A stretch of DNA of 64,000 nucleotides. Source: an uncultured Chlorobiaceae bacterium (lineage in GTDB: Bacteria > Bacteroidota > Chlorobiia > Chlorobiales > Chlorobiaceae). Under the pieces are notes generated by a model. It saw only the letters and a program-made list of their open reading frames with translations. It made no database searches and had not been told where the DNA came from. A program made the position numbers and the translations under genes. Within the stretch, counting starts at the first letter, position 1. Each line of letters begins with the position of its first letter. This document shows, in pieces, positions 1 to 64,000 of the stretch. The stretch is from positions 84,984 to 148,983 of the forward strand of contig CAJAIK010000094.1 in assembly GCA_903939765.1 (NCBI GenBank). Reading direction: 5' to 3'.

Positions 1-274
1 TTGGCATATCCTGTTGCCCGAGGTGTACGCCGTCGGCTTTGCTCGCCATGGCAATGTCCACACGGTCGTTGATGATGCAGAGTGCGTGGTGTTCGTGGCA
101 AAGTTTGCAAATTTCAACAGCCCATAAAAAAAGCTGGTTCCCTGATGCATGTTTATGGCGGAGCTGGATTATGGCTGCTCCTCCCTTGAGGGCCTGCTTT
201 GCAAGGGAGAGCGGGCAGAACGCCTCATCGGTTATGACGCAGAGAAATGGTGAGGAGGGCATCACAGGCGTCAT
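1..274 (-). CDS. thiE: Thiamine-phosphate synthase ThiE, N-terminal part (cut by window edge)
   Basis: The reverse complement of the first 274 bases reads as an open frame from an ATG through the left edge; the ORF track does not list it. About 91 residues are visible. They contain the family's phosphate/pyrimidine-site patterns AIIQLRHK (about residues 35-42) and [20 protein letters not shown] (about 69-88). ThiE joins HMP-pyrophosphate and thiazole phosphate to give thiamine phosphate. The start ATG overlaps the stop of the upstream gene in an ATGA arrangement, so the two are probably translationally coupled. The C-terminal half lies outside the window, so integrity cannot be judged. Confidence 0.85.
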
Positions 275-921
275 GGATTAATATGGATATAAAGTTCTTC
301 AATCGTTTCTGCAAATCGGGCAGTGTCATGAAAGAGGGAGAGTGCGGCGATTCCGTAGGCGCCTTTTGCCATGCAGAGCGGAGCGTTTTTTTGTGTTATA
401 CCGCCCAGTGCAAAGACGGGAAGGGAGGTTGCCTGGCAGAGCTCACCAAGTTTTTCGAGACCCTGAGGTGGGCCGTATATTCTTTTTGAGGGGGTGTCAA
501 ATACCGGGCCGAAAAGTAAATAATCAGCACTGGCTTTTTCGGCAAGGTGCAAGGCGGATTGAGAATGAACACTGCATCCATAGATTAGTGTTGGAGCAAT
601 CGTTCTAAGCACTGTGGCTGAACAGGCGTTTTCCGGCAGATGCACTCCGTCAAGTCTGGCTGCAAGGGCAAGATCAACACGCTCATTAATCAGCAAAAGA
701 GTGCCTTCGGGAAGCTCGATTTCGCGAGCTTTGAGGGCCAGCGTTAACAGTTCTTTTGCGTTGAGCTTTTTTTCCCGGATCTGTACCATGCAGGAATGAG
801 AGCGGGGGAGGAGGGCAAGTTGCTTGAGAAGCAATGTGCCATTATCAGCACGTTCCTCTCCGCTGCTGATGAGACAGAGACGGGGAAGGAAAGCTTTTTT
901 TTTTGTTCGATTATCATTCAT
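271..921 (-). CDS. Second thiamine-phosphate synthase family protein (ThiE/TenI-like)
   Basis: A TIM-barrel protein of the ThiE/TenI family. Visible motifs, in order, are [49 protein letters not shown] and FALGGI. GVHLPE replaces the GVHLGQxD of true ThiE, as in many TenI-type members, so this copy may be a TenI thiazole tautomerase or a divergent synthase. I chose the ATG at 921 rather than the ORF-track start at 978, because the extra 19 residues are low-complexity and precede the first conserved strand. It lies upstream of thiE on the same strand with a 4-bp ATGA overlap. Family assignment is firm; the exact reaction is inferred. Confidence 0.8.
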
Positions 922-1102
922 CTGTTTAAAATACTTTGATTTGTGATGGACTATAAATAATATTAACGGTAATACCAACTAACAGGTTTTCCTGTGTTTG
1001 CCGTTCGTGTCACCATCTTGTTCTTGAGGCGTTTTTCCTGAAACCATTGCTTCAGAATAGCCTGCAGCAACAGCTTCCGTAACTCCCAAATCTCTTTTAT
1101 TA

Positions 1103-1582
1103 ATGGGCATCATCGAAGAAAAAATCACTCGGATCGGTTTCATTTTGCCGCAGTTGCCAACCGCAGCAGGGCTTTATTCTCCTGCTATCCGGAGTGGAAA
1201 TCTGGTCTATACATCAGGTCAACTTCCTCTTCTTGACGGGAAACTGGTTGAGCCGGGCGGGATGGGCAAGGTTAATGAGGAGTGTAAAGAGGATGCTGCC
1301 AACGCGTCAAAAGTTGCAATACTCAATGCGCTTTCGGCAATTAAATCGGTGACGGGAACACTTGACAGTATTGAGCGAATTGTCAAACTTACCCTTTATG
1401 TCGCCAGTGAACAGGACTTTTCGAGCCAGCATATTGTTGCTAACGGGGCGTCGTCATTGCTGCATAAAATTTTCGGGGAGCGGGGAAGTCATGCAAGAAG
1501 TGCTGTGGGTGTTGCGGGATTACCACTCAATGCAAGTCTTGAGATTGAGCTTATTGCCCAGTGTAAATTCCCTGTTATATAG
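1103..1582 (+). CDS. RidA/YjgF-family protein (enamine/imine deaminase-like)
   Basis: A 159-residue RidA-superfamily protein. It carries the signature strings LVYTSGQLPL (about 35-44) and, near the C-terminus, ARSAVGVAGLPLNASLEIEL, the longer-loop variant typical of the ~150-residue branch rather than the 127-residue RidA. The family's usual Arg (in HARSAV) and Glu (SLEIE) that bind the substrate carboxylate and activate water are present. RidA clears reactive 2-aminoacrylate; the role of this branch is less well defined. It stands alone, divergent from the thi genes. No clear Shine-Dalgarno precedes the ATG, which is common for this genome. Confidence 0.85.
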   Translation: MGIIEEKITRIGFILPQLPTAAGLYSPAIRSGNLVYTSGQLPLLDGKLVEPGGMGKVNEECKEDAANASKVAILNALSAIKSVTGTLDSIERIVKLTLYVASEQDFSSQHIVANGASSLLHKIFGERGSHARSAVGVAGLPLNASLEIELIAQCKFPVI

Positions 1583-1674
1583 GGGTATCGGCAAAGTTTA
1601 CTGTTACTGATTATTATTTTAATACTGCAATATACCAGCCTCCAATCACAACCGCCAGTCCATAAGAATATCTT

Positions 1675-1713
1675 ATCTCATGATGATTTGTTGATAACAA
1701 ATCATCATGAGAT
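1675..1713 (+). terminator. Perfect 18-bp-arm hairpin downstream of the ridA-like gene
   Basis: ATCTCATGATGATTTGTT is followed by a GAT loop and its exact reverse complement, then GTTTTTA. The stem is long but only moderately GC-rich. It begins about 90 bases after the RidA-family stop and probably acts as a Rho-independent terminator. The unusual length and perfect symmetry could also make it a protein-binding palindrome. Confidence 0.65.
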
Positions 1714-2354
1714 GTTTTTATTTGTAATAAATAACTTTTGTTATTGTTATGTTTTTTTTGTTGAAAAGTAGTCCCATTTTTTGTGGAAAGATCGGCCTTT
1801 TATTTTTTTATTTCTGTTATAAATTTTATTTTTATATGCTAATGTTTTGTTTAATAGAAACAATATAATTTGTTTTAATTGAATCACTTATATTATCTTT
1901 ATTGACAAAAACTTTAACTTGTTAATTATTTTTTTATAATGATTTTTCATTTATTTGTTTTTGGTTTTTATGCAATATCTTTGTTGTGTTTCGTATGCGA
2001 TATTGTATCTGTTGTTATTGTTTTTATCTTCATTATTTTTTTAAATGCATTGGTATTTATGTTGGTATTTGCTGCGATCAGGTGCGTTGTTCTTTTGTGG
2101 TAATACTTTTTTTAAATTTCTTTTTTGTTGGTGATAATATCGATGCTGATGTTATTTCTTTTTTGTTTATAGTGTTTGCTCCGGGATATTGTTTATTTGT
2201 TTAAAGGGTGGCAGCTTCTCTGGTGTTGTGACGTTGCCGGGTAGTGTGGTTTGTTGATTGTGCAATGTTTTTTTGTGATTTGGATTTGTGATCGGTAAAC
2301 TGTAACTCACAGAAATAATCAGGCCCATTCTCTTTTGCTCTTAACAATCCCTTT
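1714..2354. other. T-rich non-coding tract between the ridA-like gene and ctpA
   Basis: About 640 bases with very strong T excess on the + strand (many T4-T8 runs, frequent TTGTT/TTATT words). The one listed + ORF here (72 aa) is Phe/Cys/Ile-rich and looks like a by-product of the skew. A TTGACA at 1902-1907 could be a -35 element, but the matching -10 (ATTATT) is weak. A distant promoter or long leader for ctpA may lie here; I see no RNA gene I can name. Confidence 0.4.
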
Positions 2355-4004
2355 ATGTCCCGTGTATTGATCATCGTTATCGTGTTCGTTTGTGGAGCTA
2401 TTGCAGGCTGGAGTTTCAGTGGAGGGCGGCAGAACGGCGGTTCCCGGTCACAGAATAAAATCATTGAGGCCTATGGTTTGATGAAGGATTTCTATGTTGA
2501 TGAAGTTAATGGTGACAGTCTTGCGGCGGCAGGTATCCAGGGTATGGCAGAGCATCTGGATCCTCATACGGTTTATCTGGAACCGGAAAAGGTATCCTAT
2601 TCGCAGGCAGAGTTTGACGGTAATTTTGATGGCATTGGTATAGAGTTTGATGTTATTAACGATACGCTGTTTGTCGTAACTCCCCTTTCGGGAGGGCCGA
2701 GCGCAGCAGTTGGAATTTCATCCGGTGATCGAATCCTCGCCATTGACTCTGTTTCAGCGATTGGAATTACACAGCAGGAGGTGCTCAGAAAACTGAGAGG
2801 AACCCGCGGGACCCGGGTGCAATTAAAAGTGCTCAGACCTCTCAGTGGAAAGTTGATTGACTTTCTGGTGACCAGGGGAAAGATATCGACGTCGAGTATT
2901 GATGCTGCTTTCATGATTGATCATCGTGTGGGGTATATTCGATTGAGTCGTTTTATTGCAACGACGGCTGATGAATTCCGCAAGGCTCTTGCTTTGTTGA
3001 AAGGGCAGGGTATGGTTCGGCTTGTGATTGATTTGCGGGGAAATCCGGGAGGGTTTCTTGAACAGGCTGTGGCGGTTGCAGATGAATTCCTCGCTAAAGG
3101 GCAGTTGATTGTCTACACGAAAAGCCGCCATGGAGGTGCTGAGGATTTGCGTTACACGGCAAGGTCTGGTGGCAGTTATGAAAAAGGTGATCTGATTGTG
3201 CTGGTCGACAAGGGAAGTGCATCAGCATCAGAAATTCTTGCTGGAGCACTGCAGGACAATGGGAGGGCTCTTGTTGTCGGTGAGCTCTCTTTCGGTAAAG
3301 GTCTGGTGCAGCGTCAACTTCCGTTTGCTGATGGTTCAGCTCTTCGCATGACCATATCAAGGTATTATACTCCTTCGGGTCGACAGATTCAGCGTGTTTA
3401 TCGAAAGGGTATTGCAGGGCGTGAACATTATTTTCAGGATGCGATGACAGAGGTTCGCCCGTGGAAACTCTTCACTCGTCCTGATAGTTTATTGTACTTG
3501 CGGAACGATGAGGTTTCTGTGTACAATACGGCTTCATTGCCGCGACAGGTAGCAGCTCTGACCCTGAAGAAAACAAAGGTGCAAAGCAAGCTGGCTGAAC
3601 TGAAAGATGCAGGAGGCATTATTCCTGATTTTTGGGTGACCTCGAAGAGCTATTCGGATTTTTATCAGAAACTCTCTCAGTCAGGCTCTTTTGATGACAT
3701 AGCGAGAAAGCTTCTTGATAATCCTCGAAGCTTGACTCAGCTTTACCGTAATTCGCTTGAGCGCTTCATTGCCGATTATTCTGAAGAGAGTCATTTTGAA
3801 GCTCTTGTTATCAAGACCTGCAGGGAAAATAAGATTGACTTTGATCGGGTTGGTTTTATCCGGGATAGAAAATACATTGTACGAGCGGTAAAGTCGAAAA
3901 TTGCTCATCAGCTTTTTGGTGCTGAGGGCCAGTTGAGGTTTTATGTGCTTCATGTTGATCCTGTCGTCAGGGTAGCCGAAACGGTGCCAATCAGAAGGCA
4001 GTGA
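2355..4004 (+). CDS. ctpA: S41 C-terminal processing peptidase (CtpA type)
   Basis: A 549-residue periplasmic serine protease. Residues ~4-22 form an uncleaved anchor or signal helix (VLIIVIVFVCGAIAGW). A PDZ domain follows (about 85-170, with GIGIEFDV and GDRILAID), then the S41 core. The catalytic dyad is visible as KGSASASE with Ser290 and, 25 residues later, Lys315 in FGKGLVQ, the standard S41 spacing. The C-terminal ~180 residues are an extension seen in Bacteroidetes/Chlorobi members. CtpA-type enzymes trim C-termini of exported proteins. It probably stands as its own transcription unit, followed 64 bases later by the START-domain genes. It is distinct from the two Prc-type S41 proteases at 35.7 and 38.6 kb. 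Confidence 0.92.
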   Translation: MSRVLIIVIVFVCGAIAGWSFSGGRQNGGSRSQNKIIEAYGLMKDFYVDEVNGDSLAAAGIQGMAEHLDPHTVYLEPEKVSYSQAEFDGNFDGIGIEFDVINDTLFVVTPLSGGPSAAVGISSGDRILAIDSVSAIGITQQEVLRKLRGTRGTRVQLKVLRPLSGKLIDFLVTRGKISTSSIDAAFMIDHRVGYIRLSRFIATTADEFRKALALLKGQGMVRLVIDLRGNPGGFLEQAVAVADEFLAKGQLIVYTKSRHGGAEDLRYTARSGGSYEKGDLIVLVDKGSASASEILAGALQDNGRALVVGELSFGKGLVQRQLPFADGSALRMTISRYYTPSGRQIQRVYRKGIAGREHYFQDAMTEVRPWKLFTRPDSLLYLRNDEVSVYNTASLPRQVAALTLKKTKVQSKLAELKDAGGIIPDFWVTSKSYSDFYQKLSQSGSFDDIARKLLDNPRSLTQLYRNSLERFIADYSEESHFEALVIKTCRENKIDFDRVGFIRDRKYIVRAVKSKIAHQLFGAEGQLRFYVLHVDPVVRVAETVPIRRQ

Positions 4005-4068
4005 ATGAACAGGGATGGGAATGTGAGGTGAGCTGGCTGTTTTTTTTAATCGTTTAAATCTTTTTTTT

Positions 4069-4725
4069 ATGTCGATACTTGAAAAAATCAATGATGCGAC
4101 CTGTACGTTACGACTGAAAAATGAATGGCTTAAAATATTTACCTGTCCGGTTCCAAGTTCTGATTTTCTCTCGTTTGTTACCATTGCGACCATTGATGCG
4201 CCCCAGCATGCGGTTTTGAGTCTTTTATATGATATCGAAGTTGCTACCGAGTGGGTCTGGAAAACCAGAGAGATGCGTCTGCTGCAGGAGTTGAGCGAAG
4301 ATGAGGGGCGGATTGTTTATCAGCTTGTCAGTGCTCCATGGCCTGTTTCTGACCGCGAAATCATAACCCGGTCGCAGGGGTATATGGATCCCGAAACATC
4401 TGAAGTGTTTATCAAGCTTGAGTGTGTGGCGGATTATCTGCCCAAAAACGATAAATATGTCCGCGTTCCTGAACTTCAGGGAGGGTGGAACATTATTCCT
4501 CTTTCAGAGAATCAGTGCCGGGTTGTTTTTCGCCTTCATATCGAACCGGGCGGAGAGATTCCATCCTGGCTTGCCAATATCGCAGTTATTGATACACCCT
4601 ACCACACCATGGTCAACTTACGCGAAATGGTGAAGAAGGAAAAGTACATGACACCAGTCGATGCTCCGTTCAATAAATCCGCAAAAGATGTTATACAGCA
4701 TTATGAAAAATTTATAACAGAGTGA
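4069..4725 (+). CDS. START-domain protein, first of a tandem pair
   Basis: A 218-residue soluble protein matching the START/SRPBCC lipid-binding fold across its length. Typical segments are [14 protein letters not shown] (about 86-99), the internal repeat-like [20 protein letters not shown] and a C-terminal amphipathic helix. No signal peptide is visible, so it is expected in the cytoplasm. START domains hold a hydrophobic ligand (lipid, sterol or polyketide); bacterial members are poorly characterised and no ligand can be named. The next gene, 51 bases downstream, is a paralogue with the same landmarks, so the pair arose by tandem duplication. Confidence 0.75.
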
Positions 4726-4776
4726 TTTGTTGGTGTTTTGTGGCAGTATCGTCAATAATATTACAAAAGAGAGAGT

Positions 4777-5415
4777 ATGGATATCGCAATGATTCTTCAG
4801 GGGAATTGGGATTTTCGCGTTGAGCATAAGGGAATCAAAATATATTCTTCGCGGGTAAGCGGTTCTGATGTTTGCGGTTTCAGGGGGGAGACAGAAGTAC
4901 CGGTATCGTTAAAAAAGCTGATAAGCCTTTTTCACGATATGGCAAATTATCCCCGATGGGTTCATCAGCTTGCCGATATGGATATCCTTGAAAAAACTGA
5001 TGGAGTCGAGTATGTTATGCGCCAGATTATCAATACTCCATGGCCATTGCAAAAGAGAGAGATTATTCTGCGTACGGGGCTTGTATCGGCAGGAGATAAT
5101 GCCATAGGGGTTACCATGAAAGGGGAACCGGATTATCTGCCGGATAATCCGAAGTACCATCGGGTGCGTCACTCAATGGGTATGTGGGTATTTACCCCGA
5201 CCGGTCACGGAACGATTCACACCTCTTTTGTGATGCATGTTGATCCCGGAAAGGATGTGCCTGCTCCGGTCAGTAATGCGGGTATGTTTGAGGTTCCATT
5301 TTATTCGCTGAACAATATGAGGAATCTGGTGATGAACAGCTCATACAACCCGCCCTATCCGGAGGAAATAGAGGAGCATATCTCTATAGTTGAAGATGTT
5401 CCTGATAAGCCTTGA
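4777..5415 (+). CDS. START-domain protein, second of a tandem pair
   Basis: A 212-residue START/SRPBCC protein paralogous to the preceding gene: INTPWPLQKREIILRT and PDYLPDNPKYHRVRHSMGMW align with the equivalent parts of the first copy. An AAGAGAGAG stretch lies just upstream of the ATG and may be a ribosome-binding site. Its last 32 bases overlap the 3' end of the convergent heptose kinase gene. Pair retention suggests a heteromeric function or two related hydrophobic ligands, but that is inference. Confidence 0.75.
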   Translation: MDIAMILQGNWDFRVEHKGIKIYSSRVSGSDVCGFRGETEVPVSLKKLISLFHDMANYPRWVHQLADMDILEKTDGVEYVMRQIINTPWPLQKREIILRTGLVSAGDNAIGVTMKGEPDYLPDNPKYHRVRHSMGMWVFTPTGHGTIHTSFVMHVDPGKDVPAPVSNAGMFEVPFYSLNNMRNLVMNSSYNPPYPEEIEEHISIVEDVPDKP

Positions 5416-6373
5416 GTAATTTTTCCGCACTGACAGGTACTGCGCCCACTTCCTGGCAGACCGTTCCTGCAGCAATATTGGCTATGGTTGCGTTAGTCAC
5501 GATATCGATTCCGGTGGCAGCGCCGAGTGCAAGCGTACCGATAACTGTGTCTCCTGCCCCTGAGACATCGACCACATCAAGCGATGTTGCTGCAATATGG
5601 GTGAAAGAACCATTGTTACAGATGGTCATGCCCTTTTCGCCTCTTGTGACGATAATGGTTTCAGCCTCAATTTTTTCCTGAAGCCGGAGACAGGCATTTT
5701 CGACCTCATCGTCATTGTTGTGCAGTACGATGCCCAGGGAGGCAGCCATCTCCAAAAGGTTTGGCTTGAAAACAGAACACCCTCTGTAGGCAAAGAAATT
5801 CTGGAGTTTGGGATCAACAAGAATAGGGATATTACGTCGTTTTGCCGATGTGATAAGGTGTTGAATGATTGGTGCGGCAAGCACTCCTTTGTTGTAGTCT
5901 TCGAGCACGACAGCGTCAATTGAATTGATTATGGCGTCAAAGGAGTCAACGATTGCCTGGCCGATCGTTGCATCAACCTCCTTCCTGCTTTCGAAATCCA
6001 CCCTTGTGATATGATGGTTTTGCGAAAGGATCCTTGTTTTGCATGTTGTTGGCCTCGAAGGGTCGCATATCAGTCCTTCGGTTGCAAGCCCGCGACTGCG
6101 AAAAAGATCCAGAAGTATCTCCCTGTTTCCATCTGCCCCGGTAATGCCGATCAACAGGGTTTCCGCTCCAAGTGAGAGGGTGTTGAGTGCCACATTTGCG
6201 GCTCCCCCAAGCCGGTGATCTTCATGGGTGACATCGACAACCGGTACCGGATATTCTGGTGAAATGCGCGAGACATGGCCAAAAATATACTTGTCAAGCA
6301 TAATATCGCCGATAACAGCAATTCGCCTGGATTGAAAAGAGTCAAGAATGTTTTTTATGGAGTTTGTTGGCAT
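5384..6373 (-). CDS. hldA: D-glycero-beta-D-manno-heptose-7-phosphate kinase (HldA / RfaE domain I)
   Basis: A 329-residue PfkB/ribokinase-family kinase with the features of the RfaE N-terminal domain: DIMLDKYIFG (about 22-31), LGGAANVALN (about 55-64), FKPNLLE, and the anion-hole/catalytic motif DVSGAGDTVIG near residue 270. It lacks the C-terminal nucleotidyltransferase domain of bifunctional HldE, so ADP-heptose synthesis here needs a separate RfaE2/HldC gene outside the window. It supplies activated heptose for the lipopolysaccharide inner core. The gene converges on the second START gene with a 32-bp overlap and is divergent from ffh. Confidence 0.9.
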   Translation of the reverse strand: MPTNSIKNILDSFQSRRIAVIGDIMLDKYIFGHVSRISPEYPVPVVDVTHEDHRLGGAANVALNTLSLGAETLLIGITGADGNREILLDLFRSRGLATEGLICDPSRPTTCKTRILSQNHHITRVDFESRKEVDATIGQAIVDSFDAIINSIDAVVLEDYNKGVLAAPIIQHLITSAKRRNIPILVDPKLQNFFAYRGCSVFKPNLLEMAASLGIVLHNNDDEVENACLRLQEKIEAETIIVTRGEKGMTICNNGSFTHIAATSLDVVDVSGAGDTVIGTLALGAATGIDIVTNATIANIAAGTVCQEVGAVPVSAEKLLKAYQEHLQL

Positions 6374-6537
6374 AACGTCTTTTTTTTTGATGTGTTCTGT
6401 CGTTGTTAGCGAAAAATAGTAACAAAAATCGGGTTCAGCAATGAATGTTATGGTTGTATCGTTTTATTTTTTGCTATTTTTTGTTATAATTAAAGCTAAG
6501 CATTTTTAAGCGTTATCTGTAAAAAAAGCAGGAACCA

Positions 6538-7887
6538 ATGTTTGATAGTTTAAGTGATAAATTAGAGGCCACCTTTAAAAAACTGGCAGGTCAAGCCACC
6601 ATTAACGAAGTTAATATTGGTCTCGCCATGCGCGATATCAAGAGAGCTCTGCTTGGTGCCGACGTCAACTACAAGGTAGCAAAGAAATTAATTGAAGAGA
6701 TAAGGGAGAAGTCTCTCGGCGAACAGGTCATAAAAAGCGTCTCACCGGCGCAGATGATTGTAAAAATCGTTTATGATGAGTTGACCGAACTGATGGGTGG
6801 AGAGCAGAAGCCACTGAACCTGTCACCGAAAAAACTGCCAGCCATTATCATGGTCGCCGGATTGCAGGGTTCAGGAAAAACGACTTTTTGTGCAAAATTG
6901 GCGTTACGGCTGAAAAAGAGCGGAAAACAGCCGATGCTTGTTGCGGCTGATGTTTATCGTCCGGCAGCAGTTGATCAGCTTAAGGCTCTCGGTCAGCAGG
7001 TTGGTGTTCCGGTGTTTGCCATTGAGGAGCAGGACGCGATGAAAGCTGCCCTTCAGGGGTTGGAAGCTGCGCGCTCAAATGCGAATGATGTTGTTATTAT
7101 CGATACAGCAGGACGGCTGCAGATTGATCAACTCATGATGGCTGAGGCTGAGGCTCTGAAAGATGCCCTCAAGCCTGACGAACTGCTTTTTGTTGTTGAT
7201 TCCATGATGGGGCAGGAGGCTGTCAATACCGCAAAAGCCTTCAATGACCGCCTTGATTTTGATGGCGTTGTGCTTACCAAGCTCGACGGTGATTCAAGGG
7301 GCGGTGCAGCGCTTTCGATTCGCCAGGTTGTTGAAAAGCCGATTAAATTTATCAGCATCGGTGAAAAGGTTGACGATCTTGACCTTTTCTATCCCGATCG
7401 TATGGCCCAGAGGATTCTGGGAATGGGTGATATCGTAAGCTTTGTTGAAAAAGCACAGGAAAATCTTGATCTTGAGAAGACTCTTGAGATGCAGAAAAAG
7501 TTGATGAAGAACGAGTTTGATCTCAATGACTTTTTCGACCAGTTGCAGCAACTCAAGAAAATGGGCTCAATTCAGGGATTGATTGAAATGGTGCCTGGAT
7601 TGAACAAGATGGTACCGAAGCAGGATCTTGAAAATCTTGACTTCAAGCCAATTGAGGCCATGATCAATTCCATGACCAGGCAGGAAAAAATAAATCCCGA
7701 TATTATTAACGGAAGCCGCCGGCAGCGAATTGCCAGGGGGAGCGGCACGAAAGTTCAGGAGGTTAACCTTCTGCTTAAGCAATTCGGGGAGATGAAGAAG
7801 ATGATGCGTTCGGTATCAAAACTGTCGCAGTCGGGCAGGAAAATTACCTCGCAGAATCTTGCGCTTGACAAGTTTTTAAAACGATAG
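6538..7887 (+). CDS. ffh: Signal recognition particle GTPase Ffh
   Basis: A 449-residue SRP54 protein. The N-terminal helical domain precedes the GTPase domain, with the P-loop [15 protein letters not shown] (about 105-119), DTAGR (about 187), and [14 protein letters not shown] (about 249-262). The methionine-rich M domain follows, with the SRP-RNA-binding [11 protein letters not shown] near residue 395. Length is normal. A GGAA lies just before the ATG. It targets nascent membrane proteins co-translationally. It begins the ffh-rpsP-rimM-trmD-rplS gene string, a widespread bacterial arrangement. Confidence 0.98.
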
Positions 7888-7935
7888 ATTACATATTCAC
7901 TGTTAACAGTAAACATTAACTAAAATACTTTAGCC

Positions 7936-8346
7936 TTGGTAAAGATTAGACTGAAAAGAGCAGGAAGAAAAAAATTGCCGGTATACCAGATTGTCGTGGC
8001 CGATGCGCGCTCACCAAGGGACGGCAAATTTCTTGAAGTTGTTGGCACTTATCAGCCAACAGCGAAACCGCATGCTGTCACTATTAAAAAAGACCGTATT
8101 GTTTACTGGATGCAGACTGGCGCACAGCCAACCGCAACCGTGAATAGCCTTATCCGCACGACCGGGTTGCTTTATGAACTCAGGCTTAAAAGCATGGGTC
8201 GCAGCGAGGATGAAATTTCGGCTGAGATGGAAAAGTGGCAGGCGCATCAGACTGTAAGACGTCAGAAGAGGCTTGCATTGAAATCTCACCGTCGCAGCGC
8301 CAAAAAAGAGGCTGAAGCGAAAGCTGCTACAGGTGGAGAGGCGTAA
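7936..8346 (+). CDS. rpsP: 30S ribosomal protein S16
   Basis: A 136-residue protein beginning [20 protein letters not shown], the invariant N-terminus of bS16, with the conserved [15 protein letters not shown] just after. The start codon is TTG at 7936: the protein must begin at that residue and no ATG or GTG is available. No Shine-Dalgarno is evident; a 12-bp palindrome ACTGTTAACAGT lies at 7899-7910 between ffh and the start. The C-terminus carries an extra Lys/Ala/Glu-rich tail of about 40 residues, common in this phylum. It lies 48 bases after ffh. Confidence 0.97.
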
Positions 8347-8370
8347 TCACTCTTTTACGGTGAGGCCAGA

Positions 8371-8874
8371 ATGGAACTCTATCTGACAGGCATTATCCTC
8401 AAACCGAAAGGATTGAAGGGTGAGGTGAAGGTGGAGCCGATTACGGACTTCCCTGAAAGTTTTCTTTCTCGCAAAGAGTATTACGCGGGGTTGTCCGTCG
8501 ATTCGGTTGAACGGTTAAAGGTAAAAAAAGCCGCTCTTGGCGGCGGGTTTGCATGGTTGTTCTTTGAAGAAGTTGACAGTATGGAAAAAGCTGAAGGGCT
8601 TACAGGCTGGAAACTGTTTGTTGAAGAGAGTCAACTCATGCAACAGCCGCAGGGTCGGGCCTATCTTCATGAGATTATAGGGATGAGGGTTCTTGATCGC
8701 GCTCGCCGTGATGTTGGCATTGTTACCAATGTTCTTGCCATGCCGGCGCATGACGTGTATGAGGTCAAGGTAGGCGAAAAAAAGATTCTGTTGCCAGCAA
8801 TAGAGCAGTTTGTTGAAGAGTTTAATCTTCGTGAACAGTACATTGTCATACCAAGGTTTGATGAGTTTCTGTAA
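8371..8874 (+). CDS. rimM: Ribosome maturation factor RimM
   Basis: A 167-residue RimM. The N-terminal beta-barrel starts with YLTGIILKPKGLKGEVKVEPITDFPESF. The C-terminal PRC-barrel contains YLHEIIGMRVLDRARRDVGI, AMPAHDVYEVKV and the closing PAIEQFVEEFN. RimM assists 16S rRNA processing and binds S19 in the 30S head. A GTGAGG lies about 10 bases before the ATG. It is 24 bases after rpsP and 29 before trmD, in the usual order. Confidence 0.95.
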   Translation: MELYLTGIILKPKGLKGEVKVEPITDFPESFLSRKEYYAGLSVDSVERLKVKKAALGGGFAWLFFEEVDSMEKAEGLTGWKLFVEESQLMQQPQGRAYLHEIIGMRVLDRARRDVGIVTNVLAMPAHDVYEVKVGEKKILLPAIEQFVEEFNLREQYIVIPRFDEFL

Positions 8875-8903
8875 ATTGTTGTGCCTGAAAACGTTCTCTG
8901 CTC

Positions 8904-9596
8904 ATGAGTGCCATAAGGATTGATGTGATTTCCGTCATTCCGGGTTTTTTTGATTCACCGCTTGACAATGGATTGTTAAGCATTGCTCGCCGAAAAAATC
9001 ACGCGGAAATTTACATCCATAACCTGCATGACTATGGACTTGGCAGGTATAAACAGGTTGATGATTCTCCTTTTGGCGGTGGAGCCGGAATGGTGCTGCG
9101 TCCAGAACCGATTTTTGCCTGTATTGAAGCACTGAAAGCCGAAAGAGAGTATGATGAGGTGATTTTTTTTTCACCGGATGGAGAACTGTTTGAGCAGTCT
9201 ATGGCAAACCGGTTTTCAAGGATGCAAAACCTGATTCTTCTCTGTGGTCACTACAAGGCGGTTGATGAAAGAGTTCGTCAGAGTTTGATTACCTTGGAGA
9301 TCTCCATGGGTGATGTTGTTGTTTCAGGCGGGGAGATACCGGCACTGTTTTTTATGGATGCTCTTGTCAGGGTTATTCCAGGTGTTCTTGGTGACAGTGA
9401 GTCGGCACTGACGGACTCTTTTCAGGCAGGAATCCTTGATTGTACCTATTATACCCGTCCGGCAGAATTCAGGGGGATGAAGGTGCCAGAAGTACTGCTG
9501 ACCGGTCACCACAGCAATATTGAGCGGTGGCGCAGCGAAAACGCTCTCGATCGAACACGTGAGCGCCGACCGGATATTCTCGATCAAGATGTATAA
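8904..9596 (+). CDS. trmD: tRNA (guanine37-N1)-methyltransferase TrmD
   Basis: A 230-residue SPOUT methyltransferase that makes m1G37 in tRNAs reading CNN codons. The N-terminus [17 protein letters not shown], the [17 protein letters not shown] loop, the knot segment [15 protein letters not shown] and [20 protein letters not shown] are the expected signatures. [13 protein letters not shown] near the C-terminus is also typical. Length is normal. Confidence 0.97.
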
Positions 9597-9633
9597 GAAT
9601 TAAAGAAAAAATAACGTAAATAGCATAGTTGTC

Positions 9634-9996
9634 ATGGATCAGTTAATCAGGTTAGTTGAAGCCACTCAGGCCGTTACAGATTTTCCGGAAATCAATCCGG
9701 GTGATACCGTCAAGATTCAGTTGAAGGTTATTGAGGGCGAAAAAGAGAGACTTCAGGCTTTTGAGGGTGTTGTTATCAGCGACAGGGGTGCTGGTGGCAA
9801 CAAAACCATCACTGTTCGCAAAATTTCTCACGGTGTCGGTGTTGAAAGGATTATTCCGGTCAACTCCCCCAATATTGAGAGTGTTACAGTGGTCAAGCAC
9901 GGTAAGGCAAGAAGGGCAAAGCTCTTCTACTTGCGCAAACGTACCGGCAAGGCAGCATTGAAGGTCAAGGAACGCAAGATTGTGGAGAAGGTCTGA
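9634..9996 (+). CDS. rplS: 50S ribosomal protein L19
   Basis: A 120-residue bL19 with the conserved [43 protein letters not shown] and [15 protein letters not shown]. It is the last gene of the ffh operon and is followed 14 bases later by a clear intrinsic terminator. Confidence 0.98.
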
Positions 9997-10009
9997 AGCT
10001 TTTTTTGCT

Positions 10010-10047
10010 AATCCGGTCAGCTTCGGCTCGACCGGATTTTCTTTTTC
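10010..10047 (+). terminator. Intrinsic terminator of the ffh-rplS operon
   Basis: AATCCGGTC and GACCGGATT form a perfect 9-bp stem around an 11-base loop, followed by TTCTTTTTC. It lies immediately after rplS. Confidence 0.85.
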
Positions 10048-10171
10048 AGGATGCAACGGTGTATCGGCGATGACATGAAGATGGTCACCCGCTTTTTTGT
10101 CGGTTCTCTTTATGAGTAAGCGCTCATAAACAGCTCTGACTCCTCTTTTCCCGCCCTTATTATTTCAGCTT

Positions 10172-11017
10172 ATGAGTTTGGAGTTGAATCAACAGCAGAT
10201 TGAACTTTTCCACAAAAAAATTTTTGACTTTTACCGGTTGCATGGAAGGAGCTTTCCCTGGAGGGAGAGTACTGATCGTTATGCGGTCATGATCAGCGAG
10301 ATTATGCTTCAGCAGACGCAGGCTGAAAGGGTTGTATCGAAGTATGATGCGTGGCTCCAGCGTTTTCCGGATGTAGCCTCTCTTGCATTGGCATCCCTCC
10401 GCGATGTGCTTTTCCACTGGAGTGGACTTGGCTACAATTCCCGCGGCCAGCGCCTCCAAACCTGTGCGAAGATGATCTTGGAGCGTTTTGACGGGGTGGT
10501 ACCAACCACTCCTGAACTACTGAAAACCCTGCCGGGCATAGGCGACTATACCTGCCGTTCCATTCCGGTTTTTGCCGATAATTTTGATGCCGCCGCGGTT
10601 GATACCAACATCCGTCGTGTCATCATACATGAATTTGCTCTGCCTGAGGATAGTTCGAAACCGACAATACAATATGCGGCAGAGTTGCTCTTGCCGAAAG
10701 GTCAAAGCCGTGAGTGGCACAATGCACTCATGGATTACGGATCGCTCCATCTCACCAGTCGCAGAACAGGCATCCGTCCGTTGACAAGGCAGTCGAAATT
10801 TCAGGGGTCAAAGCGCTGGTATCGTGGACAGCTTCTGAAGGAACTTGTGGCTTCAGAAGCCGTCTTTCTTGAAGAGATCGAAGCGAAATATGGCTCCTGT
10901 CCCTGGGGGTTGCAGGAAATCATCAATGGGCTCGTCTGCGAAGGGCTTGTTGATGAAGCTGAAATCCCGCACAAACCGGGTTGCAGAGTGCTGAGAATCC
11001 GAGAAGAGCAGAGCTAA
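10172..11017 (+). CDS. HhH-GPD DNA glycosylase, MutY-like without Fe-S ligands
   Basis: A 281-residue helix-hairpin-helix glycosylase. ISEIMLQQTQ (residues 41-50, catalytic Glu43) and VDTNIRRV (Asp144) match MutY. The hairpin LPGIGDYTCRS has Tyr126 where E. coli MutY has Ser and endonuclease III has Lys, as in thymine-mismatch glycosylase MIG. After ALMDYGSLHLT the four Cys that bind the [4Fe-4S] cluster in classical MutY/Nth are absent; the segment instead reads RRTGIRPLTRQSKFQGSKRW, a form known from cluster-less adenine glycosylases. The MutT-like C-terminal 8-oxoG-recognition domain is also missing; a short winged-helix-like tail takes its place. Likely role: removing mispaired bases (A opposite 8-oxoG or T opposite G). 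The exact substrate is uncertain. Confidence 0.8.
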   Translation: MSLELNQQQIELFHKKIFDFYRLHGRSFPWRESTDRYAVMISEIMLQQTQAERVVSKYDAWLQRFPDVASLALASLRDVLFHWSGLGYNSRGQRLQTCAKMILERFDGVVPTTPELLKTLPGIGDYTCRSIPVFADNFDAAAVDTNIRRVIIHEFALPEDSSKPTIQYAAELLLPKGQSREWHNALMDYGSLHLTSRRTGIRPLTRQSKFQGSKRWYRGQLLKELVASEAVFLEEIEAKYGSCPWGLQEIINGLVCEGLVDEAEIPHKPGCRVLRIREEQS

Positions 11018-11084
11018 ATGCATCCATGGACTACGCCTTACAATGAGAGCGTCGAGCTTGTCCTGAAAAGTCCTCTTAACCGGT

Positions 11085-12917
11085 TTATTCGGTATTATAA
11101 ATCATGTTGAGAGAGTTGTAGACCCTGTCGATGTCGGTGGCATATTTCGCTGTAATATCTTTGCGTTTGAGTTTCATCGTTGGGGTCATGTGACCGTTTT
11201 CAATCGAAAAAGCCGTGTCGATCAGCAGAAACTTGCGCACCTTTTCGTGAGTGGCAAGTTGCCGTGAAACGGTACGGATGAGCTTTTCAAAAAGCTGAAG
11301 AACGCTTTTATTTTCAATAAGCTCTTTGTTTGTTGCTCCTGTAATTCCTTCAGCAGTGGCAAACTCCTTGAGCTTATTGAAATCAGGAACAATAAGTGCA
11401 ATCAGAAATGGTTTTTTTTCGCCGATGACAATGACCTGGTCGACATAGGGGCTTTCGGAAATCAGCTCCTCGATAGGCATTGGCGCAATATTTTTACCAC
11501 CAGAGGTAACAATGATATGTTTTTTTCGATCGGTTATTTTCAGATAGCCATCCCGGTCAATAATTCCAATATCGCCGGTGTGGAACCACCCATTCTTGAT
11601 AACTTCACGGGTTGCCTCTTCATCTTTCCAATACCCTTTCATAATATTCGGGCCCTTCAGCAGTATTTCGCCATCCTCAGCAATTTTGACCTCTACATTG
11701 TTAACTGCCGGTCCTACGGTTCCATATTTGACTTTTTCAGGTCGATTCACATGGGTTACCGGTGAAGTTTCAGTCAGTCCAAACCCCTCAAGGATTGTGA
11801 TATCGAGAGCCTGAAAAAATTCGCCAATTTTCTGCGGCAGGGCAGCTCCGCCAGAAACGAAATAGCGCAACCTTCCGCCAAATTTGAGTTTGATTTTGTT
11901 GTAAACAAGCTTTTCGGCCAACGCATGTTGCACAGAAAGAAGTTTGTGTGCAACACCTCTTTCACTGATTTCCTTGTGATATTTTTCGCCTGTATTCAGT
12001 GCCCAGTAAAAGATTTTCTGTTTTATTGCGCTCTGTGTTGAAATTTGCTTCAGTATGCTCATCTTGATGCGGTCAAACAGTCTCGGGACGGTAAAGATGA
12101 TTGTCGGCCGAGCCTCACTCATATTCAGGGAAATCGTTTCAATACTTTCAGCCAGATAGATGGTTGCTCCACAGGAAAAAAGCAGATAGTAACCGCCGGT
12201 TCGCTCATAGGCGTGACAGAGAGGAAGAAATGAGAGACCGCAATCTGTTTCGTCGAGGCGAATAACTGATGAGCAGGATTTGACATTTTCACAAATGTTG
12301 CGGTGCGTGAGCATGACCCCTTTTGGAACTCCTGTTGTGCCGGATGTGTAGATGATGGTTGCCACGTCGTCGGGCTCAACAATCGTCCCGTCAAGGATCC
12401 ACGGTTTTTCTTCAAGAATTTTATCACCCATCGCTTTGACCTGGTTCAGGTCCAGAACATCTTCCACAGCCTCCTCAAGTCGGTTCATGACCACCACAAG
12501 TGTCAATTCAGGAAGGTTTTGCCATATCGAAAGGATTTTGCCAAGCTGAAGCATGTTTGAGACTATGACAGCTTTGGCACTGCTGTTTTTGAGAATGTAC
12601 TCAATCTGGTTGGCTGGCAGGGAAGGGTAAAGCGGAACGTTGATTGCCCCGATATTCAGAATAGCCATGTCAGCAAGATACCATCCAGGCCTGTTTTCCG
12701 AAAGAATGGCAACCCGCTCTTTCAGAGTGATGCCGTTGTGTTTCAGAAAAGCAGAAAGTGCATGGATGTCCTTTCCAAATGCATCATAAGAGATGGGTTC
12801 ATATACCCCATTGATCTTCCTTGCAATCGGGAATTTGGACTCCTGCCCTTTGAAGTGATGAAAAACAGAGGAGAAGAGCTCTGGTAATGTCTGGAAGTCA
12901 GGATTGATAAGTCCCAT
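11085..12917 (-). CDS. Long-chain acyl-CoA ligase (AMP-binding)
   Basis: A 610-residue ANL-superfamily adenylating enzyme. The P-loop [20 protein letters not shown] is near residue 205, [10 protein letters not shown] near 395, the hinge [27 protein letters not shown] near 455-480, and a C-terminal lid domain follows. This is the arrangement of FadD15/FACS-type long-chain fatty acid:CoA ligases, which activate fatty acids with ATP and CoA. In an autotroph it more likely recycles or incorporates fatty acids than degrades them. It is monocistronic, divergent from the surface-sugar operon that starts 199 bases away. Confidence 0.9.
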
Positions 12918-13116
12918 CAGTGCAAGATGTTTTCTTGTGGAAAATATCCCAAAAAGGGAGAAAAGCCCGGAAGTTCACCGGATCGTCATGTGCAGGCAGT
13001 GCGCAGCACGTTAATGGCAATTTCAATGATTAATAAATATTTAACCATACATTCTTATCTTTGCAAATTATGAAAATGATTTTTGAGTTTTTTTTAGCTT
13101 TGTTTCCTGACTTTTT

Positions 13117-14178
13117 ATGCAATTGACGAAAAAATCAAGCAGTGCTTTGATTGGTTATATCGGACTTGCGCTTGGCATTGTTCTGGTTGTGTTTCAGTTT
13201 CGTCAAATTGATTTTGCCAGTGTTGTTTTGCGGATCTCCTCAATCGGCTTTTCCTCGGTATTTATTCTTCTGCCATTTCTCATGCTGCATCTTTTGGAAA
13301 CAGTTGCATGGATAAGGGTTTTTCCTCCGAGCATAACGGCAATATCGTTTTTAAAGCTGCTGAAAATTCAGTTTATAGCTGAAACCATATCCATGACGCT
13401 TCCAGCAGGGATGGCTATCGGTGAACCTCTTCGTCCTTTTCTTTGTCAAAAATTTATTGGCATTCCTCTTCCCGCAGGTGTGGCGAGTGTCGCTGTGCGT
13501 AAACTCATGCTTGGTGTGGCACAGGGACTTTATACCATTATCGGTGCCATAGCTGGTTTTTCGCTTTTGCAGACGGTTTCCATCCCGATATTTCCTGTTG
13601 CTGTGCTTGGTTATATTATGGTTGGAGCTGGAGCAATGGTTTTTCTCGTTTTTCTCGTTTTGCTTTTGCTTTTGCTTAACGGAAACGCCGCACAGAATGT
13701 GCATAAACTTTTAATGTTGGTGCCATTCAAAAAGGTGAAAACGTGGCTGCTTACAAAGGAGGCTGGATTTCTTGATACCGACGATGAGTTGAGGAGTTTT
13801 GATACGCAGTTTGCCGGCCGCCTGTTTTTTGTCTTGCTCATTTATATTTTGGCCTGGTTCATGCTTGCAATTGAGAGTTTCATTATACTCCGGTTGCTTG
13901 GTGTCGAGCTCTCTTTTCTGCAGGTGCTTGCCATGGATACAGCAATTACGATGCTGCGGGGCATCTTTTTTTTCATCCCATCAGGACTCGGGGTGCAGGA
14001 GTTGGGGTATCGTCTTTTTTTTCAAGCGCTCGGTATGCATGATTTTGCTGATTATGGCGCATTTGTGCTTTTGAGGCGCTTCAAGGAACTTCTCTGGTAC
14101 AGTTTTGGCTACGGGGTTATGTTTTTTTCAGGGGTTCATCTGCGTGATGCGGAAGAGATGAGTAACGGAGATTTATGA
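13117..14178 (+). CDS. Integral membrane protein of the LPG-synthase-TM / UPF0104 (YbhN) family
   Basis: A 353-residue protein with about 8 hydrophobic helices. It matches the lysylphosphatidylglycerol-synthase transmembrane/flippase family: TLPAGMAIGEPLRPFL (about 91-106) and the C-terminal FFIPSGLGVQELGYRLFF are the conserved membrane segments. It lacks the cytoplasmic aminoacyl-transferase domain of MprF, so it is a membrane-only member. Such proteins sit in many polysaccharide and lipid loci and are suspected flippases. It is the first gene of a tight five-gene operon; its stop overlaps the next start by 4 bases (ATGA). Confidence 0.8.
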   Translation: MQLTKKSSSALIGYIGLALGIVLVVFQFRQIDFASVVLRISSIGFSSVFILLPFLMLHLLETVAWIRVFPPSITAISFLKLLKIQFIAETISMTLPAGMAIGEPLRPFLCQKFIGIPLPAGVASVAVRKLMLGVAQGLYTIIGAIAGFSLLQTVSIPIFPVAVLGYIMVGAGAMVFLVFLVLLLLLLNGNAAQNVHKLLMLVPFKKVKTWLLTKEAGFLDTDDELRSFDTQFAGRLFFVLLIYILAWFMLAIESFIILRLLGVELSFLQVLAMDTAITMLRGIFFFIPSGLGVQELGYRLFFQALGMHDFADYGAFVLLRRFKELLWYSFGYGVMFFSGVHLRDAEEMSNGDL

Positions 14179-15131
14179 AAAAGAAAGTATTATTTATTTG
14201 CGGATCAATGAATCAGACAACCCAGATGCATCAGATTGCCGGGTTTATGACCGATTACGACCAATATTTTTCACCGTTTTTCAGTGATGGCATCCTCGGT
14301 TCTGCAAGCGACAGAGGGCTGCTTGAGTTTACCATTATGGGGCGCAAGCGCTCAGAACGTACACTTGACTATCTTCGTTTTAATAATCTGAAGCTTGATA
14401 TTGGCGGTTTTGCCCACGCTTATGATCTGGTGGTGACCTGTACGGATCTCATTGTTCCAAAACATATACGTCGAAAGAAAATTGTGCTGGTACAGGAAGG
14501 GATGACTGAACCGGAAACGCTTCTCTATCAACTTGCAAGAAATTTCCAGTGGATTCCCCGCTGGATTGCCGGTACGGCCATGACGGGGTTATCTGATGCC
14601 TATGAGAAGTTTTGTGTTGCCAGTGAAGGCTATCGTGATCTGTTTATCCGCAAAGGGGTGAGCCCTGCAAAGATTGAGGTGACCAGTATTCCGAACTTTG
14701 ACAATTGCGAAAAGTATCTTCAGAACGATTTTGACCATCGCGATTACGTGCTTGTCTGTACATCAGATAACCGTGAAACGTTTATTTACGAAAATCGTCC
14801 AAAAAACATCAGGAAGTATCTTGAAATAGCCGATGGGCGTCAGCTTCTTTTCAAACTGCATCCCAATGAAAATATCGAAAGGGCGACAAGGGAAATTGAA
14901 CGCTGCGCTCCCCAGAGTCTTGTTTTCAGTGAAGGCCGAACCGAAGAGATGATTGCCAACTCAGTTATGCTGATTGCTCAGTTTTCATCCACTATTTTTG
15001 TGGGCTCTGCTCTGAACAAGGTTGTGCATTGTGGTCTTCGTCCTGAAGAGCTAAAATCGCTCACTCCGATACAGAATAAATCAGCAGCAAGAAAAATCGC
15101 TGATGTTTGCCGGCAAGTGATTGAGGGTTGA
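14175..15131 (+). CDS. GT-B fold glycosyltransferase with sialyltransferase-like motifs
   Basis: A 318-residue soluble protein not assigned to a named family. Three spaced elements resemble those shared by bacterial CMP-sugar-using GT-B transferases: QEG (107-109, in [10 protein letters not shown], like the D/E-D/E-G motif), HP (229-230, in LLFKLHPNE) and SS (271-272, in IAQFSSTIF). The N-terminus [10 protein letters not shown] is a Rossmann-like strand-loop. Position between a flippase-like membrane protein and a CMP-sugar synthetase supports transfer of a CMP-activated acidic sugar. A UDP-GlcNAc-2-epimerase-like or CDP-glycerol-transferase-like relative is the alternative. Family and donor are inferred. 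Confidence 0.55.
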
Positions 15132-15153
15132 CAACCATGTACCACTGTTTTTT

Positions 15154-15867
15154 ATGCATACTGTAGCAATCATTCCTGCAAGAGGCGGGTCCAAAGGGCT
15201 GAAAGAGAAAAATATTTATCCTGTCGCAGGAAAACCTTTGCTGGCGTGGACTGTTTTGCAGGCGTTGGCTTCAACAAGTATTGAGAGAGTCTTTGTCTCA
15301 ACTGACGACGAGGCCATTGCCAAAGTTGCTTCAGAGTATGGAGCGGAGGTTATTGTACGCCCTCCCGAACTTGCTGGCGACAAAGCAAGCTCCGAATCGG
15401 CCATATTGCATGCCGTCGGGGTTATTGAACGGGATTACAATATGCCGCTCAGTACGATTGTCTTTTTGCAGGCCACCTCTCCCTTGAGGAAACAGGGAGA
15501 TATTGATCGTGCGGTAGAGCTTTTTTTTCAGGAAGGGGCTGATTCGCTTATTTCAGTCACCAGAGCCGATGATCTTACCCTGTGGGAATTTCAGGACGGG
15601 AAATGGGGGAGTGTCAACTTTGATTACCGCAATCGCGGGATGCGGCAGGATCGTCCAACGCAGTTCATTGAAAATGGCTCAATCTATATTTTCAAACCTG
15701 AAATTCTTGTTACTTTTGGCAATAGAATCGGTCAAAAGCTCTCTGCCTATGAAATGGAGTTCTGGCAGACATGGGAGATTGATACTATTGAGGAGATAGA
15801 TTTGATTGAGTATTACTTGTATAAAAAAAACCTGGGCATTCAGGATGCAAATCAACAGAACCTTTAG
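15154..15867 (+). CDS. CMP-sugar synthetase (NeuA-type acylneuraminate cytidylyltransferase family)
   Basis: A 237-residue nucleotidyltransferase. [16 protein letters not shown] at the N-terminus is the CTP-binding signature of NeuA-type CMP-nonulosonate/Kdo-like synthetases. [33 protein letters not shown] and ENGSIYIF follow in the family order. I use the ATG at 15154; the listed TTG start at 15121 would overlap the previous stop and add residues ahead of the conserved first strand. It activates an acidic sugar with CTP. No nonulosonate synthase (NeuB) or epimerase (NeuC) is in the operon; the partners are an alcohol dehydrogenase and an aminotransferase, which suggests a modified Kdo-like substrate rather than sialic acid. 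Confidence 0.85.
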
Positions 15868-15879
15868 ATCACTGATTTT

Positions 15880-17010
15880 ATGAATTTCTTTTTATCCACC
15901 GATCTTATTATCGGGGTTAACGAAGCGCTGAAGCTGAATGAGCATCTTGCACAATTATCGGTGAAGAAGCCGGGCATTATCTACGATGCCAACATAGCAG
16001 GAACTCTCTATTTTCAGGAAGTTTTGAGAAACCTTACCTCAGAATATCCCAATGCCGTGCTCTCTTGCAACGATTTCGGCGGAGAGCCAACCTATACCTA
16101 TCTTGAAACGGTGGCTGAATTTTTCCGGAGCAATCCGCCTGATGCAATTGTTGCTATAGGCGGTGGAAGTACCCTTGATCTTGGAAAAGGGGTCGCCCTG
16201 CTTATGACCAATACCGTTCCGGCCCTTTCGCTCAAGGGTTTCCCTTCCGGAGTTCATGATCCTCTGCCGCTTGTAACCGTGCCCTCACTTCTTGGCAGCG
16301 GTGCCGAAATCAGTTTTAATGCCGTCTTTATTGATGAGGTTGAGGGGCGCAAACTTGGCATTAACAGCCGGAAAAATTTTCCGAAAAAAGCAGTTATTGA
16401 CCCGCAACTTTCTATGACTGCTCCTCTGGAAAGCGTTATTGCATCGGCTATGGATAGCCTTGTGCACTGCGTTGACAGTTTCGGTTCGATAAAGCATACG
16501 GCGTTGAGCAGGATTTTTGCCGTCGAAGGATTTCAGCGCACCTTTTATGCGTTGCAGCAAAACCAGCTTGATCGGGCGGAGTCGCGACTTGACCTTGCCA
16601 TTGGCAGTGTTTGCGGCACAGCGGCACTCATGAATTCCGGAGACGGTCCGACCAATGGTTTTGCCTACTATCTCGGCGTAAAGCACCGTGTGCCGCACGG
16701 TCTTGCTGGCGCCATCTTTCTCAAGGAGGTGATGCGCTATAACCATCTTCAGGGATATGAAAAATATGCCATCCTTAATCCCATGCGTTCAACTCCTTCA
16801 CCAAAAGAGGCTACCGTTGAACTGCTTGAAGAGATGGACGAACTCTATCAGCAGCTTCAGATCCCTTCGCTTGTTCCTTACGGGTATGGTAAAGGGAATG
16901 CTGCTGAATTTGCCCGTAACGCATCAGAAGCGCTGAAAGGCTCTTTTTCGGGCAATCCGGTTGAATTTACTGAAGAGTCGGCGCTGGCCGTTGTTTCTCG
17001 ATTAACCTAA
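15880..17010 (+). CDS. Iron-containing alcohol dehydrogenase family protein (possible KdnB-like sugar oxidase)
   Basis: A 376-residue Fe-ADH/dehydroquinate-synthase-fold enzyme. The dinucleotide/phosphate site AIGGGSTLDLGKG is at 92-104 and the metal region begins MDSLVHCVDS (Asp192, His196). PHGLAGAIF supplies His273. The position of the third usual His ligand (HAxAHxLG in typical Fe-ADHs) reads NGFAYYLG, so Asn259 appears there and His269 may compensate. It lies 12 bases after the CMP-sugar synthetase and 22 before a DegT aminotransferase. In Shewanella an Fe-ADH-family oxidase (KdnB) and a DegT aminotransferase (KdnA) convert Kdo to 8-amino-Kdo before CMP activation; the same trio here suggests an analogous oxidation. 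Function is inferred. Confidence 0.7.
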   Translation: MNFFLSTDLIIGVNEALKLNEHLAQLSVKKPGIIYDANIAGTLYFQEVLRNLTSEYPNAVLSCNDFGGEPTYTYLETVAEFFRSNPPDAIVAIGGGSTLDLGKGVALLMTNTVPALSLKGFPSGVHDPLPLVTVPSLLGSGAEISFNAVFIDEVEGRKLGINSRKNFPKKAVIDPQLSMTAPLESVIASAMDSLVHCVDSFGSIKHTALSRIFAVEGFQRTFYALQQNQLDRAESRLDLAIGSVCGTAALMNSGDGPTNGFAYYLGVKHRVPHGLAGAIFLKEVMRYNHLQGYEKYAILNPMRSTPSPKEATVELLEEMDELYQQLQIPSLVPYGYGKGNAAEFARNASEALKGSFSGNPVEFTEESALAVVSRLT

Positions 17011-17032
17011 CAAAAAGTGCAGGATACCTATT

Positions 17033-18190
17033 ATGGCGGGTGCAGAATTAATTGGACGTGAGGAATTGGCTGAAATACAGGAGCTTTTCAGCCGCGAAAA
17101 GGTCAATTTGTACCGTTACGGCGGGGGCAATTACAAGGCAAGGGAGTTTGAGGAAAAATTTGCTGCTTGGATGGGTGTGAAGTATGCCCATGCGGTTTCT
17201 TCAGGTACCGCAGCAATCCATTGCGCCCTTGCTGGCGCCGGGATTGGGCCCGGTGATGAGGTTATTACAACAGCATGGACCTTTATCGCTCCGATTGAGG
17301 CGATCAGTGCTCTGGGTGCTTTGCCTGTACCGGTTGAGCTTGATGAAACGTATCATCTTGACCCGCTTGAGGTTGAAAAGGCTATTACACCCGCCACAAA
17401 AGCTGTGGTGGCAATTCCCATGTGGGCATCTCCGAAAATGGATGAGCTTTCCGCTCTTTGCCGCAAGCATGGACTGATACTGATTGAAGATGCAGCACAG
17501 GCGCTTGGAGCCACCTTCAAGGGAGAGAAACTCGGCACCTTTGGAAGTGTTGCCTCTTTCTCCTTTGATGCTGGCAAGACGCTTCACACCGGTGAGGGCG
17601 GAATCATTGTAACCAACGATAAAGATATTTATGATCGTGCAGCAGAGTTTTCTGACCATGGTCACATGCACCAGCCCGGTTTACCGAGGGGTAAAGATCC
17701 CAGACGCTCAAAAGGGCTGAACTTGCGTCTCAGTGAAGTGACCGCGGCCATCGGACTGGCCCAGCTTGCCAAAATTGAGACCATTCTTTCGAAATCAAGA
17801 GAGAATAAAAAGAAAATCAAGGAGGCAATCCGTCATCTCGACAACCTTATTTTCAGACCGTTCAGCGATGAAGCGGGCGCACAGGGAGATACACTGATTT
17901 TCAGGGTAAAGGATCGTGAAGCGGCACTGCAGTTTGAAGCGCACCTGACAGAGCACGGCTTTGGCACCAAAATTCTTCCTGAAGCGCTTGACTGGCATTT
18001 TGCCGGGGTATGGGGTCACCTTCTTGGAGAGTATGATCGCTATTGTAATGCTGATCTTGAAGCTCTTTGGCCAAAAACCGGCATTATGCTCCGCAGCAGT
18101 ATCTGTTTGAATATTCCAGTGCTGATGGACGATGCGACAATTGAGAAGCTCGTTCAGGCCATTATTTCCGGTTCACATAAGATCGGATAG
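17033..18190 (+). CDS. DegT/DnrJ/EryC1 sugar aminotransferase (possible KdnA-like)
   Basis: A 385-residue PLP-dependent sugar aminotransferase. SSGTAAIHCAL (57-67) binds the cofactor phosphate, IEDAAQALGA (151-160) holds the pyridine-nitrogen Asp, and Lys182 in FSFDAGKTLHTGEGG is the Schiff-base lysine. The N-terminal MAGAELIGREE and the segment FSDHGHMHQPGLPRG followed by GLNLRLSEVTAAIGLAQL resemble, from memory, the Shewanella 8-amino-Kdo aminotransferase KdnA more than ArnB/WecE-type enzymes. With the upstream oxidase it would install an amino group on a carbonyl sugar. It is the last gene of the operon and is followed by a terminator. Confidence 0.8.
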   Translation: MAGAELIGREELAEIQELFSREKVNLYRYGGGNYKAREFEEKFAAWMGVKYAHAVSSGTAAIHCALAGAGIGPGDEVITTAWTFIAPIEAISALGALPVPVELDETYHLDPLEVEKAITPATKAVVAIPMWASPKMDELSALCRKHGLILIEDAAQALGATFKGEKLGTFGSVASFSFDAGKTLHTGEGGIIVTNDKDIYDRAAEFSDHGHMHQPGLPRGKDPRRSKGLNLRLSEVTAAIGLAQLAKIETILSKSRENKKKIKEAIRHLDNLIFRPFSDEAGAQGDTLIFRVKDREAALQFEAHLTEHGFGTKILPEALDWHFAGVWGHLLGEYDRYCNADLEALWPKTGIMLRSSICLNIPVLMDDATIEKLVQAIISGSHKIG

Positions 18191-18216
18191 TCAGAAGGGG
18201 ATTTGGTATACAAAAG

Positions 18217-18244
18217 AAGCCTGCTTGATGCAGGCTTTTTTTGT
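18217..18244 (+). terminator. Intrinsic terminator after the surface-sugar operon
   Basis: AAGCCTGC and GCAGGCTT pair perfectly around a TTGAT loop and run into a T7 tract. It sits 26 bases after the aminotransferase stop and immediately before the 3' end of the convergent tRNA-Cys, so it may serve both strands. Confidence 0.85.
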
Positions 18245-18250
18245 TTCATG

Positions 18251-18321
18251 AGGCGAAGAGCGGACTCGAACCGCTGTAGAAGGTTTTGCAGACCTCTGCC
18301 TAACCACTCGGCCACTTCGCC
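18251..18321 (-). tRNA. tRNA-Cys (anticodon GCA)
   Basis: The reverse complement folds as a 71-nt cloverleaf. The acceptor stem is GGCGAAG/CTTCGCC, the D-arm is GGCCGAGTGGTTAGGC, the anticodon loop is CTGCAAA and the T-arm GCGGTTCGAGTCCGC. The discriminator base is T (U73), as required for Cys. The CCA end is not encoded. It is convergent with the surface-sugar operon. Confidence 0.95.
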
Positions 18322-18350
18322 GTTAAGGGAGTGTTAAGGTAAGAAAAAAG

Positions 18351-18455
18351 TTATTCTTTGCAAATCCGCTCGACCCTTATTTGTCGCATCAACCGATAAA
18401 CATTATTATTATCATCTTCTGAGTCGTCGATACCATAAAAATCACCACCTTTCAT
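18351..18455 (-). CDS. Possible 34-residue acidic peptide upstream of tRNA-Cys
   Basis: A short open frame starting MKGGDFYGIDD and ending RVERICKE, too short for the ORF track. The composition (Asp/Asn-rich centre, amphipathic basic end) looks protein-like, but there is no clear Shine-Dalgarno for this start. An overlapping frame has an AAAGGTGG before a second ATG. It lies 29 bases before the tRNA on the same strand. I do not recognise it; it may be a chance frame. Confidence 0.2.
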   Translation of the reverse strand: MKGGDFYGIDDSEDDNNNVYRLMRQIRVERICKE

Positions 18456-18848
18456 TTGTTCATAAACCCTGTGTGTTCATGATTTGCTGGCAGGAGCGTG
18501 CTCTTTTGTGCTCATCAAACGACGCAGATGGTCACTCTCAAGTTGATTGCACCGCTCTGAGGGCGGGAAAATGATCACCGCAATGCCGTGCTTATTGCGG
18601 AAAAGGCCGGAAGGATCAATTGATCAGGCGGTTCTCGTTTTTGAAGCCATCTCATTGAGATCCGCAAAAAACTTTCAGGAGTTTCAGTGTCGTTTGATGT
18701 GGTTCTGAAACGCTTGAAAGAGGAGCCGGGAAATTTGATGGGACGAGTTGAGGGTATTGGCAAGTCCGGAGCAAAGGTAAGCCGCCAGATACCGCCCTGA
18801 CTTACAGCAGAATCAGCAAGTGATGCAATCAAAAACAAGTGAAAACGG
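18456..18848. other. No intact gene; possible relic coding fragments
   Basis: About 390 bases between the tRNA and higA. Different + frames carry short protein-like stretches, for example one ending VEGIGKSGAKVSRQIPP at about 18800, interrupted by stops and frame changes. This could be a decayed gene, but no family is recognisable. The 109-aa minus ORF listed across here overlaps higA out of frame and looks spurious. Confidence 0.3.
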
Positions 18849-19157
18849 CTATAACCTTGACTCATCGTAAGCCTCGATTTCTCGCTCAATCCTTGCGCCT
18901 TCATTGCTCAGGGCAACTTTAAGATCGTAATCCATCTGCAGCCCAAACCAGAATTGTGGCGGAGTACTGAAATAGCGACCAAGCCGCAGGGCAGTTTCGG
19001 CTGTTATGCACCGTTTTCCTGCAATAATATCGTTGATGCGCCAGACGGGAATACAGATATCCTCGGCAATTCTTTTTTCGCTGAGATTCATGGGGGTGAG
19101 GTACTCCTCAAGCAGAACCGTTCCTGGATGAAGTGGCAACATTTTTCTGGCAAGCAT
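18849..19157 (-). CDS. higA: HigA-family antitoxin (orphan)
   Basis: A 102-residue XRE-type helix-turn-helix protein. LHPGTVLLEEYLTPMNLSEKRIAEDI (about 8-33) and VWRINDIIAGKRCITAETALRLGRYF are the HigA/VapI signature; PQFWFGLQMDYDLKVA closes the domain. A GAGGA lies about 8 bases before the chosen ATG and supports it over the internal Met6. HigA normally follows the toxin gene higB; upstream (to the right) there is no HigB-like frame in 400 bases, and none downstream, so it is orphan. Inverted words ATGGTAA (19172) and TTACCAT (19215), 36 bases apart, could be its operators. Confidence 0.85.
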   Translation of the reverse strand: MLARKMLPLHPGTVLLEEYLTPMNLSEKRIAEDICIPVWRINDIIAGKRCITAETALRLGRYFSTPPQFWFGLQMDYDLKVALSNEGARIEREIEAYDESRL

Positions 19158-19561
19158 TGATAGATTTCCTCATGGTAACTTGAATTTGCAATCTTTGAAC
19201 TCATGATAAACAGCTTACCATTTTTTTATTGATTTCACCCCTTTTATTCTTTTGTCTTTCAACGGAAGAACCACTTCTCTTTTTTGCACTTCTTCACAAA
19301 AGGGCGTGCTTTCTGTCTCGCTGTCAACAGTCATCGCCACCTTGCAAGACTTTTCGTGTTGTTATGGGCAATGGGAGAAGAAAATACCGAAAAGATACTA
19401 TGTGTGTGGATATCGGGGAACGACCATTGAAGTCATCCAGAATCATCATGGAGGAGTGCGCTAAAAAACAACTTCGCGCTTGGTCATTAATTTAAATTAA
19501 ACTATATATCGATGTATTATATGTTTTTTATTGGATTTTCATTGCAAAAGTTGACAATTCT
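19158..19561. other. Non-coding stretch between higA and sqr
   Basis: About 400 bases. Two overlapping + ORFs listed here lack recognisable domains and have no Shine-Dalgarno. The left end contains the likely higA promoter/operator; the right end (AT-rich, about 19490-19560) probably holds the sqr promoter. I see no remaining higB sequence. Confidence 0.4.
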
Positions 19562-21016
19562 ATGGCAAAAGTCGTCGTATTGGGAGCTGGAATTTCAGGC
19601 CACACCGCAGCTTCGTTTCTCAAAAAAAAACTTGGTAAGCACCATGAGGTCGTGGTTGTTACTCCGAATGCCTACTATCAGTGGATTCCATCAAACATCT
19701 GGGTTGGTGTCGGGCGGATGACGATTGATGATGTTCGCTTTGAACTCAAGAGAGTGTATGATCGTTGGGGCATTATTCTCAAACAGGCCAAAGCGGTTGA
19801 AATTCATCCTGAAGGTGACCGTGAAATTGCAAAGGGGTATGTGACGATTGAGTATACCGACGGGTTGCGCAGTGGAGAGACGGAGAAGGTTGATTATGAT
19901 TATCTGGTCAATGCTACGGGCCCAAAGCTTAACTTTGACGCTACAGAGGGTCTTGGCCCTGATAAAAATACGTTCTCGGTTTGTACCTATAACCACGCAG
20001 CCCACGCTTGGGAGAATCTTCAGGACAACATCAAAAAGATGAAGGCGGGTCAAAAGCAGCGGATTTTGATTGGCACCGGTCATGCCATGGCAACCTGTCA
20101 GGGCGCAGCCTTCGAATATATCCTGAATGTGGCTTATGAAATTTCAAAGCTCGGTCTCACGGACAAGGCGCAGATTACCTGGCTCTCCAATGAGTATGAG
20201 CTTGGTGATTTTGGTATGGGAGGCGCTTTTATCAACCGGGGAGGCTACTATACTCCGACGAAAGTCTTCACTGAATCGATCATGGCCGAGTACGGCATCA
20301 ACTGGATAAGACGTGCCGGCGTTCATCGCGTTGAACCTGGAAGGGCGCATTACGAAACTCTCAGTGGAGAAAATTTGACACAGGAGTTTGATTTTGCCAT
20401 GCTCATCCCTTCATTCTCAGGTGTTGGGCTGACCGCTTACGATAAATCAGGAGCTGACATTACAGAGAAGATGTTTGCACCGAACAAGTTTATGAAAGTT
20501 GATGCGGATTATAGTGCAAAACCCTTTGAGGAGTGGGAGGCTGATGACTGGCCGTCGCTCTATCAGAACCCTTTGTTCAAAAACATCTATGCTCCCGGTA
20601 TTGCTTTTGCCCCTCCGCATCCGATTTCAAAACCCATGTCGAGCCCGAGTGGACGCCAGATTTTTCCGACAGCGCCGCGTACCGGTATGCCGGCTGGAGT
20701 TATGGGGAAAATTGTTGCTCTCAATATTGCCGAAAAAATTCAGGGAGCAGAGGAGCATACACACAAGGCATCAATGAGCCGAATGGGTGCCGCTTGCGTT
20801 GTCTCTGCCGGATTTGGTTCATTTGATGGCCTGGGTGCATCCATGACTCTCTTTCCGGTTGTTCCCGATTGGAACAAGTATCCTGAATGGGGGCGTGACA
20901 TGAACTACTCTCTTGGCGAGGCTGGTCTTGCGGGACATTGGCTGAAGGTCATTCTGCACTATCTGTTTTTCCATAAGGCAAAAGGCTACCCGTTCTGGTG
21001 GTTGATTCCGGAATAA
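19562..21016 (+). CDS. sqr: Sulfide:quinone oxidoreductase-family flavoprotein
   Basis: A 484-residue FAD-dependent two-dinucleotide-binding-domain flavoprotein. The FAD site VVVLGAGISGHTAASFL is at residues 4-20 and the second motif VNATGPKLNFD at 116-126. It has exactly three cysteines, Cys141, Cys179 and Cys412, matching the three-Cys pattern needed for sulfide oxidation in SQR. The C-terminal LKVILHYLFFHKAKGYPFW is a hydrophobic amphipathic tail suited to membrane attachment. It would oxidise sulfide and reduce the quinone pool, feeding the photosynthetic electron chain. Green sulfur bacteria encode several SQR types; I cannot assign the type by eye. Confidence 0.85.
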   Translation: MAKVVVLGAGISGHTAASFLKKKLGKHHEVVVVTPNAYYQWIPSNIWVGVGRMTIDDVRFELKRVYDRWGIILKQAKAVEIHPEGDREIAKGYVTIEYTDGLRSGETEKVDYDYLVNATGPKLNFDATEGLGPDKNTFSVCTYNHAAHAWENLQDNIKKMKAGQKQRILIGTGHAMATCQGAAFEYILNVAYEISKLGLTDKAQITWLSNEYELGDFGMGGAFINRGGYYTPTKVFTESIMAEYGINWIRRAGVHRVEPGRAHYETLSGENLTQEFDFAMLIPSFSGVGLTAYDKSGADITEKMFAPNKFMKVDADYSAKPFEEWEADDWPSLYQNPLFKNIYAPGIAFAPPHPISKPMSSPSGRQIFPTAPRTGMPAGVMGKIVALNIAEKIQGAEEHTHKASMSRMGAACVVSAGFGSFDGLGASMTLFPVVPDWNKYPEWGRDMNYSLGEAGLAGHWLKVILHYLFFHKAKGYPFWWLIPE

Positions 21017-21053
21017 ATCAATACACGACTAACAATCCTAAATCAGAAAACCT

Positions 21054-21212
21054 ATGGGCACGAATAAAGTCAAGGCATATTATGATGAGGCTTATCCACC
21101 GGTACCTTCGAAGGGTACACTGTACTGGCGGAAAAACCTGCTGTGGCAACTCATTCGATTCGTCGTGTTAAATGTTAAAATTATGCGCATTGTTGTTGGT
21201 GGTCACTCCTGA
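21054..21212 (+). CDS. 52-residue membrane-tail protein next to sqr (missed by ORF track)
   Basis: An open frame starting MGTNKVKAYYDEAYPPVP and ending IVVGGHS, read directly from the sequence 38 bases after sqr. The first ~28 residues are polar with a Pro-rich PPVPSKGTLYWRK. The rest (LLWQLIRFVVLNVKIMRIVV) forms one hydrophobic, positively flanked helix. The reading frame uses ordinary codons and ends cleanly before the convergent DUF218 gene. It could be a small membrane partner of the SQR. I do not recognise a named family. Confidence 0.65.
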   Translation: MGTNKVKAYYDEAYPPVPSKGTLYWRKNLLWQLIRFVVLNVKIMRIVVGGHS

Positions 21213-21219
21213 TTTTTGT

Positions 21220-21810
21220 TCAGTAGTGAACCGCTATGTAAAAAATGTTTTTTTTGATTTCGCTGATCACAAACTGATAACTTTCCCGCTCTTTCCACCA
21301 GAGCACTCTGTGCCACCATAAAGGGTTTGTCGAAACCAGTATAAATTTTTTGGGAGATCCTGCAAATGCCCGACTCCATGTTTGATGGAGACGGAGCATG
21401 TGTGGGGGATCGCTGACGACAATTGCACTTTTCCATCCATTTCTCTTCATCGTTATTGAAGTGTTTATGGCTTCATCCCAGGTCGTTTTTGATTTGGCGT
21501 CGATAATGATTGCTTTTTTGGGCACACCGAGTGCTCTTATGTGCCGTTCGCGCCAGTTGGGATGCGGAGGCCGGTAAAATCGTTCGTCAATGCCCGTCAG
21601 AACAACGTGAGTGGCATATCCGGCATTGTAGAGTTCAGCTCCTTTGCGTACCCGGAGCCCACTATCCCCTCCCAGCACAACAATTACATCACTTTTTTTT
21701 GGATCGGTGGCATATTGTGAAACAAGTATGCCAAGGCTTAAAAAAAAGAGAGCTGCTGCGACGCTTACCAAAAGAAAAACTATCAAGGTAAGCTTAACAA
21801 AACGTTTCAT
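21220..21810 (-). CDS. DUF218 / SanA-YdcF-family membrane-anchored protein
   Basis: A 196-residue protein with an N-terminal membrane helix (LTLIVFLLVSVAAALFFLSLGI, about 7-28), then the DUF218 fold: VIVVLGGDSGLRVRKGAELYNAGYA, VVLTGI, SKTTWDEAINT and AIVVSDPPHMLRL. SanA and YdcF relatives are linked to envelope barrier function. It converges on the sqr small gene with a 7-base gap. Confidence 0.85.
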   Translation of the reverse strand: MKRFVKLTLIVFLLVSVAAALFFLSLGILVSQYATDPKKSDVIVVLGGDSGLRVRKGAELYNAGYATHVVLTGIDERFYRPPHPNWRERHIRALGVPKKAIIIDAKSKTTWDEAINTSITMKRNGWKSAIVVSDPPHMLRLHQTWSRAFAGSPKKFILVSTNPLWWHRVLWWKERESYQFVISEIKKNIFYIAVHY

Positions 21811-22115
21811 AGAGACTATTGGAGGGTTAGTATCCCGTAATGCAACAGGAGTCGAGTGGATAACTCACATCCCGACTGCCTGCATGCAAGATAATAACCA
21901 ATTTTTGGAAGCTTGCTGTTGGTTTGCGGGTAAACAATAATCAGTTATTGTCAATTGAGCAATTTTCAGATGGAAAAAATTAAGCCAACCTCATTGTTAT
22001 TTTTCTTAAATTGTTAAAATAAAATGTATTAGTATGTTTTTTTTGTAAAAAAGCACGTGTTACTGTATAGAAAAGCTATACAGATTCATCTTAGTGCGAT
22101 TAATATGGATTTTCA
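21811..22115. other. AT-rich divergent intergenic region
   Basis: About 305 bases between the DUF218 gene (minus) and the first hybrid kinase (plus). It is AT-rich and must hold both promoters. No strong hairpin, repeat or RNA gene was seen. Confidence 0.35.
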
Positions 22116-24197
22116 GTGAAAGAGAAGGATTGTGAGAAAGAAAAAGATGCTATTTCCGCAGAAAGAGAGGGGATAGGGAAGCGCGAACGGGCGTTCACTA
22201 AAATCATGATTGAAAGTTTACCCGGTTCGTTCTCTATCAGTGACGCCAATGGACGATTGGTCTGGTGGAACACCTACCATCAAGAGGAACTTGTCGGAAA
22301 AGGTGAGCGTGAGATGTATTCGACCAATGCGCTGGAGGTATTTCATCCTGATGACCGGGCATTTGTGTTGGAGAAGATGTTGAACGTCCTGAACTTCGGC
22401 ATTGAAGAAACCGGTGAAGGGAGAGTTTTGCTTCGGGGCGGACCGAAATTCCAATGGCGAATGATAACAGGCAAGAGGATAATAATTGATGATGAATCGT
22501 TTGTTGTCGCAGTTGGTATTGATATCACCGAACGGAAGCGGTTTGAAGCTATCACAGCGTTTCGCCTGCATCTTCACAATATTATGGATATCTCCTCCCT
22601 GGAGGAGCTGTTGAGAGTCACAATAGATGAGGTGGAACGCCTGACTCAAAGCCCAATTGGTTTTTTCCATCTTGTTGCTGACGATCAGACGGCATTTTCA
22701 ATGCGTGTCTTGTCCACCAGTTCACAAATCCTTGAGGGAGAACAGCACAACACATCTTTGAATGAAAAGGAGATATTGGTTGATGCAATACTACTGAAAG
22801 AGGCGGTTATAGACAATAATTACAAAACACCAACCACTCCTTGTGCCGCAACGGATACTGATTTGACCATCCAGCGAATACTTTTTATTCCCCTGAAAAG
22901 GGGAACGGCCGTTGCTGCGCTCCTTTGCGTTGGAGGCAAGTCTTACGATTATGATGAGGATGACTTGAAAATGGTGGGAGATCTGGCAAATTTTGCCTGG
23001 GATATTGTCTCTTGTAAACGCGCCGAGTTGTCGGAACAAAAGATCCAGAAGTCACTTTTTCAGTCTCAAAAAATGGGACTTGTTGGACAGCTTGCTGGCG
23101 GAATTGCTTACGACGTCAATAACATGTTGGGGGTGATTCTCGGCAATGCAGAAACAGCCATGAATCAACCTGCTATTGAAGAACCGATTCTGGGCAATAT
23201 GAAGGCTATTTATCAGGCTGCTGAGCACTCTGCCGTTCTCTGCAATCACCTCATTGCTTTTTCCCGAAAGCAGTGCGTCATGCCAATTGTTCTCGATCTT
23301 AACGTCATGGTTGAACGGGGGCTTGCCGTCTTGAGGCGCCTGATTGGCGAAAATATTACCCTGGTATGGTTACCAACCACTCGTATTATTCCGATCAAGA
23401 TTGATCCTGCCCAAATTGATCTGATTCTTGGCAACCTTTGTGTTAATTCCCGGGATGCTATACCGGGTATTGGAAAAATTACCATCGAAACCAGCAGAAT
23501 TCATGTTGATAAAGCTGGCTGCGTCGCTGGCCATCCCTGCAATGAGCCTGGCTATTATGTGATTCTTTCCGTGACTGATGATGGATGCGGGATCGAAAAA
23601 ATAAATATGCCCTTCATTTTCCAACCTTTTTTTACCACAAAGGAGAAGAGAACAGGTACCGGTATGGGGCTTGCAACAATCTATGGCATTATCAAGCAGA
23701 ACAGCGCATTCATAGAATGCTCCAGCGAACCGGGCAGGGGAACCACCTTCAGGATGTACTTTCCTCTGCACACCGGGTACGCTGAGACTAATAAGATTGA
23801 CCAGTTGATGCCGTCAATTGGTCACGGTAAAGAGTTGATACTGCTTGTTGATGATGAACCTGATATCTTGAGTATATGCACGCTTATGCTTGAAAACAGA
23901 GGCTATATGATACTCAGTGCTGCAGCACCGAGTATCGCGATCCGGATTGCTGACGAGCACAAGGGCCAGATTCAACTGCTTATAACCGATGTTGTGTTGC
24001 CTGAGATGAACGGTTGTGACCTTTCCAAAAAACTTCAGACAATATCACCAAATCTCAAAACCCTCTTTATGTCCGGTTATACCGCAGACTTTGTAAATAA
24101 TCAAGGGGTGATTGATCTGGACTTGAATTTTATTCAGAAGCCTTTTTCCATCAAAACACTTCTTGGTGCGATCAAAAAAATTCTTGCACATAATTGA
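22116..24197 (+). CDS. Hybrid sensor kinase homologue with Tyr in place of the phospho-acceptor His
   Basis: A 693-residue protein with a GTG start: an N-terminal charged coil, PAS (about 26-140), GAF (about 155-300), a HisKA-like segment (315-385), HATPase (about 420-560) and a C-terminal receiver (about 572-690). The H-box reads LAGGIAYDVNNMLG with Tyr332 (codon TAC, 23109-23111) where the paralogue at 42.4 kb has His449 in LAGGIAHDFNNML. The ATP-binding boxes remain: NLCVNSRDAI, VTDDGCGI and GTGMGLATIYGI. The receiver keeps Asp in ITDVVLPEMNG, SGYT and the Lys in QKPF. It cannot autophosphorylate in the normal way and may accept phosphate from, or regulate, another kinase. There is no transmembrane helix. 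Confidence 0.88.
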   Translation: MKEKDCEKEKDAISAEREGIGKRERAFTKIMIESLPGSFSISDANGRLVWWNTYHQEELVGKGEREMYSTNALEVFHPDDRAFVLEKMLNVLNFGIEETGEGRVLLRGGPKFQWRMITGKRIIIDDESFVVAVGIDITERKRFEAITAFRLHLHNIMDISSLEELLRVTIDEVERLTQSPIGFFHLVADDQTAFSMRVLSTSSQILEGEQHNTSLNEKEILVDAILLKEAVIDNNYKTPTTPCAATDTDLTIQRILFIPLKRGTAVAALLCVGGKSYDYDEDDLKMVGDLANFAWDIVSCKRAELSEQKIQKSLFQSQKMGLVGQLAGGIAYDVNNMLGVILGNAETAMNQPAIEEPILGNMKAIYQAAEHSAVLCNHLIAFSRKQCVMPIVLDLNVMVERGLAVLRRLIGENITLVWLPTTRIIPIKIDPAQIDLILGNLCVNSRDAIPGIGKITIETSRIHVDKAGCVAGHPCNEPGYYVILSVTDDGCGIEKINMPFIFQPFFTTKEKRTGTGMGLATIYGIIKQNSAFIECSSEPGRGTTFRMYFPLHTGYAETNKIDQLMPSIGHGKELILLVDDEPDILSICTLMLENRGYMILSAAAPSIAIRIADEHKGQIQLLITDVVLPEMNGCDLSKKLQTISPNLKTLFMSGYTADFVNNQGVIDLDLNFIQKPFSIKTLLGAIKKILAHN

Positions 24198-24324
24198 ACT
24201 CCAAGAGCGCTCAACGGATTATTTTTTCATTCGCTGTTGCAGCTTTTAATTATAGCGAGTTTTTCATAAATTGGCAGCGTCAAAAACTTATCGGGGTTTT
24301 GAATAACCTTTTTCAAAAAAATCG

Positions 24325-25368
24325 ATGAAGCCATCGCTTTCTTTGTTTCTGCTTTTTTTATTTTTTCTTGTGGGCTGTTCCGGCCAAAACAGGGAAAAAC
24401 AAGTCAGCACCCCCTCTTCAGAGGGCAAGTCTCAGATTGGTCTGGTCTTTGATGTTGGCGGCAGGGGTGATAAATCATTCAATGATTCAGCCTATAATGG
24501 CCTGGCAATTGCGAAAGCAAAGCACGGTGTCAACTTTATCTTCATAGAACCGCAGGGAGAGGGAGCCGATCGTGAGGCTGCGTTACGCCAGATGGCCGTG
24601 GATCCTGATATAGGACTGATTATTGGTGTTGGTCTGCTTTTCAGTGAGGATATTACGGCCATAGCAAGGGAATTTCCCGATAAAAAATTTGTCTGCATTG
24701 ACTATATTCACCAACCGAAAGTTGTGATACCCGCTAATCTCCAGGGTATTGCTTTTGAAGAGAAAAAAGGCTCTTTTCTGGCAGGAGCCCTTGCGGCGAT
24801 GGTTACCAGAACCAAAACAGTCGGTTTCATCGGAGGTATGGAGTCGAGCGTCATCAAGAAATTTGAGAGTGGCTTTATTGAGGGTGTCCGCTCAATAAAT
24901 CCTGCAGTCAGAGTTATTTCCGGTTATATCGGTATGACCGGAAGCGCTTTTGCTGATCCCGCCAAGGGCAAAGAACTTGCACTTGGTCAATATGGCAGGG
25001 GTGCCGACATTGTGTATCAGGCAGCCGGAGCCAGCGGACTTGGTGTCATCGAAGCCGCGAAGGAAAGTAAGATGCTTGTGATTTGCACTGATCGCGATCA
25101 GGAACCAGAAGCACCGGGATTCGTATTGACAAGTATGACCAAAGCTGTTGACAGGGCTCTGCTGAAAACGGTAGAAACGTTTCTTGACGGCAGTTTCAAG
25201 GGAGGTTGCATCTCGGTATTCGGTCTGGCCGATCGTTATACGGACTACGTTTACAATAAAAAAAATGCATCATTGATTGGCATGAAAAATCATCAACAAC
25301 TGGAGGATATCAGAAAAAAAATAATAACAGGAGAAATTGTTGTCGATGAGACCGCCGTTGTACAATAA
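24325..25368 (+). CDS. BMP-family (TmpC/BmpA/Med-type) substrate-binding lipoprotein
   Basis: A 347-residue exported lipoprotein. The signal peptide ends in the lipobox LVGC (Cys18). QIGLVFDVGGRGDKSFNDSAYNGL (about 37-60) is the family's ligand-facing start; GFIGGMESSVIKKFESGFIEGV and YQAAGASGLGVIEAA follow. BMP proteins bind nucleosides and related ligands for ABC importers. No permease or ATPase genes are adjacent, so the transporter is elsewhere or the protein is a sensor. It is followed by an intrinsic terminator. Confidence 0.9.
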   Translation: MKPSLSLFLLFLFFLVGCSGQNREKQVSTPSSEGKSQIGLVFDVGGRGDKSFNDSAYNGLAIAKAKHGVNFIFIEPQGEGADREAALRQMAVDPDIGLIIGVGLLFSEDITAIAREFPDKKFVCIDYIHQPKVVIPANLQGIAFEEKKGSFLAGALAAMVTRTKTVGFIGGMESSVIKKFESGFIEGVRSINPAVRVISGYIGMTGSAFADPAKGKELALGQYGRGADIVYQAAGASGLGVIEAAKESKMLVICTDRDQEPEAPGFVLTSMTKAVDRALLKTVETFLDGSFKGGCISVFGLADRYTDYVYNKKNASLIGMKNHQQLEDIRKKIITGEIVVDETAVVQ

Positions 25369-25372
25369 TGGT

Positions 25373-25410
25373 TGCAGGAGCCGCCAGTATGAAACCGGCT
25401 GCTTTTTTTT
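25373..25410 (+). terminator. Intrinsic terminator after the BMP lipoprotein gene
   Basis: An AGCCG/CGGCT stem with flanking GCAG/CTGC complementarity (bulged) runs into a T8 tract five bases after the BMP stop. Confidence 0.7.
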
Positions 25411-25459
25411 GGTGAGCGGAAAAATAAAGGATTGTTAATTGATTTGAAGTACAATACTG

Positions 25460-26455
25460 GTGAATAAAAAAATCCTTGTAACCGGGGCAACTGGTTTTAT
25501 TGGTTCAAGTTTGGTGAAAAAACTGGCTTTAACCGATGATGAAGTATCAATTCTTGTACGAAAAAATTCGGATTTAACATCACTCACCGATGTTTTGCAC
25601 AAGGTCAAGCTTGTTTATGGCGATATTACTGACCGAGCTTCGCTGGACAGGGCGCTGAAGGGAATTGATTTGGTCTATCACTCAGCAGGTCTTACCTATA
25701 TGGGTGACAAAAAAAATGCGCTGCTCTATAAAATCAATGTTGAAGGTACCCGCAATATTCTGCAGGCTTCGGCCGCTGCCGGTGTTACCAGAGTTGTGCA
25801 TGTCAGTTCCATAACCGCAGTAGGAATTGCCTTCGACAAAAAACCTGTCGATGAATCTGTTATCTGGAATTTCCATCAGATTGATCTTGAGTATGCCAGA
25901 ACAAAACACCTTTCAGAAGTAGAAGTTGCTGAAGCGGTCAAAAAAGGGTTGGACTGTGTTATTGTCAATCCCGCATTTGTGTTTGGTGCAGGAGATATCA
26001 ATTTTAATGCAGGACGGATCATCAAAGATATTTATAACAGAAAGCTTCCATTTTATCCGCTTGGTGGTATCTGTGTGGTCGATGTTGAGATTGTTGCCGA
26101 TACGATTATCACCGCCATGAAAAAAGGAAAGACAGGGGAACGTTACATCCTTGGTGGTGAAAATGTCTCTTACAAGCAGCTTGCTGATACGATATCGAAG
26201 ATTACCGGAGCGCCAAGGGTTCATTTCCCTCTTCCGTTCTGGATGGCCAAAATACTGAAACTGGCGCTTGATCTCTACAAAAACAAGAACCGGATATCCA
26301 AGCTTTTCAATATGTCAATGTTCAGGGTAGCATCCCACTTCCTCTATTTTGATTCAGCCAAGGCTACGCGTGAATTGAATATGCAGTATGAACCCCATGA
26401 ACACAGCATCCGTAACGCTTACGAGTGGTATCGGGATCGCAATATGCTGAATTGA
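25460..26455 (+). CDS. Extended SDR / NAD(P)-dependent epimerase-reductase
   Basis: A 331-residue Rossmann enzyme with a GTG start. KKILVTGATGFIGSSLVKKL is the dinucleotide site. LVYHSAGLTYMG, VVHVSSITAVGI and EYARTKHLSEVEV (catalytic Tyr-x3-Lys) follow. The latter half resembles the dihydroflavonol-4-reductase / 3-beta-HSD branch, including HpnA-like proteins of hopanoid loci. The substrate is unknown. It converges on the methyltransferase gene. Confidence 0.85.
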   Translation: MNKKILVTGATGFIGSSLVKKLALTDDEVSILVRKNSDLTSLTDVLHKVKLVYGDITDRASLDRALKGIDLVYHSAGLTYMGDKKNALLYKINVEGTRNILQASAAAGVTRVVHVSSITAVGIAFDKKPVDESVIWNFHQIDLEYARTKHLSEVEVAEAVKKGLDCVIVNPAFVFGAGDINFNAGRIIKDIYNRKLPFYPLGGICVVDVEIVADTIITAMKKGKTGERYILGGENVSYKQLADTISKITGAPRVHFPLPFWMAKILKLALDLYKNKNRISKLFNMSMFRVASHFLYFDSAKATRELNMQYEPHEHSIRNAYEWYRDRNMLN

Positions 26456-26485
26456 TTACCAGGCCGGAGCCGTCAGGGCAACGGT

Positions 26486-27274
26486 TTACGGTTTCCGGCA
26501 AAAAAGCATCATCCTCGGCGAATCATTTTCCATAAAAGGTTCGCCCTGGTAGTTGCCTGCAATATCAGCTACACAAAATCCTGCCTCCTGAAGCATTGAC
26601 AGTATCTCCTCTTTGCCGTAAAGCCTCACCGATTCCGTGAACGTCAGCGCTTCGCCTGCGGGAGGGGTAATGGTAATGTTTTTTGTTATCCTGTCCTCTT
26701 CAAACGCCCGCTCTTCAAGAACGGTAAGGTTGCCTGCGGTTTTCAGGGAGTGAGGTACCAGATTTCGTGCAAGAGGGATTGGATTCAGAAGGTCAAGAAC
26801 GTACCATCCACCCCGTTTAAGCGCACCATAAGCTTTGTTGAGCACCAGATGGTCATCTGCCTTTTCATCAAAGTAGCCGAAACTGGTAAAGAGCTGGACC
26901 ACAAGATCAAAATGAGCGTTGGCCGGAATATGGCGCATGTCGCAACAGGTAAGGGTGAGCTGCAACTGGTTTTTAAGCGCCTCTTTCCGCGCCTCTTCGA
27001 GCAGAAAAGGGGAGAGGTCATTTCCAGTGACCGCGCAGCCGAGACGGGCAAGTTCAAGAGCATGTCGGCCGGCTCCGCACGCTATATCAAGGACTGATAG
27101 TGACGCAGCCTCTTTCTGGTCAAGGCCGGAAAGGTTCAGGATGGTTTGAATGCATCGGGCAGCTTCATCACGGTTGCGGTGGCTGTAAACTTCAAGATAG
27201 AGCGGATGGTTAAACCACTCTTCAAACCAGAGTGACGAAGGGTTCGTTTTCGAACCATCTGGATAATCATCCAT
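26486..27274 (-). CDS. Class I SAM-dependent methyltransferase
   Basis: A 262-residue methyltransferase. SVLDIACGAGRHALELARLGCAVTG (about 59-83) is motif I with the post-I acidic residue (GND). FDLVVQLFTSFGYF and LKRGGWYVLDLLNP match motifs II-III. The substrate is unknown. It is upstream of, and probably co-transcribed with, nothing obvious: an inverted repeat and a small gene follow at higher coordinates on the same strand. Confidence 0.85.
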   Translation of the reverse strand: MDDYPDGSKTNPSSLWFEEWFNHPLYLEVYSHRNRDEAARCIQTILNLSGLDQKEAASLSVLDIACGAGRHALELARLGCAVTGNDLSPFLLEEARKEALKNQLQLTLTCCDMRHIPANAHFDLVVQLFTSFGYFDEKADDHLVLNKAYGALKRGGWYVLDLLNPIPLARNLVPHSLKTAGNLTVLEERAFEEDRITKNITITPPAGEALTFTESVRLYGKEEILSMLQEAGFCVADIAGNYQGEPFMENDSPRMMLFCRKP

Positions 27275-27311
27275 ACTGAAGAGAGAAAAAAGGTGAAAAA
27301 ACAGGTGAGAT

Positions 27312-27335
27312 TCAGGGCACCCTGCGATGCCCTGA
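27312..27335 (-). terminator. Hairpin after the 64-residue small gene
   Basis: TCAGGGCA and TGCCCTGA form a perfect 8-bp stem with an 8-base loop. On the minus strand it is followed, after about 9 bases, by TGTTTTTT. It lies 20 bases past the stop of the small gene and likely ends its transcript. Confidence 0.6.
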
Positions 27336-27354
27336 CGACGTATCGGGGGTATGC

Positions 27355-27549
27355 TTACTTTGCGTAATCGGTGATTGCCTTTGCAAGAATCACTTGATCA
27401 TTCTCTCCGTTGGGAATACGGACGTTCTTTTCAATGAATTTCCATGCATTGGTTTTTTCTGATTTCACAGAAAAAATAACTTTTGCACACTTGAAATCAC
27501 TGGTACCCGTTTTTTTGCCTTTATCAGCAAACGATTGTTTCTTTGCCAT
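27355..27549 (-). CDS. Small basic protein, 64 residues, unknown function
   Basis: A short lysine-rich protein beginning MAKKQSFADKGKKTG, with a more structured C-terminal half (KVIFSVKSEKTNAWKFIEKNVRIP). It has its own gap on both sides, a hairpin downstream and plausible codon use, so I judge it real. No known domain is recognised; the basic N-terminus would allow nucleic-acid or ribosome contact, but this is only a guess. Confidence 0.6.
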   Translation of the reverse strand: MAKKQSFADKGKKTGTSDFKCAKVIFSVKSEKTNAWKFIEKNVRIPNGENDQVILAKAITDYAK

Positions 27550-27665
27550 GAGTCGTAAAGTAGTTCTTTAGGTTATGAGGCGAATCTGTTTTTTTCTGCC
27601 CAAAAAGAACATGAAGGTAATAAAAATTTTATCGATAATCAAGCACCCTCCACCACGAATTATTG

Positions 27666-28994
27666 TCAAACACCATCCGATTCAAGAAGTTGCCCCTTAT
27701 GGAAAATTCCACGCGATCGTCCTTTCAGTGGTCGATTGAGAAAGGGTGTGTTTGTCGATTTTGACTTTATTGAGTCAGCAGTGAGGCTCCAGAGGGCACA
27801 GGGGTCAATGATGGTGAAATTTGCAGTTTCTCCCGGCGCAAACAGAAGAGGTTTCAGGCGCATTATTGTTCTTGGATTGACCGACAGCAGTTCTATGGCA
27901 CGCGACATGGAGACAACTTTTTTGTCAACAAGTTCTGTGATGGTGAGGGCAAGGGAGGTTTCAAGGCCTGTAATACCGAACGCAACCTGGTCGGAGGGCG
28001 ACTCCTTTTCATGCGAAGCATGGGGCGCATGATCGGTGGCGATGGCATCAATAGTCCCATCGGCAAGGCCCTCAAGCAACGCTTCACGGTTTTCCCTTGA
28101 TGAGAGCGGCGGTTTCATGATATAATTGCCTTTCATTTCGGCATGAAACAGATCTTCATCACAGAGCGTGAAATGGTGTGGTGTTACTTCGCAGGTCACC
28201 TGAAGTCCATCCTGCTTTGCTTTCCGGACAAGATCAAGTGCAGCTTTGGTACTGATATGGGCAACATGGTAGCGCGGCCTTCTGAGCGGGTCATGCAGTT
28301 TGTGCTGTTCGAGATAGCGCATCAAAAGCAGATCGCGGCTAAGGGTGATGGCTTCGGAGACATCGGGAATGCCTTTCAGGCCGAGTTGTGTTGAAAAAAG
28401 CCCCTCATTCATGATTCCCCCCATGGTAAGAGACCGCTCTTCACAGTGTTGAATGATGAGGAGATCAAAGTTTGATGCGTATTCAAAAGCAAGACGCGTG
28501 ATCTGGCTGTTTTGAATGGCGGAACCGTCATCAGAAACAGCCGTCACTCCGTAGGAACGGAACTTTCCGAAGGGAGCAAGATGTTCTCCCTTGCTTGCAA
28601 CGGTCATAGCTCCAATTACTTCAAGATCAATGGGCAGCGCGGTCGCGTGATGGCGGATATAGGCTACGCCGAGCGGACTGTCAATAACAGGCTTTGTGTT
28701 CGGCATGAGGGCGACTCCGGTGAATCCCCCGGCAGCCGCTGCTTTGGAACCGCTTTCCAGAGTCTCCTTGTATTCCTGGCCCGGCTCTCTGAAGTGGCAG
28801 TGCATATCGAAAAGTCCAGGAGCGAGTATCTGCCCCCGAAGATCAAGAACCCGGTCTGCCGATGATGCTGCAAGAGTCTCTTCACCATAAACGACCTCTT
28901 CGATTATTCCCTCATCACTCACTTTTACCGTTCCCGTGATGTCGACATGCTGAAGAGGATTGATGATACGGGCCTGCTGAAAAATAACGCTCAT
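27666..28994 (-). CDS. pyrC: Dihydroorotase
   Basis: A 442-residue amidohydrolase. DMHCHFREPG is the metal-binding HxH motif with the substrate Arg (DLHVHLREPG in relatives); VTPHHFTL and DAIATDHAPH give the later ligands. GPD-type ordering and length match class I (multifunctional-type) dihydroorotase, which closes carbamoyl aspartate in pyrimidine synthesis. I trimmed the ORF-track start by 48 residues to the ATG at 28994, because MSVIFQQARIINP is the normal family N-terminus. Confidence 0.93.
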   Translation of the reverse strand: MSVIFQQARIINPLQHVDITGTVKVSDEGIIEEVVYGEETLAASSADRVLDLRGQILAPGLFDMHCHFREPGQEYKETLESGSKAAAAGGFTGVALMPNTKPVIDSPLGVAYIRHHATALPIDLEVIGAMTVASKGEHLAPFGKFRSYGVTAVSDDGSAIQNSQITRLAFEYASNFDLLIIQHCEERSLTMGGIMNEGLFSTQLGLKGIPDVSEAITLSRDLLLMRYLEQHKLHDPLRRPRYHVAHISTKAALDLVRKAKQDGLQVTCEVTPHHFTLCDEDLFHAEMKGNYIMKPPLSSRENREALLEGLADGTIDAIATDHAPHASHEKESPSDQVAFGITGLETSLALTITELVDKKVVSMSRAIELLSVNPRTIMRLKPLLFAPGETANFTIIDPCALWSLTADSIKSKSTNTPFLNRPLKGRSRGIFHKGQLLESDGV

Positions 28995-29270
28995 GGTTCT
29001 GATACAATTTTGTGTTCCCGTAAAAATAAGTTCACCTACCGCATTATGCGTGAAGATACGACAAATAATGGATAAGCATGACTGGCGGGTTACGCTCTCT
29101 GCATGATGAAAGTGATTCGGCATCCTGATACGGCGCATTGATTAAAAGGGAAAATGCGCTATTTTATTATTTTATACTTGATAATACAGGGGTTGATCTT
29201 TTTATTATTAGTTGGAGCGGGAATCAGGGATAGAGTTGAACGGTTTGGTATGAAGCAGAGGGAAAACGCC

Positions 29271-29876
29271 ATGGAGAGAGAGGCAACTCTTGCTGTTGAA
29301 AAAGCCCGGCTGAGGGCAAAAATGATTGTACTCAGGCGGTCAATCCCGGAAAAATGCCGGACAGAAATGAGTGTGGCTATTGCAGGACATGTCATAACTT
29401 TGGAAAAAGTTGTCCATGCCCGGCACATTCATCTCTACCTCCCGATTCCTGCTTTTGGCGAAGTCTGTACTGCCGCAATTGTTGATCGTCTCACAGCAAT
29501 GAACAAACAGCTTTCCGTCCCTGTTATTCGTAATGGAGAGCTGTTGACGGCTGCTTTCAGGACAGGTGATGTTATCCGCCCCGCAAAATTCGGTCAGCCA
29601 GAGCCCACGGAGCCCTTGATTGTCGATGAGTCGAATCTTGATGTTGTCCTGATTCCTCTCCTCGCTTTTGACGACAGAGGAAATCGTATCGGTTATGGAA
29701 AAGGGTTTTATGACCGTTTTTTGCGACGACTTTCACTGCAGGGGGTCAATCCGTGCCGGGTCGGAATTTCATTCTTTCAGCAGAAGGTTGACGCAGTTCC
29801 TGCAGACTCATGGGATGAACCTCTTGACGGGGTCGTTCATGAAAATGGTGTAATTCGGTTCAACTCTAATATTTGA
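29271..29876 (+). CDS. 5-formyltetrahydrofolate cyclo-ligase
   Basis: A 201-residue member of the 5-FTHF cyclo-ligase (MTHFS/YgfA) family. [18 protein letters not shown] is the N-terminal basic helix. The ATP site [29 protein letters not shown] near the C-terminus is diagnostic. It recycles 5-formyl-THF to 5,10-methenyl-THF. The ORF track starts 39 codons earlier at 29154, giving a strongly hydrophobic N-terminus (about residues 3-22). I prefer the ATG at 29271, which has AGAGGGA about 8 bases upstream and gives the usual length; the longer, membrane-anchored form cannot be excluded. Its stop overlaps the ppk start (TGATG). Confidence 0.85.
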
Positions 29877-32020
29877 TGCGTTTTATGCAAACAGGGAATG
29901 AAAAAAATGATAACGGGCAACGGCTTCCGGATTTTATACATCCCTCCGTTTATGTCAACAGAGAGTTGAGTTGGATCTATTTTAATCAACGGGTACTTGA
30001 AGAAGCGCTTGACCCTGCTGCACACCCTCTTCTTGAGCGGGTGAAATTTATTTCGATTTTCAGTTCGAACCTTGATGAATATTTTATGATCCGTGTCGCC
30101 GGTATTGAGGATCAGTATGAGGCGGGTATTCAGGAACGAACGATTGATGGCCACACTCCCTTCGAACAGCTCGAAAAGATTCGTATGATGGTTTTGCGGC
30201 AGTTCAGCGAAAGAAACGATTGTTTTTATCACGATCTGGTGCCGGCACTGCAGCGTGAAGGGATAGAATTTTTGCGAGTCTCAGAGCTATCCGTCCTGCA
30301 GCAAAAAGCCCTGAGCCACTATTTTCGAAAGGAGATTTTCCCGGTACTGACCCCGCTGGCGTTTGATACCGGTCATCCTTTTCCCTTTATGTCGAACCTG
30401 TCATTGAACCTTGCCATTGAACTGGAAGACGAGGAAAGCAAGGCCCTGAAGTTTGCCCGCGTTAAGGTACCGGGTATTCTTCCCCGATTTCTGAGGCTTA
30501 ACGATATCAAGGGTTTTCGTGATAACGACGGTATCATTCGGTTAATCTGGATAGAAGATCTCATAGCAAGCAATCTGGCTCACCTCTTTCCGAAAATGAG
30601 GGTCATACAATCGCATCTTTTCAGATTGATTCGTGATGCTGATATCGAAATTGAGGAGGATGAGGCGGGCGATCTGCTTGAAACCATTGAGCAGGGAATC
30701 CGGTCGCGTCGTTATGGAAAAGTTGTTCGACTTGACATTACTCCTGCAATGCCGCTTTCGATCAGAAAACTGCTCATGAATAATCTTGAGGTCACCGAAA
30801 GAAACCTTTATGAAATAGATGGAGTGCTCGGGTTCAGTTGTCTGCTTGATCTTCTGAAGATAGATCGGCCCGATCTGAAAGATGATCCTTTTGTGCCTGC
30901 CAATCCCATCGCAGAGCAGTTTGGCACTGATATTTTCAGTGCAATAAGAGCCAAAGATCAGTTGCTCTACCATCCTTATGACTCGTTTCAGCCTGTGGTC
31001 GATTTTATCAACCAGGCAGCTCTTGATCCTGATGTCCTTTCAATAAAGCAGACATTGTACAGGGTCGGAAGTAATTCGCCGATTGTTCAGGCATTGATGA
31101 AAGCTGCTGAAGAGGGCAAACAGGTTGCCGTGCTTGTTGAGCTCAAGGCAAGATTTGATGAAGAGAATAATATTGTCTGGGCAAGGGCTCTCGAAGATGT
31201 CGGGGCGCATGTAGCCTACGGTTTGCCGGGTCTCAAAACCCACGCGAAGCTTACCTTGATTGTACGACGCGAACAACAGAAACTGAAAAGGTATCTCCAT
31301 CTTGGTACGGGTAATTACAATCTGGTAACAGGACGCATTTATACTGATTACAGCTTATTCACAACAAATGAGCAACTTGCCAACGATGTTGCAGAACTGT
31401 TCAATGCCTTGACAGGATATTCAAAGCATACCGAGTACAGAAAATTGCTCGTTTCACCGATCAATACCAGAAAAAGAATTATTGAGATGATAGAACGGGA
31501 GGTCGAATGGAGCCGGAAGGAGAACAAGGGACGAATAATCATGAAAATGAATGCTCTTGTCGATGCCAAAACCATACAGGCACTTTATCGGGCATCGTGC
31601 GAAGGGGTGAAGATTGACCTTGTCATTCGGGGCATTTGCTGCCTGAAACCAGGTATACCGGGAATCAGTGAAAATATCAGGGTCATCAGTGTTATCGGAC
31701 GTTTTCTTGAACACAGCCGGGCATACTATTTTTATAACGGAGGAAAGGAGCAGTTATATCTTGGAAGCGCAGATATCATGCCGAGAAACCTCGATGATCG
31801 GGTTGAAACCCTTTTTCCTGTGTTCGACAAGGCATTTATTCAGTTGGTCAAATCGGATCTTGAGCTTATCCTGAGTGATAACGTCAAAGCTTGGCAGATG
31901 CATGCCGACGGTATATATTCAAGGGTAAACAATGATGACCCCAAAATAAACACTCAGGCTCTGTTTTTAAATCGGGCCAATCTGAAGAAAACTTCATCTA
32001 AATTTAAAGTCAACGAATAA
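29876..32020 (+). CDS. ppk1: Polyphosphate kinase
   Basis: A 714-residue PPK1. [19 protein letters not shown] starts the N domain, [14 protein letters not shown] follows, and [37 protein letters not shown] (autophosphorylated His) and LHLGTGNYN mark the catalytic half. Length is normal. It reversibly polymerises the ATP gamma-phosphate into polyphosphate. The true start is probably the ATG at 29876 inside TGATG, overlapping the previous stop; the track begins one codon earlier at a TTG. It is coupled to rpiB, whose ATG overlaps its stop. Confidence 0.96.
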
Positions 32021-32454
32021 TGAATATTGCAGTTGGAAGCGATCATGCAGGGTTTGTATTCAAAAAAACGGTACTAACATGGCTGGAGCGTAACGGTTAT
32101 GAATTCACCGACATGGGACCCTACGATGAAGGGTCGGTTGATTATCCCGATTATGCCCGTAAAGTAGCCAAAGCTGTTGCAGAAGGGCTTTTTGATTCAG
32201 GGGTTTTGCTTTGCGGTACCGGAATAGGCGTCTCGATCTCCGCAAATAAAATCAAGGGAATCCGTGCGGCAGTTGTCTGCAATCCCGAATTTGCGACACT
32301 TGCCCGGCAGCATAATAATGCCAACATCATCTGTTTCTCCGCACGCTTTACCGATCAGGCCACAATTGAACAAAGTCTTCACAACTGGTTTTCCACCGAT
32401 TTTGAAGGGGGAAGGCATCAGTTGAGGGTGAATAAAATTGAACCATGCTGCTAA
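32020..32454 (+). CDS. rpiB: Ribose-5-phosphate isomerase B
   Basis: A 144-residue RpiB/LacAB-type isomerase. IAVGSDHAGFVFK at the N-terminus, DYPDYARKVA, GVLLCGTGIGVSISANKIKGIRAA (active-site Cys and anion loop) and ARQHNNANIICFSAR are all expected. It interconverts ribose 5-phosphate and ribulose 5-phosphate. It starts on the last base of the ppk stop and its end overlaps the CBS gene by 10 bases. Confidence 0.95.
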   Translation: MNIAVGSDHAGFVFKKTVLTWLERNGYEFTDMGPYDEGSVDYPDYARKVAKAVAEGLFDSGVLLCGTGIGVSISANKIKGIRAAVVCNPEFATLARQHNNANIICFSARFTDQATIEQSLHNWFSTDFEGGRHQLRVNKIEPCC

Positions 32455-33134
32455 ATGAATGTGTAGGAAGTGCTCTTGATATAACCTGTCCTTTTTTTGC
32501 AGATGACGCTTTGGTCGTGGAGGTACTTGCCTTCATGCAAAAAGGAGGGCTTGAGTGTGCAGCGGTACTGCATGAGGGGGAAATCGCTGCAATGGTGACT
32601 CTGATGGATTTGTTGCCTCTGGAGCAGTCAAAAAAAATAAAGGGAGTGTGCCTGAGCGAGCTTAAACTTGAAAAAGCTGAAAGTATTCGCCTTGATGAGC
32701 ATTTGTTTGATATTTTTGCACGGATGCGCACCTTTTCGTCTTCCCTTATCCCTGTATCAGAACAGGGAGGGAGGTATGTTGGTGTTATTGAAAAAATAGT
32801 CCTCCTTGAACGTATAGCCGCTATTTTTCATTTCGGTGACCAGGCCGTGACACTTGAGCTTGAGGTGCCATCATTTGACCTGAAACTTTCAGAGGTGATT
32901 GCTGCATTTGAAAAAAACGATACAACCGTGTTGAGTTTCGGTATGTACCCAGCAACTCCTGATGGTGAGGGGATTGTTTTTTCCTTCAGGCTTCAGACAT
33001 TTGACCTTTTTCGTCTGGTCAAAAACCTCGAAAAATATGGTTATTCAATCCGCTACACCTCTCCGTCCTTCAAGGAAAAAGATGATGAAATGAGAGAGAA
33101 GGCTCTTGAGTTCATCCGTTTCATGGAGATGTAG
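32445..33134 (+). CDS. CBS-domain protein with C-terminal ACT-like region
   Basis: A 229-residue soluble protein. Residues ~8-125 form a CBS pair (FADDALVVEVLAFMQKGGLECAAVL and RLDEHLFDIFARMRTFSSSLIPV). Residues ~140-215 resemble an ACT-like alpha/beta fold (AAFEKNDTTVLSFGMYPATPDGE). Such proteins sense adenosyl ligands or amino acids. It overlaps rpiB by 10 bases and is probably co-translated with it, but the ligand is unknown. Confidence 0.75.
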   Translation: MLLNECVGSALDITCPFFADDALVVEVLAFMQKGGLECAAVLHEGEIAAMVTLMDLLPLEQSKKIKGVCLSELKLEKAESIRLDEHLFDIFARMRTFSSSLIPVSEQGGRYVGVIEKIVLLERIAAIFHFGDQAVTLELEVPSFDLKLSEVIAAFEKNDTTVLSFGMYPATPDGEGIVFSFRLQTFDLFRLVKNLEKYGYSIRYTSPSFKEKDDEMREKALEFIRFMEM

Positions 33135-33264
33135 TTTTTCGATACGTGTGCGGGTGAACACACATGGTTTGCAGGAGAATGGTTCACGCCGACGGGCAAG
33201 AAGAACCGATGTTTTCTTTTTTGCTTCGTGATGATCGTAAGTTATTATAAAAAAAGGGTGATGT

Positions 33265-34482
33265 ATGAAAAATGAACACTCCGGCGGACTTGTCGAACAA
33301 ATTCAGGCGCATGCCGCAAAGATTTTTTCGGAAGTTGTTGCCTTACGCAGGGAAATACATCTCCATCCTGAATTATCGTATGAAGAGGTAAGAACAACAG
33401 CCCTGATAACCAACTATCTTCTTGATCTGGGTATAACTCCAGAACAACCCCTGTTGGAGACCGGGGTTGTAGCCCTGATTCAGGGAGAGCATAAATTGAG
33501 CCAAGGCAAGGTTGTTGCCTTACGGGCAGATATTGATGCATTGCCGCTTAATGAAGAGAATCTGCATGGTTTCTGTTCCCTTGAATCAGGAAAAATGCAT
33601 GCCTGCGGGCATGACATGCACACCGCAATGCTTCTCGGTGCGGCAAAAATCCTTTCAGAAATGAAAGAGGAACTCGAAGGCAATGTGCTTCTTGTTTTTC
33701 AGCCCGCAGAGGAAAAAGCACCTGGCGGAGCAAAACCGTTTCTTGACGCCGGTCTTTTCACGCGCTTCAATCCCTCAATGATTATCGGTCAGCACTGCTT
33801 TCCCAATGTTGAAACCGGGAAAGTTGCCCTCTGCAAAGGAAGTTTTATGGCAGCCACCGATGAACTCTATTTTACGGTGACGGGGCAGGGTGGTCATGCC
33901 TCTGCGCCGCACAGGGCCTCGGATCCTGTTCTTGCTGCCGCGCACATTATTACAGCGGTGCAGCATCTTGTCAGCAGGGTTGTTCCTCCTCATGAACCGG
34001 CCGTTGTTTCGATAGCATCCATTCATGGTGGCAACGCGCCCAATGTTATCCCGAGACAGGTGACCATGTCGGGGACAATGAGAACCATGAACGAAGAGCT
34101 GCGCTCTCTGCTGCAGGAGAGGTTACGCCAGACGGTCACGCATGTTGCAACAGGGCTTGGTGTTGAGGCTGAAGTGGAAATCAGGACGGGTTATCCGGTC
34201 CTTTTCAACGATCTTGCTGTTACCGAAAAAGCAGAGAGCATCTGCCGGGAATATCTCGGCGCAGAAAATGTGCTTCAGAGTGAACCCCTCATGACGGCGG
34301 AGGACTTTGCCTACTACCTGCAGGAGTGTCCTGGAACATTCTGGCAGATCGGAACAGGATCGCTGCAGCATGACAAAGGCAATACCTTGCACTCTCCAAC
34401 ATTTAACCCCGAAGAGCGTGCCCTTGAAATTGGCAGTGGTTTGCTTGCCTATACCGCTTTACGCCTCCTTCAGAGTGCGTGA
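33265..34482 (+). CDS. M20-family amidohydrolase (hippurate hydrolase / N-acyl amino acid amidohydrolase type)
   Basis: A 405-residue metallopeptidase-fold amidohydrolase. EIHLHPELSYEE, the metal motif HACGHDMHTAMLLGAAKIL, FQPAEEKAPGGAK and GGHASAPHRASDPVLAA (dimerisation domain) match the HipO/AmaA group. TAEDFAYYLQECPG near the end is the C-terminal metal-site segment. It hydrolyses N-acyl amino acids or related amides. The gene is closed by the perfect terminator at 34494-34543 shared with fba. Confidence 0.9.
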   Translation: MKNEHSGGLVEQIQAHAAKIFSEVVALRREIHLHPELSYEEVRTTALITNYLLDLGITPEQPLLETGVVALIQGEHKLSQGKVVALRADIDALPLNEENLHGFCSLESGKMHACGHDMHTAMLLGAAKILSEMKEELEGNVLLVFQPAEEKAPGGAKPFLDAGLFTRFNPSMIIGQHCFPNVETGKVALCKGSFMAATDELYFTVTGQGGHASAPHRASDPVLAAAHIITAVQHLVSRVVPPHEPAVVSIASIHGGNAPNVIPRQVTMSGTMRTMNEELRSLLQERLRQTVTHVATGLGVEAEVEIRTGYPVLFNDLAVTEKAESICREYLGAENVLQSEPLMTAEDFAYYLQECPGTFWQIGTGSLQHDKGNTLHSPTFNPEERALEIGSGLLAYTALRLLQSA

Positions 34483-34493
34483 GTAGGCCTCCG

Positions 34494-34543
34494 ATGTCCA
34501 TAATAAAAAAGGCGCCAGTGGGCGCCTTTTTTATTATGGACAT
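34494..34543. terminator. Bidirectional terminator with perfect 23-bp arms
   Basis: Bases 34494-34516 (ending AAAAAAGGCGCC) and 34521-34543 (starting GGCGCCTTTTTT) are exact reverse complements with an AGTG loop. Both strands present a GC stem followed by a T tract. It lies between the convergent M20 and fba genes. Confidence 0.9.
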
Positions 34544-34558
34544 TTGACATCAAAAGAA

Positions 34559-35533
34559 TCATGCTTTTCCGTTCGATCCGAGAACGTTGATGATTTTATG
34601 AACATAGAGTTTTTTGAGAGCATCACGGGCAGGTCCGAGATATTTCCTTGGATCAAACTCTTCGGGTTTTTCATCAAGCACTTTGCGGATCGCGGCCGTC
34701 ATGGCAAGACGACCGTCGGAATCAATATTGATTTTGCATACCGCTGATTTGGCGGCAAGACGAAGCTGGTCTTCGCTGATACCAATTGCATCCTTCAGTT
34801 TTCCGCCATGCTCATTGATCGTTTTAACCAACTCCTGTGGAACGGAGGAGGAGCCATGCAGCACAATGGGAAATCCAGGAATCCGGTGTTCAATTTCGGT
34901 AAGGATATCAAGGCGGATTTTCGGATCTTCACCCGGCTTGAACTTGAAGGCGCCGTGTGAGGTGCCGATCGAGATGGCCAGACTGTCAACACCAGTTTTA
35001 GCAACAAAATCCTCAACCTCTTCTGGTTGTGTATACGTATGATGGGCTGCTGAAACATCATCTTCAATTCCTGCCAGCACACCGAGTTCTCCCTCCACGG
35101 TGACATCGTACTGGTGGGCATAGGCAACAACTTTTTTAGTCAGTTCGATGTTATCCTCATAAGAAAGGTGTGAGCCGTCAATCATCACCGAAGAGAAGCC
35201 GGAATCAATGCAGTCTTTGCAGAGTTCGAAGCTGTCTCCGTGATCAAGATGAAGCACAATAGGAATGGGATTGCCGAGTTCAGCGGCATAAGCAACAGCT
35301 CCCTGAGCAAGAAAGCGCAGCAGGGTTTCGTTGGCATAGCTTCTGGCTCCCTTTGAAACCTGCAGAATAACGGGAGAGCCGGTTTCAGCGCATGCAAGAA
35401 TGATGGCCTGCATCTGCTCAAGATTATTGAAGTTGTAGGCTGGGATTGCGTAACCGCCAGTTACAGCTTTTTTGAAGAGTTCCCGGCTGTTGCAGAGGCC
35501 GAGCTCTTTATAGCTGATTTTTTTCTTTTCCAT
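34559..35533 (-). CDS. fba: Fructose-bisphosphate aldolase, class II
   Basis: A 324-residue zinc aldolase. AIPAYNFNNLEQMQAI starts the barrel, VLHLDHGDSFE and MIDGSHLSYEDNIE give the metal/active-site region, TVEGELGVLAGIEDD the activating acid, and VLHGSSSVPQ the phosphate loop. It splits or makes fructose-1,6-bisphosphate; in a CO2-fixing organism mainly gluconeogenic. It converges on the M20 gene across a strong bidirectional terminator. Confidence 0.95.
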   Translation of the reverse strand: MEKKKISYKELGLCNSRELFKKAVTGGYAIPAYNFNNLEQMQAIILACAETGSPVILQVSKGARSYANETLLRFLAQGAVAYAAELGNPIPIVLHLDHGDSFELCKDCIDSGFSSVMIDGSHLSYEDNIELTKKVVAYAHQYDVTVEGELGVLAGIEDDVSAAHHTYTQPEEVEDFVAKTGVDSLAISIGTSHGAFKFKPGEDPKIRLDILTEIEHRIPGFPIVLHGSSSVPQELVKTINEHGGKLKDAIGISEDQLRLAAKSAVCKINIDSDGRLAMTAAIRKVLDEKPEEFDPRKYLGPARDALKKLYVHKIINVLGSNGKA

Positions 35534-35693
35534 TGAATGCTTCTCTTTTATTTATTATTATGTGCGGTAATTTTTCTTCAGAATCTCTGCCGGTAAAGGC
35601 TTTTCGGATGCTCGCCAATATAATTATATTCGTTCTCTTATTCAAGCAGCTTGACTGCGACTGTTAAACCTTTGAATCACCACGCAAAAAAAA

Positions 35694-37766
35694 ATGGTTA
35701 GAAAAAATCTGCTTCTCATGATTGTTGCATTGGGAAGTACTGTACCGTTCTCTACAATACATGCCGGAACTGCCGCCCCAGCCGTAACCGTTGTGACTCT
35801 CAGACCAACTGCTGCCCAGGAAGAGGCGAGTAAATATATCAGTCAATATCTGCTGCAGAACCATTACAGGAAGATATCCGTCAATGACTCTCTTTCTCAG
35901 CAGATCCTTAATCGCTATATCGACAATCTTGACGGCAGCAAAAGCTATTTTGTGGCAAGTGAGGTTGAAAGCCTCCGGCATGTATACGGAAACCGTATTG
36001 ATGATGATTTTCTTGCCGGTAAGGCAAATGTAGGATTTGGAGTCTATAACTTCTTTCTTAAACGGGCAAAAGAAAAGATGCGGTATATGAAGGCAACCGC
36101 TGATACCGTGCGTTTTAACTTTTCACTACCAGAAACCCTTGACCTCGACCGCAAGAGCGACCCCTGGCCCGCCGACCGGCGTCAACTCAGCGAGTTATGG
36201 AAAAAAGAGCTGAAATACCAGTGGCTTAACCTGAAATATTCGGGAGAAAATAACAAGGGTATCCGGGAGGCTCTTGCAAGAAGCTTTACGAACCGGTTGA
36301 ACCTTTTGAACCGCCAGAAACCTGAAGATGCTTTTCAGGCCTATACCTATGCCCTGACAACATCGTTTGATCCTCATACAAACTATTTTTCTCCAGACGA
36401 GTATCAAAACTTTCAGATAGATATGAGTCGCTCTCTCGAGGGAATCGGAGCAAAACTGCAGACTGAAGGCGAGTATACCGTTGTTAACGAGGTTATTGCG
36501 GGAGGACCGGCATTTAAGAGCAATACACTGAAAAAAGGGGATAAAATTATTGGCGTCAGTCAGGGACGGAACGGTGAAGTTGTTGATGTCTTTGGCTGGA
36601 GAATCAATGATGTGGTCAAATTGATCCGAGGAAAGAAAAATACCATTGTCCGCCTGAAAATTCTCCCGGCAAGCCAGAGTGGACGGGGACCGGCTAAAAT
36701 AGTCATGCTTTTGCGAGAGAAAGTCGACTTGCAGGAACAGGCCGCAAAGAAAAGCGTCATAGTGCAGAACGGAGAGCGAATCGGCGTTATTACCATACCT
36801 TCGTTTTATCTTGATTTTGAAGGTCAACAGCAGAACGCAGGCAATTTCAACAGCACAAGCCGTGACGTCGCCCGCATTCTGAATGAACTGAATACAGAAC
36901 ATGTTGATGGGATTGTCATTGATCTTCGTGATAACGGAGGAGGCTCGCTTGAAGAGTCTGTGAATGTCACAGGACTGTTTATTCCTACGGGCCCTGTGGT
37001 GCAGATCAGCAACTCAGCAGGGGGAAAAATGGTGCTCAGGGACGAAGACCGAAGGGTGCTTTATAGTGGTCCCCTTGCAGTGCTTGTCAACCGTTACAGT
37101 GCATCAGCATCTGAAATATTTGCTGCAGCAATTCAGGATTACGGACGAGGTATTGTCATTGGCGAGAGGACGTTCGGAAAGGGAACTGTTCAAAGCCTCA
37201 AAAAACTTTCCGAGCTCAGATCGTTTACTTTTTTCGGAAAAAAGCCTGAACTTGGAGAGATCAAACTCACTGTTGCAAAATTTTACAGGATTTCTGGAGG
37301 CAGTACTCAGCATAAAGGTGTTGTGCCCGACATTATCATGCCTTCCATGATTGATACGTCGGTTGTTGGAGAGGATACGTATAGCAGCAGTCTGCCATGG
37401 AGCACTATCTCCCGTTCATTTTATCGTCCGACAGGAGAGGTCGGCCCTGAAGAGATTGCCTTGCTTCGCCAAAAGCAGCAGGAACGGACTCTGAAGAGCC
37501 GTTATTACCAGAGTTATCTGCATGACTTGAATACCCTGAACCAGATTCGCAAAAAAAAGGCAGTATCCCTTCAGGACTCGGCCTTCAAATCGGAAACAGA
37601 GAGGATAAAGCAGATTGAGGGTCAATGGATTGTTGATCAGGATTCGACCAAAAGCAAAAACAAGGATGTGCTGCTTAACCAGTCAGCCGCAGTTGTTTCG
37701 GACATGGTGGGACTTAAGGTGACCCAGCGGCACACGATTACCCGCTCGTTGCCTTCCCTGAATTAA
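35694..37766 (+). CDS. prc: Tail-specific protease Prc/Tsp, copy 1
   Basis: A 690-residue exported S41 protease. A signal peptide (LLLMIVALGSTVPFSTIHA) is followed by the Tsp N domain ([19 protein letters not shown]), a PDZ domain (about 225-310, [17 protein letters not shown]) and the S41 core. Catalytic Ser471 lies in YSASASEIF and Lys496 in TFGKGTVQ, the canonical 25-residue spacing. The C-terminal ~150 residues are Prc-specific. It degrades or trims periplasmic proteins from their C-termini. A near-identical second copy lies at 38643; the two flank tatA and a small methyltransferase gene. Confidence 0.93.
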   Translation: MVRKNLLLMIVALGSTVPFSTIHAGTAAPAVTVVTLRPTAAQEEASKYISQYLLQNHYRKISVNDSLSQQILNRYIDNLDGSKSYFVASEVESLRHVYGNRIDDDFLAGKANVGFGVYNFFLKRAKEKMRYMKATADTVRFNFSLPETLDLDRKSDPWPADRRQLSELWKKELKYQWLNLKYSGENNKGIREALARSFTNRLNLLNRQKPEDAFQAYTYALTTSFDPHTNYFSPDEYQNFQIDMSRSLEGIGAKLQTEGEYTVVNEVIAGGPAFKSNTLKKGDKIIGVSQGRNGEVVDVFGWRINDVVKLIRGKKNTIVRLKILPASQSGRGPAKIVMLLREKVDLQEQAAKKSVIVQNGERIGVITIPSFYLDFEGQQQNAGNFNSTSRDVARILNELNTEHVDGIVIDLRDNGGGSLEESVNVTGLFIPTGPVVQISNSAGGKMVLRDEDRRVLYSGPLAVLVNRYSASASEIFAAAIQDYGRGIVIGERTFGKGTVQSLKKLSELRSFTFFGKKPELGEIKLTVAKFYRISGGSTQHKGVVPDIIMPSMIDTSVVGEDTYSSSLPWSTISRSFYRPTGEVGPEEIALLRQKQQERTLKSRYYQSYLHDLNTLNQIRKKKAVSLQDSAFKSETERIKQIEGQWIVDQDSTKSKNKDVLLNQSAAVVSDMVGLKVTQRHTITRSLPSLN

Positions 37767-37881
37767 GGCATATTGAAAGAAAATCAGGCATGGCGCGTAT
37801 TTGATAAACGATGTGAAGAGAGATACATTGTTTTTTTGAAAATTGTTTTATCAATCACATAAAATTTGGGGGGGGATTACC

Positions 37882-38097
37882 ATGTTTGGACTGGGTGGTC
37901 AGGAACTGTTGCTTATCCTGTTTGTCGTCCTGTTATTTTTCGGTCCTTCAAAACTACCTGAGTTGGCCCGGGGGCTGGGCAAAGGAATGAGGGAGTTTAA
38001 AAAAGCGCAAGCTGATCTCGAAAACGAATTCAACAAGGCCGTTGATACTGTCGCTTCAAAAGATGAAGAGGACACGTCGGCTAAAAAGAAAACATAA
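37882..38097 (+). CDS. tatA: Twin-arginine translocase subunit TatA/E
   Basis: A 71-residue TatA-type protein. [40 protein letters not shown] contains the single membrane helix, the FGPSKLPEL hinge and the amphipathic helix; the charged tail follows. I use the ATG at 37882, preceded by a run of eight G, over the ORF-track start 13 codons upstream. Together with TatC it exports folded Tat substrates; tatC is not nearby. Confidence 0.93.
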
Positions 38098-38106
38098 AAT
38101 AAGTAC

Positions 38107-38625
38107 ATGCGTAAAAAGATATTGTTTCTGAAAAAATATTTAAAAAATCCTCAGAGTGTTGGTTCGGTCATACCCTCTTCAGAGTTTTTGGCAAAAGCTA
38201 TTTGTAAATCAATTAAAGAGCTGGATCAAACCTCGGTTATTGAGATCGGGGCAGGAACCGGAGCAATCACAAAGCATATCTCAGGCTTCAATCCCTTGTT
38301 GGTTGAAATAGATCAGGAGTTCTGTGCCGTGCTTCGGCAAAATTATCCCCATTTAAAGACGATCAATTCATGTGCGTTGGAACAGTTGAAAAAAGTTGAT
38401 GAGCGCTTCGGGCTGGTACTCTCAATTCCGCTGATCAACAACCCGTTTAAATCTTCATTTGTCCCTATTATAAACACGCTATACGGTAACGGCCTCCTTA
38501 AATGGTGTGTCATGTACACGTATGGCCTCAAGAGTCCCCTTGGTGAAGTGGGTTTCCGGAGTAAAGTTAGAAAGCGGTTTGTCATCAAGAACATTCCACC
38601 AGCCTCAGTCTGGGTTTACTCATAA
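38107..38625 (+). CDS. PmtA-like phospholipid N-methyltransferase family protein
   Basis: A 172-residue Rossmann methyltransferase. FLKKYLKNPQSVGSVIPSSEFLAKAI (about 7-32) is the PmtA-type N-terminus, VIEIGAGTGAITKHI is motif I. The protein is short of the usual ~200 residues. PmtA relatives methylate phosphatidylethanolamine; the group also resembles rRNA-dimethylase folds. It begins 9 bases after tatA and ends 17 before the second prc gene. Confidence 0.7.
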   Translation: MRKKILFLKKYLKNPQSVGSVIPSSEFLAKAICKSIKELDQTSVIEIGAGTGAITKHISGFNPLLVEIDQEFCAVLRQNYPHLKTINSCALEQLKKVDERFGLVLSIPLINNPFKSSFVPIINTLYGNGLLKWCVMYTYGLKSPLGEVGFRSKVRKRFVIKNIPPASVWVYS

Positions 38626-38642
38626 GATTATCATACACGGCA

Positions 38643-40703
38643 ATGCTTAGAAGAAGTCTCTTTCTTTTCATGATGGCATCGGGAAGTGTTACTCCACTTT
38701 TTGCTAAAAACATCGTGGATCCAGCCTCATTTAAAATTGCGACACTCCTCCGGCCGACTGCTGCGCAGAAGGAGGCTGTCAACTATATCAGTAAATATCT
38801 GTTGCAGAATCACTACAGGAAGGTTTCAGTCAATGACTCTCTTTCGCAGCAGATATTTAACCGTTATATCGATAATCTTGACGGCAGTAAAAGCTACTTT
38901 GTGGCAAGTGATGTTGAAAGTCTCAGAAAAATGTATGGCAGCAAGATTGATGACGAATTTCTTGCTGGCAAAGCAACTGCCGGATTTGACATTTACAACC
39001 TCTTTCTGAAACGGGCCAGGGAGAAAATGCGGTATATGACGGTTGCTGCCGATACCGTACGTCTCGATTTTTCATCACCAGAAACCCTTGATCTCGATCG
39101 CAAAAGCGATCCATGGCCCACTGACCTGCCTCAATTGAGCGAACTGTGGAGAAAAGAGCTGAAATATCAGTGGCTCAACCTGAAATATTCCGGAAAGAGT
39201 GACAAGGTCATTCGAGCGGAGCTTGCAAAAAGCTATAAAAGTCGTCTGAATCTTCTGAACCGCCAGAAGCCGGAAGATGCCTTTCACGCATACACGTATG
39301 CTTTGACAACCTCGTTCGACCCCCACACAAGCTATTTCTCTCCGGACGAATATCAAAACTTTCAGATCGACATGAGCCGTTCACTTGAGGGAATCGGCGC
39401 AAAACTCCAAACCGAAGGGGAGTATACCGTTGTCAATGAGCTGATTCCGGGTGGACCGGCATTCAAAAGCAATATCCTGAAAAAAGGTGATAAAATTATT
39501 GGTGTTGGTCAGGGAAAAGTTGCTGCTGTTATTGATGTCTCCGGTTGGAGAATCAATGATGTGGTAAAGCTGATCCGGGGAAACAAAGGCACCATTGTCC
39601 GCCTGAAAATCCTCTCGGCAAGCCAGGGTGGACGCGGGCCTGAAAAAATAATTGAACTTATACGCGACAAGGTCAACCTGCAGGAGCAGGCTGCACAGAA
39701 ACGTATTGTTCTGCAGAACACGAAAAAAATCGGCGTTATTACCATCCCGTCGTTTTACCTTGATTTTGAAGCTGAGCAGCAGAATACAGGCAATTACAAC
39801 AGTACAAGCCGCGATGTCGCCCGTATTCTGGAGGAACTGAATGCAGAGCACGTTGACGGTATCGTTATTGATCTTCGTGATAATGGTGGTGGTTCGCTTG
39901 AAGAGTCTGTAAGTGTTACCGGACTCTTTATTCCAAGTGGTCCCGTCGTTCAAATCAGTAATTCAATCGGCGGCAAAATGGTCCTCAAGGACGAAGACAG
40001 CAGGGTGCAGTATGGCGGACCGCTTGCCGTACTGGTCAATCGTTACAGTGCTTCGGCATCTGAAATTTTTGCGGCAGCCATTCAGGATTACGGCCGCGGT
40101 GTTGTTGTCGGTGAGAGAACGTTTGGGAAGGGAACCGTTCAAAGCCTCATCAAACTGTCAAGGCCAGACTCTTTGACCGGAAAACTACCTGGGCTTGGAG
40201 AGATAAAACTTACCATTGCAAAGTTTTACAGGATATCAGGAGGAAGCACTCAGCACAAAGGTGTTGAGGCGGATATTATCATCCCGTCCATGATCGATAC
40301 GGCCAGAATTGGCGAGGATACCTACACAAGCAGTCTGCCATGGAGCACACTCACCCCATCTTTTTATACAAGCACCTCAGAGATTAACCCTGAAAAAATT
40401 ACTCTGCTTCGGCAACATTTTCAGGAACGATCAGCAAAAGATTCCCTCTACCAAAGCTATCTGCGTGATCTTGATACCCTTGATCAAATTCGTAAAAAGA
40501 AGGCGGTCTCGCTTCAGGATGCGACAGCCAAATCGGAAACAGAGACAATAAAACGGATTGAAAAAGAGTGGTTCAAGGAGCCTGATTCCACCAAAGAGCT
40601 GACCAGAGACGAAGTACTTAACCAGTCGGTATCCGTGGTTGCCGATCTGGCAGAGATAGAGGCAAGGCACCCGAAACTCAAAACTCTGCCATTATCGCAT
40701 TAA
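38643..40703 (+). CDS. prc: Tail-specific protease Prc/Tsp, copy 2
   Basis: A 686-residue paralogue of the gene at 35694, aligning over its full length with the same landmarks: SIG peptide [60 protein letters not shown], catalytic Ser471 in YSASASEIF and Lys496. Both catalytic positions fall at identical residue numbers. Divergence is concentrated in the signal peptide and the C-terminal domain. Its stop TAA overlaps the argH stop on the opposite strand in the palindrome TTAA. Confidence 0.93.
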
Positions 40704-42082
40704 AGCTCTTTTCTTGCCATCCCGATCTGCAGTGCAACAGAGTCAAAAGAGCAACTGCCATGTGTCCTCTTTGAGTTCACACTCACATCGGCCTTGAGGC
40801 AGTCGTAGATGTCCGGATCAATAGCCTCACAGAACTCCCGGAACTTTTCTACCGGGATATTTGGCAGGGTAACATCCGAAGCAATACTCCAGGTGACAAT
40901 TTTACCGGTAATGCGGTGAGCATCACGGAATGGAATCTGACGGCGCACAAGATATTCGGCTATTTCAGTAGCAAGGCTGAGATCTTCCGCCGTCAGTTTG
41001 GCCAGTCGTTCCTCCTTCAGCTTGGTATGCTCAAGCAGTTTGGAAAAAATGGAGACACTTCCGATTGTCGTCTCTGCGCTGTCGAAGAGAGGTTGTTTAT
41101 CTTCCTGCATGTCGCGATTGTAGGAGAGCGGTAGCCCTTTCATAATGGTCAGCATGGCCATAAGATTACCGTAGACCCTCCCCGTTTTACCCCTTACCAG
41201 CTCGGCGATATCAGCATTTTTTTTCTGTGGCATGATTGACGACCCCGTTGCAAAAGCATCGCTGATTTCAAGATAGCCGAACTCGTATGAGCTCCAGAGA
41301 ATCAAGTCTTCTGCAAACCGTGACAGGTGCATCATGATTACGGAACAGTCGGAGATGAACTCAATGACAACGTCGCGATCACTCACGGCGTCAATACTGT
41401 TTGAAAAAAGATCGTCAAAACCAAGCAGCACAGAAGATCTTTGCGCATTAAGCGGCAGCGTGCTGCCCGCGAAAGCTGCTGCACCGAGAGGGGAGATATT
41501 CACTCGTTTCATGAGATCCCGCAGCCGCTGGCGATCGCGATTGAACATGTTGAAATAAGCCAGATAGTAGTGCCCGGCAGAAATCGGCTGGGCTCGCTGG
41601 AGGTGGGTATATCCGAAGATGATGGTTTTTTTATAACACTCAGCTTTTTCAACAAGAACCCCTAAAAGCACTCCAAGAGCCTCCTGCAGTTCGGCAATCT
41701 GGCGACGCATGTAGAGACGGGTATCCGTTGCCACCTGATCGTTGCGGCTCCGGCCAGAGTGAAGTTTTCCGGCAACCGCCCCGACCTTCTCCTTCAGCCG
41801 GTTTTCAATGACCGTATGAATATCCTCGTCCTCCCAATGAGGAACAAGTGTACCTGTCGAAAGCTCCTCCTCAATCTCGCGGAGTCCTGCAATAATTTGG
41901 GCAGCATCATCCGGACTGACAATGTTCTCTTCGGAAAGCATGGTCACATGGGCAACAGAGCACTGAATATCCTCGCGATAGAGCTTTTTATCGACATGAA
42001 CCGACGATGAAAACAACAGCGCGTCGCGGTCAAAAGGTAATGAAAATCGGCTCTGCCAGAGTAATTCTTTCTTGCTGCTCAT
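40700..42082 (-). CDS. argH: Argininosuccinate lyase
   Basis: A 460-residue fumarase/aspartase-superfamily lyase, last step of arginine synthesis. The signature [20 protein letters not shown] and earlier [21 protein letters not shown] are clear. I trimmed the ORF-track start by 25 codons to [13 protein letters not shown] at 42082. It is separated from the other arg genes by the convergently or oppositely placed second hybrid kinase (42411-44852), so it is not in the argCJBFRG operon. Confidence 0.95.
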
Positions 42083-42410
42083 AGGGGTATTGATTGTTTG
42101 GGAAACTTGACTGTTCCTTAAGATAGTCATTTTTGTCTTTTTGCCTTGTGTCATCACGCAAGCCCTCAGCGGATAGGGGGAGCGTTTTTTACCGGCACGA
42201 TTTCATGTGCGAAGCGTGCAACCCTTCAAAAATTTTACTATCCATCCTGTTTACCGTATTTACAGGCGAATGCATGATGTTATTCTTGGAATTAAATGGT
42301 ACTTTTCCTTCGTGGTGATTTTGCAGTTTTTTTGCTGAATCTCATAACGGCAGAGAACAGGCCAGCACCGTACTCTTTTTGAAACTTAAAAAACACTACT
42401 GAACGCTGTC
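42083..42410. other. Intergenic region between argH and the second hybrid kinase
   Basis: About 330 bases, divergent promoters. The listed short ORFs lack family features. No hairpin, repeat or RNA gene was seen. Confidence 0.35.
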
Positions 42411-44852
42411 ATGCAGGAAGAAAAAAACGATAAAGTAAAAAATCGGGAGAATTTTATTCAGGCGCTTGTTGATGCCTCGCCTGGGTTTGTCTGTGTGATT
42501 GATGATAATGGGCGATTTGTTGCGTGGAATGCGCGTATTCGTGATCAAGTTGTACGTAAATCAGACAGTGAGATGGCGGGTTGTAATGCTGTAGCAATCG
42601 TTCATCCGGACGATCGACCGTTGATCGAAGAAAAAATCCAGCATGTTTTGACTGAAGGTCTTGAAGAGTGTGCCGAAGTGAGGATACTCTCTTGTGGCGG
42701 ACCAGAATTCCGGTGGTTTCTCCTGGAGGCCAAAAGGCTTATTGTTGATGGTACTCCCTTTTTGATAGCAACTGGTGCCGATATCGACGATCGGAAGCAG
42801 GCTGAATACGCCCTCGATATCAGCGAAAAAAAGTTCCGCTCTATTACCGAGCAACTCGATGGAGTGGTATTTATCTGTGATGCCCAGGGTTTTTTTTCCT
42901 ACGTTTCACCTTTGGCTGAAAAATTTTTGGGCTTTACGCCACAGGAGATGATTGGTCACAGGTTTACTGAGTTTCTTGGTGAAAAGGATAGTTCCAAGGC
43001 TCTCGAAGGGCTCAATAAAACCCTCTCGGATTCTTCGCAGCAAATGGTTTTTGAGCACCGTTTAAAAAGAAAAAACGGCTCAATGTTTTGGGGAGAGGGG
43101 CATGTGCAGAAATTTCAGAACAATGAAAATTGTGGCATGACAGGCTTGCTCCTGGATATTACCAGACGTAAACAGTTTGAATTCCTTACAGCATTTCGCC
43201 AGCGTATTCTCCTGATGGCAGAGTCCAATCTGGTAGAGGAAATCATGAGAGTTACACTCGACGAAGCCGAAAAGCTTACAGGGAGCACGATTGGTTTTTG
43301 CCACATTATCAACGAGGATCCCGTGTCTCCCTCCTTGTGGGTTACCTTATCGAATATTCAGCAAACAATGCATGGTGTGGAGGCTGACATCCTGCACCCA
43401 CCGATCGCTGGCGGTGAATTATGGAGTGGCACTATACCGCAGCAAGCGGTGATTACCAACGATTACAGCGCACGAGAAAATCGGCGAATCGGGTGGCCGG
43501 ATGGTCATCCCGAAATCAGGCGCACTCTTCTTGTACCTATGCTTCAGGAGGGCAAGGTCATGGCAATACTTGGAGTAGGAAACAAGAGGGACGATTATGA
43601 TGAGCATGATCTCAAATTGCTCAGTACCCTTGCCGATGTTACCTGGGATATTGTCTCTCGCAAACGTGCAGAACAGCACATACATGAGATGCAGGAAGCA
43701 CTGACTCAGTCACAAAAAATGGATCTTGTGGGGCAACTGGCCGGAGGAATTGCCCACGACTTCAACAATATGCTTGGGGTGATTCTCGGTAATATTGAAA
43801 TGGCACTCGATCAGACGCCAGCTCCTAATGATACCTTGCAATACAACTTAAAGAACATTCTTGTTGCGGCCAACCGATCCGGAGATCTTACCCGTCAACT
43901 TCTTGCCTTTGCAAGAAAAGAGACGGTGATGCCAATAGTTGTAGAGCTGAATGCTGTGATCGAAAAGATGCTCGCGGTGCTTCGGCAATTGATTGGTGAA
44001 AATATTGCGATTATATGGAAGCCCGACAGAGTTCCTGTTTTTGTAAAAGCCGATCCCTCACAACTTGACCAGATTCTCGTCAACCTTTGCGTCAATGCTC
44101 GTGATGCCATCACCAACGTCGGCACCATTGCCATCGAAATCAGGAAATCAAGTGACCGCAAAACTGTTGATACCCCTCACAATTTTTTTACGGTTTCCGG
44201 TGACTACGTGACACTTTCCGTAACGGATACGGGCAAAGGCATAGAAAAAGTGCATCTTCCGCATATTTTTGAACCCTTCTTCACAACCAAAAAAAAGGGA
44301 AAAGGTACCGGCATGGGGCTTTCGACCGTCTATGGTATTGTCAAACAGAACAAAGGTTGTATTGAGTGCATAAGCGAAGAGGGGGTGGGAACTACCGTCA
44401 AGATCCACCTGCCACTATACAAGGAGGAGGTGCAGGTCGAGATGGCTGCGGACAAAAAGCCGTTATCCGCAGTTCACTACGGCAAAGAGGTAATATTGAT
44501 CGTCGAAGATGAGCCGGAAATTCTGGTTCTCTGCAAGGATGAGCTTGAAAACAAAGGATACAGGGTACTCATGGCAGCTTCACCCCATGAAGCAATTTTG
44601 CTTGTCGAAGAGTCAAAGGAGCTCTTTAAGCTGCTTTTGACTGATGTCGTCATGCCGGGAATGAACGGGTGTGATCTCTTCAAAAAGCTTCAACAGCTCA
44701 ATCCTTCACTCAAAGTGCTCTTTATGTCAGGCTATTCAAGTGATATTGTAGCTCATGACAATATGCTCGAAAAAGGTATCAATTTCATCCAGAAACCCTT
44801 CTCTCTTAAAACGCTTTCCAGTATGGTGCGGAATATACTGAGTCAATCCTGA
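42411..44852 (+). CDS. Hybrid sensor histidine kinase (PAS-PAS-GAF-HisKA-HATPase-REC)
   Basis: An 813-residue soluble hybrid kinase. Two PAS domains (about 18-135 and 142-260) and a GAF domain (about 275-420) precede the transmitter. His449 sits in LAGGIAHDFNNMLGVILGN; NLCVNARDAI, VTDTGKGI and GTGMGLSTVYGI are the ATP-binding boxes. The receiver has Asp in LTDVVMPGMNG, SGYS and QKPF. It is a paralogue of the kinase at 22.1 kb with one extra PAS and an intact phospho-acceptor. No membrane helix is present, so it senses cytoplasmic signals. It lies between argH and argG on the opposite strand; no output regulator is adjacent. Confidence 0.93.
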   Translation: MQEEKNDKVKNRENFIQALVDASPGFVCVIDDNGRFVAWNARIRDQVVRKSDSEMAGCNAVAIVHPDDRPLIEEKIQHVLTEGLEECAEVRILSCGGPEFRWFLLEAKRLIVDGTPFLIATGADIDDRKQAEYALDISEKKFRSITEQLDGVVFICDAQGFFSYVSPLAEKFLGFTPQEMIGHRFTEFLGEKDSSKALEGLNKTLSDSSQQMVFEHRLKRKNGSMFWGEGHVQKFQNNENCGMTGLLLDITRRKQFEFLTAFRQRILLMAESNLVEEIMRVTLDEAEKLTGSTIGFCHIINEDPVSPSLWVTLSNIQQTMHGVEADILHPPIAGGELWSGTIPQQAVITNDYSARENRRIGWPDGHPEIRRTLLVPMLQEGKVMAILGVGNKRDDYDEHDLKLLSTLADVTWDIVSRKRAEQHIHEMQEALTQSQKMDLVGQLAGGIAHDFNNMLGVILGNIEMALDQTPAPNDTLQYNLKNILVAANRSGDLTRQLLAFARKETVMPIVVELNAVIEKMLAVLRQLIGENIAIIWKPDRVPVFVKADPSQLDQILVNLCVNARDAITNVGTIAIEIRKSSDRKTVDTPHNFFTVSGDYVTLSVTDTGKGIEKVHLPHIFEPFFTTKKKGKGTGMGLSTVYGIVKQNKGCIECISEEGVGTTVKIHLPLYKEEVQVEMAADKKPLSAVHYGKEVILIVEDEPEILVLCKDELENKGYRVLMAASPHEAILLVEESKELFKLLLTDVVMPGMNGCDLFKKLQQLNPSLKVLFMSGYSSDIVAHDNMLEKGINFIQKPFSLKTLSSMVRNILSQS

Positions 44853-44923
44853 ATTTTTCGCTACAGGAGCAACGTGGTATAATAATCATCTACTCTCTGT
44901 TGGTTCAGTGGAACAAGCCGGCG

Positions 44924-44955
44924 CCGCGCAGGCCGAAGATGTATGGCTTGCGCGG
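44924..44955. terminator. GC-rich hairpin downstream of argG and the second hybrid kinase
   Basis: CCGCGCAGGCC and GGCTTGCGCGG pair over 11 bp (one G-U) around a 10-base loop. It lies between the convergent kinase and argG genes. There is no T tract, so it may stabilise transcript ends rather than terminate alone. Confidence 0.5.
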
Positions 44956-44975
44956 ATGACGGATGGGTGAAGCTC

Positions 44976-46178
44976 TTATTTGGCGGAGTGCACTTCGCTG
45001 TAGGTTTTCAGCCCAAGTCCATAGAGGTGGATAAAGCCTGCTGCAGCCTTGTGGTTGAACGTGTCGGATTCGGTGTAGGTGGCAAGCTCCTCGTTGTAGA
45101 GCGAGTAAGGGGAGTTGCGGCCAAGCAGGGTTACACCACCCTTGTAAAGTTTCAGGCGCACAAGGCCGGTCACCGGGAGCTGTGTTTCATCCACAAAGGC
45201 ATCCAGTGCCTTCCTCATTGGCGAGAACCAGGTGCCGTTGTAGATGAGGTTGGCATAATCCTGGCTGATGTTTTTCTTGTACTGGAAGACCGATTTTTCG
45301 AGCGTCAGGCGCTCCAGTTCGCGATGTGCGAAGTGCAGGATGGTTGCTGCCGGGGCTTCATAAATTTCACGCGATTTGATGCCGACAACGCGGTTCTCGA
45401 TCATGTCGAGCCGTCCGACGCCATTGGCTGCGCCGATTTCGTTCAGGCGGATGATGAGGTCAAGGCCGCTCATCTTTTTGCCGTCGAGGGAGACGGGAAT
45501 ACCTTTTTCAAACTCGATCTCAACAACGGCCGGAGTGTTCGGTGCATTTTCCGGTGACGTGGTGATCTGGTAGGCATCTTCGGGAGGTGCAACCATCGGA
45601 TCTTCGAGCACACCGCACTCAATACTGATACCCCAGATGTTTTCATCTATGGAGTAGGGGTTTTTCTTGGTAGCAGAGACCTGGATGTTGTGTTCGAGGG
45701 CGTAGGCAATTTCAGATTCCCTCGAAGTGAACTCCCATTCACGCAATGGAGCAAGGACCTTGAGATGGGGGGCAAGTGAGGCAAAAGTCACTTCAAAGCG
45801 TACCTGATCGTTTCCTTTTCCGGTGCAGCCGTGGGCGAGCATGGTGCACCCTTCGGCCAGAGCGGTATCGACAATCGCTTTTGCAAGCAAAGGGCGTCCA
45901 AGAGCGGTCGCAAGCGGATAGACATCTTCATAGAGGGCACCAGCCTTGAGTGCACGCCATATGTACTCTTCAACAAACTCCTTGCGCAAATCAACAAACT
46001 TGAATTTTGAAGCTCCTGTGGAGATCGCTTTTGATTCAAGGTTTTCAATCTCTTTCTGCTGGCCCAGATTGCCGGTTACGGCAACGATTTCTGCGTCATA
46101 TTTGTCTTTCAGCCACTTGATCATGATGGATGTATCGAGTCCACCGGAATAGGCTATTGCAATTTTTTCCTTGCTCAT
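44976..46178 (-). CDS. argG: Argininosuccinate synthase
   Basis: A 400-residue ATP-pyrophosphatase-family synthase. [18 protein letters not shown] is the P-loop; [14 protein letters not shown] and [22 protein letters not shown] are conserved. It joins citrulline and aspartate. It is the last gene of the minus-strand order argC-J-B-F-R-G. Confidence 0.97.
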
Positions 46179-46192
46179 GTTGTCGTGAATTA

Positions 46193-46639
46193 TCAGTTTT
46201 TGGAAAGCTTTTTATGAATATAGGATTTCAGTGCAGAAATGTTCAGCACTGAAGAGGGAATTACAAGAAGTGTGTCATCTCCCGCTATGGTACCAAGAAT
46301 CAGCGGGCTTTTAAGCTGATCGAGCCATGAGCCGACGCCATGAGCCCTGCCTGGAAGGGTCATGATAATGATAGAGGTTTCATTGGCATTGATGGAAAGC
46401 ACCTCAATACCGACAAGCCCTTTGATAATCTTGTCAGCCTCATCATCCGCCAGAACCATTTTATAGTTCCCGTTTGTTCTTGAACGGATGATGCCCAGTT
46501 CAGCGCAGTCACGCGAAAGGGTGGCCTGGGCAACCACCATACCGGCATCCCGGAGCAGTTGCAAAAGGTCATGCTGATTACCGACGTTGTGCTGATGAAG
46601 AATTTCCCTGATTTTCAGTTGACGAGCATACTTGTTCAT
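46193..46639 (-). CDS. argR: Arginine repressor ArgR
   Basis: A 148-residue ArgR/AhrC protein. The winged helix spans [42 protein letters not shown] (about 9-50). [15 protein letters not shown] near the C-terminus is the arginine-binding hexamerisation motif. It is embedded in the arginine operon, overlapping argF by 4 bases (ATGA), and likely represses that operon when arginine is plentiful. Confidence 0.93.
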
Positions 46640-47670
46640 TGTCGTGTCACCCTGTCAGCTCCCGCCTTTTTTGCTGCATTCAAAAGCCGGTGGGTCAGAT
46701 GAAATTTTCTGTACTCGTCATGGTTGAGCAGTTTGACAAGAAGTGCTTTCTGAACATGCAGACGGTTTTCAGCCTCGTCAAGGATGATGGAGTGCGGCCC
46801 ATCCATCACTTCTGCGCTTATCTCCTGGCCACGATGTGCGGGCATGCAGTGCATGACCACTGCGCCGGGTTTGGCCTCTGCAAGCAGGGCTCGGTTGATC
46901 TGAAAGGGGGAGAAGATTTTCAGGCGATCATCTCTCTCTTTCTCCTGCCCCATACTGGTCCAGACATCGGTATAGAGCACATCGGCATTTGCCGCAGCCT
47001 CTTTCGGGTCGTGCAGAATCTCGATGCGGCTGATACCCTTCTGGCGTGCGGCTTCGAGCACTCCCTCGTTTGGCTTGTACCCTTCCGGGCAAGCAAGCAC
47101 AAAGTGAAAGGGGAGTATGCCAGCCAGTTCTATCCATGAATTTGCGACATTATTGCCATCCCCGACAAAAACAACCTTTATTCCGTCATGCCACAGCGAC
47201 TTTTCGTAGAGCGTAAAGGCATCGGCCAGTATCTGGCAGGGATGCGACAGATCGGTCAGCGCATTGATAACCGGAATGGAGGCATGCTCCGCAAGTCCTT
47301 CGATGACGGCATGATCATGCAGGCGGGCGACGATGGCGTCATTGTAGCGAGAGAGCAGTTGTGCCACATCCTGCACTGATTCTCGTGAACCGAGACCAAT
47401 CGATTGGCCATCAAGGTTGATGGCATATCCCCCGAGCTCATGAATGCCAAGCTCAAAAGAGACCCTTGTTCTCAGTGATGGCTTACTGAAAATCATGGCT
47501 ACGGTTTTGTCGCGCAGCGGGAGAAATGGTGCATTGGCAGAACTCTCTTTCCTTTTTTTCTTGACATAAAGTGAGTAGTCGAACAACTCGATAATCTTGC
47601 TGCCATCAAGCGGTGAAAAGCCCAGAAAATCACGTTTAGCGGGAACCTTCCTTATTTGAACCTCTTCCAT
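46636..47670 (-). CDS. argF: Ornithine carbamoyltransferase
   Basis: A 344-residue carbamoyltransferase. FSKPSLRTRVSFE (carbamoyl-phosphate site), LSHPCQILAD (HPCQ) and HCMPAHRGQEI (ornithine loop, Cys) are the OTC signatures, and VFVGDGNNVANSW is also typical. It makes citrulline. The N-terminal ~20 residues extend past the usual start. The last 4 bases overlap the argR start. Confidence 0.92.
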   Translation of the reverse strand: MEEVQIRKVPAKRDFLGFSPLDGSKIIELFDYSLYVKKKRKESSANAPFLPLRDKTVAMIFSKPSLRTRVSFELGIHELGGYAINLDGQSIGLGSRESVQDVAQLLSRYNDAIVARLHDHAVIEGLAEHASIPVINALTDLSHPCQILADAFTLYEKSLWHDGIKVVFVGDGNNVANSWIELAGILPFHFVLACPEGYKPNEGVLEAARQKGISRIEILHDPKEAAANADVLYTDVWTSMGQEKERDDRLKIFSPFQINRALLAEAKPGAVVMHCMPAHRGQEISAEVMDGPHSIILDEAENRLHVQKALLVKLLNHDEYRKFHLTHRLLNAAKKAGADRVTRQ

Positions 47671-47674
47671 GCCT

Positions 47675-48589
47675 TTACCTGTTTAGGGATTGATCGCTCT
47701 CCTGCTCTGCAATAAACTGGGTGCCAACCCCTTCATGCGTAAATATTTCGAGCAGGAGCGAATGTGTGGATTTTCCGTCAATGAGATGAATTTTGCCGAC
47801 ACCACTGTCAAGCGTTTTGAATGCGGAAAGAACTTTCGGAATCATGCCGCCAGAAATAATTCCCTGTTCAATAAAGTCTGCGGCTTCACCTTTGGTGATG
47901 GTTTTGAGGATTCTGTCGCCCACATGAATGCCTTCGACATCGCTGACGTAGATGAGCTTTTCAGCTTTCAGGGCAATGGCAATACCGCTTGCGGCATCAT
48001 CAGCGTTAATGTTGTAGATATTTCCCTTGTCGTCAAATCCTGTCGGGGCTATGACTGGAATCAGCCCTGCCCGGCAGAGCAGATCGATATAGTCGGTGTT
48101 AATCTGCTCGACTTCACCCACCAGGCCGAGCGTCTCGGCATTCGGGTGGGGCAGAGCCTTGATGGTATCGGCATCAAGACCGGTGACACCCACAGCCTTG
48201 CCACCATGCCGACTGATCAACTGGACAATATCCTGATTTACCTTGCCAGCAAGGGTCATCTGAATAACCGAGATCATCTCTTTGTCGGTAACTCTGCGTC
48301 CATGAAGAAATCGTGAAGAAATTCCAAGTTTTTCTGCCGTTTTTGTAATGGCATCGCCTCCGCCATGCACAAGAACAATCCTGATACCGACTTTACGCAG
48401 AAGGGTGACATTCTGGGCAAAACTGTTTTTAAGTGAGGCATCCTTCATGGCTGCCCCCCCATATTTAATGACAAAAGTCTTGCCTTCAAACTTGCGAATA
48501 TAGGGTAACGCTTCAATAAGTACAGGCCCGATAGCGGCGTGTGAGGCTGTTCTTGCTGGATTCAGTTCATTGCACGGTAACGTGTCCAT
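47675..48589 (-). CDS. argB: Acetylglutamate kinase
   Basis: A 304-residue amino-acid kinase. [22 protein letters not shown] and [12 protein letters not shown] mark the phosphate and nucleotide sites; [25 protein letters not shown] is the C-terminal ATP region. I use the ATG at 48589 ([11 protein letters not shown]) in place of the ORF-track start 31 codons upstream. It phosphorylates N-acetylglutamate and is usually the arginine-inhibited step when ArgJ is present. Confidence 0.95.
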
Positions 48590-48624
48590 TGCGGAAAAAT
48601 TGCTCTTGATGGTTAAGGGAAGTG

Positions 48625-49974
48625 TCAGCTTCTGTAGCTTCCATTGATCTCGACATACTCTTTGCTCAAGTCGCAGCTCCACACGGTTGCCCGTCCCGGA
48701 CCGCTGCCGAGGCGGAGTGTTATGGTATACGAATTTTTTGCCATGATCTCCGATGCCTCAGCTTCTGAATAGCTTGCAATGAAACCTGGTTTGAGAAGAG
48801 TGAGTTCGTTAAAACGGAGTTCAAGCTCTTCCTGATTGAACTGTGCGCCAGATCGACCCGCTGCGGCAATGATTCTGCCCCAGTTGGCATCCTCTCCGTG
48901 AATGGCGGTTTTGACAAGGTTCGACTGCGCAATGGTTCTGGCAGCAAGTTCTGCATCCCGATCATCAGTCGCCCCTTCGACAGTAATAGTGACCAGTTTT
49001 GAGGCGCCCTCTCCGTCAATGACAATGAGCTTGGCAAGAAAAGTCATCAGCGCCTGGAGTGCTTCACAAAAAAGGTGAAAATCGTTACTCTCTGCCGTAA
49101 TTTCAGGGCCAGTGCCGCTTGCAAGAATTGAAACCATGTCGTTCGTGCTTGTATCGCCATCGACCGTAATGGCATTGAAACTTTTCTTGTTCGCAAGCCT
49201 CAGCGCTTTCTGAAGGAGATCAGGAGTAATTGAAGCATCAGTGGCCAGAATAGCCAGCATGGTCGCCATGTCCGGGCAAATCATGCCGGAGCCTTTGGCT
49301 ATGCCGCTCAAGCGGACAACTCCGCCCGAAAGCTGAACGTCAAGCATGAAAAACTTCGGAAAGGTATCCGTTGTCATGATTGCCTGGGCTGCATCAAGTG
49401 CTGAGTCATGCTGCAGGCTGGATGGAAGGGTGGAAATGCCGCAGAGAACCCTCTCTATCGGCAGGAGTTGGCCAATGACGCCGGTGGAGGCAACAAGAAC
49501 CTCCTCCGGCTTGACGGCAAGTTCCTGTGCCACGGCTTCAGCCATGGCGAGAGCATCAGCCATGCCTTTGTCGCCAGTGGCCGCATTGGCATTGCCACTG
49601 TTGCAGACCACGGCGCGAACTGATGAGGGGGATCGTTGCAGATGGTCACGTGAAAGCAGAACCGGAGCTGCACAGCAGAGATTCCGGGTAAAGAGTGCGG
49701 CCGCGCTTGAAGGTCGATCCGCAACGAGCAGCATCAAGTCTTTGCGATCATACTTTATGGCGGCAGAGACCGCGCCTGCAGAAAAACCGGCAGGCCAGAA
49801 GTTCAGCGTTCCGTCCGAAGCAGCCGGCATGGGGGTGACCGATGCCGGCCAGGGAGTTACAGCAGAAAGCTCACGGATAACTTTAAGCCCTTTATGGAAT
49901 TTCTCCAATGCAGTACAGGCCTGATTAATGGTTATTAAATTAGAACGACAATCCGGTTGTTTCATCCAGGCCAA
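48625..49974 (-). CDS. argJ: Bifunctional ornithine acetyltransferase / N-acetylglutamate synthase ArgJ
   Basis: A 449-residue Ntn-hydrolase-like enzyme that recycles the acetyl group from acetylornithine to glutamate. [15 protein letters not shown] carries the self-cleavage Thr; [12 protein letters not shown] and [14 protein letters not shown] are conserved, and the C-terminus ends [15 protein letters not shown] as expected. The start is uncertain: the track start at 49974 overlaps the argC 3' end by 35 bases, and internal Mets downstream are possible. Its presence means arginine is made by the cyclic acetyl pathway. Confidence 0.93.
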
Positions 49975-50944
49975 GCATAAGGTTCATGTTCTGGACTGCC
50001 TGCCCGGCGGCACCTTTCAGAAGGTTGTCGATGGCGGTGACGATGACCAGCGAACCGCTTGCCGTGGCATGAGCGATGTGGACATCACAAAAATTGGTAT
50101 GGGCAACATGCTTCACCTCGGTCATGGTGTCGCGAAGCCTTACAAAAGGTGCGTTCTCGTAAAACTTCATGTAGAGCTTCTTGATGCGCCCTTCTTCTGC
50201 GGGCTCTTCCAACTGCACGTTAAGGATGCTGTAAATACCTCTCACCAGCGATCCGATCATCGGCGTAAAGACAAAATCAAAAGATGGACTGGTGGCGGAG
50301 GTGCCGAGAGCCTGCATGATTTCAGGAATATGCTGATGAACACCGACCTTGTAAGCCCGCATATTTTCACTCATCTCCGGGAACGACAACTCTGTTTTAT
50401 TGCTTCGTCCCGCCCCGGAAATGCCGGAAGTGGAGGTACAGTTGATGGCTCGAACCTTGATTTCACTCTCGCTGCAAGCAAAAAGCGGCGCAACACCAAG
50501 AATAATGCTTGTTGCAAAACAGCCGGGATTACTGATCGCTTTTGCCCGGATGATTTCTTCACGGAACAACTCAGCCATTCCGTAGGTCATCACCGACCCG
50601 GGAGACTTGAGCTGTTTGTAGAACTGCTCATGTTCTTCAGGGCTTTTCAGCCGGAAGTCGCCGGAAAGATCAATCACTGTTTTTCCCGCAGCCACAAGGG
50701 GTGGAACAAGTTGCAATGCTTCACCGTGGGGAAGGGCAAGAAAATAAATATCACTGTCACACTCTCCGTTGTATGGCTTGTATACCTTATTGCACGAGAG
50801 GAAGGGGTAGATATCTGAAACACGTTTTCCGGCCTGGGAATAGGCATAAAGCTCCTGCAGGTCGACTTTTGGATGATGAAGAAGCAGTCGTGTCAGCTCA
50901 GCACCGGAATAGCCGGAAGCTCCGATTATTGATACTGAATACAT
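49940..50944 (-). CDS. argC: N-acetyl-gamma-glutamyl-phosphate reductase
   Basis: A 334-residue dehydrogenase. [22 protein letters not shown] is the NADP site; [12 protein letters not shown] holds the catalytic Cys. The ATG at 50944 gives the normal N-terminus; the longer track start at 51028 adds a poorly conserved hydrophobic tail. It heads the minus-strand arginine operon, so the operon promoter and any ArgR operator should lie at about 50945-51209. Confidence 0.95.
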
Positions 50945-51209
50945 TGTTGAATTCTCCGCTACAGGTGCCGCCATGCCGGTAATATGCTTGTAATAAGCGT
51001 TTTCAATAAAAAAAAAGATGTTTTCCACAACCAGGTGTTCCGGAAGGCCGAAATATTAACCTTTTTTACGTGATTTTCAAGAATGCTGAATTTTTTTTTT
51101 CATCATGGTAACATACCTGCGGTTTTTTATGGCAACATCTTTTTTCTCAGTATCTTAGCAATCAAGCTTTCAGAGTGAGCAGCCAAAGCGGAAACGGGAG
51201 AAATGAGAA

Positions 51210-52112
51210 ATGATTTTGAAAAACAAAGCCACACAAAAAGCCATTTTCAGGGTCATGAGCGGTCTGCTCTTTTTTTGCCCTGTTTTTTTATTGCTGAACT
51301 GCACACAGCAGCCGGCAGGTGAAACCGCCAAAAGCGGAAGCATGATTCTTGCTGTAGATCGCCATCTTGAGCGTATTGCTGCAATTCAGACGGAGAATTT
51401 CAGCCGTTATTATCCGGATGCGACGGTAACATTGCTGCCTGACGCCTCCGGAAAAAGTCTGAAACATCTGCTTGATGGCTCAGTAAAGGCCGCATTAATC
51501 AGCGGGATACCTGAAGCTGTTGAAGACTCTCTTTTTGCTCAACTGCAGCGACCGATTCGCCGTGAACCGGTTGCCCGCGACGCCATCGTCTGCATTGTCA
51601 ATCTCCGCAACACCATCATCACACTCTCAACAAAAGAGCTTGGCCTCCTTTTTTCAGAACAGGGGAAAAGCGAAGCGGTACCTCTGGTCAGAGCGGATGA
51701 TTTTCGTCTGCTCTCCCTTCTGGCAGTTACAACAGGGAAAAAAAGAGGGGAGCTGCACCCCTGGTCATGCAGCAGTGACGCTGAACTGATTAAAAGGGTC
51801 TCTCTTGACAAGGGAGTTGTCGGTCTGCTTTTCCGTTCCTCGTTCGAAAAAGCGCTCAAAGAGTTAAACAACAACAACATCAGGATACTCCCGATCGCAA
51901 AGGAGGGGCGTATGCCATCTCTGCCGACACAGCAAAATATTTTTGAGGGGCGATACCCACTTGTTACTCTCGTTTACTATCTCTATTATCCCGGCGATGC
52001 GCTTGCTGCAGGGTTCGGTTCCTGGCTCAGCAGTGGGGCAGGGCAGAAGGCGTTCGAAAGAAGTTCCCTTGCCCCGTACAGGCTTGTTGAACGGACAATT
52101 ATTCTGAATTAA
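51210..52112 (+). CDS. Periplasmic binding-protein-like lipoprotein (PstS-like fold)
   Basis: A 300-residue exported lipoprotein; the signal peptide ends at the lipobox LLNC (Cys31). The body resembles PBP-II/PstS-type phosphate-binding domains: a short N-terminal ATVTLLPDASGK, AIVCIVNLRN, ELGLLFSEQGK, and a C-terminal GRYPLVTLVYYLYYPGD with GSWLSSGAGQKAFERSSLAP. It lacks adjacent transporter subunits except the two FtsX-type permeases, which do not normally use binding proteins. Its stop is 2 bases before the next start. Ligand unknown. Confidence 0.7.
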   Translation: MILKNKATQKAIFRVMSGLLFFCPVFLLLNCTQQPAGETAKSGSMILAVDRHLERIAAIQTENFSRYYPDATVTLLPDASGKSLKHLLDGSVKAALISGIPEAVEDSLFAQLQRPIRREPVARDAIVCIVNLRNTIITLSTKELGLLFSEQGKSEAVPLVRADDFRLLSLLAVTTGKKRGELHPWSCSSDAELIKRVSLDKGVVGLLFRSSFEKALKELNNNNIRILPIAKEGRMPSLPTQQNIFEGRYPLVTLVYYLYYPGDALAAGFGSWLSSGAGQKAFERSSLAPYRLVERTIILN

Positions 52113-52114
52113 CG

Positions 52115-53386
52115 GTGAAACCTGAGTTCTATATTGCAAGACGCTTTGCATTCAAACAGCGGTCCGCAACAAAGCCAACTTTTATTGTCCTGGTTGCGGT
52201 TGTCGGCATCGCCGTGGGAACGGCGGCTCTGATTCTGACACTCTCGATTGTGAACGGATTTGCTGGCAGCGTCGAAAAAAAGCTGATCAGTTTCAGCGCC
52301 CACCTGCAGATTCGCCATCCCGACGAACAGCTTTTTCAGGAACGCCGCACCGATCTTGCAAAAATTGCCGCCCACCCGAACATTGAGAGCACATCACCCT
52401 TTCTTGAAAAAAGTTTTGTGCTCAGGAGCCGAAGCGCAGTGGATGCTGAAAGCTGGCACAGCAAGCCGATTGTTGTCAAGGGAGTCAGCACGGAGCAACA
52501 AAGAATATTTCTTAAAAAATTTCTCAAGGCGGGGAGCCTTGAGAAGAGGAACAATGGCGAAGGCATTGCACTCTACGCAGGCCAGACGCTGGCCGAAAAT
52601 CTTGATCTCAAGGTAGGCAAAACGGTCATGCTTGTCGGCCTTGGAAGCAAGGCGTCGGGCGCAAAGCTTATTGCCGGAAACAAAAACATCGTCGACATAC
52701 TCTCCTCCCTTGACCTGGAGGTTGGAGTGATACGCGGTATCTACGACACCGGTCTTCAGGAGGGATTTGATGATTTTGTCGTGATCGCCGACCTGAAAGA
52801 GCTTCAGCAGCGCTTCAACCCCATGATGATCAGCGGCTACGATGCCAACGTGCACAACCTTAACCAACTGCCGGAGACGGTTAAAGAGTTGGTCAACGCC
52901 CTCGGATTTCCCTTCTATGGCTATACCGTTTTTGAGCGTTACGCCAACCTCTTTGAATGGCTCAAGCTCCAGAAAAACATCACACCACTGCTCATCGTCA
53001 CCATCACCATTGTGGCTGTTTTCAACATCATCTCTACGCTTCTGGTGCTGATTATTGAAAAAACCCGTGAAATCGGCATGCTCAGTGCCCTCGGCCTTGA
53101 ACCCGGAAAAATCAGCGCCGTTTTTATGGCACAAGCTTTTCTCGTCTCCTTTTCGGGGGTAGTTACCGGCAACGTTCTTGCCCTTTCGCTCTCACTCTTC
53201 GAACTGCGCTATCACCTCATCACCCTGCCCGAAAAGAGCTATTTCATCAAATATGTTCCACTGCTGATCAATCCGGTCGACTACGTTGTCGTCTCCGTTG
53301 CAGTGATGGCCCTGACCCTGCTCTTCGCCTTTATTCCGGCAAGGATTGCAGCCTCGCTGAAACCGGGAACCGCACTGGGAACCTGA
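52115..53386 (+). CDS. FtsX/LolC-E-type ABC permease, first of a pair
   Basis: A 423-residue membrane protein with a GTG start. One N-terminal helix ([27 protein letters not shown], about 24-50), a large periplasmic domain, and three C-terminal helices with the FtsX signature (IFAxx-like [20 protein letters not shown] near residue 312) match LolC/LolE permeases. Such permeases need an ATPase partner (LolD-like), which is not encoded nearby. It starts 2 bases after the lipoprotein stop. Confidence 0.85.
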
Positions 53387-53406
53387 ATAATATTACTCAC
53401 GCTCCT

Positions 53407-54657
53407 ATGAAAACAGCTTTATGGATTGCCCGGCGCTTCAGCTTCGCCCGAAAACGGTTCCGGGTAATCAATATCATTTCAGCAATCAGTCTCGCCGGAA
53501 TTGTTCTCGGCGTCAGCACCCTCCTTGTCGTCATGAGCGTCCTGAACGGCTTCCAGAAACTGGCCCGCGATCTCTTTATCACCATCGACAGTCCTGCTCA
53601 GATTGTTCCTGTCAGCGGCAGAACCATGAAAGTCACGGAGAGTCTCCTGCAATCACTACGGGCCATTGAGGGCGTCGGATCTGCCGAGCCCTTTGCCGAA
53701 GGGGAAGCCATGATGACAAGCCGGGACAAAAGCGAACTGGTCATTGTCAAGGGAATCAGCGAAACGGCGCACCACCGCTTGATGCGTCAAACAAACACAA
53801 TCCGCCCCTTTTTCAGCCCTGAAACCATTTCCGTCGGAGAGCTTCTGGCCTACCGCACCAGCCTCTATCCCGACAGGGAGGTCAAAATATTCAGTCCTGA
53901 ACTGATCTCACTTGGTCTTGAATCGCTCTCGGAACCCTACCTCATCCCGATGCTTGCCATTCCTGAAACCACCGTCTCGACGCTCTTTTCCCTGCAGAAA
54001 ATATTTGATGACCGCTACGTCCTCACCTCAAGCCTCTTTGCCCGGAAAATCCTGCTCATGGGCAGCCAGGAGTTCTCAGGTATCGACATTCGGGGAAAAG
54101 AAGGTGTGTCGGGCAATGCCTTCACGGGCAACCTCAGGGAGTGGCTGGCAGAAAGCCCACTCAAAACAGAGCTCCGTGTACGCACCATCGAAGAGAAATA
54201 TCAGAACATCTTTGCTGTCATGCAGCTTGAAAAATGGGTCAGTTTCAGCGTGCTGATGCTCATCATCCTTGTCGCAGCCCTCAGTCTCACCGGAGCCCTT
54301 GCCATGACTGCCATCGACAAACAGCAAGAACTCTTCTATCTCCGTTGCCTCGGAATGGAAAAGCCGCAGTTCATGGCCATATTCATCGTTCAGGGTGGAA
54401 TGACCGGAATCGTTGGAACCGCTGCCGGAACCATCATCGCCTGGAGCCTCTGTACCTTCCAGGAGCTCTACGGCATGGTGCAGCTCCCCTCAAAAAGCGC
54501 ATTCATCATCCAGGCCTATCCGGTTCATATGCTGGCTGGCGATTTTATTGCCGTCAGCATCACGGCCATCCTGCTCTCTCTTCTGGTAAGCCTTTATCCC
54601 GCACGAAAGGCCGCCCTCATTGCCACAAGCCGCTCACTTGATCTCAAGACAAACTGA
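53407..54657 (+). CDS. FtsX/LolC-E-type ABC permease, second of a pair
   Basis: A 416-residue paralogue of the preceding gene: the same [43 protein letters not shown]-terminal helix and a C-terminal three-helix bundle ([33 protein letters not shown]). Together the two probably form a LolC-LolE-like heterodimer that extracts lipoproteins or remodels the envelope. The ATPase gene is absent locally; LolA-like and LolD-like partners must be elsewhere. Confidence 0.85.
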
Positions 54658-54717
54658 GAGGAATTCCTTAAATTCTGAACCGGGAAGTATTTTTTCTGGA
54701 TCGGTTTATAGAGAGAT

Positions 54718-55356
54718 TTATGAAAATGGATCAAAATCTGCTTTTGAGGCAAAGCAGACCGGGCAACTCCACTGGCCGGACACCTCAACAAAGGGAGTGC
54801 CTTCTTTTATCCGGCTTTCAGGATCACCCTCAGCGGGGTCATAGAGGTAGCCACACTCCCGGCACATCCATGTATCCGATTCACACTTGTTCAGGGTTGT
54901 TCCGTCGTCAAGAAGCTTTCTGAAAACCACCATTTCCGACATTGCAAACCCCTGCGCCCGATAAAATTTCTGTCCCGTCTCGTTATCGCGGTCGGTGAGG
55001 AGCGTGATGCGTCCAAAACCCTCTCTGCGGGCAAAATCCACAGCATGATTGATCAGCAGAGTACCGACACCCTTACTCCGCCAGGCGGGAGCAACAACCA
55101 TATCCTCAAGCAGGGCAACTTTCCGGCCAAGAAAGGTACTTACCGTAAAAAGGAGTGCCACCATCCCCTGAATTGCTCCATCAATGTCGATGACAAATAT
55201 CCGGCCAAGCTCCGGATTGTCAATAATCATGTTGAGCGCTCTCGACTGCGCTGCACCGTCAGCGGTAAACTCCTGCTCCTGGCTGAAAAGGATTTCAAGA
55301 AGTTCGGTACATCTCGTTACATCACGTTCTGTAGCCGTTCTGGGTTCGGGTATCAT
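54718..55356 (-). CDS. GNAT acetyltransferase fused to a C-terminal rubredoxin
   Basis: A 212-residue two-domain protein. Residues ~1-148 are a GNAT N-acetyltransferase (LLEDMVVAPAWRSKGVGTLLINHAVDFAR, NETGQKFYRAQGF). Residues ~160-212 are a complete rubredoxin: WMCRECGYLYDPAEGDP with Cys165 and Cys168, GTPF, and WSCPVCFASKADFDPF with Cys198 and Cys201. All four iron ligands are present. Rubredoxin shuttles electrons, often in oxidative-stress or sulfur metabolism; here it may deliver redox sensing or oxygen protection to an acetyltransferase. No frameshift joins two genes, so the fusion looks real. Confidence 0.88.
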   Translation of the reverse strand: MIPEPRTATERDVTRCTELLEILFSQEQEFTADGAAQSRALNMIIDNPELGRIFVIDIDGAIQGMVALLFTVSTFLGRKVALLEDMVVAPAWRSKGVGTLLINHAVDFARREGFGRITLLTDRDNETGQKFYRAQGFAMSEMVVFRKLLDDGTTLNKCESDTWMCRECGYLYDPAEGDPESRIKEGTPFVEVSGQWSCPVCFASKADFDPFS

Positions 55357-55462
55357 AGGTAGATCTTATTCTCTTTTTTTAAAACACGTTACTATTTTTT
55401 TCCAAAGGACCGCAAGATCATGATAATTCCATGAGATTTCAAAAATTTTCTTGTTCAATTGA

Positions 55463-56236
55463 TCACTTCCGTTCCTGTGCAATAAAGAAATACCAGCCAA
55501 GGGTTCTGGATTTTGTGAATATGGACGTCATCTTCTTCCCGTTAAGCGTGTAGTTGAAGACTCCCTGCTCCTTGGTCATAATGGTTTTGAATGCATCCCC
55601 AAGGCTTTCGTCACCCACATCACTGACGCTCTTGAACATGCGATCCACATTTCTGTGCAAAACGATCTTGTTGTCAGGGTCGAGAGCATAGAAATAGGCG
55701 TTATCCGGCAACTTTGTATCCGAATCAAGCAGTGCTGACAACAGACGAACCCTTACGGAGACACCAACGGCCGCGACAACGTTTCCATTCACAATCACCG
55801 GAGTGGCAACAATAACCGAACGGTGGCCGGTCGATTTGCTTACCACCAGGTCGCCCAAAACGTCCTGACCCGACATGAGTTTCGGGAAATAGTTACGATC
55901 CTTCAAATTCTGATCGCTTATTCCTCCGGTTTCTGTTGAAAAATAACTGCCATCAGGTAGAGCAAACCATACAGTCGCATCGGTTTCAAGGTCATTGCTG
56001 AAACGATCAAGCATGGGCTTGACTGATTCCCATTTGGCCGATCCGGCTTCTGAGGTCAACGCAATTACCCTTGCCGTACGCAAAACGCCGCCCAAATGAT
56101 CTTCAACCAGCCCCTTACAGGTACCAAGTGCAACACGGGGATCCAGTTTGAGAGTGGCTGATTGTGATTTGGCCTGGACTGTTAACGAAGAAACCATAAC
56201 GATAACAGAGATAATCAGCAAAAAAATCTTTGCCAT
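55463..56236 (-). CDS. Secreted double-Cache-domain protein
   Basis: A 257-residue exported protein. The signal peptide (FLLIISVIVMVSSLTVQAKS) is followed by a dCache-type sensor fold: GTCKGLVEDHLGGVLRTAR, DATVWFALPDGSYFSTETGG, DRNYFPKLM, HRSVIVATPVIVNGNVVAAVGVSV and KKMTSIFTKSRTLGWYFFIAQ. There is no transmembrane helix after the domain and no kinase, GGDEF or methyl-accepting part, so it is a free periplasmic sensor or binding module. Confidence 0.8.
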   Translation of the reverse strand: MAKIFLLIISVIVMVSSLTVQAKSQSATLKLDPRVALGTCKGLVEDHLGGVLRTARVIALTSEAGSAKWESVKPMLDRFSNDLETDATVWFALPDGSYFSTETGGISDQNLKDRNYFPKLMSGQDVLGDLVVSKSTGHRSVIVATPVIVNGNVVAAVGVSVRVRLLSALLDSDTKLPDNAYFYALDPDNKIVLHRNVDRMFKSVSDVGDESLGDAFKTIMTKEQGVFNYTLNGKKMTSIFTKSRTLGWYFFIAQERK

Positions 56237-56642
56237 GAGAAATCTCCTTTCAATTGTTTTATCGAAAATGAGTTGATGTCACCAAACGGCAGCAGCGACA
56301 ATGTGCTCTCTGCTACAGAACGTTGTACGACTAATTTAGCAGAATTCCTCGGTTACTGAGACCTCTTTTCATCAGTCCCAAAATTATTCAAGCGTGCAAA
56401 CCCCTGATTTTTGCAAAGACCATTTTCATGTACAGCAAATCATTGCTCTTTTCAACCGCGTTACCGTTATGAATTCAGGAAAAAAAGCTTCGTTCTTGTC
56501 GTCAAAAAAGTCATTGCTTGACGAAAAAGGCTTGTAAATATCTTTTTTTTTATTGAATTTCTGAGTGGAGATGATTGTGCTATTATGTGGCTGTTTACCG
56601 GAAATGGTATCAGTTTTTTTTTAACCATAATTGGGACGAGCT
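56237..56642. other. Non-coding stretch between the Cache gene and the DUF2934 gene
   Basis: About 400 bases, divergent. Promoters for both flanking genes must lie here. I see no repeat, strong hairpin or unlisted reading frame. Confidence 0.35.
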
Positions 56643-56825
56643 ATGTCAAACGGATCGAATAAAAAGGCAAAGAATGTGCCGTCACAGGAAGAGCGGGAAG
56701 AGCGGGAAGAGCAGATCAGGCTTGCCGCCTATCATCGTTGGGAAGCGAAAGGGAGGCCGAGTGGGGCTGATGAGGAGGACTGGTATGAAGCAGAAGATTC
56801 TCTGGACGACAAGATTGAAGACTGA
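56643..56825 (+). CDS. DUF2934 protein, 60 residues
   Basis: A small acidic protein. EEQIRLAAYHRWEAKGRPSGADEEDWYEAE is the DUF2934 signature, a short helical domain of unknown function found widely in proteobacteria and Chlorobi. The ATG at 56643 has GGGACGAG just upstream, so I prefer it to the GTG/ATG listed 12 bases earlier. It stands alone. Confidence 0.8.
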   Translation: MSNGSNKKAKNVPSQEEREEREEQIRLAAYHRWEAKGRPSGADEEDWYEAEDSLDDKIED

Positions 56826-56949
56826 ACCATTCTTGACGTGATGACATAAAGATATCGAAACTGAAGCGTTACAGCAAAATGTTGTCTTGTAATCCGGCAT
56901 AATGTCGCAGATAATGAGAACTGCTCGTTCTTCAGGATTCTTGTTGACA

Positions 56950-56979
56950 CAGAAAGGCTCATTGCAGTGAGTCTTTCTG
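56950..56979 (+). terminator. Hairpin after the DUF2934 gene
   Basis: CAGAAAGGCTCA and TGAGTCTTTCTG pair over 12 bp with one G-U around a 6-base loop. It is 125 bases past the DUF2934 stop and lacks a long T tract. Confidence 0.45.
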
Positions 56980-57081
56980 CGTTTAAGCCTCACAATGCCC
57001 TATCCGTTTTTTTTCTTGCACCTCCCGCTCCATTACCCTATACTTGTGGGTTCTTCTTTTTACCTCTAACCCCACCTATCA

Positions 57082-57723
57082 ATGGACGCATTCTGGCTTT
57101 CGCTGGTCATGATTTTTTTGGCTGAACTTGGAGACAAAACACAGCTTGTTGCCCTGACACTGGCAACCTGCTACAGTACCAGTGTTGTGTTATGGGGGAT
57201 ATTCTGGGCAACCCTTACCATTCACGTTTTTTCCGCTGGCATCGGATGGTTTATCGGCGACAAACTGCCGACAGAGTGGATACAATTCGTGGCCGGTATT
57301 GCCTTTATTGCTTTCGGTTTCTGGACGCTTCGTGGCGACACTCTTGATGACGACGGGAAAAGCTGCAAAACCGGCATTAATCCCTTCTGGCTGGTCTTTT
57401 CCACCTTCTTCATGGCTGAGCTTGGCGATAAAACCATGCTCTCAACCATCACCCTTGCCTCAACCCACCCCTTTCTGCCAGTCTGGCTCGGTTCAACCAT
57501 CGGTATGGTGATTTCGGATGGTCTGGCGATTATTGCAGGAAAAATGCTCGGTGCACGACTCCCTGAAAACATCATCAAAATCGGGGCGGCGGTCATCTTT
57601 TTTTTGTTTGGTATTTTCAGCATGTACCAGGGCGGTTCAGGGTTTGCACTTTCAATATGGGGAGTTGCCGCAGCACTTATTGCCCTCACAGGGTACATTT
57701 TTCTGCGGAAACCAAAAACCTGA
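57082..57723 (+). CDS. UPF0016 / GDT1-type metal transporter
   Basis: A 213-residue membrane protein of the TMEM165/GDT1 (UPF0016) family. It has two copies of the signature in [16 protein letters not shown] (about 14-29) and [17 protein letters not shown] (about 112-128), each in a three-helix repeat. These proteins move Mn2+, Ca2+ or H+; the Mn-specific relative MneA/PAM71 supports a manganese role. It converges on lgt. Confidence 0.9.
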
Positions 57724-57736
57724 AACGACTCTTTCG

Positions 57737-58603
57737 TCAGCGGGATACTTTCTGAATCCCCGCTGACCGGGATGACGACCTGTTGAAGAGAAACACCGCA
57801 ACACCCGCAACCATCATGAAAAAACAGAGCACCTGACCCATTGAAAAATTCAGGAAGACAAAGCCGAGCTGGGCGTCAGGTTCACGAACGTACTCGATAA
57901 AAAAGCGGACAAATCCGTAACCGAAAAGATAGACTGCCGAGAGAAACCCCGGAAACGGGGATTTTTTGCGCAGAGACCAGAGGACAACAAAAAGCACAAT
58001 ACCTTCGAAAAATGCTTCATAAAGCTGTGATGGGTGGCGAAGCTGCCAGGTTGGAGCAAGAGGGAAATACATACCGAATACAGAATCGGTCACCCGGCCA
58101 TAGAGTTCGCCATTGATAAAGTTGCCAAGACGACCGAAGGTGTAGCCAAGAGGTACGGCCGGGATAAAAAGGTCAAATGTTTCAAAAAAACCTCTTTTCT
58201 GCGAACGGGTAAACAGCAGAAGTGCAATAACAACTCCGATCACCCCTCCATGAAAGGACATACCGGTAATACCGGCAAAACGACACCCTCCAGGAGCAGA
58301 GACAAAGGGGAGAAGTGTGCCGAGAGGATCGGCGAGAAAAGAGCCCATTCCGTAGAAAAGGATATAGCCCATACGGCCACCCAGCACAACACCAACCATG
58401 GCCCAGGTCAGTCCATCACCGACAAAGGAGCGCTCAAAAGGAAGCTTTTCACTCTCGATGCGATAACGGCTCAGGAGATAGACGACTCCAAAGGCAATGA
58501 TATACATCATGCCATACCAGCGAATGGTAAATGTGCCGGCAGAAAAGATCACAGGATTCATCTGTGATGGCAATAACTGCCACCAACGTAGAAAATTATT
58601 CAT
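57737..58603 (-). CDS. lgt: Prolipoprotein diacylglyceryl transferase
   Basis: A 288-residue membrane enzyme that attaches diacylglycerol to lipobox Cys. The signature GRLGNFINGELYGR (about 157-170), HGGVIGVVIALLLFTR and HPSQLYEAFFEGI are present, and about seven hydrophobic helices can be counted. It is relevant to the several lipoproteins in this window. An imperfect TCAGCGGGAT/ATCCCCGCTGA hairpin overlaps its 3' end and the converging GDT1 gene. Confidence 0.95.
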   Translation of the reverse strand: MNNFLRWWQLLPSQMNPVIFSAGTFTIRWYGMMYIIAFGVVYLLSRYRIESEKLPFERSFVGDGLTWAMVGVVLGGRMGYILFYGMGSFLADPLGTLLPFVSAPGGCRFAGITGMSFHGGVIGVVIALLLFTRSQKRGFFETFDLFIPAVPLGYTFGRLGNFINGELYGRVTDSVFGMYFPLAPTWQLRHPSQLYEAFFEGIVLFVVLWSLRKKSPFPGFLSAVYLFGYGFVRFFIEYVREPDAQLGFVFLNFSMGQVLCFFMMVAGVAVFLFNRSSSRSAGIQKVSR

Positions 58604-58713
58604 AACGATCGTTTATTTGTGAAACTATTGGAACAAATAAATATTTAGTTAACTTAAAATCTTGCACTTTTCTGTGCAGTGTTTCTACCCATTAACATAC
58701 AAAATCCGATAGT

Positions 58714-59910
58714 ATGGCTAAGATACTTGAAGGGCCAGCCATGAAACTATTCAACAAATGGGGCATTCCTGTGCCAAATTATGTTGTTATCATGGACCCC
58801 GACCGCCTTGCGCAGCTTGGGGAAGCTAATAAATGGTTGAGAGAATCAAAACTCGTTGTTAAAGCTCATGAAGCTATCGGTGGGCGATTCAAGCTCGGAC
58901 TGGTAAAGCTTGGGCTTAATCTTGACGAGGCTTATGAAGCAGCAAAAGAGATGATCGGACGCGAGATCGGCACATCGGTCGTTCATCAGGTTATTGTTGC
59001 CGAGATGCTCGACCATGATGAGGAGTACTATCTCTCCATTGCCGGTAACCGCGACGGAAGTGAGTTGCTCCTTTCCAACAAGGGTGGGGTGGATATCGAA
59101 GAGCACTGGGATACGGTAAAACGTCTCTTTATTCCTCTCGATGAAACGCCGAGTCTTGAAAGCATTACCGAAGCGGCCCATGAGGCTGGATTTGTCGGTG
59201 AAATCGCTGAGCGTGTCGCTAAAATTGCATCACGTCTTATTCTCTGTTTTGAAGATGAAGACGCGCAGTCGATTGAGATCAATCCACTTGTCATACGCAA
59301 GAGTGACATGCGCTTTGCTGCACTTGATGCTGTCATGAACATTGATTGGGACGCCCGCTTCCGTCATGCTGACTGGGATTTTAAACCGGTTTCCGAAATC
59401 GGACGCTCTTACACTGAAGCTGAACAGCAGATCATGGATATCGATGCCCGCATCAAGGGATCGGTCAAGCTGGTTGAGGTTCCGGGTGGAGACATTGCAC
59501 TGCTTACGGCTGGCGGTGGCGCATCGGTCTTTTATTCTGATGCTGTGGTAGCGAGAGGCGGTTGCATTGCCAATTACGCAGAATATTCCGGTGATCCTCC
59601 GGACTGGGCAGTAGAAGCTCTGACAGAGACCATCTGCCGACTTCCCCATATCAAGCATATTATTGTCGGCGGCGCCATAGCAAATTTCACTGATGTAAAG
59701 GCAACCTTCAGCGGTATTATCAACGGATTCCGTGAGAGCAAATCGAAAGGGTACCTTGAAAACGTGCAGATTTGGGTAAGACGTGGTGGTCCGAATGAAA
59801 ACCAGGGACTTGCCGCAATGAAAAAGCTTCAAGAAGAGGGATTCGACATCCATGTCTACGATCGCAGCATGCCTATGACCGATATTGTTGACCTTGCCCT
59901 GAATTCTTAA
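58714..59910 (+). CDS. aclB: ATP-citrate lyase, small subunit (AclB)
   Basis: A 398-residue ATP-grasp protein. AKILEGPAMKLFNKWGIPVPNYVV is the N-terminus of AclB/ACLY N-part. ESKLVVKAHEAIGGRFKLGLVKLGLN and INPLVIRKSDMRFAALDAVMNID are the ATP-grasp and metal/CoA elements, and TAGGGASVFYSDAV and EYSGDPP follow. With aclA, encoded 61 bases downstream, it cleaves citrate to acetyl-CoA and oxaloacetate with ATP, the key reaction of the reverse TCA cycle. It is the group-specific hallmark for green sulfur bacteria and other rTCA organisms. Confidence 0.95.
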   Translation: MAKILEGPAMKLFNKWGIPVPNYVVIMDPDRLAQLGEANKWLRESKLVVKAHEAIGGRFKLGLVKLGLNLDEAYEAAKEMIGREIGTSVVHQVIVAEMLDHDEEYYLSIAGNRDGSELLLSNKGGVDIEEHWDTVKRLFIPLDETPSLESITEAAHEAGFVGEIAERVAKIASRLILCFEDEDAQSIEINPLVIRKSDMRFAALDAVMNIDWDARFRHADWDFKPVSEIGRSYTEAEQQIMDIDARIKGSVKLVEVPGGDIALLTAGGGASVFYSDAVVARGGCIANYAEYSGDPPDWAVEALTETICRLPHIKHIIVGGAIANFTDVKATFSGIINGFRESKSKGYLENVQIWVRRGGPNENQGLAAMKKLQEEGFDIHVYDRSMPMTDIVDLALNS

Positions 59911-59971
59911 AGGCAAAGCGGTATCGCAGGAACCCCAAAGAGAAACTTATAACTTATAAACCGTAAGAATC

Positions 59972-61804
59972 GTGAGTATTTTAGCAAATAAGGATACACG
60001 AGCGGTCATCATTGGCGGTATTGCTGGAGTGAATGCTGCAAGGCGGATGGCTCAGTTCGACTTTCTGATAAACCGGCCGCTGACGGTGCAGGCTTTTGTT
60101 TACCCGCCGGAAGAAGGCCAGCAGAAAGAGATTTACCGGGGAGGTGAGCTGAATAATGTTACTGTTTATTCCTCGCTCGCAAAAGCCCTTGAGGAAAACC
60201 CTCAAATCAATACCGCGCTTATCTATATTGGTGCGTCCCGTGCCTATCAGTCCGCAAAAGAGGCGCTTGATGCCAAAGGGATCAAGCTTGTTACCATGAT
60301 TACCGAAGGTGTTCCCGAAAAAGATGCCAAACGACTGCGCAAATATGCGCTTGAGTGTGGAAAAATTTTCAATGGACCATCCTCGATTGGCATCATGTCG
60401 GCAGGGGAATGTCGCCTCGGCGTTATTGGTGGCGAGTTCAAAAACCTGAAACTCTGTAATCTTTACCGTCCAGGTTCATTTGGTGTCATCACCAAGTCAG
60501 GTGGACTATCGAACGAAGCGATGTGGCTCTGTGCCCAGAATGGCAATGGAATTACCTCGGCTGTCGCTATCGGCGGAGACTCCTATCCGGGAACAGACTT
60601 CGTCACCTATCTGAACATGTTTGAAAACGATCCCGAGACCAAGGCTGTCGTTATCATTGGAGAGGTAGGCGGAACGCTTGAAGAAGAGGCGGCCGAATGG
60701 CTCGGCAAGGAGATACGGCGGATTAAGGTGATCGCATCAATCGGCGGTACTTGCCAGGATGTGCTTCCCCAGGGAATGAAATTCGGGCATGCTGGTGCAA
60801 AAGAGGGGAAAAAAGGGCTTGGATCAGCACGATCAAAAATCAACGCACTGCGCGAAGCTGGAGCCGTTGTGCCCGAAACCTTCGGTGGTCTCAGCAAGGC
60901 AATCAAGCAGGTTTATCAGGAGTTGCTCAAGAGTGGCGTGATTAAACCGGAAGCAGAACTTGATGAAAAACTCCTGCCAGCACTTCCTCCAAGTGTTCAG
61001 GAGGTCATGAAGCAGGGTGACATCATTGTTGAACCCCTCATTCGCACCACCATTTCTGACGACCGAGGCGAAGAGCCGCGTTACGTTGGCTATGCCGCAT
61101 CGGAACTTTGTGAGAAAGGATATGGCATTGAGGATGTTATCAGTCTTCTGTGGAACAAGAAACTGCCATCAAAAGAAGAGTCTGAGATCATCAAGCGCAT
61201 TATCATGATCTCAGCCGACCACGGCCCGGCAGTTTCCGGCGCATTCGGTTCCATCATTGCTGCTTGCGCAGGTATTGACCTTCCACAGGCCGTCTCTGCC
61301 GGTATGACCATGATCGGACCAAGATTCGGCGGTGCAGTCACCAATGCCGGAAAATATTTCAAGTACGGCGTCAAGGAGTATCCGAACGACATCCCTGGAT
61401 TCCTGAACTGGATGAAGGAGAATGTCGGTCCGGTTCCAGGCATTGGCCACAGGGTGAAGAGCGTGAAAAACCCCGATAAACGGGTAAAATATCTGGTTGA
61501 CTATGTTACAAACCAGACCACGCTGCATACCCCTTGCCTTGACTATGCGCTTCAGGTAGAAAAAATTACCACAGCCAAAAAGGATAATCTCATCCTGAAC
61601 GTAGACGGCACCATCGGCTGCATTCTCGTGGATCTTGACTTCCCGGAATACTCATTCAACGGTTTCTTTGTTCTGGCACGCACCATCGGCATGATTGGCC
61701 ACTGGATCGATCAGAACAATCAGAATTCGCGCCTTATCAGGCTTTACGATTATTTGATCAACTATGCCGTAAAGGAAGAGCGAGAAGTACCGGAAAAAAA
61801 GTAG
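59972..61804 (+). CDS. aclA: ATP-citrate lyase, large subunit (AclA)
   Basis: A 610-residue protein with a GTG start. The first half is succinyl-CoA-synthetase-alpha-like: KSGGLSNEAMWLCAQ and FGHAGAKEGKKGLGSAR with phospho-His273. The second half is citrate-synthase-like: AADHGPAVSGAFGS region (ISADHGPAVSGAFGSIIAAC), AGMTMIGPRFGGAVTNAGKYF and IGHRVKSVKNPDKR. This is the large rTCA subunit. It closes the two-gene aclBA unit and is followed by an intrinsic terminator. Confidence 0.96.
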   Translation: MSILANKDTRAVIIGGIAGVNAARRMAQFDFLINRPLTVQAFVYPPEEGQQKEIYRGGELNNVTVYSSLAKALEENPQINTALIYIGASRAYQSAKEALDAKGIKLVTMITEGVPEKDAKRLRKYALECGKIFNGPSSIGIMSAGECRLGVIGGEFKNLKLCNLYRPGSFGVITKSGGLSNEAMWLCAQNGNGITSAVAIGGDSYPGTDFVTYLNMFENDPETKAVVIIGEVGGTLEEEAAEWLGKEIRRIKVIASIGGTCQDVLPQGMKFGHAGAKEGKKGLGSARSKINALREAGAVVPETFGGLSKAIKQVYQELLKSGVIKPEAELDEKLLPALPPSVQEVMKQGDIIVEPLIRTTISDDRGEEPRYVGYAASELCEKGYGIEDVISLLWNKKLPSKEESEIIKRIIMISADHGPAVSGAFGSIIAACAGIDLPQAVSAGMTMIGPRFGGAVTNAGKYFKYGVKEYPNDIPGFLNWMKENVGPVPGIGHRVKSVKNPDKRVKYLVDYVTNQTTLHTPCLDYALQVEKITTAKKDNLILNVDGTIGCILVDLDFPEYSFNGFFVLARTIGMIGHWIDQNNQNSRLIRLYDYLINYAVKEEREVPEKK

Positions 61805-61848
61805 TCCATTCATGATTCATCGCCAGTAAGCAACACACTTCTGGTATC

Positions 61849-61884
61849 AAAAAAGGCAGGAACCACAATTCCTGCCTTTTTTTT
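61849..61884 (+). terminator. Intrinsic terminator after aclA
   Basis: GGCAGGAA and TTCCTGCC form a perfect stem with a CCACAA loop, flanked by A6 and T8 tracts, 45 bases past the aclA stop. The A/T symmetry makes it usable on both strands. Confidence 0.9.
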
Positions 61885-61924
61885 GTCTATCAGGAATGGG
61901 CTCAACAGCTTGAATTTCCTCTGA

Positions 61925-61958
61925 TAAATAGTTTAAATCTTTTTTTTTAAACTATTTA
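61925..61958. repeat. Perfect 13-bp AT-rich hairpin upstream of the RRM gene
   Basis: TAAATAGTTTAAA and its exact reverse complement flank the loop TCTTTTTT. It is 215 bases before the RRM protein start, after the aclA terminator. It could be an operator, or a leader structure; it is too AT-rich to be a strong terminator. Confidence 0.5.
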
Positions 61959-62172
61959 GAATAAATTTTTATAACCAGTAAAAACTACATCCAGATAAAA
62001 TATTTCAGAAATAATTCATTCAATGCATTTTATGTTTGAAAACGGCCGGTAATTACGTTAAACTTGAGATAGAATTCAGTCAATGGTTGGCTGATCGCTA
62101 ATCAAGTAATTTGTGCTTTGGTTACTTGCAGGTATCTCTCTCTATCAATGCACATGTACACTGATATTAAAA

Positions 62173-62460
62173 ATGAATATTTACATCGGTAATTTGGCTT
62201 ATACTGTTTCTGAAGATGATCTTCGTGATGCTTTCTCTGAGTTTGGAGAGGTTGCAAACGCGAGCATCATCAACGACAAGTTTTCAGGCCGCTCCAAGGG
62301 GTTTGGATTTGTTGAAATGCCTAAGGACAGTGAAGCTCGTGAAGCTATCGAATCAATGAATGGCAAAGATTTGAATGGCCGCACTGTAACGGTTAATGAA
62401 GCGAAACCTCGCGAAGAAAGACCTCGCGAAGAAAGATCGCCAAGAAGAGATCGCTACTAA
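62173..62460 (+). CDS. RNA-binding protein, single RRM with Arg-rich tail
   Basis: A 95-residue protein. RNP2 MNIYIGNLAY and RNP1 KGFGFVEM are textbook; the tail repeats REERPREERSPRRDRY. Such glycine/arginine RRM proteins are common in cyanobacteria and green sulfur bacteria and bind RNA, often after cold or stress. I use the ATG at 62173, which begins exactly at RNP2; the track's 20 upstream residues are not conserved. A 370-base non-coding leader and a terminator flank it. Confidence 0.93.
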   Translation: MNIYIGNLAYTVSEDDLRDAFSEFGEVANASIINDKFSGRSKGFGFVEMPKDSEAREAIESMNGKDLNGRTVTVNEAKPREERPREERSPRRDRY

Positions 62461-62482
62461 GCTTTTCGGCTACTTTTACCAA

Positions 62483-62516
62483 AACCCGGACAGGACGCAA
62501 GTTCTGTCCGGGTTTC
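62483..62516 (+). terminator. Intrinsic terminator after the RRM gene
   Basis: AACCCGGACAGGAC and GTTCTGTCCGGGTT form a 14-bp stem (one G-U) with a GCAA tetraloop, followed by TCTTAT. It sits 22 bases past the RRM stop. Confidence 0.8.
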
Positions 62517-62538
62517 TTATTTAAACCAAGGAGATTGT

Positions 62539-63084
62539 ATGGAAACCATCTCAAAACAACCGGATACAACACCAGCCACCGAAGTGCCCAACAATTACTT
62601 CCGATTCCATTTTCCACATCTGCATCTTGGCTCAGTCTTCGGTGACGACTGGTTCTCACTCAAGGCCGAAGCTTTTGCCCGTTTTTTTGGAACACCCGTC
62701 TTTCTTGTTGCTCAGACGGTCATTGTGGCCATCTGGATCAGCCTTAACGCCACCGGATTAGCCAGGTTTGATCTCTATCCTTTTATCCTGCTGAATTTAG
62801 CCTTCAGCCTTCAGGCAGCCTATGCAGCTCCGCTTATATTGCTTGCACAGACGCGACAGGCTGATCGTGACAAGGCACATGCCGATGCCGATGCACAACA
62901 CCGTGAAGCCCTCGCCAAAGCAAGCGAACAGCGCCAGACCTTTGCCGTTCAACAGTCAGAGCAACTTCTTGTCTTGCTTCAGCAGAACACACAACTGACT
63001 GAAATGGTCAAGGAACTCAGCCAACACATTGAAGCACTAACCAGCGACATGCACAGCAGATTTATCCATGACAGCGCAAAGTGA
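62539..63084 (+). CDS. DUF1003 membrane protein
   Basis: A 181-residue protein of the DUF1003 family. A polar N-terminal region precedes two membrane helices (TPVFLVAQTVIVAIWISLNATG and YPFILLNLAFSLQAAYAAPLILLAQ, about 52-115). The QTRQADRDKAHADADAQ segment starts a long C-terminal coiled coil (to ~165). AAGGAG lies 8 bases before the ATG. Function unknown; the shape suits a membrane-tethered oligomer. Confidence 0.88.
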   Translation: METISKQPDTTPATEVPNNYFRFHFPHLHLGSVFGDDWFSLKAEAFARFFGTPVFLVAQTVIVAIWISLNATGLARFDLYPFILLNLAFSLQAAYAAPLILLAQTRQADRDKAHADADAQHREALAKASEQRQTFAVQQSEQLLVLLQQNTQLTEMVKELSQHIEALTSDMHSRFIHDSAK

Positions 63085-63129
63085 TGCTTTATCAAGTAGA
63101 ACAAGACGGAGATGAAAGATGATCTCTTG

Positions 63130-63357
63130 TACCTCCCGTACCGAAGCACTGGCCAGAGGCGGTGGTCTTTTCGGAAGCTATGCCTCAGTGGATGAGAGAG
63201 AGGGGAGGGTGACGCCGATCTCGCCCTGATACTTCCGCACGGGAGTCGCATTGCAAACATAGAGCTTGCGTTGAGTGCCTGCAGAAGTGGGCTCGAAATG
63301 CTTCAGGGATGAGAGGTTGATCTCCTGAATCCAAGGTTCCCATACCTTGCCCTCCGA
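63130..63357 (+). pseudogene. Decayed MntA-type nucleotidyltransferase (antitoxin) remnant
   Basis: Frames here carry, in order, GGLFGSYA (the GS motif of minimal nucleotidyltransferases), then after a frame change ADLALILPHGSRIANIELAL, then after another change EVDLLNPRFPYLALRQAI. This is the order of an MntA antitoxin (GS...DxD...VDL), but stops and at least two frameshifts break it, and the second DxD Asp is Ala. It directly precedes a HepT remnant, as in intact mntA-hepT pairs. Boundaries are approximate. Confidence 0.65.
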
Positions 63358-63702
63358 CAAGCCATTTGAAAAGGACTCCATGCGTCAGGATGCCATAGCC
63401 CTGAATCTGCAGCAGGCTTACGAAAAGCCATTAGTCTTGCAAATCATCTCATCAACGTTCACAAATTCAGCATGCCAAAAGAGAGTCTTGACAGCTTTTC
63501 AATCCTTGCAGACCGATGCGTTATTGACAGTCTGCTTGCCAAAAACCGTCGAGGCATGGCCGTGGGTCTCCGCAACACAATGGTTGATCAATACCAGAGC
63601 GTGAATCCTGGTATGGTCGTTGCCGTGATTGAACAGCATATTGACGATCTGATTACCTTCACCAAGGCGATAATGAACTTTCGGAAGTTATCAAATGGAT
63701 AA
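63347..63702 (+). pseudogene. Frameshifted HepT-type HEPN toxin remnant
   Basis: Two overlapping ORFs in different frames join to one HepT-like protein: DSMRQDAIALNLQQA from the first, then KAISLANHLINVHKFSMPKESLDSFSILADRCVID and GLRNTMVDQYQSVNPGMVVAVIEQHIDDLITF from the second. A single frame change near 63420-63430 links them. The HEPN catalytic Rx4-6H motif reads RNTMVDQY, with Asp for His, so the toxin is inactive even apart from the frameshift. The N-terminal ~40 residues of HepT are missing. Confidence 0.7.
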
Positions 63703-63839
63703 CTTCATCCAATACAAATACCATAACGCACAGAATAAAAATTAATCACACAAGGTAATATATAATAATTGTTTATACTGTTTGCTTTACATAACTAATA
63801 TTATAAAACAGCAAAAAAAACAAAAAACAGGTGAGTAAG
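63703..63839. other. AT-rich spacer before the group II intron
   Basis: About 140 bases of very AT-rich sequence with an A8 tract near 63810. No gene or clear repeat was found. Confidence 0.3.
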
Positions 63840-64000
63840 TAGGGAAGGGAGTCGGGTAGCAGCAGCGCATTGCTACGCCACCGCCCCCTAAGAACCGGAC
63901 GTGAGAGTTTCCCCTCATCCGGCTCAAGCCTCTTCAAAGGCACCTTGCGGCACCCGGTTTCACAACTGAGATAATTTGGATACTATCCATTAGTTCTGAC
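63840..64000 (-). mobile_element. 3' end of a group II intron (domains V and VI), running off the right edge
   Basis: On the minus strand bases 63925-63891 read GAGCCGGATGAGGGGAAACT... to ...CCGGTTCT. This folds as the 34-nt domain V hairpin with a GAAA loop and the CG dinucleotide bulge, one of the most conserved bacterial group II intron elements. The next ~40 bases (GGCGTAGCAATGCGCTGCTGCTACC) form a domain VI-like stem. The intron's 3' boundary is near 63850, but I cannot fix it. The reverse-transcriptase ORF should lie beyond 64000. It is next to the mntA-hepT remnants. Confidence 0.75.

Follow-up and report, generated by a model that had tools for sequence, protein, structure and literature searches.

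Five genes lie in a row on the plus strand between positions 13117 and 18190 of the DNA analysed here, a 64-kb stretch of a Chlorobiaceae genome that we call the window. The first encodes a polytopic membrane protein (TM) of the LPG_synthase_TM/HpnL-like type (13117..14178, 353 aa; PF03706, 9e-24). It is followed by a gene for a GT-B fold transferase, proposed to be a CMP-nonulosonate transferase and called GT below (14175..15131, 318 aa; no Pfam family), and by one for a NeuA-type CMP-ulosonate cytidylyltransferase (15154..15867, 237 aa counted from the ATG; PF02348). A dehydrogenase of the Fe-ADH family that falls outside the KdnB clade (15880..17010, 376 aa; PF00465/PF25137) and a KdnA-like DegT aminotransferase (17033..18190, 385 aa; PF01041) complete the series. 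Both the open reading frames with their order and the spacing, a 4-base overlap followed by gaps of 22, 12 and 22 bases, agreed exactly with an earlier note on this DNA, as did the terminator claimed for the operon's end: a hairpin with a T tract, resembling an intrinsic terminator, was located on the plus strand at 18217..18237. Beyond this hairpin, a tRNA-Cys gene lies on the opposite strand (18250-18321). A TTG at 15121 provides an alternative start for the NeuA-type reading frame. Upstream, a long-chain acyl-CoA synthetase-like gene (AMP-binding; PF00501, 1.7e-80) is transcribed divergently (11085..12917, minus strand), and its membership in the operon as a linked gene is uncertain.

The earlier note had suggested comparing the gene order across other Chlorobiaceae, and the five-gene order was found conserved: TM-GT-NeuA-FeADH-KdnA was kept in 24 of 24 Chlorobiaceae loci read whole, two of which (L089 and L090) reach a contig end before KdnA or before the Fe-ADH. 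These contig ends explain two Chlorobiaceae genomes in which no close KdnA match was found. Loss of the operon was considered for genomes G110 and G153 and ruled out, since their contigs end within it. Six further Chlorobiaceae loci from a second collection (GTDB contigs) showed the same order as far as each contig runs; among the Fe-ADH matches listed in the search of that collection, only these six Chlorobiaceae records were close, and the remainder were mostly unrelated Fe-ADHs of use as outgroups only, with the exception of an Elusimicrobia pair (L129). The Fe-ADH was present in 80 of 86 Chlorobiaceae genomes in the phylum sample, and NeuA in all 49 Chlorobiaceae genomes in the order sample. 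The operon is conserved family-wide and is not a chance arrangement.

Comparison with the Shewanella KdnB/KdnA system

The earlier note had read the operon as a pathway for an amino-modified Kdo, placed on LPS or another surface glycan. In the form considered here, Kdo would be the substrate of the Fe-ADH and KdnA, and the NeuA-type enzyme would supply CMP-Kdo8N to the inner core of the lipooligosaccharide (LOS). The system shares with KdnB/KdnA of Shewanella a dehydrogenase of the Fe-ADH family, a DegT aminotransferase of the KdnA superfamily and coupled CMP activation. The top solved-structure match of the aminotransferase was Shewanella KdnA (5k8b, 7.5e-79, 42% identity), with the runner-up at 8e-47, and our tree placed it within the wider KdnA superfamily (support 100/99). 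Within this superfamily, Shewanella KdnA and Bacteroidota KdnA-like proteins formed a clade (97/100) that excluded the Chlorobi, G131 and Elusimicrobia sequences, in a tree with long branches whose deep order is uncertain. All five KdnB-linked KdnA-like proteins fell in this clade, and the window aminotransferase fell outside it. The enzyme is therefore KdnA-like, as had been claimed, but stands apart from the KdnA proteins whose genes adjoin true KdnB.

The dehydrogenase is not a KdnB; trees placing the two enzymes outside the KdnA/KdnB clades had been named in the earlier note as evidence against its reading. Its match to KdnB (5k8c) was low-ranked, at 2e-15 and 25% identity, and a single clade of Chlorobi Fe-ADHs and KdnB was rejected (AU test, p-AU 0.003). 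The Chlorobi enzymes grouped instead with the Fe-ADH of G131, their nearest relative (100/100). The third metal-binding His, kept in all KdnB, is replaced by Asn259 in the Chlorobi Fe-ADH and by Gly in G131; because one metal-binding His is lost, activity of the Fe-ADH is not assured. True KdnB adjoins KdnA elsewhere in the phylum, where five loci (L034, L035, L041, L043 and L044) have a KdnA-like gene with an Fe-ADH nearby. The L034 Fe-ADH is KdnB by sequence (5k8c, 7e-142), and KdsB lies between the two genes in two of the five loci (L034 and L041). These neighbourhoods differ in look from the Chlorobiaceae operon.

The cytidylyltransferase was called NeuA-type in the earlier note, and its matches bear this out: the best PDB match was a CMP-NeuNAc synthetase (6ifd, 2e-37), compared to 1e-8 for KdsB. 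By these scores the operon's synthetase is of the NeuA type, not the KdsB type of the Shewanella system. The genome has a separate Kdo set elsewhere, comprising KdsA (C80) together with a KdsC-like gene, KdsB (C96) and WaaA (C66). Kdo has been reported in the LOS of C. tepidum (PMC12285230), which favours Kdo as the substrate and does not conflict with the presence of a second ulosonate. Together with the linkage of GT to NeuB rather than to Kds genes described below, the positions of the Fe-ADH and the aminotransferase outside the KdnB-linked clades and the NeuA-type synthetase make 8-amino-Kdo quite unlikely, despite the high rank of KdnA among the structures matched.

Linkage of the transferase to NeuB

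Absence of NeuB had been part of the earlier argument. There is indeed none in the operon or in the 64-kb window; the genome, however, holds two NeuB genes. One is PseI, scoring above the cut-off and located in a surface-sugar cluster. The other (contig C87 of the window's genome, G000) is short, matches PF03102 at 255 bits and lacks the SAF domain. Short NeuB occurred in 60 of 61 Chlorobiales genomes. An HAD phosphatase adjoins the short NeuB of C87, and its best family was the Kdn-9-P phosphatase NF058599 (140 bits in the window's genome and 160 bits for L068, both below the curated cut-off of 180), with a lower score against KdsC (129 bits). In the four single-contig Chlorobiaceae genomes checked, the NeuB/HAD pair lies hundreds of kb from the operon; this separation counts against a joint pathway, as does the HAD score under the cut-off. 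By sequence the pair resembles a Kdn-9-P synthase and phosphatase, and for this reason the sugar is probably Kdn.

The distribution of GT followed that of the short NeuB closely. Among 395 genomes of the phylum, GT was present in 137, short NeuB in 137 and both in 132 (Fisher p 1.5e-91, an overstated value, the genomes being related). The exceptions numbered five each way: nine were Chlorobiales genomes with a completeness of 66-92%, and the tenth, G225 (97% complete), had NeuB only. Outside Chlorobiales, all 44 GT genomes of the phylum sample had NeuB 3.6-7.2 kb downstream of GT and in the same orientation, usually with an HAD beside it whose best match was again the Kdn-9-P phosphatase family. 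A NeuB-type synthase near the operon genes in relatives, which the earlier note had named as evidence against its own reading, is what we found next to GT in all 44 genomes. This linkage is the decisive evidence for replacing Kdo by a nonulosonate, and Kdo as the substrate is not supported. 8-Amino-Kdo was dropped as the first choice on this linkage, the Fe-ADH and KdnA trees, and the true KdnA-KdnB neighbours seen elsewhere.

The relatives carry an alternative operon with the order (TM)-GT-SpsF-like cytidylyltransferase-(transketolase halves)-class III aminotransferase-SDR-HAD-NeuB-fatty acid hydroxylase. This arrangement or a close variant, the HAD not always being present, was seen in 19 of 20 loci read; the remaining locus, L225, is a second GT copy in a genome whose other copy is NeuB-linked. 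No description of such an operon was found in the literature searched. Its GT (46-59% identity to the window protein), NeuB (about 63-77%) and HAD are orthologous to those of Chlorobiaceae; it differs in having an SpsF-like enzyme, an SDR, a class III aminotransferase and, in many cases, transketolase in place of the NeuA, Fe-ADH and KdnA-like enzymes of the latter. In the other Chlorobiales families the TM-GT order is kept and is followed by the SpsF-like cytidylyltransferase, and two of these genomes also have the transketolase halves and the class III aminotransferase. In two other Chlorobiales genomes (L202 and L207), genes similar to the acyl-CoA synthetase-like gene adjoin the TM-GT genes.

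An ortholog of the class III aminotransferase was present at 78-100% identity in 8 of 12 other Chlorobiales genomes and in 0 of 49 Chlorobiaceae genomes, where only HemL-like or other matches of at most 39% identity were found; the SDR was absent beside the NeuB genes read in Chlorobiaceae. In Chlorobiaceae, NeuA, the Fe-ADH and the KdnA-like enzyme stand where SpsF, the SDR and the class III aminotransferase stand elsewhere, unrelated enzymes with what seems to be an equivalent task. Strict dependence of NeuB on the KdnA-type operon was rejected, as some Chlorobiales families have NeuB but no NeuA, Fe-ADH or KdnA; its occurrence there is explained by the alternative SpsF/class III aminotransferase set. 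Because both operon types contain an oxidoreductase and an aminotransferase, the product is likely aminated in both. The transketolase and SDR of the alternative operon are without a detailed explanation, and this operon may yield another product than the one in Chlorobiaceae does.

In the genome G131, whose Fe-ADH is closest to the Chlorobi enzymes, the Fe-ADH, KdnA-like and NeuA genes are embedded in a sialic acid cluster that also holds NeuB, NeuC and NeuD, these last three each scoring above the curated cut-off. Compared with such NeuB/NeuC/NeuD/NeuA clusters, the Chlorobiaceae operon has no NeuC or NeuD, and the short NeuB without a SAF domain lies at another locus.

The window GT reached no Pfam family, and the GT-B fold claimed for it is not visible from the sequence. 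A first AlphaFold model from 24 close orthologs was too poor to use (pLDDT 63); with 32 diverse orthologs the pLDDT rose to 90.6, and this model was GT-B like, which backs the claim. Its Foldseek matches included TagF (3e-9), a CMP-bound capsule synthase (8a0c, 8e-9) and a bacterial polysialyltransferase (5wc6, 4e-8). UDP-GlcNAc 2-epimerases were also among the closest folds, and 24 of the 32 family members weakly matched PF02350, which would suit a UDP-sugar 2-epimerase-like enzyme feeding NeuB, with transfer carried out elsewhere. We regard this as improbable. The SRAD/GTRPE signature is absent from GT, whereas NeuC of G131 has SRAD, and a profile comparison of GT with this NeuC gave nothing significant. 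GT has HP and SS/T motifs of the kind that distinguish TagF and bacterial CMP-sialic acid transferases; in the GT alignment QEG and KLHPNE were invariant and S[ST] was conserved; the best PDB sequence-profile match was the TagF-like Cps3D (0.002). From the model and these motifs, GT is more likely a transferase than an epimerase. With the PF03706 membrane protein beside it, the proposal of a dedicated transferase and membrane protein in one operon holds. In the other Chlorobiales families, and in part of the genomes elsewhere in the phylum, an ortholog of the membrane protein likewise comes first in the operon; a role as flippase or export helper is possible.

A predicted amino-nonulosonate pathway

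We think it fairly probable, from the gene families and their linkage, that the operon supplies one half of a nonulosonic-acid (sialic-acid-like) pathway, namely the steps of amination, activation and transfer, and that this pathway is probably based on Kdn. The chemistry class proposed earlier, an amino-ulosonate that is activated with CMP and transferred, is likely right, with the KdnA-like enzyme, NeuA, GT and membrane protein in one operon; Kdo as the sugar is likely wrong. What the analysis itself shows is the gene content and its conservation, the protein families, the linkage of GT with NeuB in relatives and the exchange, between lineages, of the enzymes for modification and activation. 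We infer each of the reactions that follow, as well as the position of amination, the exact sugar and the acceptor.

The short NeuB of C87, at its separate locus, would make the nine-carbon backbone, and the HAD beside it would dephosphorylate the product to free Kdn with an open C9-OH. The model for these two proposed steps is the characterised Kdn route, in which Man-6-P and PEP yield Kdn-9-P, followed by dephosphorylation and CMP activation (PMC6200933). The Fe-ADH would then oxidise one of the hydroxyls, probably the one at C9 that the HAD has just released, and the KdnA-like enzyme would aminate the oxidised ulosonate. The NeuA-type enzyme would form the CMP sugar, which GT may move onto a surface glycan or lipid acceptor, the membrane protein helping to move the product or the acceptor. 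With the Kdn pathway of Bacteroides thetaiotaomicron and Prymnesium parvum, the predicted Chlorobiaceae pathway shares a NeuB-family synthase, CMP activation and an HAD that resembles Kdn-9-P phosphatase; it adds the oxidation/amination pair and a dedicated transferase, and its genes are spread over two loci. Its own GT-B enzyme and the evolutionary link to NeuB also set it apart from the Shewanella KdnB/KdnA system.

By analogy, Kdn as the parent sugar and C9 as the position are the likeliest. Amination could instead target a different carbon, or a hexose precursor that NeuB condenses afterwards, since the SDR and class III aminotransferase that appear to have been replaced dictate no position, and the metal site of the Fe-ADH is altered. 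We consider this unlikely: KdnB and KdnA are known for acting at the terminal carbon, KdnB being described as a Kdo 8-oxidase (PMC5125639), and the C9 position is not free until the HAD has acted, in keeping with an oxidation of the terminal carbon late in the pathway.

As to the acceptor of the predicted Kdn-based sugar, the LPG_synthase_TM-type protein, the acyl-CoA synthetase-like neighbour and the fatty acid hydroxylase of the relatives hint at a lipid. The sugar of an aminoglycosphingolipid from Chlorobium limicola is reportedly neuraminic-acid-like; no paper joining Chlorobium limicola with neuraminic acid was found in our literature search. The compound itself dates from Jensen et al. 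1991, as cited in PMC11762602. 9-Amino-9-deoxy-Kdn is an isomer of neuraminic acid. We offer as a tentative and rather doubtful extension that a conserved nonulosonate-lipid pathway runs across Chlorobiota and related Bacteroidota lineages, with the amino headgroup kept by two unrelated enzyme sets, and that the Chlorobiaceae product is the aminoglycosphingolipid headgroup, probably 9-amino-9-deoxy-Kdn.

The operon is likely the form that a more widespread nonulosonate system takes in Chlorobiaceae. For green sulfur bacteria, this predicts a surface sugar of which no description was found in the literature searched, made by a pathway that is split over two loci and can be recognised only by comparison with relatives. 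The oxidase, aminotransferase and CMP synthetase have apparently been swapped, and the synthase, phosphatase and transferase are orthologous, which suggests that selection has kept an amino-nonulosonate. Should the acceptor prove to be a lipid, these would be genes for the Chlorobium aminoglycosphingolipid described in 1991.

Metal site and a related gene pair

At residue 259 of the window's Fe-ADH (15880-17010), as in all Chlorobi sequences read, Asn replaces the third metal-binding His of Fe-ADHs; the related Fe-ADH of the NeuB-NeuC-NeuD genome (G131) has Gly at this position. On an Elusimicrobia contig, an Fe-ADH and a KdnA-like gene lie side by side, close to an LPG_synthase_TM protein (L129:8977-11351 and 12424-13248). 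Comparison of this KdnA-like protein with the window's aminotransferase gave 42%, and NeuA was not found within the locus.

Other ulosonate-type loci

The window's own genome also carries a pseudaminic-acid-type cluster (L063:6998-12363, contig C126 of G000) in which PseI exceeds its cut-off and is accompanied by a second cytidylyltransferase and a DegT aminotransferase. An operon of GT-SpsF-like-(transketolase N and C)-class III aminotransferase-SDR-HAD-NeuB-fatty acid hydroxylase was widely conserved (L208-L224, L226, L227); the literature searched contained no account of it. A KdsC-like HAD adjoining KdsA (L070:2253-2870) has FPVDGVLNG in place of the usual motif starting with the nucleophilic Asp, and may be inactive.

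KdnA-KdnB neighbours in the phylum

In other genomes of the phylum, a KdnA-like gene and an adjoining Fe-ADH occur with KdsB (L034:5689-9652; L041:6568-9567) or KdsA (L044:5550-9374), and the two genes likewise adjoin at L035 and L043. The L034 Fe-ADH matched the KdnB structure 5k8c at 7e-142 and is KdnB by sequence, which makes it probable that Shewanella is not alone in having a true Kdo8N pathway.
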